A DNA stretch of 40,284 bases from an uncultured Gammaproteobacteria bacterium. GTDB lineage: Bacteria > Pseudomonadota > Gammaproteobacteria > Poriferisulfidales > GCA-002705445. The stretch lies in the NCBI GenBank assembly GCA_913050095.1, contig CAJXAV010000009.1, forward strand, positions 1 through 40,284, written 5' to 3'. Below are positions 1 to 40,284 of the stretch, piece by piece; the stretch's first letter is position 1; each line of letters opens with the position of its first letter. The notes beneath the pieces were generated by a model. The model was not told the DNA's origin, made no database searches, and was given only the letters and a program-made list of their open reading frames with translations. Position numbers and translations under genes: made by a program.

Positions 1-73
1 CGTAAAGACTCTTACGTCCAGCACCTGATCTTTTCCCGCCACGTTTTATAGATTTGTTTTTGATTTCGTACAT
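1..73 (-). CDS. Partial unknown gene, N-terminal 24 codons
   Basis: An ATG at 73 on the minus strand opens a frame that stays open to the left edge. The visible peptide begins MYEIKNKSIKRGGKRSGAG and is very basic and glycine-rich. Similar RGG..GAGR leaders occur in some small DNA-binding proteins and phage terminase small subunits, but 24 residues are too few to assign a family. It starts 35 bp downstream of the cupin gene's stop and runs in the same direction, so it may be co-transcribed with tsaD and the cupin. Confidence 0.5.
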   Translation of the reverse strand, partial: MYEIKNKSIKRGGKRSGAGRKSLY

Positions 74-108
74 AATCTAAAAGTACTTTAAATACTGGAT
101 TATGTCAA

Positions 109-765
109 TTAATTTAAATGCCCTGTTTTTACAAAAATAAGCGCTCCTTCTTCTTTCGTAAAAGGCGTGTGTTGACTTAGGTGAGGGCTCCTCAACCATG
201 AACCTTTTGGGTAGGCGCCAAACTCATCATGAAACACACCTTCCAAAACTAAAATCTCTTCGCCACCCCAATGCTGATGAGGATTAAATATTGTATTGGG
301 AGCCCATTTTACTAAAGCAGCATGTTCTGTATTAAAATGATGTAATGGCATAACTGATAAACCGTCAACAAGACCAGGAAGCCAAGGTTCTTTGTTGGTA
401 TTAATTTTGACTTGCTCCAGATCATCAGTTTGAAATTGTCGAAGTTTTACAAATAAAACACAGCCAGATTCACTGTAAGGATTATGAAACGATCCCATTG
501 GATTTCTTACATAAGTACCTTTTGGGTAAGATCCAAACTCATCTGAAAAAGTTCCTTCTAAAACGATAAATTCTTCTCCACCATCATGAGCATGCTCATC
601 GAATTTACTGCCTGGAGAAAAACGCACTATTGTCGTAGCAACTGCAGACTCTCCACCATCATCTCTTTCAAGATATAAACGTTCGACACCATCTGATGGT
701 GATTTATGCCATGTCTCATTTTCCGAATTAACAGCTATACGTTTTGTAAAATCTTGATTTACCAT
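109..765 (-). CDS. Double ChrR-type cupin protein
   Basis: This 218-residue soluble protein is two tandem cupin domains of the ChrR/anti-ECF type. The first carries HAHDGGEE and LEGTFSDEFGSYPKG (about residues 57-83) followed by SFH. The second carries HQHWGGEE and LEGVFHDEFGAYPKG (about 162-188) followed by SQH. The His-x-His, Glu and later His are the usual cupin metal ligands and are present in both halves. It lacks the N-terminal zinc anti-sigma domain of true ChrR, and no ECF sigma gene is nearby, so an anti-sigma role is unlikely. A metal-dependent enzyme or sensor is as likely. Its start overlaps the tsaD stop (TAATG), implying translational coupling. Confidence 0.85.
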   Translation of the reverse strand: MVNQDFTKRIAVNSENETWHKSPSDGVERLYLERDDGGESAVATTIVRFSPGSKFDEHAHDGGEEFIVLEGTFSDEFGSYPKGTYVRNPMGSFHNPYSESGCVLFVKLRQFQTDDLEQVKINTNKEPWLPGLVDGLSVMPLHHFNTEHAALVKWAPNTIFNPHQHWGGEEILVLEGVFHDEFGAYPKGSWLRSPHLSQHTPFTKEEGALIFVKTGHLN

Positions 766-1781
766 TATAAATATTCGTTCAATTTATCTAGCGGCCATCT
801 TGGTTTTACCTCACCTTGCAAATCATATATTTGCCCAGCCTCATGTTTCTTATAACCTGCATAAGCAATCATTGCGCCATTATCCGTACAGAATTTTTTA
901 GTTGGATAATAAGCTTTTGCGTTAATTGATTCAGAAAAGTTAGTTATTTTTTGTCTTATAAATTGATTAGCACTAACACCACCGGAAATAACAATAGATG
1001 AGTAACCTTTTTCACTATGAGCACGTTTTAATTTTCCAACCAGACAATCTGCAACAGCATTTTGCAACTCTAAAGAAATATTTTTTTGATCCTGCTTGGT
1101 TTTTTTAGATGCTTTCCATGTCAGCATAATATGTGTTTTTAGACCACTAAAACTAAAATTACAATTAGGTTTATTTAAAATTGGCCTTGGAAATTTATAA
1201 CTGCCTTCAACACCATCCTTTGCTAGCTTTTCAATTAATGGTCCTCCTGGGTAATCTAAACCCATTAATTTTGCACTTTTATCAAAAGCCTCGCCCACGG
1301 CATCATCTAGTGTTTCTCCCATAATCTCATATTCACCAATACTTTTGGCATCAACGATCATTGTATGTCCTCCCGAAATTAACAGACCAAAAAAAGGAAA
1401 AGACAATTCTGAATATTCCATGAATGGCGCTAATAAATGAGCTTCAACATGGTTAATCGAGATAATTGGTTTGTCCGTAATATAAGCTAAAGACCTTGCA
1501 AAAGTAGAGCCAACTAATAAACATCCTTTAAGACCAGGTCCAGCTGTATAAGCTATTAGGTCAATATCATCCAATGATTTATTTATACTCTTAAAAAGAT
1601 TTTTTAACAAAGGTAATATTCTATCAGCATGATCTCTTGAAGCCAGCTCTGGAACTACACCTCCATATTCTTGATGGATATCGATTTGACTGAAAAGCTC
1701 ATCTGCTAATAGACCTTTTTCTGAGTCGTAAAGAGCCAAACCAGTTTCATCACAAGATGTTTCGATACCTAAAACCAGCAT
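765..1781 (-). CDS. tsaD: tRNA t6A37 threonylcarbamoyltransferase TsaD
   Basis: TsaD (formerly Gcp/YgjD) transfers the threonylcarbamoyl group from TC-AMP to A37 of ANN-decoding tRNAs in the cytoplasm. Seen: N-terminal VLGIETSCDETG, the metal-binding HVEAH segment, LISGGHT, DDAVGEAFDK, the ISGGVSAN loop and the C-terminal CTDNGAMIAY. The length, about 338 residues, is normal. The frame opens further upstream at 1829, but family members begin at the methionine just before LVLGIETS, so 1781 is preferred. No clear ribosome site is visible. It is divergent from rpsU, as in many gammaproteobacteria. The 3' end of tsaC, the partner that makes TC-AMP, lies at the right edge of the window. Confidence 0.97.
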   Translation of the reverse strand: MLVLGIETSCDETGLALYDSEKGLLADELFSQIDIHQEYGGVVPELASRDHADRILPLLKNLFKSINKSLDDIDLIAYTAGPGLKGCLLVGSTFARSLAYITDKPIISINHVEAHLLAPFMEYSELSFPFFGLLISGGHTMIVDAKSIGEYEIMGETLDDAVGEAFDKSAKLMGLDYPGGPLIEKLAKDGVEGSYKFPRPILNKPNCNFSFSGLKTHIMLTWKASKKTKQDQKNISLELQNAVADCLVGKLKRAHSEKGYSSIVISGGVSANQFIRQKITNFSESINAKAYYPTKKFCTDNGAMIAYAGYKKHEAGQIYDLQGEVKPRWPLDKLNEYL

Positions 1782-1798
1782 AATATAGTCACTTTGTT

Positions 1799-1826
1799 TT
1801 GATTTTTGTTCATACAGCTGTATAAT
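1799..1826 (+). promoter_or_regulatory. Predicted sigma70 promoter of rpsU-yqeY
   Basis: A TTGATT -35-like hexamer (1799-1804) and a perfect TATAAT (1821-1826) are separated by 16 bp, upstream of the rpsU ATG at 1855. An AAAGG ribosome site lies at 1844-1848. The -35 falls within the extended, probably untranslated, tsaD frame, which supports the shorter tsaD start. Confidence 0.6.
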
Positions 1827-1854
1827 CACACCACTAAATAATTAAAGGTAAATT

Positions 1855-2073
1855 ATGCCAAGTATTAAAGTAAAAGAAAACGAGCCATTTGATATTGCAA
1901 TCAGAAGATTCAGACGTGCATGCGAAAAGGCTGGAGTTTTAACAGAAATTAGAAAAAGGGAATTTTACGAGAAACCAACTTCTGTAAGAAAAAGAAAAGC
2001 AGCGGCGGCAGTAAAAAGAGTTCATAAAAGAACAAATAGAACTGCGACTGGTAGAAGAATTAAACTTTATTAA
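1855..2073 (+). CDS. rpsU: 30S ribosomal protein bS21
   Basis: This 72-residue basic protein matches bS21 over its whole length: [19 protein letters not shown] near the N-terminus, then [19 protein letters not shown] and a lysine/arginine-rich tail. It is a small-subunit protein near the anti-Shine-Dalgarno end of 16S rRNA. The start is supported by AAAGG 6 nt upstream. Its stop overlaps the yqeY start (TAATG). In most gammaproteobacteria rpsU is followed by dnaG and rpoD; here those two genes lie 13 kb away. Confidence 0.98.
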
Positions 2074-2540
2074 TGTCAAAACCTCAAGAAACTATTTCTC
2101 CCTTAAAAATTAAAATCACTGAAGATAAAAAATCTTCTATGAAAAGTGGTGACAAAAAAAGACTAGGTGCTATCAAACTAATTCTTTCGGCAATTTTAGA
2201 TAAAGAAGTTGAAACTAGAAAAGCATTAACAGATGAAAATATTTTTGAAATTCTTAAAAAACTCTCAAAAAAAAGTAAAGAGTCCTTAACTCATTATAAA
2301 GAAGCAAACAGAACTGATCTTGCTGAACAAGAAGAGTTTGAGCTATCTGTTTTTAAAGAATATCTTCCTGAGGATATGTCTCAAGAAGAAGTCCAAAAAA
2401 TGATCGAAGACATTATGAAAGAAAAATCTATTGAACAAATGAGTCAAATTGGTGAAGTTATGGGTGAATTAAAAAAACGTTCTAATAACCGAGCAGATAT
2501 GGGTTTTGCTAGCAAATTTGTCAAAGAAAAACTATCTTAA
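2073..2540 (+). CDS. yqeY: GatB/YqeY domain protein
   Basis: A 155-residue stand-alone YqeY protein, homologous to the C-terminal tRNA-binding part of GatB. Its exact role is unsettled. Visible family features are KRLGAIKLILSAI, EVETRKALTDE, the SKKSKESLTHYKEANR helix, EEFELSVFKEYLPE and a closing IGEVMGELKKR. Family members usually start nearer the ITEDKKSSMKSGDKKRL segment, so the first dozen residues may be extra, but the TAATG junction with rpsU favours the start given. The rpsU-yqeY pairing is common in proteobacteria. Confidence 0.93.
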   Translation: MSKPQETISPLKIKITEDKKSSMKSGDKKRLGAIKLILSAILDKEVETRKALTDENIFEILKKLSKKSKESLTHYKEANRTDLAEQEEFELSVFKEYLPEDMSQEEVQKMIEDIMKEKSIEQMSQIGEVMGELKKRSNNRADMGFASKFVKEKLS

Positions 2541-2583
2541 ATATCATATAAGTTATATTCAAGTCCTTATGACTTCCTTTCTA

Positions 2584-2612
2584 TTGAATGCTTAACCTGT
2601 TAGTTCTATAAT
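2584..2612 (+). promoter_or_regulatory. Predicted sigma70 promoter of the gltD riboswitch leader
   Basis: TTGAAT (2584-2589) and a perfect TATAAT (2607-2612) are separated by 17 bp. The predicted start near 2619 lies about a dozen nucleotides before the riboswitch P1 stem. The copy before gltB has the same ATTGAATG -35 block. Confidence 0.75.
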
Positions 2613-2630
2613 AAACAATTACATAGAAAC

Positions 2631-2680
2631 ACGTTCATCCTAAGTTTAAGGACGGAAGTAAGCAAAAAGCTGAAGGAACG
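2631..2680 (+). promoter_or_regulatory. glnA-class glutamine riboswitch aptamer (gltD leader)
   Basis: The segment matches the glnA (glutamine) riboswitch core as I recall it. P1 is CGTTC (2632-2636) with GAACG (2676-2680). P2 is TCCT with AGGA (2638-2641 and 2649-2652). The conserved GACGGAAGTA block (2651-2660) follows. P3 is AGC with GCT (2661-2663 and 2669-2671), and the conserved GAAGGAACG closes the motif (2672-2680). The GGAAGTA/GAAGG strands correspond to the loop-E region of this class. The class is best known from cyanobacteria and marine metagenomes, upstream of nitrogen genes. A second copy sits before gltB, at 10531. Confidence 0.93.
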
Positions 2681-2723
2681 CACCAAACTTTAATCTAGAG
2701 TTTGGTGAGACATCATCAAACTC
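2681..2723 (+). promoter_or_regulatory. Two-state expression platform of the gltD riboswitch
   Basis: Directly after P1, with no linker, CACCAAACT (2681-2689) pairs perfectly with AGTTTGGTG (2699-2707), forming hairpin A. The same 3' strand, extended to GAGTTTGGTGA (2698-2708), also pairs with TCATCAAACTC (2713-2723) across a GACA loop, giving an 11-bp hairpin B with one G-U pair. The two cannot coexist. No run of T follows, so a terminator is not evident. Hairpin B ends 20 nt before the gltD ATG, which fits control of translation. Which state glutamine favours is inference. Confidence 0.8.
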
Positions 2724-2730
2724 TATTTAA

Positions 2731-4140
<1,410 letters not shown>

Positions 4141-4142
4141 TT

Positions 4143-5207
4143 ATGAATTCAATAAAAAATAGAAGAATTTTAGATGTTTTGAACGGAATTCCTGTTGATA
4201 AGACTCCTGTTTGGATAATGAGACAAGCTGGTAGATATTTGCCTGAATATAAAAAGACAAGAGCAACTGCTGGAAGTTTTTTAGACCTATGTAAAACACC
4301 AGAATTAGCTTCTGAAGTAACTATCCAGCCGATAAATAGATTTGATCTAGATGCAGCTATAATTTTTTCAGACATACTTACTATTCCAGATGCTATGGGT
4401 CTTGATTTAAAATTCGAAGACAATAGAGGTCCGTATTTTGATAATCCTTTAGATAATATAAACGATGTTTCGTCTCTTTCAGATGGAAATTTAGATTCTC
4501 TTAATTATGTTGCAGAAGCAATTGTTCAAACAAAGAATAAATTAAATAATGAAGTGCCTTTAATTGGCTTCTCAGGAAGCCCTTGGACATTATCAACTTA
4601 TATGGTTGAAGGAGCAGCTACAAAAGAGTTTAGGAAAATAAGATCTATTGTATTTAATAATCCTGAAATGCTTAACAAGTTAACAAAAAAACTCATTAAT
4701 TCAATTTCAGAATATTTGATCATGCAAGCTAAAGCTGGTGCCGATATATTGATGATATTTGACTCATGGGGAGGATTGCTAAATACAGATAATTACATAC
4801 ATTTTTCTTTGAATCCAATGAAAGAAATCATAAGAAATTTAAGGAAGAATAAATTTACAAAAGATATGCCAATAATTCTTTTCACAAAAGGAGGTGGAGG
4901 TTGGTTAGATCAGATATCAAAGTCTGGGTGTAATGGTATTGGTTTAGATTGGACAACAAATATTTCTAAAGCCAGGAAAATAACTGGTGATAACATATGT
5001 TTACAAGGAAACCTTGATCCTTGCGCTCTTCACGGTACAGAAGAAGCTATAAAAGCCTCGGGTGAAAAAGTAATAGATGATTATGGGTTTGGACATAGAC
5101 ATATTTTTAATCTCGGTCATGGTATTGACCAATATGTAAATCCTGACAACCTTAAAATTTTAATCGATCACGTTAAAGAATATAGTAAAAAATATCATAA
5201 AAATTAA
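4143..5207 (+). CDS. hemE: Uroporphyrinogen decarboxylase
   Basis: HemE decarboxylates the four acetate side chains of uroporphyrinogen III to give coproporphyrinogen III. The 354-residue sequence has the signature PVWIMRQAGRYLPEY (about 21-35), FSDILTIPDAMG, GFSGSPWTLSTYMVEG (about 144-159) and the late CLQGNLDP and NLGHGI motifs. It follows gltD by 2 nt, so it probably shares the riboswitch-controlled transcript. From memory, the gltD-hemE order also occurs in Pseudomonas. Its last 4 bp overlap the convergent end of mrcA. hemB and hemF are further on in the window. Confidence 0.98.
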   Translation: MNSIKNRRILDVLNGIPVDKTPVWIMRQAGRYLPEYKKTRATAGSFLDLCKTPELASEVTIQPINRFDLDAAIIFSDILTIPDAMGLDLKFEDNRGPYFDNPLDNINDVSSLSDGNLDSLNYVAEAIVQTKNKLNNEVPLIGFSGSPWTLSTYMVEGAATKEFRKIRSIVFNNPEMLNKLTKKLINSISEYLIMQAKAGADILMIFDSWGGLLNTDNYIHFSLNPMKEIIRNLRKNKFTKDMPIILFTKGGGGWLDQISKSGCNGIGLDWTTNISKARKITGDNICLQGNLDPCALHGTEEAIKASGEKVIDDYGFGHRHIFNLGHGIDQYVNPDNLKILIDHVKEYSKKYHKN

Positions 5208-7660
5208 AATAATTTTTCTATTTCAATTTCATCTTGTTTTTTTTCGTTTATCTTATTCTCTTTGCTGAATGTTTTTGGAACAAATTCTTTCCTAAAAACC
5301 TCGGTTATAGAATTTTTTGAATCAGGCGAAGCTAATAAACCATTTTTACTATCAATTTTCGCACTGACCAATCCTTCTGGTTCATCCAAATTAGATATTG
5401 GTGATTTTTTTAATGCAACTTTCATATAGTCAATCCACATTGGTAATGCCGCAGTACTTCCAAATTCTTTTTTTCCTAATGAAAAACCATTATCAAATCC
5501 AAGAAAACTTATAGTAACTATGTCTCTATTAAACCCACTGAACCATGCATCTTTCTGATCATTAGTTGTACCTGTTTTACCAGCTATGTCTTTCCTTTTT
5601 AATACCTTTGCCTTTTTTGCTGTTCCATATTTTACAACATCTTTCAGCATACTTACCATTTGATAAATATTTCTTGAATCTAATGCCTGCATAGCAAATC
5701 TTGGTAAACCAGCCTTATTTCTTAACTCCGTAATTTCTTCTACAGACTTTGCTGAAGGAAACTGCAGTGTATCCAAACTCATATAATCACATGGATTGCT
5801 ACAAACTCTTACAGGATTTTCTACATAGATAATCTCATTATTTCTTTTTCTAACTTGCTCAATCAAATAAGGCTTTATACCAAAACCTCCATTTGAAAAA
5901 TATGAATAAGCCTCTGCAAGTTCCATTGGAGTTATCTCTCCGCTACCTAGAGCCAATGTAAGATCTTTGGGTAATTTATCAGTTTTAATACCAAAATTTT
6001 GAAGGTAACTAAGGGTATATTTAATTCCAATATTATCTAACAATCTTATTGAAATCATATTCCTTGATTTAGCTAAACCATATCTTAATCTTGTCGGCCC
6101 ATAAAATTTACCCCCATAATTTTTAGGTCGCCATGCCCCACTAACTGTATTTTCTTTAAAAACTTTTGGGGCATCGTTTATCACAGACGCTGGGGTATAA
6201 CCTTTATTCAAGGCAGCTGAATAAATAAAAGGCTTAAAACTTGAACCAGGCTGTCTCTTTGCTTGAGTAACCCTATTAAATTTACTTAATCTAAAGTCAT
6301 AACCTCCTGAAAGAGAACTAATAGAGCCACTATTTGAATTTATAGAAACTAAAGCACCATTAACATTTGGTATTTGTGATAAATACCACTTTTTATTAAC
6401 TAACTTTATTCTTATAACATCACCAATAGATAAAATTTCTTGGAACTTTTTAATTCTTTTTTTGTAATTAACATCATAATATTGATTTTTCAAAATTATT
6501 TCTTTGATATTAATTTCCAATAATTGATTATATTTCGAATAAACTTTAATTTTATTTGAGTCGACATTTAATACTACTGCAGGAATATTATTGTTTATTT
6601 CGTAAAAATTTTTTAAATATTTTTCTATGTTCTTCATCGAGACTTCGAGATCATACTCAAAATCAGAATTTAATAATTCATTATAATTTATTTTTGCTTC
6701 TGCTCCTCTATAACCATGCCGAATATCATACTTTTCAATATTTTTTCTTAAAGATTTTTGTGCAGCTTCTTGAAGCTTGCTATCTATAGTTGTAAACACA
6801 TCATAACCTTGCGTATAAGCTTCTTTACCAAACCTTTCTTCCATTTGGGTTCGCGCCATTTCTGAAACATAAGGTGCTTTTAATTCAATACTTGCTGTGT
6901 TTAATCTTGCAGTCACTGGTTTCAAATAAGCTGTAATGTATGTATCTTGACTTATAAAATTATTTTCTAGCATTCTTTTTAAAACGTAGTCTCTTCTTTG
7001 TAACGCCCTTTTTTCATTAGCTATGGGATTATATCTAGATGGTGCTTTTGGTAAGCCAGCTATCATTGCCATCTGGGCTAAACTTAATTCGGACAATCTT
7101 TTTCCATAATAAACTTGCGCAGCGGCAGCAACACCGTATGATCTGTGACCCAGATAAATTTTATTCATGTAAAGCTCAAAGATTCTTTCTTTGCTTAAAT
7201 TATTTTCCATTTTATAGGCTAATAAAATTTCTCTTAATTTTCTAATTATCTTTTTTTCTCTAGACAAATAAAAATTTCTTGCTACCTGCATTGTTATTGT
7301 GCTTCCGCCTTGTGTTACTTTTCCAGTAGAAATGAAACTTTTAAAAGCTCTTAGTAAGCCAATATAATCAACACCGTTATGCCTATAAAATCTATTATCC
7401 TCTGCTGCAATAAATGCATTTTTTAAATCATTAGGTATTTCAGCATATGTGACCGGAATTCTCTTTTTTTCACCATATACAGCTATTAATTTTTTGTCTT
7501 GAGTATAAACTCTCATTGGAATTTGCATTCTCATATCTTGAATTTCTTCTACTGTGGGCAAGGTACTAGCTAATACTATATATAAGGTTAGGGAAGATAG
7601 AGCTAATATACCTATTATATAATAAGTAGGTTTTAACACTCTTTTAAAAAATACACTCAT
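5204..7660 (-). CDS. mrcA: Penicillin-binding protein 1A
   Basis: A bifunctional class A PBP of 818 residues that polymerises and cross-links peptidoglycan at the inner membrane. A single N-terminal transmembrane segment (about 7-30) precedes the GT51 glycosyltransferase domain, with EDNRFYRHNGVD and GGSTITMQVARNF. The transpeptidase domain has the SSFK tetrad within RQPGSSFKPF, SRN as the SxN motif, and KTGTT followed by DAWFSGF. A large insert between the two domains (about 290-420) matches the OB-like region of PBP1A. mrcA is divergent from aroK, as in Pseudomonas and E. coli relatives, but the pilMNOPQ or hofMNOPQ genes often found between them are missing. Confidence 0.97.
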   Translation of the reverse strand: MSVFFKRVLKPTYYIIGILALSSLTLYIVLASTLPTVEEIQDMRMQIPMRVYTQDKKLIAVYGEKKRIPVTYAEIPNDLKNAFIAAEDNRFYRHNGVDYIGLLRAFKSFISTGKVTQGGSTITMQVARNFYLSREKKIIRKLREILLAYKMENNLSKERIFELYMNKIYLGHRSYGVAAAAQVYYGKRLSELSLAQMAMIAGLPKAPSRYNPIANEKRALQRRDYVLKRMLENNFISQDTYITAYLKPVTARLNTASIELKAPYVSEMARTQMEERFGKEAYTQGYDVFTTIDSKLQEAAQKSLRKNIEKYDIRHGYRGAEAKINYNELLNSDFEYDLEVSMKNIEKYLKNFYEINNNIPAVVLNVDSNKIKVYSKYNQLLEINIKEIILKNQYYDVNYKKRIKKFQEILSIGDVIRIKLVNKKWYLSQIPNVNGALVSINSNSGSISSLSGGYDFRLSKFNRVTQAKRQPGSSFKPFIYSAALNKGYTPASVINDAPKVFKENTVSGAWRPKNYGGKFYGPTRLRYGLAKSRNMISIRLLDNIGIKYTLSYLQNFGIKTDKLPKDLTLALGSGEITPMELAEAYSYFSNGGFGIKPYLIEQVRKRNNEIIYVENPVRVCSNPCDYMSLDTLQFPSAKSVEEITELRNKAGLPRFAMQALDSRNIYQMVSMLKDVVKYGTAKKAKVLKRKDIAGKTGTTNDQKDAWFSGFNRDIVTISFLGFDNGFSLGKKEFGSTAALPMWIDYMKVALKKSPISNLDEPEGLVSAKIDSKNGLLASPDSKNSITEVFRKEFVPKTFSKENKINEKKQDEIEIEKLF

Positions 7661-7725
7661 ACTTGTTGGTGGCGATAAAATTTCTTGTTAATATCTTATA
7701 TAATACTATAAAACAAAAATTTATC

Positions 7726-8262
7726 TTGTCTAAACTACGAAACAATATAATTCTTATAGGCCCAATGGGTTCAGGGAAGACCTCAATAGGTAAAAAATTA
7801 TCAAAAATGACAAAATTTGATTTTATTGATACAGATTTCCTAATTGAGGAAAAAACTGGAGTAGATATACCTACAATATTTGAACATGAGGGAGAAAAAG
7901 GCTTTAGAGAAAGAGAAGAAAAAATTTTAGAAGATATCTCAAATATTAAAAGTACCGTGATAGGTACTGGTGGCGGAATAATTATTTCTGAAAAAAATAG
8001 GAAAATAATTCAGAAATTGGGCTTTGTTGTTTATTTAACCGCTGAAATAAAAGAATTAGTTTATAGAACAGAACATGACAAAAATAGACCTTTAATCAAT
8101 AATGTTGATGCAGAAAATAAAATGATAAGTTTAATCAATGATAGAAAGAAACATTATGAAAAAATATCAAATGTAACAATTAGTACTGATAACTATGATA
8201 CAGTAAAAATATCAAAAATTATTATTAAAAACTATGAAAAATATGAAAAAAATAATAGTTAA
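7726..8262 (+). CDS. aroK: Shikimate kinase
   Basis: AroK phosphorylates shikimate at the 3-OH with ATP. Seen: P-loop IGPMGSGKTSIG, the shikimate-binding FIDTDFLIEEKTG, the FREREE segment, TGGGIII and the RPLINN lid. The open frame begins at 7663 with TTG, but the residues before SKLRNNIILIGPMG have no counterpart in AroK proteins. The TTG at 7726 gives 178 residues and aligns with the E. coli N-terminus, so I prefer it. A TATAAT at 7699-7704 would then sit 22 nt upstream as a possible -10 element. The 3' end overlaps aroB by 29 bp. Confidence 0.93.
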   Translation: MSKLRNNIILIGPMGSGKTSIGKKLSKMTKFDFIDTDFLIEEKTGVDIPTIFEHEGEKGFREREEKILEDISNIKSTVIGTGGGIIISEKNRKIIQKLGFVVYLTAEIKELVYRTEHDKNRPLINNVDAENKMISLINDRKKHYEKISNVTISTDNYDTVKISKIIIKNYEKYEKNNS

Positions 8263-9313
8263 ATTAGATAAAAGATCATATCCGATTTATATTGGAAAAA
8301 ATATTTTATCTGATAAAAGTATATTCTCAAAGATTAAAGAAAAAAAATTTGCTTTAGTAACAAATAATAAAATTAAATCACTTCATCTTAAAAAAATAAA
8401 AACTCCTAGCTTAAAGAAAGATATTATTATTTTAAAGGATGGTGAAAAATTTAAAAATCAAGACAGTATCAATAAGATATATAATCACTTACTAAAAAAT
8501 AAATTTTCTCGTGATAGTTGTCTTGTAGCTTTTGGAGGAGGTGTTATTGGTGATACAACAGGTTATGCCTCTGCAACGTACCAAAGGGGTATAAACTTCA
8601 TACAAATACCTACAACTCTGCTATCTATGGTCGACTCATCTGTTGGAGGAAAAACTGGAATCAATCATGAGCTCGGTAAAAATATGATTGGCGCTTTCCA
8701 CCAGCCTATAGCAGTGATTATTGATACAGAAAATTTAAAAACACTTTCAATAAAACAATTTAATGCAGGAATGGCAGAAGTAATTAAATATGGAATTATA
8801 AAAGATAAGAAGTTTTTTGATTGGATAGAAAAAAATACAGATAAAATAAAAGAACATGATACACAAAGTTTAATAAAAATAATAAAAAGATCATGTGAAA
8901 TTAAATCTGAAATTGTTGCGCAAGATGAAAAAGAAAAAAATATTAGAGCTTTATTAAACCTTGGCCATACTTTTGGGCATGCAATTGAAAATAATTTAGG
9001 TTACGGAAAATGGTTACACGGTGAAGCAATAGCATGTGGTTTTTTAATTGCTGCTTCGATTTCTGTTCAATTAGGAAAGATGAAAAATTCGGAATATTTA
9101 AAAATAAAAAATTTATTAGAATCTTTTAATTTACCAGTCAAACTCCCAAAAGATTTAAATATCAACAAACTGTTTGAAACTATGTTATTAGATAAGAAAG
9201 TAAAAGATAATAGTATTGTTTATATACTCCCAAACGGTATTGGTAAAGCTTACATCGCTAACAGCATAAGTAAGAAAAAAGTTATTAAAGCCCTAAAAGA
9301 CCATGCAAGTTGA
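8234..9313 (+). CDS. aroB: 3-dehydroquinate synthase
   Basis: AroB converts DAHP to 3-dehydroquinate using NAD+ and a divalent metal. The 359 residues carry the NAD-binding FGGGVIGDTTGYASATYQRG (about 96-115), IPTTLLSMVDSSVGGKTGIN, NMIGAFHQP, the metal ligands in AEVIKYG and NLGHTFGHAIE, and LHGEAIACG. A second ATG three codons in (8243) is possible. Overlaps with aroK (29 bp) and dgt (11 bp) mark a tight operon. Confidence 0.98.
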   Translation: MKNMKKIIVKLDKRSYPIYIGKNILSDKSIFSKIKEKKFALVTNNKIKSLHLKKIKTPSLKKDIIILKDGEKFKNQDSINKIYNHLLKNKFSRDSCLVAFGGGVIGDTTGYASATYQRGINFIQIPTTLLSMVDSSVGGKTGINHELGKNMIGAFHQPIAVIIDTENLKTLSIKQFNAGMAEVIKYGIIKDKKFFDWIEKNTDKIKEHDTQSLIKIIKRSCEIKSEIVAQDEKEKNIRALLNLGHTFGHAIENNLGYGKWLHGEAIACGFLIAASISVQLGKMKNSEYLKIKNLLESFNLPVKLPKDLNINKLFETMLLDKKVKDNSIVYILPNGIGKAYIANSISKKKVIKALKDHAS

Positions 9314-10451
9314 TTTTGAAGACAACCTAGCATCTTATGCACTAAAATCATCAAACACTTTAGGGAGACATTACAAGGAAGAGTCGGCCCAACTTAGAAC
9401 AGAATTTCAAAGAGATAGAGAAAGAATAATTCATTCAACAGCTTTTAGGCGATTAGAATATAAAACACAAGTCTTTGTCAATCATGAGGGAGACATGTAC
9501 CGAACTCGTTTAACACATACTATTGAGGTGGCTCAAATTGCACGTGCTGCTGCAAGAGCATTAAAAATAAACGAAGATTTAACTGAAGCAATATCACTTG
9601 CTCATGATTTGGGGCACACACCATTTGGGCATGCAGGTCAAGACGTGCTCAATAAGTGCATGGAAGATTTTGGTGGATTTGAACATAACATTCAGTCTTT
9701 AAGAATCATAGAAAAGTTAGAGAATAAATATGCTAACTTTCCTGGATTAAATTTGTGCTTTGAAACTAGAGAAGGAATATTGAAAAAATGTGGCAAAACT
9801 AGAGCTAAAAAATTAGGTTATATAGCAAATAGATTTATTGAAAAAAAACAATCATCTTTAGAAGCGCAGCTTACAAATATTTGTGATGAAATAGCTTATA
9901 ATAATCATGATATTCAAGATGGAATTAAGGCAAAAAAAATTTTCATTGAACAGCTAGAAAACGTTCCTTTATTTAACGACGCAATGCTAAAAATTTTAAA
10001 AAAATATCCGAAATTAAAAGGCTCAAAACTTGTCAATGAAATTGTAAGATCTATCATAAATTTATTAGTTAATAATTTAATAGAAAATTCTAGTTTTAAT
10101 ATTAAAAATAATAATATTGTATCTTTCGAAGATGTAAGAAATTTTAGTGGTCTAATTATTGGCTTTTCCAAAGAAATTAAAAAATCGAATATAGAATTAA
10201 AAAAATTTTTATATGCAAACTTATATAAACACCCAGATGTTGAAAAAATGACCAATCGTGCAAATTTAATAATTGAAAAATTATTTTCTTATTACAATGA
10301 AGATATAAGTCTTCTTCCTAAAGAATATTTCGATTATAACGTGAATAAAATTAATGCTGGGTTTAAAGAAAGAGTTATTTGTGATTATATTGCTGGAATG
10401 ACTGATAGATTCGCCCAACAGGAGTATTCTAAGCTATCAAAAAGCATTTGA
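9303..10451 (+). CDS. dgt: dGTPase-like HD-domain triphosphohydrolase
   Basis: Dgt-family enzymes hydrolyse dNTPs to deoxynucleosides and triphosphate. The 382 residues show RDRERIIHSTAFRRLEYKTQ, then the HD-domain metal ligands in RLTHTIEVAQIARAAARAL and SLAHDLGHTPFGHAG (about 75-120), and later CDEIAYNNHDIQDG. The length and lack of inserts match the shorter, type-2 Dgt-like proteins rather than E. coli Dgt, so the substrate could be broader than dGTP. It overlaps aroB by 11 bp. A second glutamine riboswitch begins 80 bp after its stop. Confidence 0.93.
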   Translation: MQVDFEDNLASYALKSSNTLGRHYKEESAQLRTEFQRDRERIIHSTAFRRLEYKTQVFVNHEGDMYRTRLTHTIEVAQIARAAARALKINEDLTEAISLAHDLGHTPFGHAGQDVLNKCMEDFGGFEHNIQSLRIIEKLENKYANFPGLNLCFETREGILKKCGKTRAKKLGYIANRFIEKKQSSLEAQLTNICDEIAYNNHDIQDGIKAKKIFIEQLENVPLFNDAMLKILKKYPKLKGSKLVNEIVRSIINLLVNNLIENSSFNIKNNNIVSFEDVRNFSGLIIGFSKEIKKSNIELKKFLYANLYKHPDVEKMTNRANLIIEKLFSYYNEDISLLPKEYFDYNVNKINAGFKERVICDYIAGMTDRFAQQEYSKLSKSI

Positions 10452-10493
10452 GGCGATATAAGTAATATCTAGGTATAAATATTCAATATTTAT

Positions 10494-10521
10494 TGAATGA
10501 AACGCTATCAGGTCCTATACT
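10494..10521 (+). promoter_or_regulatory. Predicted sigma70 promoter of the gltB riboswitch leader
   Basis: TTGAAT (10494-10499) and TATACT (10516-10521) are separated by 16 bp, and transcription would start just before the riboswitch P1 at 10532. The same ATTGAATG -35 block precedes the gltD copy, so promoter and riboswitch look like a duplicated or co-inherited unit. Confidence 0.7.
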
Positions 10522-10530
10522 GTATGTAGT

Positions 10531-10579
10531 ACGTTCATCCTTTGAAAGGACGGAAGTAGGCTGTAACGCTGAAGGAACG
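10531..10579 (+). promoter_or_regulatory. glnA-class glutamine riboswitch aptamer (gltB leader)
   Basis: This is the second copy of the motif at 2631. P1 is CGTTC (10532-10536) with GAACG (10575-10579). P2 is TCCTT with AAGGA (10538-10542 and 10546-10550). The conserved GACGGAAGTAGG block follows. P3 is GGC with GCT (10559-10561 and 10568-10570), then GAAGGAACG. Compared with copy 1, P2 and P3 differ in sequence and loop length but keep their pairing, as expected of a functional RNA, while the core blocks are identical. Confidence 0.94.
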
Positions 10580-10623
10580 CACCAAACTTTAAGCCTAGAG
10601 TTTGGTGAGATATCATCAAATTC
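10580..10623 (+). promoter_or_regulatory. Two-state expression platform of the gltB riboswitch
   Basis: Hairpin A pairs CACCAAACT (10580-10588) with AGTTTGGTG (10599-10607). Hairpin B pairs GAGTTTGGTGA (10598-10608) with TCATCAAATTC (10613-10623) across a GATA loop. Relative to the gltD copy, hairpin B has one C-to-U change that turns a G-C pair into a G-U pair, and its loop differs, so pairing is kept. P1 again abuts hairpin A with no spacer. No T-run follows. Confidence 0.8.
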
Positions 10624-10639
10624 ATAGGTAAATTAATTA

Positions 10640-10663
10640 ATGACTAAATTTACTGAAATATGA
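10640..10663 (+). CDS. Possible 7-codon leader peptide overlapping the gltB start
   Basis: ATG at 10640 opens a frame for MTKFTEI ending in TGA at 10661-10663, whose first bases overlap the gltB ATG at 10660 (ATGA). It lies 17 nt after riboswitch hairpin B, close to the 20-nt spacing seen before gltD. An AGG about 11 nt upstream is the only hint of a ribosome site. It may couple riboswitch-controlled initiation to gltB, or be chance. Confidence 0.35.
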   Translation: MTKFTEI

Positions 10664-13600
10664 AAGACAAGTTTAAGAAAATTACCGGTTTATATGATGA
10701 AAGCTTTGAAAAAGATAGCTGCGGATTTGGCTTAATCTCAAATATTGATAACAAACCAAGTCATTGGTTAATAAATACTGCAATAACAGCTCTAGAAAGA
10801 CTAGCTCACAGGGGTGCTGTTGGGGCAGACGGTACCTCGGGTGACGGATGCGGAATTTTATTTAAAATTCCAGAATTCTTTTTTAGATCAATAGCAAATG
10901 AAGAAAAAATAAATATAGCTAAAAACTTTGCTATTGGTATGTTTTTTTTAAACCCAGAAATTAAATATAGAAAAAACTCTATTGAAGTAGTTGAAAAAGT
11001 TTTAAAGGAACACAACTTTGTATTAGCGGGATGGAGAGAAGTTCCTGTTAATAAAGAAATTTGCGGCGAAGATGCATTAAAGACTTTACCACATATTAGT
11101 CAAGCTTTTGTAAATCCGCCTGAAAATATAGATCCAAAAGATATTGAATCTAAACTTCTTGTTATTAGAAGAAAAATAGAAATTTTGATTTCAAAAACAA
11201 ATGATAACGTATTTTATATCACAAGTTTTTCATCAAAAGTTATTTTATACAAAGGCATGATAATGCCAAAACATCTTGCAAAATTTTATTTGGATTTATC
11301 AAATAAAAAACTTGAAACATCACTATGTGTTTTTCACCAGAGATTTTCAACGAATACAACACCTCAATGGAGCCTTGCTCAACCTTTTAGAATGCTAGCT
11401 CACAATGGTGAGATTAATACCATTAGGGCAAATAGAAATTGGTCGCAAGCTAGGGCTAGTATTTTCAAAACATCAAAAATACCTGAGCTAAGTGAATTAA
11501 AGCCTTTAGTTTCAATGGGAGGCTCCGACTCAAAAAGTCTTGATAACATGTTAGAACTATTAACTTTAGGTGGTGTGGACTTATTTAAAGCCATTAAACT
11601 TCTTATTCCTCCAGCTTGGAAAAGTATACCTAAAGACGATTCAGATCTTAAAGCCTTTTATGAATATAATGCAAAGCATATGGAGTCATGGGATGGTCCT
11701 GCCGGCATAGTTTTGACAGATGGAAGATATGCAGCATGTGTGACAGATAGGAATGGATTGAGACCAGCTAGATATATAATTACAAAAGACCGCCATATAA
11801 CTGTTGCTTCTGAAATTGGTGTTTATGATTACGACGAAAAAGATATTGTAGAAAAAGGTAAACTTGGTCCAGGACAGATTATTGCAATAGATACAGTTGA
11901 TGCAAAGATCTTATATTCTCACGATATTGATAATATTTTGAAGAAAAGATGTCCTTATAAAGAATGGATGGACCGTGGCGCAGAATCAATGAGGAAAATT
12001 ATTCCTGATAAATTTCCAGAATTAGAATTCTTAAATGATATTGAAATTAAACAGTATGAAAAGATGTTTAATATGACATATGAAGAAAAAGATCAAATTT
12101 TAAAACCACTTTCAAAATTGAGCCAGGAAGCTATCGGTTCAATGGGTGATGACACTCCGTTTCCTGTTTTATCTAGCGAAATTAGATCTTTATATGACTA
12201 TTTCAGACAGCAATTCGCACAGGTGACAAACCCACCTATTGACCCAATAAGAGAAAGTAATGTGATGTCGCTAGAGACATATCTTGGGCCAGACTTGAAT
12301 GTTTTCGAAGAAGGTTCTAAACATGCCCATAGATTAACAATAGAATCACCAATTTTATCTTATAGAAAATTTAAACAGCTCCAAGAGCTAAAAAATAAAA
12401 AATTTACATATCAAGTCTTAGACTTGAATTATGATGCTGATATAAAACTAAAAGATGCAATTATTAATTTAACAAAAGAAGCTATTAAAGCCGCGAAGAA
12501 TAATAAAGTATTTATTATTTTAAGTGATAAAAATATTAAAAAAGATAAATTACCTATACATGCTTTACTAGCGACAGGAGCAGTACATCATGCGCTTATT
12601 AAAAACGGGTTAAGAACAAAAATTAATATTATTGTAGAGACAGCTACTGCTAGAGATTCTCATCATTGTGCGACTTTAATTGGCTATGGTGCTACTGCAA
12701 TATATCCTTATTTATCATATCAATCTTTGAATAATATGATACTTGAAAAATCAGAACATAATTCAGAATTTTATGAAGCAACTAGAAACTATAGGCAAGG
12801 TATCAATAAAGGCTTATATAAGATTTTATCCAAAATGGGAATCTCGACTATAGCAAGTTATAGAGGTTCTCAGTTATTTGAATGTATTGGATTAAATGAT
12901 GAAATTGTTGATTTATGTTTTTGCGATACTACAAATAGAATCTCTGGCACTACCTTCGACAATATTCAAAGCGATCAAATTAAACTTGCAAAAACTGCTT
13001 GGAGCCAAAGAAAAAATATTAGGCAAGGCGGTTTACTAAAATATGTTCATGGAGAAGAGTTTCATGCATATAACCCAGATGTAGTCAAAACTCTTCAAGA
13101 TGCTGTTAAAAGTGGTAAGTATGAAGACTACGAAAAATATAGCCAAGAAGTTCACTCTAGAGAAAAAATGGTTATAAGAGACATGTTGGATTTTAAAAGC
13201 TCAAGAAAACCAATACCTCTTAATGAAGTTGAGCCTATTGAAAAAATTCTTTTAAGGTTTGACTCTGCAGGGATGTCATTAGGGGCCTTATCGCCAGACG
13301 CACATGAAACGCTTGCTCAAGCTATGAATAAAATGGGTGGAAGATCAAACTCTGGAGAAGGTGGGGAAGATCATAAAAGATTTGGTACAGATAAAAATTC
13401 AAAAATTAAGCAAGTTGCTTCAGGAAGATTTGGAGTTACACCTCATTACTTAGTAAATGCTGAAGTAATACAGATTAAAATTGCTCAAGGTGCTAAACCT
13501 GGAGAAGGAGGCCAACTTCCAGGCGACAAGGTTGATAAACTTATAGCAACATTAAGATATGCTAACCCAGGTATAACACTAATTTCTCCACCACCTCATC

Positions 13601-15132
13601 ATGATATATATTCAATAGAAGATTTAGCACAACTTATTTTTGACCTAAAACAAGTTAATCCCAATGCTTTTGTTTCTGTTAAATTAGTTGCGGAAGCAGG
13701 TGTTGGGACAATAGCGGCCGGAGTTGCAAAAGCCTATGCGGACTTTATCACTATATCTGGATATGATGGTGGAACGGCAGCAAGCCCGTTATCAAGTATA
13801 AAATATGCTGGCGGCCCTTGGGAAATGGGTCTTTCTGAAACACATCAAACTTTAAGAGCAAATAATTTAAGAAAAAATGTAAGACTCCAAGCTGATGGGG
13901 GTTTAAAAACTGGGATTGATGTTATAAAAGCAGCCATACTAGGTGCAGAAAGTTTTGGATTTGGTACTGGACCCATGATTGCGATGGGATGCAAGTATCT
14001 AAGAATTTGTCATTTAAACAATTGCGCAACAGGAGTAGCTACGCAAAACCAAGTGCTAAGAAAGTATCACTTTATTGGAAAAGACGAGATGGTAATAAAT
14101 TATTTTAAATTTATTGCTGAAGAAACAAGAAGAATTTTAGCTAGTTTAGGATATAAAAAATTATCTGATGTTATTGGTCAGACAGATATTCTTGAAATAA
14201 AAGAACTCAGTAATAATAAATCACAAAATTTAATAATAGATCCAATAATATCTGATGCAAATGTTGATAGTGAAATTTCACATGTATGCCAAGTAGATAG
14301 CAATGAGCCTTGGGATAAAGCAATCCTATCAAATAGTATTAATAATGACTTAAAAGATGCAATCGAAAATAATTTAGGAGGTAATTTTAATTATTTAATT
14401 AAAAATACTGATAGATCGGTTGGTGCAAGTGTTTCTGGAATGATAGCGAGAAAACATGGGAACTACGGCATGTCAGATAATCCTATTAATATAAAATTTA
14501 AAGGTACTGCTGGACAAAGCTTTGGAGTTTGGAATGCCGGAGGATTAAACATGATTTTGGAAGGCGATGCAAATGATTATGTTGGAAAAGGAATGGCTGC
14601 AGGAGAAATAATTGTTTATCCACCTAAGGATAAAAGTTATAAAGCAAAAGAATCCGTTATTATCGGAAATACATGTATGTATGGAGCAACTGGCGGAAAA
14701 TTATATGCTTCAGGTATTGCAGGTGAAAGATTTGCTGTTAGAAATTCCGGAGCAACTGCTATAGTTGAAGGTGTTGGAGATCATGGGTGTGAATACATGA
14801 CAAATGGAACTGTAATAATTCTAGGTAATACCGGTATTAATTTTGGGGCAGGTATGTCCGGTGGTTTTGCAATAGTCCTTGATGAAGATGGTGATTTCAA
14901 AGACAAATATAATCCAGAGTTAGTAGAAGCTATAAAAATTAATGTAATTAAATACCCAGAACATGAAAAATTTTTAAAGAACTCAATAATTGATTATGTG
15001 AATAAAACAAAAAGTGAGTGGGGGCAAATAATTCTTAATGATTTTGATAAATATTTAGAAAAATTTTTAATTGTGAAGCCTAAAAATTTAAAAATTGAAG
15101 ACTTATTCAATAAAGAAAGTGTTGCTGCCTAA
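10660..15132 (+). CDS. gltB: Glutamate synthase large subunit
   Basis: GltB releases ammonia from glutamine and channels it to the FMN site, where 2-oxoglutarate becomes glutamate. The 1490 residues contain the N-terminal amidotransferase domain with nucleophile Cys21 in DSCGFGL (residues 1-20 being the removed propeptide), HRGAVGADG and RFSTNTTPQW. A central domain comes next, then the FMN domain with GGRSNSGEGGED, the 3Fe-4S cysteines in CKYLRICHLNNCATG, and the C-terminal glycine-rich beta-helix. The start fits the usual propeptide length. It is not next to gltD. dnaG begins 2 nt after its stop, so replication and transcription genes appear to lie downstream of a glutamine-controlled leader. 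Confidence 0.98.
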   Translation: MKDKFKKITGLYDESFEKDSCGFGLISNIDNKPSHWLINTAITALERLAHRGAVGADGTSGDGCGILFKIPEFFFRSIANEEKINIAKNFAIGMFFLNPEIKYRKNSIEVVEKVLKEHNFVLAGWREVPVNKEICGEDALKTLPHISQAFVNPPENIDPKDIESKLLVIRRKIEILISKTNDNVFYITSFSSKVILYKGMIMPKHLAKFYLDLSNKKLETSLCVFHQRFSTNTTPQWSLAQPFRMLAHNGEINTIRANRNWSQARASIFKTSKIPELSELKPLVSMGGSDSKSLDNMLELLTLGGVDLFKAIKLLIPPAWKSIPKDDSDLKAFYEYNAKHMESWDGPAGIVLTDGRYAACVTDRNGLRPARYIITKDRHITVASEIGVYDYDEKDIVEKGKLGPGQIIAIDTVDAKILYSHDIDNILKKRCPYKEWMDRGAESMRKIIPDKFPELEFLNDIEIKQYEKMFNMTYEEKDQILKPLSKLSQEAIGSMGDDTPFPVLSSEIRSLYDYFRQQFAQVTNPPIDPIRESNVMSLETYLGPDLNVFEEGSKHAHRLTIESPILSYRKFKQLQELKNKKFTYQVLDLNYDADIKLKDAIINLTKEAIKAAKNNKVFIILSDKNIKKDKLPIHALLATGAVHHALIKNGLRTKINIIVETATARDSHHCATLIGYGATAIYPYLSYQSLNNMILEKSEHNSEFYEATRNYRQGINKGLYKILSKMGISTIASYRGSQLFECIGLNDEIVDLCFCDTTNRISGTTFDNIQSDQIKLAKTAWSQRKNIRQGGLLKYVHGEEFHAYNPDVVKTLQDAVKSGKYEDYEKYSQEVHSREKMVIRDMLDFKSSRKPIPLNEVEPIEKILLRFDSAGMSLGALSPDAHETLAQAMNKMGGRSNSGEGGEDHKRFGTDKNSKIKQVASGRFGVTPHYLVNAEVIQIKIAQGAKPGEGGQLPGDKVDKLIATLRYANPGITLISPPPHHDIYSIEDLAQLIFDLKQVNPNAFVSVKLVAEAGVGTIAAGVAKAYADFITISGYDGGTAASPLSSIKYAGGPWEMGLSETHQTLRANNLRKNVRLQADGGLKTGIDVIKAAILGAESFGFGTGPMIAMGCKYLRICHLNNCATGVATQNQVLRKYHFIGKDEMVINYFKFIAEETRRILASLGYKKLSDVIGQTDILEIKELSNNKSQNLIIDPIISDANVDSEISHVCQVDSNEPWDKAILSNSINNDLKDAIENNLGGNFNYLIKNTDRSVGASVSGMIARKHGNYGMSDNPINIKFKGTAGQSFGVWNAGGLNMILEGDANDYVGKGMAAGEIIVYPPKDKSYKAKESVIIGNTCMYGATGGKLYASGIAGERFAVRNSGATAIVEGVGDHGCEYMTNGTVIILGNTGINFGAGMSGGFAIVLDEDGDFKDKYNPELVEAIKINVIKYPEHEKFLKNSIIDYVNKTKSEWGQIILNDFDKYLEKFLIVKPKNLKIEDLFNKESVAA

Positions 15133-15134
15133 TA

Positions 15135-16847
15135 ATGGCTCAAAATATCCCAAAAGATTTTATAGATAACTTACTAGAAAAAGTTAATATAGTTGACGTA
15201 ATCGGGAACTATATAAAGTTAGAAAAAAAGGGTAATGACTACTGGGCAAGGTGCCCATTTCATAGCGAAAAAACATCATCATTTAGTGTAAGTGAAAATA
15301 AACAATTTTTTCATTGTTTTGGATGCGGCGCTCACGGTAATTCTATTGGATTTGTAATGGATCATTCCAATAAAACTTATCCTGAGGCAATTGAAACAAT
15401 AGCAAATTCTTTAGGTATTGAAATTCCGAGAGATAAAGAATCTACTAAAAAATTTGAAGCAAAAAAAATTATTCAAAATTCATTAGAAGATGCAAAGAAA
15501 CAATTTGAAAAACAATTAAAAAATTCTGAAAAAGCTATATCCTATTTGAAAGATAGAAATATTTCTGGAGAGACAGCAAAATTATTTAATATAGGATATG
15601 CTGATGATAACTTTCAGGCATTAATAAAAAATTTAGAAAAAAAATACACTGAACTGAATCTTCTTGATGCAGGCTTAATTGTAAAAAAAGAAAATAAAAC
15701 ATACGACAAATTTCGCCATAGAATAATGTTCCCGATTCATGATGTCTCAGGAAAAACTATTGCTTTTGGTGGAAGAATTATAGAAGAAAACTTGAAAATC
15801 CCTGCTGCAAAATATATGAATTCTCCTGAAACACCTTTATTTAGCAAAAAAAAAGTTTTATATAATTTAAACTTAGCAAAGCAAACAAAAGAATCCAGAG
15901 AATCATTATACGTTGTTGAAGGGTATATGGATGTAATTGCTTTGCATCAAGCCGATATAAAGAATACTGTTGCAACTTTAGGAACAGCTGTAACACAAGA
16001 AAACCTTTTACAATGCTTTAAATATACAAAAGAAATTATATGTTGTTTTGATGGAGACCAAGCTGGAAAGAAAGCTGCTTGGCAAGGTGTAGAAAATATT
16101 ATGCCTATAATTAAAGATGGCGATGTAATAAGTTTTGTTTTTTTGCCAGAAGGAAAAGATCCAGACAATATTGTTAATAAAGGTGGTAAAAATCATTGGA
16201 ATGAATTAGTTAATAAAAAAATTAGCTTAGAAGATTTTATTTATAATAAATTTTCTTCTGAATCAGATATAAATACTGCTGCTGGTAAAACACAATACAT
16301 TCAAAAAGTTGATAAGCTTCTGGATAAGCTTAATGCGAAAATTTTAAAAACTATCATATCAAATAGTTTAAAAGAAAAAGTTGGAGCAAAATATATAATC
16401 GATAATAAAGGCAATGAAATTATTCAAAAAAGAAAAATAACCAAATCAGCCTCTCCGCTACAAAAAGCAATTTTAATATTAATGCATAATCCAAATATTG
16501 AAGTTGACGAAAGTATTGTAAATGACTCTCGAATTGAAAAAAATCAAGGGATTATAATACTTAAGTCTATTATCAAGCTAATAAAAAATGATAATAATAT
16601 TAATATGGGTAGAATTTTAGAAAAATTTAGACATGAAAGTGACCACTATAAAATATTAGAGCAAATTAGCAGAATTTCTATTACGAATTATGAATTTCCT
16701 GGCAAGGAATTTCATGCATGTATTTGTTTAACTATTAAAAACTATTTAAAAGAAAAACTTCAAGAATCAGACCCTTCTGACATTAAAAAAAGTGCTAAGA
16801 TTCAGCAAGAAATTAGGGAAATTGATGATAAATCAAAGAAATTTTAA
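15135..16847 (+). CDS. dnaG: DNA primase
   Basis: DnaG makes RNA primers at replication forks. The 570 residues have the N-terminal CHC2 zinc-binding domain (CPFH and CFGCG, about residues 40-64), the Toprim core with VVEGYMDVIALHQ (about 260-272) and DGDQAGKKAA (about 308-317), and a short divergent C-terminal helicase-binding region. It follows gltB by 2 nt instead of rpsU. rpoD follows after 60 bp, as usual. Confidence 0.97.
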   Translation: MAQNIPKDFIDNLLEKVNIVDVIGNYIKLEKKGNDYWARCPFHSEKTSSFSVSENKQFFHCFGCGAHGNSIGFVMDHSNKTYPEAIETIANSLGIEIPRDKESTKKFEAKKIIQNSLEDAKKQFEKQLKNSEKAISYLKDRNISGETAKLFNIGYADDNFQALIKNLEKKYTELNLLDAGLIVKKENKTYDKFRHRIMFPIHDVSGKTIAFGGRIIEENLKIPAAKYMNSPETPLFSKKKVLYNLNLAKQTKESRESLYVVEGYMDVIALHQADIKNTVATLGTAVTQENLLQCFKYTKEIICCFDGDQAGKKAAWQGVENIMPIIKDGDVISFVFLPEGKDPDNIVNKGGKNHWNELVNKKISLEDFIYNKFSSESDINTAAGKTQYIQKVDKLLDKLNAKILKTIISNSLKEKVGAKYIIDNKGNEIIQKRKITKSASPLQKAILILMHNPNIEVDESIVNDSRIEKNQGIIILKSIIKLIKNDNNINMGRILEKFRHESDHYKILEQISRISITNYEFPGKEFHACICLTIKNYLKEKLQESDPSDIKKSAKIQQEIREIDDKSKKF

Positions 16848-16865
16848 AATATCCATGGAATTATA

Positions 16866-16874
16866 TGGTATAAT
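16866..16874 (+). promoter_or_regulatory. Extended -10 promoter before rpoD
   Basis: TGGTATAAT at 16866-16874 is a perfect extended -10 element (TGnTATAAT), 33 bp before the rpoD ATG. No convincing -35 is visible, as is typical of extended -10 promoters. It would give rpoD transcription independent of the gltB leader. Confidence 0.6.
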
Positions 16875-16907
16875 CCACTTCCTAGAAATTAATGTTATTC
16901 CGCATAA

Positions 16908-18749
16908 ATGACAAAAGCTCAAGATCAACAAACCAAAATAAAAGAACTTATTTCCAAAGGGAAAGAGCAAGGGTACCTTACATATGCTGAGGTAAACGAT
17001 CATCTTCCTGCTGGTATAGTAGATTCTGATCAAATTGAAGATATTATAAACATGATTACCGAGATGGGGATAGTTGTTCAAGAGCAAGCTCCAGACGAGG
17101 ACTCTTTAAGTATGAGCGATAGTGATTCTACAGATGAAGATGCTGCGGAAGAAGCTGCTCAAGCATTAGCAACGGTTGATCAAGAATTTGGTAGAACTAC
17201 AGACCCAGTTAGAATGTATATGCGTGAAATGGGCACGGTAAATCTTCTAACTAGAGAAGGTGAAATTAGCATTGCAAAAAGAATAGAAGAAGGTTTGAAT
17301 CAAGTTACACATGCATTAGCTTTTTATCCTAATACAATTGAAAAACTACTTACATCTTATGCATTGGTAATAGATCAGCCTGAACCTGAAGAAGAAGAAG
17401 ACGATGAAGTTGAAAGACTTAAATTAAGCGACTTATTAAACGGATTTATTGACCCAGATGCTGATAATGAAGTAATACAAACTCATAATAACAAAGATTC
17501 CAGTGACGAAGATGAAGATGAAGAAGAAGTTGATCTCGATACCGGTATTGATCCTGAGGAAGCTAAATTACATTTTGATAATTTAGTAAAACTTTATAAA
17601 AAAACAAATCAACCTGCGGTAAAAAAAGATCCAAAAAAACTTGTTAAAGCTAGGGAAAAAACTGCTGACTACTTTATGAGATTTAGAATTGTTCCAGTTT
17701 TACTAACAGAATTAAAGTATGATTTAAAATCAGTCGTAGCAAAAATTCGAGAATTTGAAAAAAATATCTCCAAGTTGGCTATCAAAGCTGGAATGCCTAG
17801 AAGAGAATTTATAAAAAGTTTTACTGAGCAATCAACTAATTTATCGTGGGTTCAAAATAGATTAAAGGGTAAACCAAAATACGCGACAAAATTAAAAAAG
17901 TGTAAAGAAGATATACAAAAACTACAAAAAAAATTACAAAAAATTGAAGAGCAAACGGGCTTAAGTATTAATGAAATTAAAGAAATTAATAGAAAGATGT
18001 CTATTGGCGAAGCAAAATCTAAAAGAGCCAAAAAGGAAATGATTGAAGCAAACTTGAGATTAGTAATATCTATTGCAAAAAAATATACTAATAGAGGTCT
18101 ACAATTCTTAGATTTGATTCAGGAAGGAAATATTGGATTAATGAAAGCTGTTGATAAGTTTGAATATCGCAGAGGATATAAGTTTTCAACATATGCAACA
18201 TGGTGGATAAGACAGGCTATTACTAGATCTATTGCAGACCAGGCAAGAACTATTAGAATTCCTGTGCATATGATAGAAACTATTAACAAGTTAAATAGAA
18301 TCTCTAGACAGATGACTCAAGAAAATGGGAAAGAACCTACTCCTGAAGAACTATCAATTAAAATGGCCATGCCTGAAGATAAAATACGTAAAGTACTAAA
18401 GATAGCAAAAGAGCCAATCTCAATGGAAACTCCAATTGGTGATGACGAAGACTCACATTTAGGTGATTTTATAGAAGATGGAAATATTTTAACTCCTATG
18501 GAATCAGCTGCAAATGAAAGCCTTGGTGAAGCAACACGAAGCATATTAGGATCACTTACACCAAGAGAGGCAAAAGTTTTAAGAATGAGATTTGGCATAG
18601 ATATGAATACAGATCATACTCTTGAGGAAGTCGGAAAACAATTTGACGTTACAAGAGAAAGAATAAGACAGATTGAGGCAAAAGCGCTTAGAAAATTAAG
18701 ACACCCTAGCAGATCAGAGCAACTAAAAAGCTTTTTAGATATTGAATAA
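16908..18749 (+). CDS. rpoD: RNA polymerase sigma70 (RpoD)
   Basis: The primary sigma factor, 613 residues. Region 1.1 is at about 8-80, region 1.2 starts at [20 protein letters not shown], and the non-conserved region follows with two acidic runs (EPEEEEDDE and [12 protein letters not shown]). Region 2 has [33 protein letters not shown] and [18 protein letters not shown]. Region 3 is next, then region 4 with the helix-turn-helix [20 protein letters not shown]. The full region 1.1 and the large insert identify RpoD rather than RpoS. There is no Shine-Dalgarno. It is convergent with a small membrane-protein frame. Confidence 0.98.
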
Positions 18750-18751
18750 AA

Positions 18752-18940
18752 TTATATTGGTATTGCTTGTGGAATTGTTTGATGAAATTTCTCAATAATT
18801 AAAGTTATATCACTTCCAAAATAAAAATATATCAAAAATAGTAAGCTAATTATAATAAAAAGAAATGTTAAAAGTGTATAGCTAAACATTTTAAGAAAAA
18901 AACCAATAAAAAATAAAAAAAACCTTATAATTAAATTCAA
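18752..18940 (-). CDS. Small hydrophobic membrane protein, unknown
   Basis: A 62-residue frame starting at TTG (18940), preceded by AGGA at a good distance. It is mostly two hydrophobic stretches (about 2-21 and 20-43) with a short polar tail, so a small inner-membrane protein is predicted. It begins 17 bp after the stop of the coiled-coil membrane gene and may be the last gene of a PepSY operon. I recognise no family. In AT-rich DNA hydrophobic frames occur by chance, so it could be spurious; the ribosome site and position are the main support. Confidence 0.4.
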   Translation of the reverse strand: MNLIIRFFLFFIGFFLKMFSYTLLTFLFIIISLLFLIYFYFGSDITLIIEKFHQTIPQAIPI

Positions 18941-18957
18941 ATTTATTTCCTATTGTA

Positions 18958-19527
18958 TTAAATAAATATATTTATGCCTGTGGAAACTATTATTAATAAA
19001 AATATAATAGAGATAGAAAAAATAAATCCAAAGAAAATCCTCCTTGATCTAGTATAAAATTCTTCGTTTGAAATTACTTCATTATCAGAATAATCTTCAG
19101 ACGTATTATTATCATTTTTTTCTATGTTTTTTTCTAAAACTACAAAGTGATTATTGAATTTTACAACTAAGTCATTCAAAGTTCTTTCTATGGTATCAAT
19201 TCTTTTTAATCTTAAATTATCTGCTGCCAAATTGCCTTTTCTGTTTTGATTTATTACTCTTTTTGAAGGCATAGTATTTAAATAATTAACACTACCCGTG
19301 ACTTTTTTTTCATTTTTTATTATATTTTCTAGTTCTAGTATTTTATTTTCTATATTATTAATTTTTTCTTTGAATTGATCATCTTGTTTTTTTGAACTAG
19401 CATTTTTTGAACTATCAACTGAGATCATAGAAATATTATGATCTAATTCTTCTAGTCTATTATCTAATCCTGATATTAAAGATATTAGCGATAATTCTTC
19501 ATCTGATATTGTATTTTCTTTTTTCAC
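18958..19527 (-). CDS. Coiled-coil protein with C-terminal membrane anchor, unknown
   Basis: 189 residues. The first about 150 are polar, rich in Lys, Asn, Glu and Asp, with heptad-like leucine/isoleucine spacing (for example ENKILELENIIKNEK, and IERTLNDLVVKF). One strong transmembrane segment follows near the C-terminus (about 166-187). There is no signal peptide, so the coiled coil probably faces the cytoplasm. I recognise no family. It lies 46 bp downstream of the PepSY gene on the same strand, suggesting co-transcription; a functional link to iron reduction is inference only. Confidence 0.7.
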   Translation of the reverse strand: MKKENTISDEELSLISLISGLDNRLEELDHNISMISVDSSKNASSKKQDDQFKEKINNIENKILELENIIKNEKKVTGSVNYLNTMPSKRVINQNRKGNLAADNLRLKRIDTIERTLNDLVVKFNNHFVVLEKNIEKNDNNTSEDYSDNEVISNEEFYTRSRRIFFGFIFSISIIFLLIIVSTGINIFI

Positions 19528-19573
19528 AGTAAATAGTTTATCCTAATATTTAAAAAATTTATATAGCACTTAT

Positions 19574-20182
19574 TTAGAATAATTTTTTATACCGTAACCA
19601 AGAATATGTTCCTGTAAGTGACAAAATTATGATTCCAAGTGTAACTAAATCAACAAGCGTAACACCAAATAAGCCAAATATTCTTCCGGTGTGTATATCG
19701 ACAATAATTCTCTCATAAGTTATTGTTTTACTTATACTTTTATCCTCTATAATCTTTTTTAGTTTACTGTCTAAGATGTTTTTTTTAAAAATTATATTTT
19801 TTTTACTATCAGACAAGTTTTCTACATGTTCTTTACCAAGAATTTCTGAATCTTCATTTATTAAAAGTATATGATTGCCGTACATTACATTATAATTGCT
19901 ATTCTCTTTAATTATTGATGAAACACTACTGACATTGCTAGCAATTTTTCTATCATTAAAATACAAATCGTTATTACATATTGATAACCATATTGTTTCT
20001 TTTTTAAATGAAGATATTTGACATGGTTTGATATTATAAATATTTTTTGCAAAAGTACTTGAAGCATAATTTTGTCTAATATTAAATATTTCTGAATGTT
20101 GAAGTAGCGAGCCTGTAATAGATAAAACTAAAACAAAAAAAACTAGCAAGATACCTAAAAATCTGTGAATTTTTATAACCAT
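19574..20182 (-). CDS. PepSY-type transmembrane protein, putative ferric or flavin reductase component
   Basis: 202 residues with a transmembrane helix at each end. The N-terminal HRFLGILLVFFVLVLSITG and the C-terminal DIHTGRIFG..G followed by LSLTGTYSWLR are the hallmarks of PepSY-associated membrane proteins, whose paired histidines are thought to bind heme. The middle (about 35-155) would be periplasmic. Larger relatives (PiuB and FoxB types) reduce ferric siderophores. This one is short, with just one helix pair. It is divergent from apbE and near an FMN-binding protein and a porin with a Fur-like box, supporting a role in periplasmic electron transfer for iron. Confidence 0.8.
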   Translation of the reverse strand: MVIKIHRFLGILLVFFVLVLSITGSLLQHSEIFNIRQNYASSTFAKNIYNIKPCQISSFKKETIWLSICNNDLYFNDRKIASNVSSVSSIIKENSNYNVMYGNHILLINEDSEILGKEHVENLSDSKKNIIFKKNILDSKLKKIIEDKSISKTITYERIIVDIHTGRIFGLFGVTLVDLVTLGIIILSLTGTYSWLRYKKLF

Positions 20183-20187
20183 ATTAC

Positions 20188-20206
20188 AATTATAATTAGT
20201 ATTATA
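20188..20206. promoter_or_regulatory. Weak Fur-box-like site between the PepSY gene and apbE
   Basis: In the 81-bp divergent intergenic region, the 19 bp at 20188-20206 match a Fur consensus I recall (AATGATAATCATTATCATT) at 14 positions. All the matches are A or T in an AT-rich gap, so chance is a real alternative. Confidence 0.28.
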
Positions 20207-20263
20207 TAAAAAAGATACTTAAAGAAGTTTTTGATATAATTATATAAATCAATATTTTAGCTT

Positions 20264-21241
20264 ATGAAATTTTACAAAAATACCCATATTATTTTCTTTC
20301 TTCTCTTTACTGCTTTAGTAGGTTGTTCTAATAATCAGCATACCATGATATCTGGGAATGCATTCGGTACTGTATATTTTATAACTTTAGATGACAATAA
20401 ATACGACATTTCAAATATCAAATCAAATATTAATAATATTATTGATTTTATTGATATTGCAGCGTCTAACTACAATTCTAATTCAGAAATATCAAAATTT
20501 AATGCTTCACATTCTACAAATAATTATCTTATATCTTCAAATTTATATAACATTATTTCAAAAGCAAACGAAGTTAGTGATCTAACAAATGGTTATTTTG
20601 ATATATCTATAGGAAATATTAATATTGCAAAAGGGTTCAATAGTAATTTAAATATAAAGTTAGATAAATCTCGTAATTATAATTATAAGGATATAATTCT
20701 TTCAAAGAATAACTTAATAAAAAAAAAATATTACCCTATGAACTTAGATTTATCTGGTATTGCTAAAGGTTATGCCGTTGATTTAATATATGATTATCTA
20801 TTTAGTCTTGGGATTAAAAACTTTTTAATCAATATTGGTGGCGAGATAAAATCATATAATGAATCTGAGCCTATAATTATTGGAATAGATGACCCGTCTA
20901 ATGCAACTCAATTTATTGAAGAAGTTACTATTCAAAACAAAGCCATTGCGTCTTCTGGGACTTATATAGATACAATAGAGTACAATGGAGAGCAAATAAG
21001 TCATATTGTAAACCCAAAATCTTCAGATAATCTAAAAAATCTAAATTTGCTTGTGACAGTTGTTCATGATGAATGCTCAATTGCAGATGCATTAGCTACC
21101 GGGCTAATAGCTATGCCGCTAAAAGATATAATTAAATTTGCAAATAAAAATAAACTAGCTGTTTTACTAGCTATTAAAAATAATAACTCTATTGAAAAAT
21201 ATTATTCTAAAGAATTTAGAAAATATTTATATGCTGAATAA
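20264..21241 (+). CDS. apbE: FAD:protein FMN transferase ApbE (lipoprotein)
   Basis: ApbE attaches FMN covalently to Thr/Ser of exported FMN-binding domains. The 325 residues start with a lipoprotein signal peptide whose lipobox is LVGC (Cys at 21), so it is anchored on the periplasmic side. Family motifs are FGTVYFITL, the LDLSGIAKGYAVD segment (about 165-177), NIGGEI, ISHIVNP and the metal/FAD site in ECSIADALATGL. The likely substrate gene, the FMN-binding protein, is convergent just after it (5-bp gap). Confidence 0.95.
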   Translation: MKFYKNTHIIFFLLFTALVGCSNNQHTMISGNAFGTVYFITLDDNKYDISNIKSNINNIIDFIDIAASNYNSNSEISKFNASHSTNNYLISSNLYNIISKANEVSDLTNGYFDISIGNINIAKGFNSNLNIKLDKSRNYNYKDIILSKNNLIKKKYYPMNLDLSGIAKGYAVDLIYDYLFSLGIKNFLINIGGEIKSYNESEPIIIGIDDPSNATQFIEEVTIQNKAIASSGTYIDTIEYNGEQISHIVNPKSSDNLKNLNLLVTVVHDECSIADALATGLIAMPLKDIIKFANKNKLAVLLAIKNNNSIEKYYSKEFRKYLYAE

Positions 21242-21245
21242 AAAA

Positions 21246-21761
21246 TTATATTTTCGAGTATAAAAATAGCGACAGTTTAGATAACCTTCGCATGGATTTA
21301 ACAGACAATGTAGCTCCGGAGATATTTGCTATTCTTTTGGTTAATTTGCCATTCGTTTTTAAAGTGTTTCCTTTAATTTGATCTAAAAAATAATCATACT
21401 TAATTTCAAAACCATAATTTTCTCTATACACTAGGACCTTGGCATCCATTATTTTGTCATTTTCAACCATATAGCCTGTTGTAATAAACTCATGTTTTCC
21501 AATTGCTTCAAGTATAAAGGCAATTTTATTTCCATTTTTCCAATATTTAATTACAGGTAAATGATAAGTATCATTCAAGATATTATTAATGCCCACTTCT
21601 ACATCATCTTTAATTATTATGTAACCATGCATTGGCAAATCCGAAACACCTAAAGCAGATTTCAAAAACTGATCTTTATCAAGAATCTGATCTTCTGCAT
21701 TTGCAATACAACTAGAGATTATTAAAATTATGATGGTTAAATATTTCATATTTTGTTTCAT
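21246..21761 (-). CDS. Exported FMN-binding-domain protein, likely ApbE substrate
   Basis: 171 residues with a cleavable signal peptide (hydrophobic core YLTIIILIISSCIANA). The C-terminal NISGATLSV contains the SGAT motif in which ApbE links FMN to the threonine (about residue 151). The Asp that usually stands three residues before this motif's Ser is Ala here. A second ATG (21749) gives a neater signal peptide, and neither start has a ribosome site. It lies downstream of the porin on the same strand, behind a 132-nt structured element. Known biology of FMN_bind proteins suggests a periplasmic electron carrier, here most likely for iron reduction (inference). Confidence 0.82.
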   Translation of the reverse strand: MKQNMKYLTIIILIISSCIANAEDQILDKDQFLKSALGVSDLPMHGYIIIKDDVEVGINNILNDTYHLPVIKYWKNGNKIAFILEAIGKHEFITTGYMVENDKIMDAKVLVYRENYGFEIKYDYFLDQIKGNTLKTNGKLTKRIANISGATLSVKSMRRLSKLSLFLYSKI

Positions 21762-21770
21762 AAAAAAGAA

Positions 21771-21902
21771 GGCTAGTTAACATTGAAGTTTATAATATTA
21801 AGAATGAAAAGAACAAGGAGAATTTCTTCCGATCATCCGTTTTTAAAAGTTTAGCTCTTACTGAGTGGAGGAGAAAAAACTAAACTTATTTGTTAACTAG
21901 CC
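21771..21902. other. Structured intergenic element closed by an 11-bp inverted repeat
   Basis: GGCTAGTTAAC (21771-21781) is repeated inverted as GTTAACTAGCC (21892-21902), enclosing 110 nt. Nested inside are AAGTTTAG (21847-21854) with CTAAACTT (21880-21887), and a smaller CTC..GAG hairpin within that. Read on the minus strand, the direction of the porin and FMN-binding genes, the closing stem is followed by TTCTTTTTT and then the FMN-binding ATG, so it resembles a terminator or attenuator with a large apical domain. I do not recognise a known riboswitch. A small RNA or a MITE-like remnant are alternatives; no target duplication is evident. Confidence 0.55.
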
Positions 21903-21942
21903 AAAACACGTCCTAATGTGTGTAAATCATTATATTAATTTT

Positions 21943-23187
21943 TTAAAACTCGTAACCCATTCCCACATGTACTCCATCAGAATTACTGGTTTGTTTAGAT
22001 GGATTTGAGTACTCTTTATCATAGTAGTTTACTTTAAGTACCGCGTTTGAACCTGGGTACCACCAGCTGAAACCATATTGCATAACTGTGTATTGTCTAC
22101 TTATGCTTTCACCCGAAACATTTGAGTTATTCACAAAGAATCCTAGGTCTCCAAATCTTTTTGAAGCTTCAAAGAATGTTCCTTGTTGCTCATCGAAACC
22201 ATTTGTGAAGAATGCAGCTGTTTCAACTTTTCCATCAAATTCTGCATTAACATGCAATGCTCTTACTTCGAAACCATCACCAAATGAATAAATTGCAGAT
22301 GCACCCCATATATCTAGATTGTCAATATTATCAGATGATACTTGTGTGAAATCAGATTGATGGTTGTAGAATACAGAAGCTTTCAAACCTGGAAAACCAG
22401 AATATGTTGCTCTTAATGTGTATGCCCAATCATTAGCTGTAGCGCTTGCTGATTTTTGACGACCGCCTCTAATATAACCAGCAGTTGTACCTTTCATGCC
22501 TTCATGGAACATAGCTTCAAGTGTTAAACCATTATTCATTTTATGAGTAACCAATAAACCGCCAGCCCACCATGTTGTTGGTATTAGATATTTTTCAACA
22601 TCATTTCTCTCAACACCGTAAAATGTTGGAGGCTCATGGTTTTCATTTAATATACCTACTGGAACTAAGATAACACCAGCTTTAGTGCTTGTATTAGCTG
22701 TTAAGTCCATCTCGATATACATTTGCTCTAGTTCAACTTCACCAGGGCATGTACTAACAGAAGGTGTAGAACCACTAGATGTGTCAGTATCTGTGTTTTT
22801 ATCACATACTAATCCGTGTTCTAATTCGAACTCAGATCTAAATCTAACTCTATCTGTGAAGTCATAACCAAAGAATAGTACAAATCTATGTGCATCTATA
22901 CTTCTTGATTTACTTCCAGCATCTGTTTCAGTATCGTTATAGTGTAATTCACCATAACCACCTAAGTGTAGTTTTTCGAATTTTTTAGCTGTTTTTGCAA
23001 TTCTAGAAACCGATGCTTCTTGGATCTCACCTTGCATTTTAACTGCTGATTTTAATTCATTTATTTCAGCTTTCAATTGCTGAATTGTTTCCATAGCAAG
23101 ATGAACTTCTTCTTCAACATGCTCTAGAGTTTCAGCAAAACTTACTGGCGTAATTGCTAGTAAAGCTGCTAATGCTAATTTTTTCAT
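21943..23187 (-). CDS. Outer-membrane porin, OprO/P-like, with N-terminal coiled coil
   Basis: 414 residues: a signal peptide ending near Ala18 (VSFAET), a short coiled coil (about 22-60, with ETIQQLKAEINELKSAV), then a beta-barrel domain beginning LHLGGYGELHYND and ending with the outer-membrane terminal Phe (GMGYEF). A Cys pair flanks a Ser/Thr-rich loop (about 128-145). This architecture matches phosphate-selective porin O/P-like proteins, but the substrate cannot be read from sequence. A Fur-like box and an AGGAG ribosome site precede it, so an iron-starvation role is proposed. Base use is less AT-biased than its neighbours, typical of a highly expressed gene. Confidence 0.85.
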   Translation of the reverse strand: MKKLALAALLAITPVSFAETLEHVEEEVHLAMETIQQLKAEINELKSAVKMQGEIQEASVSRIAKTAKKFEKLHLGGYGELHYNDTETDAGSKSRSIDAHRFVLFFGYDFTDRVRFRSEFELEHGLVCDKNTDTDTSSGSTPSVSTCPGEVELEQMYIEMDLTANTSTKAGVILVPVGILNENHEPPTFYGVERNDVEKYLIPTTWWAGGLLVTHKMNNGLTLEAMFHEGMKGTTAGYIRGGRQKSASATANDWAYTLRATYSGFPGLKASVFYNHQSDFTQVSSDNIDNLDIWGASAIYSFGDGFEVRALHVNAEFDGKVETAAFFTNGFDEQQGTFFEASKRFGDLGFFVNNSNVSGESISRQYTVMQYGFSWWYPGSNAVLKVNYYDKEYSNPSKQTSNSDGVHVGMGYEF

Positions 23188-23225
23188 TGTTATCTCCTAA
23201 CTTTAATTATTAATAATTAGAAGTG

Positions 23226-23244
23226 AATAGTAATCGTTCTCATT
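23226..23244 (-). promoter_or_regulatory. Fur-box-like operator upstream of the porin
   Basis: On the minus strand the 19 bp read AATGAGAACGATTACTATT, matching the Fur consensus AATGATAATCATTATCATT at 14 positions, including the AATGA and ATTA cores and the 3' ATT. It ends about 40 bp before the porin ATG, in promoter range. Unlike the site at 20188, the match includes G and C positions. Confidence 0.6.
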
Positions 23245-23437
23245 AAGATTTGCAATAGTAAATAGGAATTATTCGCATATAAATAAAACATTGTTTTATA
23301 TCAATGATTTATATGGCTTTATACTTAATAATATTAGAAAATAATTAACTAATTATGCTTTATTTTGTATTTTATTCTCTATTTTTCGTTTTTTTGGCAG
23401 CTGGAATAGGTTAATTTAAGCTAAATTAATAGCTAAT

Positions 23438-24541
23438 CTATTTGCATTTATAGCTTATGAAATTACCTATTGTTTCATCAATATCTTTTTTTGCTTTCAC
23501 TATATCCCTAGACTTTTTGAATTCCTCTGCTTGTAGAAAATGGTACATAAATAATGGGGTTTCTTCATAACTTTTTTTCATGCAAAAAACTTTTTGTTTG
23601 TTTATTATGTCACTCCAACTTTCCCTAACAATTTTCCAATATCCCTTTGTTTCTAACCAGTATTTATGAGCTGCATTAAAATCATAATTTTTAATTTTCT
23701 GGTATCTGGCCAAACCATATTCTGTCCCCACATACTTTATTGGCGTTTTTATTTTGTCATTATTTTCTTCCATTACCCAACCCCATGGCAATACTGATAT
23801 CTTATTAATACCCTTTAATAAATTATAATCATCACGCACACTATGCTCTCTTCTTGGCAAAGGCCTATTTGTAGTTTTACTAACCCATCTTGAAACACCT
23901 TCTTCGTGAAACCAAATACCGTATGATTCGTATCTAGGAGAATCATCAACCTGATATACAGCCTGACTCCATGAGTTTTTTACTTTGTCTTTTCTTTTCA
24001 CAGACCATTTGTTTCCTCCCTGAAATTCTAATATTTTTTCGTCTTCATATGACCAGTCTTGTCTCCAATGTTTTTGCAAGTATGGTCCCTTTAAATTACC
24101 ATCTTTATCTTTCATAAACATCACAAGAACATGCTGAAGTGAAATAAAATTTTCACTATTTTGAATAATCATTATTGTTTCTGTTCCCCAAGATTTGTAG
24201 GGATTATCAAGTTTATAATTTGGATTGCTACCAAATATCTCAGTGAACTCAAAATTAGCTCTATAATCTCCGGCCATTGATAATATAGCAAGCCTATCCT
24301 TTTCTTTTTTCTTTTTTGAATCCTGAAGTTTTATAAAATATTTTGAAGGGTTTTTATTAAGCTCTGGCTCTAAGCCACTAGAAGTACCTCCTCGTGCTTC
24401 TTGAATATTGTGTCTATCTAATAACCAGTTAATCTGACTTTGATTAACTTTTTTATTCGATAATCCGTAGTTAGATGTCTCAGCTATAACTGACGTGCTT
24501 AATATTAAGAAAAATGCAAAGTATTTTAATTTCATAAACAT
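23438..24541 (-). CDS. Exported DUF6607-like protein
   Basis: 367 residues with a signal peptide (FFLILSTSVIAE, cleavage near 20). The body is rich in aromatic residues and has long conserved-looking motifs: FEFTEIFGSNPNY, ISLQHVLVMF, LQKHWRQDWSYE, VDDSPRYESYGIWFHE and RPLPRREHSVRDDYN. I recall these as the pattern of DUF6607, a family of unknown function often seen near iron-uptake genes. This is from memory and unverified. A second Met (24535) is an equally good start. It lies upstream of the porin on the same strand, with a 250-bp gap containing the Fur-like box. Confidence 0.72.
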   Translation of the reverse strand: MFMKLKYFAFFLILSTSVIAETSNYGLSNKKVNQSQINWLLDRHNIQEARGGTSSGLEPELNKNPSKYFIKLQDSKKKKEKDRLAILSMAGDYRANFEFTEIFGSNPNYKLDNPYKSWGTETIMIIQNSENFISLQHVLVMFMKDKDGNLKGPYLQKHWRQDWSYEDEKILEFQGGNKWSVKRKDKVKNSWSQAVYQVDDSPRYESYGIWFHEEGVSRWVSKTTNRPLPRREHSVRDDYNLLKGINKISVLPWGWVMEENNDKIKTPIKYVGTEYGLARYQKIKNYDFNAAHKYWLETKGYWKIVRESWSDIINKQKVFCMKKSYEETPLFMYHFLQAEEFKKSRDIVKAKKDIDETIGNFISYKCK

Positions 24542-24569
24542 TACTTTAATACATTTTTATTAAAAATAC

Positions 24570-24581
24570 ATTTGCGCAAAT
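24570..24581. promoter_or_regulatory. Perfect 12-bp palindrome upstream of the DUF6607-like gene
   Basis: ATTTGCGCAAAT is a perfect palindrome with a GC core in an otherwise AT-only gap, 29 bp before the ATG at 24541. A minus-strand TATAAT at 24593-24588 places the probable transcription start inside it, the right position for an operator. The cognate regulator is unknown. Confidence 0.35.
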
Positions 24582-24603
24582 TCTGTAATTATAATACCGA
24601 GCC

Positions 24604-24633
24604 CTTTATACTATTAATCTTTATACTATTAAT
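24604..24633. repeat. Tandem 15-bp direct repeat at the end of znuA
   Basis: CTTTATACTATTAAT occurs twice back to back (24604-24618 and 24619-24633). The second copy contains the znuA stop codon. It looks like a replication-slippage duplication, with no sign of function. Confidence 0.8.
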
Positions 24634-25531
24634 TAAGACATGTTTTTAAATTGCTTGCTATTTGCTTTAAAAGATTTGTATACATGCCTGGACCTTTTTC
24701 CAAATCAGCGCCAACAGGATCTAATATACCAACTTTCACATTTGTGTCCTCAATAACCGTATTTACAATTTTAGCTCTAAATTGTGGCTCCTTGAAAACA
24801 CAAGTTGGATTTGTCGTTTTAATTTTTGCTCTTATTTGGATAATCCTTTTAGGTGATGGAGGTATTTCTGGATCTAATAAAATTGAACCTACTGCATTTA
24901 ATCCATATTTATTTTCAAAATATTGATAGGCATCATGAAAAACAATAAAAGGTTTATTTTTCACTGGCTCAAGAATTGATTTTATTGAAAGATCAACAGA
25001 CTTAATTTCTTTAATAATTTTTTTTGCATTCTTTTTGTAAAGGTTAATATTATCTGGGTAAACGATGCTTAACTCACGAACAATTCCCTTTACTATTTGA
25101 ATTGCATTATTTGGTTCTAACCAAAAATGAAGATCATTTGAACCATGGTCGTGGTGATGGTGATCATGACCATCTTCTTCCCAGTTGTCTCCAGCCCTTG
25201 TTGGCAAAAGTTTTAACTGTTTTGTGCTAGAAACTTTTACAACCCTTACCCTTGTTGGCAAACCTATAACTGTTTTTTTTAGTGCTGACTCAAATTGATT
25301 ATCAATATAAAAAACTATCTTTGCATTGTTTAATAACTTTGCATGTGATGGTTTTAAAGCAAAATTATGTGGCGACATACTTCCTTTAATTAACAAAGAA
25401 ACTGAATCACTCCCTTGCGTAACTGAACTAACTAAAGAATGAAGTGGTTTAATACTTGCAACAATTTCGCTTGATATTGCATTTGTGCTGAAGATTAAAG
25501 TAAATATCATTAATATTGCTTTTTTTGCCAT
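24629..25531 (-). CDS. znuA: Periplasmic zinc-binding protein ZnuA
   Basis: ZnuA is the zinc-capturing component of the ZnuABC transporter. The 300 residues have a signal peptide (about 1-20), the metal-binding His in KPLHSLV and PHNFALKPS, a central His-rich loop (DGHDHHHHDHG, about 118-128), LHFWLEP, VFHDAYQYF and the C-terminal PVGADLEKGPGMY. The His-rich loop is typical of zinc rather than manganese binders. It is divergent from zur-znuC-znuB across a 90-bp gap containing a Zur operator. Confidence 0.96.
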   Translation of the reverse strand: MAKKAILMIFTLIFSTNAISSEIVASIKPLHSLVSSVTQGSDSVSLLIKGSMSPHNFALKPSHAKLLNNAKIVFYIDNQFESALKKTVIGLPTRVRVVKVSSTKQLKLLPTRAGDNWEEDGHDHHHHDHGSNDLHFWLEPNNAIQIVKGIVRELSIVYPDNINLYKKNAKKIIKEIKSVDLSIKSILEPVKNKPFIVFHDAYQYFENKYGLNAVGSILLDPEIPPSPKRIIQIRAKIKTTNPTCVFKEPQFRAKIVNTVIEDTNVKVGILDPVGADLEKGPGMYTNLLKQIASNLKTCLN

Positions 25532-25570
25532 AATTATAATCCTTATAATTTATATAGTTTTAATTTGAAG

Positions 25571-25593
25571 TAAATGTTATATTATAACATAAT
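25571..25593. promoter_or_regulatory. Zur operator between znuA and zur-znuCB
   Basis: The core palindrome ATGTTATA-T-TATAACAT (25574-25590) matches the gammaproteobacterial Zur box as I recall it (GAAATGTTATA, mirrored about one base). Its central position in the divergent gap would let one site repress both directions, including zur itself. Confidence 0.88.
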
Positions 25594-25621
25594 TGATTTC
25601 AAGATTTTTGAGACATAGAAA

Positions 25622-26077
25622 ATGAATCCATGTAAAAATCACAAAGCTTGCACTAATGAAGCATTAAAAAATGCTGAAGAAATTTGTAAGAAAAAAGGCG
25701 TGAAGTTAACAAAGCTGCGCGAGACTGTTCTTAGATTAGTTTGGAAAAGTCACGGCTATGTAAAAGCGTATGACCTCTTAGAAGATTTAAAAAAAATTGA
25801 TAATTCCGCTAAACCTCCTACGGTTTATAGATCTTTAGATTTTTTACTTGAGCATGGCTTTATTCATAAGATACAAAGCTTAAATGCTTATGTAGGATGT
25901 GGCCACCCCAACACGCATGACAATTGTTATTTTCTCATATGTAATGAATGTCAAAATATAGAGGAACATTGCTCAAAAAACATAAATGACATTGTCACTA
26001 ATACTTCTGAAAAAATAAATTTCCTACCAAATAAAATAACCCTTGAGATATCAGGGACTTGTAAGGAATGCTCTTAA
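25622..26077 (+). CDS. zur: Zinc uptake regulator Zur (Fur family)
   Basis: 151 residues with the Fur-family winged helix (about 20-85; KLTKLRETVLRLVWKS, PPTVYRSLDFLLEHGFIHKI) and a dimerisation domain with CGHPNTHDNC, the CNEC pair and a final CKEC pair, which together form structural and sensory zinc sites. The extra N-terminal Cys/His cluster (CKNHKACTNE) is also seen in some Zur proteins. With zinc bound it should repress the operators at 25571 and 27637. Its position at the head of znuCB supports Zur over Fur. Confidence 0.95.
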   Translation: MNPCKNHKACTNEALKNAEEICKKKGVKLTKLRETVLRLVWKSHGYVKAYDLLEDLKKIDNSAKPPTVYRSLDFLLEHGFIHKIQSLNAYVGCGHPNTHDNCYFLICNECQNIEEHCSKNINDIVTNTSEKINFLPNKITLEISGTCKECS

Positions 26078-26081
26078 ATAA

Positions 26082-26810
26082 ATGTCTTTTTTAATTCAAG
26101 CAAAAAATTTGAGTGTCTCAAGACAAAATAAAAGTATTCTTGAAAACGTAAGTTTAAGTATAAAGAAAAAAGATTTTATAACCATTATAGGTCCAAATGG
26201 GGCAGGCAAATCAGTTCTTCTTGATTGCTTGATGGGCTCTTTTATACCTGATAGAGGTGAAATAATAAAAGAAAATAATTTATGCATAGGTTACATACCA
26301 CAGAATTTCGTTCCAGAAAATTCCATGCCTATATGTGTAGAAAGGTTCTTAACATTAAAAAAGAAATGCACAACTTTAGAATTAAATAAAATATCAAAAG
26401 AAACAAATATCACAGGAATTCTTAAGAAAAATTTATCTAATCTTTCTGGTGGAGAACTTCAAAAAGTACTTTTAACCAGAAGCCTCTTAAACGAACCTGA
26501 ATTATTAATTTTAGACGAGCCTGCTCAAAATCTTGATATTAAGAACCAACTAAATTTTTATAATTTACTAAACCGTATTTATGAAAATAGAAAATTAAGT
26601 ATTTTAATGGTTTCCCATGATCTTCACATGGTTATGTCATCAACAAAACAAGTTGTATGCTTATACCATCATGTTTGTTGCTCAGGTGAACCTCAAACAG
26701 TTGCTAAAGATCCTGAATTTATTTCCTTATTTGGAAACGATATGGCCGAAATGATGTCAGTCTATCAACATACTCATAATCATTCACATCAAGAGATCAT
26801 TAATGATTGA
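26082..26810 (+). CDS. znuC: Zinc ABC transporter ATPase ZnuC
   Basis: 242 residues. Walker A GPNGAGKS (about 38-45), signature LSGGELQK (about 122-129), Walker B LLILDEP, and the switch His in SHDLHMV. The tail ends with a small His cluster (YQHTHNHSHQE), common in ZnuC. It starts 4 bp after zur and overlaps znuB by 8 bp. Confidence 0.96.
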   Translation: MSFLIQAKNLSVSRQNKSILENVSLSIKKKDFITIIGPNGAGKSVLLDCLMGSFIPDRGEIIKENNLCIGYIPQNFVPENSMPICVERFLTLKKKCTTLELNKISKETNITGILKKNLSNLSGGELQKVLLTRSLLNEPELLILDEPAQNLDIKNQLNFYNLLNRIYENRKLSILMVSHDLHMVMSSTKQVVCLYHHVCCSGEPQTVAKDPEFISLFGNDMAEMMSVYQHTHNHSHQEIIND

Positions 26811-27600
26811 ACCATTTCTTATTAGAGCAATAATTGCTGGTATTGGAGTTGCTATTATTGCTGGAGCAGTTGGTTGTTTTGTGGTTTGGAGAAAAATGGC
26901 TTATTTTGGTGATTCGCTTGCACATAGTGCTTTACTAGGTGTTGCCCTTGGACTTGTTATGGGAATCAGTACAAATATAGGAACAATAATAATATGCTCG
27001 ACTTTCGCAATAATACTAATATGGTTACAACAGAAAAAATTTTTAGCCACAGATACACTCTTAGGTATACTTGCCCATTCTGCTCTTTCTGTTGGAATGG
27101 TTGTTTTAAGCCTTCTTGAAAGAAGCATTGATCTTCACTCCTACTTATTTGGCGATATACTTGCAGTAAATTTATTAGAGATATATTTCATTATATTTGG
27201 CGGCTCTTTTGTATTACTTTTCCTATATTTTAATTGGGCTTCATTTGTTTTAATGACAATAGATGAAAAATTAGCAAGAGCTGAGGGTATTAATGTCTTC
27301 GTTAATCAATTGTTAATTATGTTAATAATGACTGTTGTTGTTGCTGTATCTTTTAAAATAGTTGGTTTGCTCTTAATTACATCATTGCTAATAATTCCTG
27401 CTGCTTCTGCAAGACAGTTGGCTAGTTCGCCGGAACTTATGGCAATTATTTCGTCTGGTCTAGCAGTGCTTGCCGTAATTATTGGAATATTTAGTTCCTT
27501 ACATCTTGATACACCATCGGGGCCATCAATTGTAGTTGCGTCAGCTTTAATATTTGTAACTATTTCTTTATTCTCCTTTATCTTAAGAAAAAACAATTAA
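26803..27600 (+). CDS. znuB: Zinc ABC transporter permease ZnuB
   Basis: 265 residues of an ABC-3 family permease with about eight transmembrane segments. Recognisable blocks are CFVVWRKMAYFGDSLAHSAL near the N-terminus, LFGDILAV, EGINV, and KIVGLLLITSLLIIPAASAR in the C-terminal half. It transports zinc delivered by ZnuA, driven by ZnuC. The 8-bp overlap with znuC indicates translational coupling. Confidence 0.96.
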   Translation: MIEPFLIRAIIAGIGVAIIAGAVGCFVVWRKMAYFGDSLAHSALLGVALGLVMGISTNIGTIIICSTFAIILIWLQQKKFLATDTLLGILAHSALSVGMVVLSLLERSIDLHSYLFGDILAVNLLEIYFIIFGGSFVLLFLYFNWASFVLMTIDEKLARAEGINVFVNQLLIMLIMTVVVAVSFKIVGLLLITSLLIIPAASARQLASSPELMAIISSGLAVLAVIIGIFSSLHLDTPSGPSIVVASALIFVTISLFSFILRKNN

Positions 27601-27636
27601 GAATTTAATAATATAATTATAAAAGACTAGCATTAT

Positions 27637-27659
27637 GTAATGTTATAATATAACATTAC
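27637..27659. promoter_or_regulatory. Perfect Zur operator upstream of the His-rich outer-membrane protein
   Basis: Two perfect 11-bp arms, GTAATGTTATA and TATAACATTAC, surround one central A. The match to the Zur consensus is stronger than at the znuA site. TATAAT elements at 27665 and 27671 place the operator over the -35 region. As RNA it would also form a hairpin followed by a T-run (27661-27665), so it could help end the znuCB transcript. Outer arms TATAATTATAAAA (27612-27624) and TTTTATAATTATA (27662-27674) extend the symmetry. Confidence 0.92.
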
Positions 27660-27690
27660 GTTTTTATAATTATAATAGGGTGGAATAAAT

Positions 27691-28842
27691 ATGAAAGTAA
27701 CAAATTTTTTAAAATTTCTAATAATTATGGTCTTTGTTTTGCAAAGCAATTCTTATGCTGAAGATGGTCATGAACATGACCATGCTGCTCATTCAGATGA
27801 GCCTTTTTATGGACATGTTGGTATTCGTCTTCATGCTGACCACATTAGTGACGCAAACGAAGGTGATGAAGAAGTTAATGAAGTTTACACACATTCTCAC
27901 ATAGAACTCGGGTCAAAAATTTCGAAGGGCTTTAATATTGATACAAATCTGAAGGTTGAAGGTGAGCCAGGCGGGCACGCACATGGTGGTGTTAGAAGAA
28001 CACATGATGGCGAAAGTAGATTTTTTGAAGATCATCCGTTAATTGTAGAATCCTTAACTTTGACCTATAAAAATGAAAATTTTTCTGCCTACATTGGTAA
28101 ATTTAACCCAAAAGTTGGTTTAGATTATCATAGTTTTCCAGGACTTTATTCATATTCAATGATTGAAGAATATAAAATAGCAGAACGAATTGGTGGTGGT
28201 ATTAAATATTCTGCTGATCTTGAAGACTTTGGTACTCACCAATTAAATGTTAGTTCCTTTTTTGCTGATACAACATTTTTAAGCGATTCTTTTATTGATC
28301 AAAGAGGGCATACAAGCAAAGAAGATGGTGGTTTGGCAAATACAGAAGGTTTTGATTCATATGCAATTTCTGTTGGGGGGAAAGATTTCTATTCCTTGAA
28401 CAATAATATAGCAGAGAGAATTTTCTATAGACTTGGTTATGCACATCAAGAAGCTGCGATTGGTAACGAAGAAGATGAAGTTAGATACTCTATATCATTG
28501 GGCTACAAAGAAAATTTTTCAGATAGAATAAGTAAAACTTTAATCTTTGAGTATATGGATATTGAGCATTATAGCGGAGAAGAAGCTCACGATAGGTCAT
28601 ACTTTTCTACCTCTCTAGGTCTAAATCTTCATCCTTGGAGTTTTGCTACTACATATACATTTGTTGATAACGATGCGCCAGAGGAACCAGATGAAAATCA
28701 TGATGGAAAATTGCTTCAAATTTCTATTGGTTACTCTTTGAGTGAAAAACTTAAGCTTGATTTCGGCTTCAAAAGAACTGATGAAGAAGCAGAAGTCACA
28801 GAAAGATTTGGATTAGGACTTAAGTACGTTTTTGAATTATAG
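27691..28842 (+). CDS. Zur-controlled His-rich outer-membrane beta-barrel protein
   Basis: 383 residues: a signal peptide (about 1-23), then a His/Asp/Glu-rich segment (EDGHEHDHAAHSDE, about 24-37), then a beta-barrel with many His residues in loops (EPGGHAHGG, RTHDGE) and a terminal aromatic strand (LGLKYVFEL). There is no TonB box or plug domain, so this is a porin-like barrel, not a ZnuD-type TonB receptor. The Zur operator and AGGGTGGA ribosome site directly upstream, and the position after znuB, make zinc passage or capture at the outer membrane likely (inference). A terminator follows. Confidence 0.85.
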   Translation: MKVTNFLKFLIIMVFVLQSNSYAEDGHEHDHAAHSDEPFYGHVGIRLHADHISDANEGDEEVNEVYTHSHIELGSKISKGFNIDTNLKVEGEPGGHAHGGVRRTHDGESRFFEDHPLIVESLTLTYKNENFSAYIGKFNPKVGLDYHSFPGLYSYSMIEEYKIAERIGGGIKYSADLEDFGTHQLNVSSFFADTTFLSDSFIDQRGHTSKEDGGLANTEGFDSYAISVGGKDFYSLNNNIAERIFYRLGYAHQEAAIGNEEDEVRYSISLGYKENFSDRISKTLIFEYMDIEHYSGEEAHDRSYFSTSLGLNLHPWSFATTYTFVDNDAPEEPDENHDGKLLQISIGYSLSEKLKLDFGFKRTDEEAEVTERFGLGLKYVFEL

Positions 28843-28878
28843 GCATCAAATTATAAATATTTTGAACTCCTAATAAAT

Positions 28879-28911
28879 CCACCATTTAGCATGCTAGATG
28901 GTGGTTTTTTT
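28879..28911 (+). terminator. Intrinsic terminator after the His-rich outer-membrane protein
   Basis: CCACCATTTAG (28879-28889) pairs with CTAGATGGTGG (28894-28904), 11 bp with one U-G pair, across a CATG loop. Seven Ts follow (28905-28911). This is the clearest intrinsic terminator in the window. Confidence 0.95.
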
Positions 28912-28993
28912 CTTTAAAACTTAATTTATTCAAGAATTTTTTAAAAGTAATTGTGATATAATATTCATAATTAAAATAATTCTTATCTTTCAT

Positions 28994-29070
28994 GGCCCTG
29001 TAGCTCAGTTGGTTAGAGCAGTGGACTCATAATCCATTTGTCGTAGGTTCGAGTCCTACCGGGGCCACCA
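28994..29070 (+). tRNA. tRNA with CAT anticodon, probably tRNA-Ile2 (lysidine type)
   Basis: A 77-nt cloverleaf with encoded CCA. The acceptor is GGCCCTG with CGGGGCC, the D arm GCTC..GAGC, the anticodon stem GTGGA/TCCAT with CAT at 29028-29030, and the T arm GTAGG/CCTAC with TTCGAGT. C4-G69 and C5-G68 in the acceptor stem, and the GGCCC start, fit TilS-modified tRNA-Ile2 better than elongator tRNA-Met, though Met is not excluded. The initiator type is unlikely because the 1-72 pair is normal. Confidence 0.93.
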
Positions 29071-29092
29071 CATATGATATAATTTTCAATAA

Positions 29093-29851
29093 ATGAAAAG
29101 TATAAGCATCATAATAATAGTAAAAAATGGAGAAGAGTTTATAGAAAGAGCTCTAAAAAGTTCAATATGGGCTGACGAGATTATTGTTTTAGATTCTGGA
29201 AGTACTGACAACACCTTAGAAATTGCTAAAAAATATACAAATAACATTCATATATCAAATGTTTGGCCGGGGTTCGGAAAACAAAGACAAGATGCTCAAA
29301 AATTATCTAAATCGGATTGGATATTTATGCTTGATGCGGATGAAGAAATAAGTGTTGGATTACAAAAATCTATTAAAGAAGTAATCAGTAAAAAACCAAA
29401 AATTTATCAAGTTAATAGGTTAAGTAAAGCTTTTGGTTGCGAAGTAAAGCACTCGGGATGGTATCCAGATTGGATAAATAGGTTATATCCTAATAATTTA
29501 ACTACTTATAATGATGCGTTAGTCCATGAGACATTAATAATTCCTGAAAATTATAAACCTAAAAAAATACAAGGCATCTTACATCACGAAACATACACAA
29601 ATATGAAAGATTACTATCAAAAAATGAGTATGTATATTGATGCATGGAGCACACAAAATATAGAAAAAAAATCTGGTGGCTTGCTTAAAGGAATTTTAAG
29701 AGGTTACTGGGCTTTTATAAAAATGTTTTTCTTAAAATTAGGATTTCTTGATGGGTCAATTGGATATACTTTAGCGTTGCTAAGATATGAAACTACAGTT
29801 ATGAAATACGTAGATCTCAAAATAAAAAAAAATAGAAAAAAGCTTATTTAA
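29093..29851 (+). CDS. GT2 glycosyltransferase, WaaE/KdtX-like
   Basis: 252 residues of a GT-A fold family 2 glycosyltransferase. ISIIIIVKNGEEFIERAL and IIVLDSGSTDNTLEIA form the nucleotide-sugar site, MLDADEE is the DxD-type metal site, and WYPDWINRLYP with HETL follows. This layout is that of LPS-core glucosyltransferases of the WaaE type, so a role in lipooligosaccharide core assembly on the inner face of the membrane is likely. The sugar specificity cannot be read. It starts 22 bp after the tRNA. Confidence 0.85.
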   Translation: MKSISIIIIVKNGEEFIERALKSSIWADEIIVLDSGSTDNTLEIAKKYTNNIHISNVWPGFGKQRQDAQKLSKSDWIFMLDADEEISVGLQKSIKEVISKKPKIYQVNRLSKAFGCEVKHSGWYPDWINRLYPNNLTTYNDALVHETLIIPENYKPKKIQGILHHETYTNMKDYYQKMSMYIDAWSTQNIEKKSGGLLKGILRGYWAFIKMFFLKLGFLDGSIGYTLALLRYETTVMKYVDLKIKKNRKKLI

Positions 29852-30539
29852 TAATTCTTCTTGTGTAATATACGCCAATATAAACCAATGGTGTATCTAA
29901 AACAGCAATTACTATTTTGAAAATATAGCTAGCTATTATTATTTTTAAAATTATCTCCCAACTTAAATTTAAACCAAAATATAAAAATATAGAATTAACA
30001 ATTATAGTATCAATAAGCTGAGAAAACATTGTAGAAACATTATTTCGCAACCATAATTTTTTATCGTTAGTTTTATTTTTCAAATAATGAAATATACGAA
30101 CATCAATTAATTGTGCTACTAAATATGCAAGCATTGAAGCAGAAATTAAAAAACCGGGAAGTGTAAAGACAGATTCATATGCATTTTGCATCTCATCTAT
30201 AGAACGAAAACCAAGTTCACCATTTATCCAAACTTCTGAACCTGGAAGAGTTACCGCTAAATTAATAAATATTAGAGAAAGTATGCTTGCTAAAAAACCT
30301 AAAATTACCATTAAGCTTGCTCTTTTTTTTCCATAAACTTCACAAACAATATCGGTTATTAAGAAGGTTAAAGGATAAGTGATAATTCCAGTTGTGAGTG
30401 TTATTGAACTATCTAAAAAATTACCAGGTAAATAGTGAGTAGGCACATCAAATAATTTAACGCCAATAATATTTGTTAAAACTATCATAGTTATAAATAT
30501 AGCTAAGAAAATATTATATACCTTTTCATTATTATTCAT
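29844..30539 (-). CDS. yhhQ: Queuosine precursor transporter YhhQ
   Basis: A VUT-family membrane protein with about six transmembrane segments that imports a 7-deazaguanine queuosine precursor. Family blocks seen are ITMIVLTNIIGVKLF, GIITYPLTFLITDIVCEVYGKKRA, LAYLVAQLIDVRIFHYLK, LWLRNNVSTMFSQLIDT and the C-terminal LDTPLVY. The frame is open upstream to 30575, but MNNNEK at 30539 fits the family and leaves only an 8-bp overlap with the nuclease gene. It is convergent with the glycosyltransferase, overlapping by 8 bp. Confidence 0.92.
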   Translation of the reverse strand: MNNNEKVYNIFLAIFITMIVLTNIIGVKLFDVPTHYLPGNFLDSSITLTTGIITYPLTFLITDIVCEVYGKKRASLMVILGFLASILSLIFINLAVTLPGSEVWINGELGFRSIDEMQNAYESVFTLPGFLISASMLAYLVAQLIDVRIFHYLKNKTNDKKLWLRNNVSTMFSQLIDTIIVNSIFLYFGLNLSWEIILKIIIASYIFKIVIAVLDTPLVYIGVYYTRRIIK

Positions 30540-31041
30540 TTTTTTTCCTATTTTTTCTCCATTTCCAAGGCTCAATAGGAGCTACTGCATTATTAGACCA
30601 TATACCTATTTTTTCTTTTCGAGCTAAATTTTCGGCATTCTTAATTTTTTCTCTATTATTATATTTATCATAACACCAGGCTAATCCATTTCTTACAAGA
30701 TAATGATTAATTTCAATATTTTGATAATAAACTAAACCAACAACTCTGCTATATCTGTCTGTAGTTATTTTCTTTAACTTAACTATTTTGTTATCAATCA
30801 TTTTAAAAAGAATATTAGTCGTCTTTTTACCATGAGGCTGATCAATTTCTGGCGCGTCTATTTCTGCTAATCTAACCTTAATTTTTCCATATTTTTTATG
30901 CATCAAATGAATTGTGTCCCCGTCTACTATTTTTAAAACTTTTGCATAAAATATATTCGGATTATTATTTCCAGCATAAGAATGTACATTTATTAAACAT
31001 ATTAAAATAATTAGACATGTTTTTTTAAATTTTGATATCAT
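30532..31041 (-). CDS. Exported thermonuclease-like (SNase) protein
   Basis: 169 residues with a signal peptide (LIILICLINVHSYAG, cleavage near 24) followed by a staphylococcal-nuclease OB fold. VLKIVDGDTIHL, VRLAEIDAPEIDQPHG (catalytic Arg and Asp) and DRYSRVVG (catalytic Arg), then LVRNGLAWCY and ARKEKIGIW. It is probably a calcium-dependent periplasmic or secreted nuclease used for nutrient salvage. Its start is only 6 bp from the divergent peroxiredoxin start. Confidence 0.92.
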   Translation of the reverse strand: MISKFKKTCLIILICLINVHSYAGNNNPNIFYAKVLKIVDGDTIHLMHKKYGKIKVRLAEIDAPEIDQPHGKKTTNILFKMIDNKIVKLKKITTDRYSRVVGLVYYQNIEINHYLVRNGLAWCYDKYNNREKIKNAENLARKEKIGIWSNNAVAPIEPWKWRKNRKKNE

Positions 31042-31047
31042 AACGTC

Positions 31048-31575
31048 ATGTTTTTAATTAGAAAAATTATATATACAACCTTAATCTTTTTACTTATGGT
31101 TTTCAATACAAACGCGAAAGACGACTTATCAGAAGGCATGATTGCTCCAGATTTTACTCTAGTCGACCAAGATAATATTAATAGATCTTTATCAGATTAT
31201 AAGGGGAATTGGGTGGTCTTATATTTTTATCCAAAAGATGATACCCCGGGTTGCACAACAGAAGCATGTTCGTTTAGAGACAATATTGAAATAATTAGTA
31301 AATTAAACACTATAATTTTAGGGGTTAGCGTGGACAGCCAAGAAAGTCATAAAGAATTTTCTGAAAAATACTCCTTACCCTTCCCGATATTAGCTGATAT
31401 CAATGGAAAAGTAGCAAAAGAATATGACAGCTATGGATCTTTCGTTGGTTTCAAATATGCAAGCAGGCATACATTCATTATTAATCCATCAGGTAAAATT
31501 CACAAGATATATAAGAAAGTCAATCCCAGTAAGCATGCGTCTGAAGTAATAGAAGAGCTTAAAAATAATATATAA
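31048..31575 (+). CDS. Exported peroxiredoxin, Bcp/PrxQ type
   Basis: 175 residues. A signal peptide (about 1-23, ending NTNAK) precedes a thioredoxin-fold peroxiredoxin domain with APDFTLVDQD, YFYPKDDTPGCTTEACSF (peroxidatic Cys near 70, resolving Cys five residues later) and FSEKYSLPFPILAD. CxxxxC spacing is the atypical 2-Cys PrxQ arrangement. Bcp is usually cytoplasmic, so the signal peptide points to peroxide removal in the periplasm. The stop overlaps the next start (TAATG). Confidence 0.92.
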   Translation: MFLIRKIIYTTLIFLLMVFNTNAKDDLSEGMIAPDFTLVDQDNINRSLSDYKGNWVVLYFYPKDDTPGCTTEACSFRDNIEIISKLNTIILGVSVDSQESHKEFSEKYSLPFPILADINGKVAKEYDSYGSFVGFKYASRHTFIINPSGKIHKIYKKVNPSKHASEVIEELKNNI

Positions 31576-32393
31576 TGTTTTACAAAACAATTATTTCTTT
31601 TGTAATAATTTTTTTCTCAACCTCAATATCCTTTTCTAATGACACCACATTTAATGGAAAATTCGTTCAAGGTGGTATAGTTATAGGACAAAATAAATCG
31701 GCAAAGAAAATTTTCTTTGATGATAATCGCTTACAGATTAGTAAAGATGGCTACTTTATATTTGGCTTTGGAAGAAATCATAAAGCATCGTCAACTTTAA
31801 AAATTATTAAAGATAGTAATGATGATGTTATTAAGTATAACTTTGATATTGAAAAGACCATATATAAAATTGAAAAAATTAATGGTTTGCCAAATAAAAT
31901 GGTTACACCCGGTCCTGAATTTTATAAAAAAATTACCGAAGACAGGGCGCTGATCAAAAAGAGTATGAATAAAAAATATATTGGCGATAAATTTCCTTTA
32001 ACTTTTATTAAGCCTACTGAAGGAAGAATTTCAGGAATTTATGGAAGCCAGCGAATTTTAAACGGTATCAAAAAGAACCCTCATGGTGGTTTAGATATTG
32101 CTGCTCCTGAGGGCACCCCAATTAAAGCAACGTCTGATGGTAAAGTTATGTTAGCCGCAAAAGGGCTGTATTATACTGGAAATATTGTCATTATAGATCA
32201 CGGCTATGGTCTTAAGTCTATGTATATACATATGAAAGACATAAATATAAACAATGGAGATTTAGTTAAGCAGGGGCAAATTATTGGTACTGTTGGGTCT
32301 ACAGGAAGATCCACTGGGCCACATCTTCATTGGAATATCTATTGGAATAAAATAAGAGTTAATCCAGAAATGTTACTTACAATATCAAAATGA
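31575..32393 (+). CDS. Exported M23 (LytM) peptidase
   Basis: 272 residues: a signal peptide (about 1-21), an unassigned N-terminal domain (about 25-140), and a C-terminal M23 domain with the zinc ligands in HGGLDIAAPEGTP and HLHW, plus GNIVIIDHGYGLKSMYIHM. All the zinc-binding and catalytic His/Asp residues appear intact, so it should be an active peptidoglycan endopeptidase in the periplasm. It is coupled to the peroxiredoxin (TAATG) and the L,D-transpeptidase (ATGA). Confidence 0.93.
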   Translation: MFYKTIISFVIIFFSTSISFSNDTTFNGKFVQGGIVIGQNKSAKKIFFDDNRLQISKDGYFIFGFGRNHKASSTLKIIKDSNDDVIKYNFDIEKTIYKIEKINGLPNKMVTPGPEFYKKITEDRALIKKSMNKKYIGDKFPLTFIKPTEGRISGIYGSQRILNGIKKNPHGGLDIAAPEGTPIKATSDGKVMLAAKGLYYTGNIVIIDHGYGLKSMYIHMKDININNGDLVKQGQIIGTVGSTGRSTGPHLHWNIYWNKIRVNPEMLLTISK

Positions 32394-32872
32394 AAATTTT
32401 TATTTTAATATTCTTGCTCACAATATCGTTTATATCTTATTCTGAAGATAAGATAGATATAATCATTATTAAAAAATCTGAAAGAAAACTCTTTGCTATT
32501 AAGGATGATTTAATAGTAAAAGAATTTGATATTGCTTTGGGGAAAAATCCTATTGGGCATAAAAAAATAGAAGGTGATAAAAAGACACCAGAAGGATATT
32601 ATTTTGTTGATGGAAAAAATTCAAAAAGTAAATTTTTTTTATCACTTCATATTTCATATCCAAACTTTCATGATAAAAAAATTGCTTCTAAGAATAAGGT
32701 TAACCCTGGAAAACATATAGCTATTCATGGTCTGCCCTCTATTTTTCTATTGTCGCAATATTTATATAATAGTCCGGACTGGACAGATGGGTGTATTGCG
32801 CTTAGTAATTCTGATATGAAAGATCTATGGGATATTACCAATGAAGGTACGCAAATTCTTATTAGACCCTAA
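32390..32872 (+). CDS. Exported L,D-transpeptidase (YkuD domain)
   Basis: 160 residues: a signal peptide (about 1-18), then a minimal YkuD domain with FDIALGKNPIGHK, KKTPEGYY, IAIHGLP (catalytic His) and DWTDGCIALSN (catalytic Cys near 136). There is no peptidoglycan-binding domain. It resembles small YafK/ErfK-like proteins that cut or form links at diaminopimelate. It overlaps the M23 gene by ATGA and converges with ampG, overlapping by 11 bp. Confidence 0.92.
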   Translation: MKIFILIFLLTISFISYSEDKIDIIIIKKSERKLFAIKDDLIVKEFDIALGKNPIGHKKIEGDKKTPEGYYFVDGKNSKSKFFLSLHISYPNFHDKKIASKNKVNPGKHIAIHGLPSIFLLSQYLYNSPDWTDGCIALSNSDMKDLWDITNEGTQILIRP

Positions 32873-34136
32873 CTTGTTTTTTTAAGAAATAAGATATTAT
32901 AATTGCTGGAATACCCAGTGAAGCAGAAATTAAAAATAATTCCGAATATCCAAAATTATCTACTACTAGCCCTGAAAAACCAGAAAGAAATTTCCCTGGA
33001 ACTAGCATTAAAGAGCTAAAAAGTGCATATTGTGTAGCTGTATATTTTGGATCAGTTAAACTTGATAAGTATGCAATGAAAACCGTGCCTGCAAAACCAC
33101 CAGTAAAATTATCTAATGCTATGGTCAAAATAAAAAGATTCATATCATTGCCAAAAAAGGACTGAATCACAAACATTAAAGTTGTTGATGCAATCATTAT
33201 CGCACCATAAAATAGTGGCCTCAAAACCCCATATCTTAAAACAATTATTCCTCCTATAAATGCGCCAATAAGAGTCATTGCTATTCCAAAAACTTTGGTT
33301 ACAGTTGCTATTTGGCTCAATGTAAAACCTATATCTAGATAAAAGGGATTTGCCATAACTGCCATAGATAGATCACTTAATCTATATACACCAATAAAAA
33401 TAAGTATTAAGAAAGCATTTTTATATCTCGAAAAAAAATCTCTTATGGGAGCCCAAAACACTGCGGAAATTAAATTTTCTGAATTACTAATTTTATATTT
33501 ATGTTCTTTTGGCTCAGAAGAAAATAGAGTTGTAAAAATACCAATTAGCATTAAAGAAGACATAATTTTATATGATATTTCCCACGTATAACTATCGGCT
33601 ATATACAATGCTCCAGCTCCAGATACTAAGATTGCAACTCTATATCCAAATTGATAACCCGCTGTCAATATGCCTTGTGTTTCAACTGGCGCTATTTCTA
33701 TCCTATATGCGTCAACAACTATATCTTGCGAAGCTGAAAAAAAGGAAACAAATAAAGCACATACAGCAAAAGTCAAAAGACTATCTCCAGTGGGTGATAC
33801 TGTTGCTAATAAATAAAGAAAACCAGCAATTGAAATTTGAGTTAAAAGAAGCCAGCTTCTTCTTTTACCTAATAAATTATGAAGCATAGGTAATTTAATA
33901 GTATCAATTAAAGGCGCCCATAAGAATTTCAAGCCATAGAAAATTGTTATCCACCCAAAGAAACCTATTGTAGACCTAACTATATCTTCGTCTCTTAACC
34001 ACGCCGATAAAGTAGTAAAAACCAATAATAAAGGTAGTCCTGCAGAAAAACCAAGTAAAAACATTGTTAATAAACTTTTATTTTTCAAATGTGAAAAAAT
34101 TTTTATCCAAGCTTCTCTGTTAAAAAAATCTGCCAT
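32862..34136 (-). CDS. ampG: Muropeptide permease AmpG-like MFS transporter
   Basis: 424 residues with about 12 transmembrane segments. FLLGFSAGLPLLLVFTTLSAWLRDEDI, IFYGLKFLWAPLID and FFSASQDIVVDAYRIEI are typical AmpG blocks. It imports anhydro-muropeptides from peptidoglycan turnover for recycling. The neighbouring M23 and YkuD genes fit this role. The start overlaps the end of xth (TAATG). Confidence 0.92.
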   Translation of the reverse strand: MADFFNREAWIKIFSHLKNKSLLTMFLLGFSAGLPLLLVFTTLSAWLRDEDIVRSTIGFFGWITIFYGLKFLWAPLIDTIKLPMLHNLLGKRRSWLLLTQISIAGFLYLLATVSPTGDSLLTFAVCALFVSFFSASQDIVVDAYRIEIAPVETQGILTAGYQFGYRVAILVSGAGALYIADSYTWEISYKIMSSLMLIGIFTTLFSSEPKEHKYKISNSENLISAVFWAPIRDFFSRYKNAFLILIFIGVYRLSDLSMAVMANPFYLDIGFTLSQIATVTKVFGIAMTLIGAFIGGIIVLRYGVLRPLFYGAIMIASTTLMFVIQSFFGNDMNLFILTIALDNFTGGFAGTVFIAYLSSLTDPKYTATQYALFSSLMLVPGKFLSGFSGLVVDNFGYSELFLISASLGIPAIIISYFLKKQVRV

Positions 34137-34903
34137 TATATTTTATATGTAAATATTAAAGGTGCATGGTCTGAAAAAAATTTTTCTCTATATATTTTTT
34201 CTTTTTGAATTTTATTTTTTAAATTACCAGATATAATTTGATAATCAATTCTCCACCCGACATTATTTTCTCGTGCATTTCCTCTATTCGACCACCAAGT
34301 ATATTCATCTTTCTTTTTATTTAATAATCTAAAGCCATCAATATATTTATCATTATCAAATAAGTCGTCTAACCACTCTCTTTCTTCAGGTAAAAAACCT
34401 GAATTTTTTTTATTTCCTTTCCAATTTTTTAAATCAATTTCTTTGTGGGCTATGTTCCAATCTCCACATATAATGAACTTTCGATTAGATTTCAAAATTT
34501 TTAGTAAATGTTTTTTAAATGACTTTAAAAATCTAAACTTAGCCTCCTGTCTTATTTCTCCAGATGACCCTGAGGGAGCATATAATGATACTATCGATAA
34601 ATCACCAAATTGTGCTTCTATATATCTTCCTTCATTATCAAATTCTTTGTCACCGTATTGGTATATTACTTTATCTGGTTTCTCTCTTGTGTGTATTGAC
34701 ACACCGCTATATCCTTTTTTTTCTGCGCATTTAAAGTATGAATATATATCTTTTGAAAACATTGATTTAATATCTATTTGTTCTTCTTGGGCCTTTAATT
34801 CTTGTATGCAAAGCACATCGCTCTTTTGTTTCTTATACCAATCAAAGAATCCCTTCCTGTGTGCACTTCGAATACCGTTTAGATTACAAGATACTATTTT
34901 CAT
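34136..34903 (-). CDS. xth: Exodeoxyribonuclease III
   Basis: A base-excision-repair AP endonuclease and 3'-5' exonuclease. From the preferred Met (34903) it has 255 residues: MKIVSCNLNGIRSAHRKGF, CIQELKAQE (metal-binding Glu), GYSGVSI, YAPSGSS, ICGDWNIAH, WRIDYQI and FSDHAPL. The frame is open to 34960, but the extra 19 residues have no family match. It is divergent from pyrE. Confidence 0.96.
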   Translation of the reverse strand: MKIVSCNLNGIRSAHRKGFFDWYKKQKSDVLCIQELKAQEEQIDIKSMFSKDIYSYFKCAEKKGYSGVSIHTREKPDKVIYQYGDKEFDNEGRYIEAQFGDLSIVSLYAPSGSSGEIRQEAKFRFLKSFKKHLLKILKSNRKFIICGDWNIAHKEIDLKNWKGNKKNSGFLPEEREWLDDLFDNDKYIDGFRLLNKKKDEYTWWSNRGNARENNVGWRIDYQIISGNLKNKIQKEKIYREKFFSDHAPLIFTYKI

Positions 34904-34961
34904 ATAATTTATTTTTTTAATATATAATATAATCAGTTTATTATAACTTTGACAAAACACA

Positions 34962-35600
34962 ATGGATTATAAAAAAACGTTTATCGAGCTTGCGATAGAG
35001 AAAGATGCCCTTAAATTTGGCAGCTTCAAACTTAAATCTGAACGCATCAGCCCATATTTTTTTAACAGTGGGGTTTTCTCTGACGGAAAATCCCTTTCAA
35101 TTATAAGCGATTTATTTATAGAATTAATAAAAGAAAAAAACATTGAATTTACAAATATATTTGGACCTGCATATAAAGGTATTTCTCTAGCCTCGGCTTT
35201 ATCAGCTTTTATGGCTACGAATAGAAAAGAAGAAACATATTTTATTTATGACAGAAAAGACCAAAAACTTCATGGAGAGAAGGGGGATATCGTAGGAACT
35301 TTTAAATCTGGAAATACTATAATTGTTGATGATGTAATAACAGCTGGTACTGCCATAAAAAATACTCTCAATAAATTAGAAAAACATAATCTTAAAATTA
35401 CTTCGTTATTGGTCCTTTTGGATAGGCAAGAAAAAGGCAGTGAAAATATTTCAGCTTCTGATGAGATTAAAAAAAAGTTTGATATTGATGTTTATAGTTT
35501 GATAAGTATTTCTGATATCATAGATTATGTTTCAAGTTCGCAAGAATTTGAAGAATTTAAAGATAGCATCATAGAATATAAAGAAAAATATGGGTCATAG
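34962..35600 (+). CDS. pyrE: Orotate phosphoribosyltransferase
   Basis: PyrE converts orotate and PRPP to OMP. The 212 residues show FGSFKLKSERISPYFFN, GPAYKGI, YDRKDQKLHGEKGDIVG (the flexible catalytic loop) and the PRPP-binding IIVDDVITAGTA. It converges with aroE, overlapping by 6 bp. Confidence 0.97.
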   Translation: MDYKKTFIELAIEKDALKFGSFKLKSERISPYFFNSGVFSDGKSLSIISDLFIELIKEKNIEFTNIFGPAYKGISLASALSAFMATNRKEETYFIYDRKDQKLHGEKGDIVGTFKSGNTIIVDDVITAGTAIKNTLNKLEKHNLKITSLLVLLDRQEKGSENISASDEIKKKFDIDVYSLISISDIIDYVSSSQEFEEFKDSIIEYKEKYGS

Positions 35601-36410
35601 TTTTTTTAACAAAATATTTTTTAATTCGTCAGTTATTACAGGTCGCTTTAATTCCCATATATAAAAAGAATCAGCCGCTTGCTCTAATAACATTCCCAAT
35701 CCGTCATAAAAAGTTAATTTATTTTTATTTGCCCAATTTTTAAATGAATTAGAAGCAGCTCCATATGATAAATCATAACAAATTGCATCATTTTCAAAAA
35801 AATTTTTTGGTAAAAAAAATTCTGTACCGCTTATACCTGCTGATGTTGAATTTATAATTATATCAAATTTATTTTTTTTTAAATCTTCCAGCGATACAAT
35901 ATCAAGTTTTCCAATATCTAAAAATTTATTGCATAATTTTTTAGCTTTTTCATATGTTCTATTATAAATCTTGAATTCTGAAGGCTGCTCATAAAGAATA
36001 TTTGGTATTATTCCCATTGCTGCACCTCCTGCACCAAGTATAAGTACTTTCTTCTTCCTTATATCGTAGCCAATATTATTTTTTATGTCTTTTATAAAGC
36101 CTGACCCATCTGTATTATCGCCATAAATAAGACCATCTTTTATTGAAATGGTGTTCACAGAACCAGTAATTTTCGCAATGTCTGATTTTATATCTGCTAA
36201 ATTATAAGCCTCTTGTTTAAAAGGGAGTGTAATATTAAAACCTTTGCCGCCTTTGTTTAAAAATTCTTTTGCTTCAAGTTCAAATTTACCTATAGTGCCT
36301 AAAATAGCTTCATAAGTAAGTTCAATACCTGAGTGTTTAGCAAAATATGTATGTATTAATGGTGACATACTATGCTTAATAGGATTTCCAAAAACAGCAT
36401 ACTTTTTCAT
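35595..36410 (-). CDS. aroE: Shikimate dehydrogenase
   Basis: AroE reduces 3-dehydroshikimate with NADPH. The 271 residues have GNPIKHSMSPLIH, NITLPFKQEA (catalytic Lys), GDNTDGSGF, the NADP loop ILGAGGAAMGI with NRTYEKA, and the closing YDGLGMLLEQAADSFYIW. It overlaps hemB by 1 bp (TAATG), suggesting a coupled hemB-aroE pair. Confidence 0.97.
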   Translation of the reverse strand: MKKYAVFGNPIKHSMSPLIHTYFAKHSGIELTYEAILGTIGKFELEAKEFLNKGGKGFNITLPFKQEAYNLADIKSDIAKITGSVNTISIKDGLIYGDNTDGSGFIKDIKNNIGYDIRKKKVLILGAGGAAMGIIPNILYEQPSEFKIYNRTYEKAKKLCNKFLDIGKLDIVSLEDLKKNKFDIIINSTSAGISGTEFFLPKNFFENDAICYDLSYGAASNSFKNWANKNKLTFYDGLGMLLEQAADSFYIWELKRPVITDELKNILLKKL

Positions 36411-37408
36411 TAGTTACTATCTAACCACTTTATTATTTCAGGCGTGTAATAAGTTAAAACAGCATTACAACCAGCTCTTTTAAAACAATACATCGCTTCT
36501 AAAACAGAAGCTTTTTCATCTATATAATTTTTTAAAGCTGCACTTTTTATCATAGAATACTCTCCACTTACATGATAAGAAAATATTGGTATGGAAAATT
36601 TATTTTTTATTTTTGCAACAATATCTAAATAAGGTAGGCCTGGTTTTATTATAATCATATCCGCCCCTTCGTTAATGTCTAAATTAATCTCTAAAGATGC
36701 TTCTGAGATATTTGCAAAATCCATTTGGTATGTTTCTTTTGAGGAATCATTTAAATTTTTTGAAGAATCAACAGCATCTCTAAATGGACCATAAAAATTT
36801 GAAGCATATTTAGCAGCATAAGATAAAATCTTAGTATTATGAAATTTATTTTTTTCAAAAGCTTTTCTAATAGCTAATATTCTTCCGTCCATCATATCTG
36901 ATGGAGCAACTATATCTGCACCCGCTTCAGCATGTGATAAAGCTTGCTTTGTTAAAACGCTAACAGTTTTATCATTTAATACATAACCATTACTATCGAT
37001 TATTCCATCATGTCCGCTTAATGTATATGGATCTAAGGCGATGTCAGTTATTATTCCTAAATTTGGATATTCTTTTTTTATTTTTTTTACTGCGCTTTGA
37101 ACTAATCCCCTAGAATTAAAAGCTTCTTTTGCATCTTTTGATTTCTTTTCTTTGCCAATGATGGGAAATATAGCGATTGCATTAAGTCCTTTTTTATGAA
37201 GTCTTCCAATTATTGGCAAGAGTGTGTCAACAGAGTATCTTTTTTTCCCAGGCATTGACTTTATTGGCTCTTCTTTATTTTTACCAGGAAGTATGAAAAC
37301 TGGATAAATTAAATCGTCAACAGAGAACGAAGTCTCGCGAACCAAATTGCGTATAAATTTGGCAGACCTATTTCTTCTCATTCTGGTATTTGGATAACTC
37401 TTTTTCAT
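36410..37408 (-). CDS. hemB: Delta-aminolevulinic acid dehydratase (porphobilinogen synthase)
   Basis: HemB condenses two 5-aminolevulinate molecules. The 332 residues carry RRNRSAKFIRNLVRET, the active-site lysines in SYAAKYASNFYGPFRDA and IIIKPGLPYLD, and SGEYSMI. The metal segment reads DIALDPYTLSGHDG, with Asp where zinc enzymes have Cys, so this is the magnesium-type HemB, independent of catalytic zinc. Confidence 0.97.
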   Translation of the reverse strand: MKKSYPNTRMRRNRSAKFIRNLVRETSFSVDDLIYPVFILPGKNKEEPIKSMPGKKRYSVDTLLPIIGRLHKKGLNAIAIFPIIGKEKKSKDAKEAFNSRGLVQSAVKKIKKEYPNLGIITDIALDPYTLSGHDGIIDSNGYVLNDKTVSVLTKQALSHAEAGADIVAPSDMMDGRILAIRKAFEKNKFHNTKILSYAAKYASNFYGPFRDAVDSSKNLNDSSKETYQMDFANISEASLEINLDINEGADMIIIKPGLPYLDIVAKIKNKFSIPIFSYHVSGEYSMIKSAALKNYIDEKASVLEAMYCFKRAGCNAVLTYYTPEIIKWLDSN

Positions 37409-37453
37409 ATTGATTTAGCTGAAAATATATATTAATAAGCATATAATATAGAT

Positions 37454-37954
37454 ATGTTCAAACTAATCAAATTAGAAACTTTTGGGTTTATCTTATGCTT
37501 TATTTCTCTTTCAATAGCATATATTTACTTTGATCTAATTATTGGTTTGGCTGCATGCACGTTATGCATGCTGGATAGATTTTTGCTTTTTGGTATCGCA
37601 ATTATTTTTCTAGTATCAATCGCAACAAAAGGAAAATTTTTTTTCAAGTCCTTATTATATCTAAATCTGATATTGTGTTTGATTGGTATTGCAAGTACAG
37701 TGCGACATATATGGCTTCAGTATTTTTATGATGCTAGTACAATAAACGGTTTTGGATGTGGCGGCGATTTTTTTTATTATATATCAACATTACCAATTTT
37801 AGACGCGATTATAAACATTTTTGATAACCCAACGCCTTGTAATGATATAAAGTGGCAACTTTTTGGCCTATCCATACCTATGTACACATTTATTTTATTT
37901 TTTATTTTAACTATAATAACAATTAAAATTTTACTAAAAGGCAAACATGACTAA
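37454..37954 (+). CDS. dsbB: Disulfide bond formation protein DsbB
   Basis: 166 residues with four transmembrane segments. The first periplasmic Cys pair is AACTLCMLDRF (CxxC, about 35-45). The second pair is in GFGCGG and NPTPCNDIKWQLFGLSIP. DsbB reoxidises DsbA, passing electrons to quinone. dsbA is not in the window. It overlaps the DUF4399 gene by 8 bp. Confidence 0.93.
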   Translation: MFKLIKLETFGFILCFISLSIAYIYFDLIIGLAACTLCMLDRFLLFGIAIIFLVSIATKGKFFFKSLLYLNLILCLIGIASTVRHIWLQYFYDASTINGFGCGGDFFYYISTLPILDAIINIFDNPTPCNDIKWQLFGLSIPMYTFILFFILTIITIKILLKGKHD

Positions 37955-38363
37955 TATAAAAAAATTATCATATTTCATTATTTTATTTGCTATGTCTAAT
38001 ATGGTTCAGGGCGGTAATTATAATAAAGCATCTTTAGAGTTAAATGGTATTGAAGATGGCAAAACATATTCTTCACCAATAAAAATAGATTTCATTGTAA
38101 AAAATATGAAAGTAGTTAAAGCTGGTGTAAATGAAAAGAATAGTGGACACCATCACTTATTATTGAATTTAGACGAGATGCCAAATTTAAAAATGCCTCT
38201 TCCAATGACAGAAAATATTTTGCATTATGGTAAAGGACAAACTTCTACAACGCTAGAACTTTCCCCTGGTAAACATACTATTCAACTTTTATTTGCTGAT
38301 TATAGTCATACACCCCATAACCCACCTCTTATGACAAAAAAAATAACTATTTTTATAAAGTAG
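37947..38363 (+). CDS. Exported DUF4399-like protein
   Basis: 138 residues with a signal peptide (about 1-22, ending VQGGN). The body has SGHHHLLLN, the GKGQTSTTLELSPGKHTIQLLFAD stretch and SHTPHNPP, the pattern I recall for DUF4399. Conserved His residues suggest metal or small-ligand binding, but no function is known. It overlaps dsbB by 8 bp and precedes tupA by 23 bp. Confidence 0.85.
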   Translation: MTNIKKLSYFIILFAMSNMVQGGNYNKASLELNGIEDGKTYSSPIKIDFIVKNMKVVKAGVNEKNSGHHHLLLNLDEMPNLKMPLPMTENILHYGKGQTSTTLELSPGKHTIQLLFADYSHTPHNPPLMTKKITIFIK

Positions 38364-38386
38364 TTTATTTTTAAAGGTTAATATTT

Positions 38387-39187
38387 ATGTTAAAAAATAT
38401 AATATTATTTCTATTTATAATAAATACTGCAAATGCTTCAGAGTTTTTAGTTGTCCAATCCACAACTTCCACAGCTGATTCTGGATTGTACGATTTTTTG
38501 CTACCAAGATATGAAGAAAAAACTGGGATCGACATTCGAGTAGTAGCTGTAGGCACTGGACAAGCTATTAAAAATGCAAAAAACGGTGATGGAGATTTAT
38601 TAATTGTACATTCTGAAGATGATGAAAATGAATTTATTAAAAATGGTTATGGAATAGAAAGAAAAAAATTAATGTATAATGATTTTATTATTATCGGCCC
38701 AAAAAAAGATCCAGAAAAACTAAAATATAAAAAGACTATAAAAGATGTTTTTGAAACCATTAAAATTAAAAAACTTTCTTTTTTAACTAGAGGTGATAAT
38801 AGCGGAACGCATAAAAGAGAAGTGCTTTTATGGAAAAAATCAGGCATAAATCACTTAGATCTAGATCGTAACTATTATATAGATGCAGGCAGGGGAATGG
38901 GCGCAACATTAAATATGGCCGCTAGTATGGATGCTTACACTATTACTGATAGAGGAACTTGGCTAAGTTTTAATAACAAACAAGATCTTGATATACTCTT
39001 CTCAGGTGTTCCTCCATTACATAATCAATATAGTGTTATTGTCATAAATCCAGAAATACATCAACATGTAAAATATAAGCTAGCTAGTGATTTTTCTAAT
39101 TGGCTTGTTAGTAACGAAGGACAAAAACTGATTTCAGAATTTAAGATTTCTGGAAAACAATTATTCTTTCCAAATTATAAAGAGTAA
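38387..39187 (+). CDS. tupA: Tungstate-type substrate-binding protein TupA
   Basis: 266 residues with a short signal peptide (about 1-17) and the TupA/extracellular-binding fold: QSTTSTADSGLYDFLLP, VVAVGTGQAI, GDLLIVHSEDDE, MYNDFIIIGPKKDP, RGDNSGTH and AYTITDRGTWL. The TTSTADSG and GTGQA segments are oxyanion contacts in TupA proteins. No permease (tupB) or ATPase (tupC) lies next to it, which is unusual. The real ligand could be tungstate, molybdate or another oxyanion. It is convergent with hemF with no gap. Confidence 0.9.
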   Translation: MLKNIILFLFIINTANASEFLVVQSTTSTADSGLYDFLLPRYEEKTGIDIRVVAVGTGQAIKNAKNGDGDLLIVHSEDDENEFIKNGYGIERKKLMYNDFIIIGPKKDPEKLKYKKTIKDVFETIKIKKLSFLTRGDNSGTHKREVLLWKKSGINHLDLDRNYYIDAGRGMGATLNMAASMDAYTITDRGTWLSFNNKQDLDILFSGVPPLHNQYSVIVINPEIHQHVKYKLASDFSNWLVSNEGQKLISEFKISGKQLFFPNYKE

Positions 39188-40102
39188 TTAAATCCATTTT
39201 TTTGGAACTAAAAAGTATTTATATAATTTTTCCTCAGGAGTATTTTCTTCTATTTTATAATTATATTCCCATTTTACTAATGGAGGCATTGACATTAATA
39301 TTGATTCTGATCGGCCATTTGACTGAAGCCCAAATAATGTGCCTCTATCATAAACTAAGTTAAATTCAACATACCTACCTCTTCTAAATAATTGAAAATC
39401 TTTTTGTTGCTCATTGTATTTATGCGATATGCGCTTTTCTATTATTGGATCATAAGCTTTCATAAATCCGTCACCTACAGATCTTATAAATTTAAAACAA
39501 TTATCAAATTCCCAATGATTCAAGTCATCAAAAAATAATCCACCTATTCCTCTAGGCTCATTTCTATGCTTTATAAAAAAATACTTATCGCAATTTTCTT
39601 TATATTTTTCATATAATGCACTATCAAATGGATCACATATTTTTTTGGCTGTTTTATGCCAATGAATAGCATCCTCCTCATATCCGTAGTACGGAGTCAT
39701 ATCAAACCCACCGCCAAACCACCATATTGGGCTCTCGTTGTCACTATAAGCTACAAACAACCTAACATTTAAATGCACGGTTGGAATATGTGGATTTTTA
39801 GGATGACACACAACAGAAACGCCCATAGCGCGATAATTTCTTCCTTTAAGTTCTGGTCTGATATTTGTCGCTGCTGCAGGTAAACTTAAACCAGATATGT
39901 CTGAAAAGTTCACTCCCACTTTGTCAAAACAACTTCCATTTTGTAAAACGCAAGTTAGGCCGCCGCCGCCTTCTACTCTTTTCCATTTATCCTTATAAAA
40001 TTCTTCTTTTTCATATTTTGAAATCATAAGAATGATATTTTTTTGAAGATTCAACAAATAATTTTTAACATCTTTTATTTTTAGATCAGAAATATCAGAC
40101 AC
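39188..40102 (-). CDS. hemF: Oxygen-dependent coproporphyrinogen III oxidase
   Basis: HemF uses O2 to convert coproporphyrinogen III to protoporphyrinogen IX. Seen: [83 protein letters not shown] and [19 protein letters not shown]. The open frame reaches 40138, but a GTG at 40102 is preceded by a strong GGAGG and lies directly after the tsaC stop. That start (about 304 residues) also fits the family length, so the 12 upstream codons are probably not translated as HemF. Confidence 0.96.
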
Positions 40103-40103
40103 T

Positions 40104-40284
40104 TTAACCTCCTTCTCTAATAACGTCTTTTGAAACAAGGTCTAAAATTCTCGATGGCTTTTTACTGTTACCTACTAATCCATCAATTATGTAATCTATA
40201 TTATCCATATTATCTCTAAAATAAATTTCTAAGTCCTCTTGTTTAATTATAGGATCATCACCAGAAATATTTGCGCTAGTCGAG
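40104..40284 (-). CDS. tsaC: Threonylcarbamoyl-AMP synthase TsaC/Sua5, 3' end only
   Basis: The window cuts this gene; the last 59 codons are visible, ending at TAA (40106-40104). The fragment begins with the family motif STSANISG and ends [17 protein letters not shown], matching the C-terminal part of TsaC. TsaC makes the TC-AMP used by TsaD for t6A. The final GGAGG of the coding sequence serves as the ribosome site for hemF. A tsaC neighbour of hemF (and aroE) is common in gammaproteobacteria. Confidence 0.85.

Follow-up and report, generated by a model that had tools for sequence, protein, structure and literature searches.

A glutamine-I cassette ahead of gltD and gltB in a marine gammaproteobacterial genus, with a candidate three-hairpin relay to the start codon

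How might glutamine bound at the base of an aptamer be felt at the start codon of a gene? The structure of the glutamine-I aptamer is solved, and an account of how ligand binding at the P1 base reaches the gene was not found in the literature examined. The question is raised by a window of 40,284 nucleotides (the whole stretch of DNA analysed), a contig of the 1.08 Mb genome of a small marine gammaproteobacterium, in which two glutamine-I aptamers reside in the 5' UTRs of nitrogen-assimilation genes, one at 2632..2680 (+ strand; Rfam RF01739, 58.6 bits, E 1.4e-10) ahead of gltD and one at 10532..10579 (+ strand; 58.4 bits, E 1.7e-10) ahead of gltB. Both exceed the Rfam gathering threshold for RF01739 (35 bits), match the model over its full length and include the P1/P2/P3 junction with CGGAAGUA, GAAGGAACG and C60. 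With the aptamer numbering mapped onto the window from the crystal construct (PMC5393176), G22-G23 correspond to 2654-2655 (gltD) and 10552-10553 (gltB), while P1 is formed by 2632-2636 and 2676-2680 in the gltD aptamer and has its 3' strand at 10575-10579 in the gltB aptamer. The two are predicted to bind glutamine and are the only glutamine-I aptamers of the whole genome; the window has no covariance-model match to glutamine-II (RF01704).

The downstream genes encode the small and large subunits of glutamate synthase, gltD (2749..4140, + strand; TIGR01318, 710 bits) and gltB (10660..15132, + strand; NF008730, 2426 bits). Each is preceded by a promoter-like site (a consensus match only): TTGAAT-17-TATAAT at 2584..2612 (+ strand) for gltD, with the RNA probably starting at about 2619, and TTGAAT-17-TATACT at 10493..10521 (+ strand) for gltB, the latter also found in a relative without the cassette (G007). 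The aptamers begin 19 nt (gltD) and 10 nt (gltB) past these sites. For comparison, 16 leaders were extracted from nine species, seven of them gltD leaders, and these seven place the conserved gltD start at 2749. The sequence-only reading had hairpin B (below) end 17-20 nt before an ATG in both leaders. In gltD, the ATG in question (2743) is an in-frame extra present in few relatives; in gltB, the ATG at 10640, 16 nt past hairpin B, begins no more than a frame of seven codons that runs into the gltB start, and this start, at 10660, lies 35 nt past the hairpin. The 7-codon frame (10640-10663) reads MTKFTEI, ends at an ATGA over the gltB start and is seen in this species only.

Between aptamer and gene, both leaders form two hairpins that exclude each other, since the strand AGAGTTTGGTG is common to both. 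Hairpin A is 12 bp in length and extends over 2681..2707 in gltD (+ strand; 2681-2692 with 2696-2707; -13.1 kcal/mol, z -6.3) and 10580..10607 in gltB (+ strand; -13.9 kcal/mol, z -5.4). Hairpin B has a core of 10-12 bp and extends over 2697..2724 in gltD (+ strand; 2697-2708 with 2713-2724; -15.2 kcal/mol, z -4.4) and 10594..10628 in gltB (+ strand; core 10597-10607/10614-10624 plus a CCUA/UAGG extension; -16.3 kcal/mol and z -6.1 when extended). No shuffle matches the real folding energy of either hairpin; the mutually exclusive pair is thus present as the sequence-only reading described it, far beyond shuffles, with hairpin A starting at 2681 and 10580, immediately after the P1 3' strand. 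That reading had also found no T-run after the hairpins, and neither leader indeed has an intrinsic terminator (a GC-rich hairpin followed by a U-run); intrinsic termination was dropped as an output for lack of any terminator-like site.

The 16 leaders support the hairpins as an expression platform by conservation, and of the output once worded as translational control or RNA stability they favor the translational part over terminator control. The first eight pairs of hairpin A are invariant and its closing pair, C60-G, is present in all 16 leaders; at positions 8-9, U-A/U-G is exchanged for U-G/U-A in two. Positions 0-8 of hairpin B are likewise paired in 16/16, where every change is to G-U or U-G and all single-sided changes preserve pairing. 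Comparison of homologous leaders, which the sequence-only reading had proposed, therefore finds the pairing of A and B kept and two-sided covariation essentially absent across 16 leaders, as both hairpins are nearly invariant; the support for A and B is conservation and stability, not two-sided covariation.

The link to the ligand lies in a single base. In solved structures, the G23-C60 'linchpin' pair forms only when glutamine is bound (PMC11477058, PMC5393176). C60 is C2681 in the gltD leader and C10580 in the gltB leader, in each case the base with which hairpin A begins. This base is thus wanted both by hairpin A and by the aptamer in its bound state, and a ligand that draws C60 into the G23-C60 pair should weaken A and favor B. 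This is the reverse of the earlier suggestion that a ligand-stabilized P1 stacks on A and blocks B, which is disfavored because the first base of A goes to G23. When C60 is withheld in ViennaRNA, the A/B balance moves 2.3-3.1 kcal/mol towards B in 16/16 leaders, and the modelled share of B rises from 42 to 99% (gltD) and from 54 to 99% (gltB), both leaders being near balance beforehand. C60 accounts for only one of the 12 pairs of hairpin A, and the modelled balance is uneven among leaders: whether or not C60 is available, A prevails in those of G001, G005 and G010, and B in G002 gltB and G004 gltD.

The sequence-only reading had no output step, and this is supplied by a third hairpin (C), which uses the right arm of B, covers the start codon, excludes B and is compatible with A. 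In gltD, hairpin C (2716..2752, + strand; -8.9 kcal/mol, z -2.7) pairs UCA-A-ACUC (2716-2723) with GAGU-A-UGA (2745-2752) and has an inner stem (2727-2732/2736-2741). In gltB (10621..10664, + strand; -6.7 kcal/mol, z -1.8, weak alone), UUCAUA pairs with UAUGAA over the start codon, with the inner stem GGUAAAUU/AAUUUACU, and the probability that the AUG is unpaired is 0.05 with A formed and 0.44 with B formed. When folded from the right arm of B to the ATG, most leaders pair UCA-A-ACUC with GAGU-A-UGA round the start codon and frequently form an inner stem as well, so that hairpin C contains or adjoins the start codon. The register differs in G006 gltD and G010 gltB, the hairpin is imperfect in G002 and G004 gltD, and significance alone is not reached by every leader in the spacer shuffles. 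Summed over leaders and compared to shuffled spacers, the arm-to-start pairing has z 6.8 and the minimum free energy z -5.8, values that overstate the evidence as the 16 leaders come from nine related species and shuffles ignore relatedness. In 16/16 leaders, the start is harder to open when A is formed than when B is (mean cost 7.9 vs 4.5 kcal/mol), and the summed A-minus-B difference is 73.6 compared to 23.4 +- 6.5 in shuffles (7.8 sd above, subject to the same relatedness). When the arms of hairpin C are exchanged among leaders, the real sum is reached in 8 of 2000 permutations. GAGT stands immediately 5' of the ATG in about 10 of the 16 leaders vs 1 of 274 genes in 320 kb of the relative G001, the gene-start background used here; the gltB and gltD genes read that lack the cassette never have it there. 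Hairpin C thus has the support of shuffles, of swapped strands and of the genome background.

No Shine-Dalgarno (SD) sequence at a usable distance is evident in the window leaders, and SD sequestration was dropped for this reason; SD-like 4-mers are found ahead of only 60/274 G001 genes vs 22/274 in the background. Hairpin A ends some 41 nt ahead of the conserved start in gltD and some 52 nt ahead of it in gltB, placing its 3' arm away from an SD position. A leader peptide after GGTGA was also dropped, as no frame or start is conserved among the 16 leaders. In G004 gltB (L018), ATA stands in place of the conserved start ATG; translation probably begins instead at an ATG in the same frame, two codons further upstream, with the GAGT then inside the ORF.

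Since hairpin B can coexist with neither A nor C, A and C are compatible, and C60 is claimed by both hairpin A and the bound aptamer, the three hairpins may be read as a relay. Without glutamine, C60 would be free to close hairpin A, A would hold the shared strand and leave the right arm of B free, and this arm would fold onto the start region, forming hairpin C and hindering ribosome entry. With glutamine, C60 would enter the G23-C60 pair and A would lose its closing pair; the shared strand would then form hairpin B with the right arm, C would be blocked and the start would open. The glutamine riboswitches studied so far switch on with glutamine (PMC6316151), and the ON direction would suit glutamate synthase, an enzyme that consumes glutamine, and agree with what is reported for the cyanobacterial glutamine riboswitches (PMC6316151). 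That the cassette between the promoter and start of gltD and gltB is a translational ON switch acting through such a three-hairpin relay is given a little better than an even chance.

A related arrangement is noted in marine phages. Viral contigs were scanned with the aptamer only, the platform being disregarded, and among the matches listed are 89 distinct leaders with an SD and an ATG, of which 59 (again among the matches listed) form a helix of at least 4 bp that is closed by C60 and includes the SD strand. The C60-G pair of these leaders is invariant, while the positions that follow change on both sides (position 62: C-G 47, U-A 5, U-G 6, A-U 1; position 63: C-G 38, U-A 18, U-G 3). The leaders form 4.22 bp with their own strands vs 3.28 +- 0.10 when 5' strands are swapped, and the real average is attained in 0 of 1000 permutations. 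These patterns support a shared plan, with the sequestering hairpin closed by the base whose pairing depends on ligand, and argue for ON switching. The phage hairpins resemble hairpin A of the window in following directly on P1; they differ in that the phage 3' arm reaches the SD itself, whereas the 3' arm of A is an intermediate strand that would have to pair in B before the start is exposed.

Marine viral contigs very often carry glutamine-I riboswitches (L255-L370; at least 120 matches), mostly before short ORFs. Several of these ORFs start with a YRGV-like N-terminus, which may resemble DUF4278 / GS inactivating factor proteins. The 13-mer CACCAAACTTTAA is common to the window leaders and three viral contigs; a 15-mer, GGAACGCACCAAACT, was set aside as its 42 viral matches are mostly chance, with three genuine tandem aptamers among them. 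The published glutamine riboswitch of the Methylophilales phage Melnitz, said to control tmRNA, lies partly across the 3' end annotated for that RNA (MZ577097.1, about 46390-46590; L371:490-690) and is followed by CACTTAACC..GGGGAGAGTG-TT-ATG, a C60-closed SD hairpin that precedes a short unannotated + strand ORF (MTLYQQWCYLKAQKEY...); this small ORF looks like the regulated gene.

Other explanations of the cassette differ in direction, in the regulated step or in whether it switches at all. The window may house an OFF switch, in which bound P1 stacks on a slightly shortened A and stabilizes A and hence C, such that glutamine represses gltBD. The geometry allows for coaxial stacking, as A2682 directly follows the G23-C60 pair, and hairpin A without its C60 pair still has -10.5 (gltD) and -11.3 kcal/mol (gltB). 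C60, however, is unable to pair with G23 and the shared strand at once, the C60-closed hairpin of the phages covers the SD region and thereby predicts ON, and the glutamine riboswitches studied are ON switches (PMC6316151), all of which leave repression rather unlikely.

Instead of initiation, hairpins A and B could affect the processing or stability of the RNA or Rho-dependent termination, with C a by-product of AU-rich spacers. This would suit leaders in which an SD is not evident and a hairpin C that is moderate alone (gltB z -1.8), but the joint shuffle, swap and genome-background tests support C, which in most leaders takes in the start codon or lies right beside it; such a role is considered quite unlikely. 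A near-invariant protein or small-RNA binding site, formed by A and B and carried with the aptamer, would require no switching between the alternative pairings. It would be consistent with how little A and B vary between gltB and gltD or between species and with the uneven modelled A/B balance, yet right-arm changes preserve pairing in the core of B and the C60 overlap recurs in phage platforms of other sequence, rendering a mere binding site very unlikely.

The preferred reading, a relay ending at the start codon, draws on a cassette shared by most of the genus, the relatives being marine MAGs and single cells, some of which are deposited as 'uncultured Thiothrix sp.'. The cassette is found ahead of gltD and/or gltB, in at least one copy each, in 9 of 11 genus genomes examined. 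The G008 assembly is without gltBD, G007 has the cassette at neither gene and G003 lacks it at gltD only. Where it is absent (both G007 genes and G003 gltD), the promoter is kept almost directly at the ATG, with a -10-like TAATAAT also ahead of the ATG of both gltD genes. The cassette (aptamer, A, B and C) thus comes and goes as a unit, and the gene tree leaves both gain and loss possible. Outside the genus, the aptamer is rare: among 369 class genomes, only one more, G050, whose platforms differ, exceeds the Rfam cut-off and another falls short of it, and in a 398-genome phylum sample the RF01739 match is in the window's own genome only. An 18-mer search of genome contigs returned 23 matches, of which 8 are in unrelated taxa, about the chance expectation in 257 Gb. 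In G050, a gammaproteobacterium of 0.9 Mb that belongs to another family, glutamine-I aptamers stand in tandem (L012, L019; G050:C1:170154-170276), followed by an ORF that reads like glnA (MSKNTLKLIADSKAEWVDLRFTDT); the genome also has a terminator-like hairpin plus TTTTT after the aptamer at L003 and a phage-type CATCT/AGATG hairpin at L020.

The window aptamers are of the same Rfam family as the glutamine-I RNAs of cyanobacteria and marine metagenomes, of which gifB of Synechocystis is the tested example, and comparative work already lists glutamate synthase genes as targets (PMC2864571). They differ from these in their host, a gammaproteobacterial genus, and in their output, a candidate three-hairpin relay to the start codon. 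A published description of such a platform for glutamine-I was not found in the literature examined, of which coverage is incomplete, and the novelty of the platform is not proven. Anti-antisequestor translational riboswitches use a chain of mutually exclusive stems that ends at the translation start; by contrast, the window leaders would sequester the start codon region and have no evident SD. Glutamine-II (Downstream-peptide, RF01704) also has glutamine as ligand and is probably a translational ON switch (PMC6698751), with a pseudoknot aptamer unlike those of the window. The gltD (SRC-18-1) motif of Negativicutes (PMC8632094) is also upstream of gltD, has a possible RBS-covering hairpin after it, and is set apart by description as a separate motif of other taxa without an assigned ligand.

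Glutamine riboswitches are described in a review as restricted to cyanobacteria (PMC6316151); the window, by contrast, presents a case for their presence on gltBD in a gammaproteobacterial genus that can be identified. The C60-closed hairpin, found in dozens of phage leaders with compensatory changes and as hairpin A here, provides a testable link from G23-C60 to gene output. The fuller proposal, that G23-C60 triggers a three-hairpin relay onto an SD-less start, switches both gltBD subunits ON and exemplifies a rule by which many platforms of the class are closed by C60, is advanced tentatively, with chances put just short of even. If true, the rule would be general: one and the same base would report the ligand and close the sequestering hairpin, and the relay would show how a riboswitch could act at a start without an evident Shine-Dalgarno sequence.
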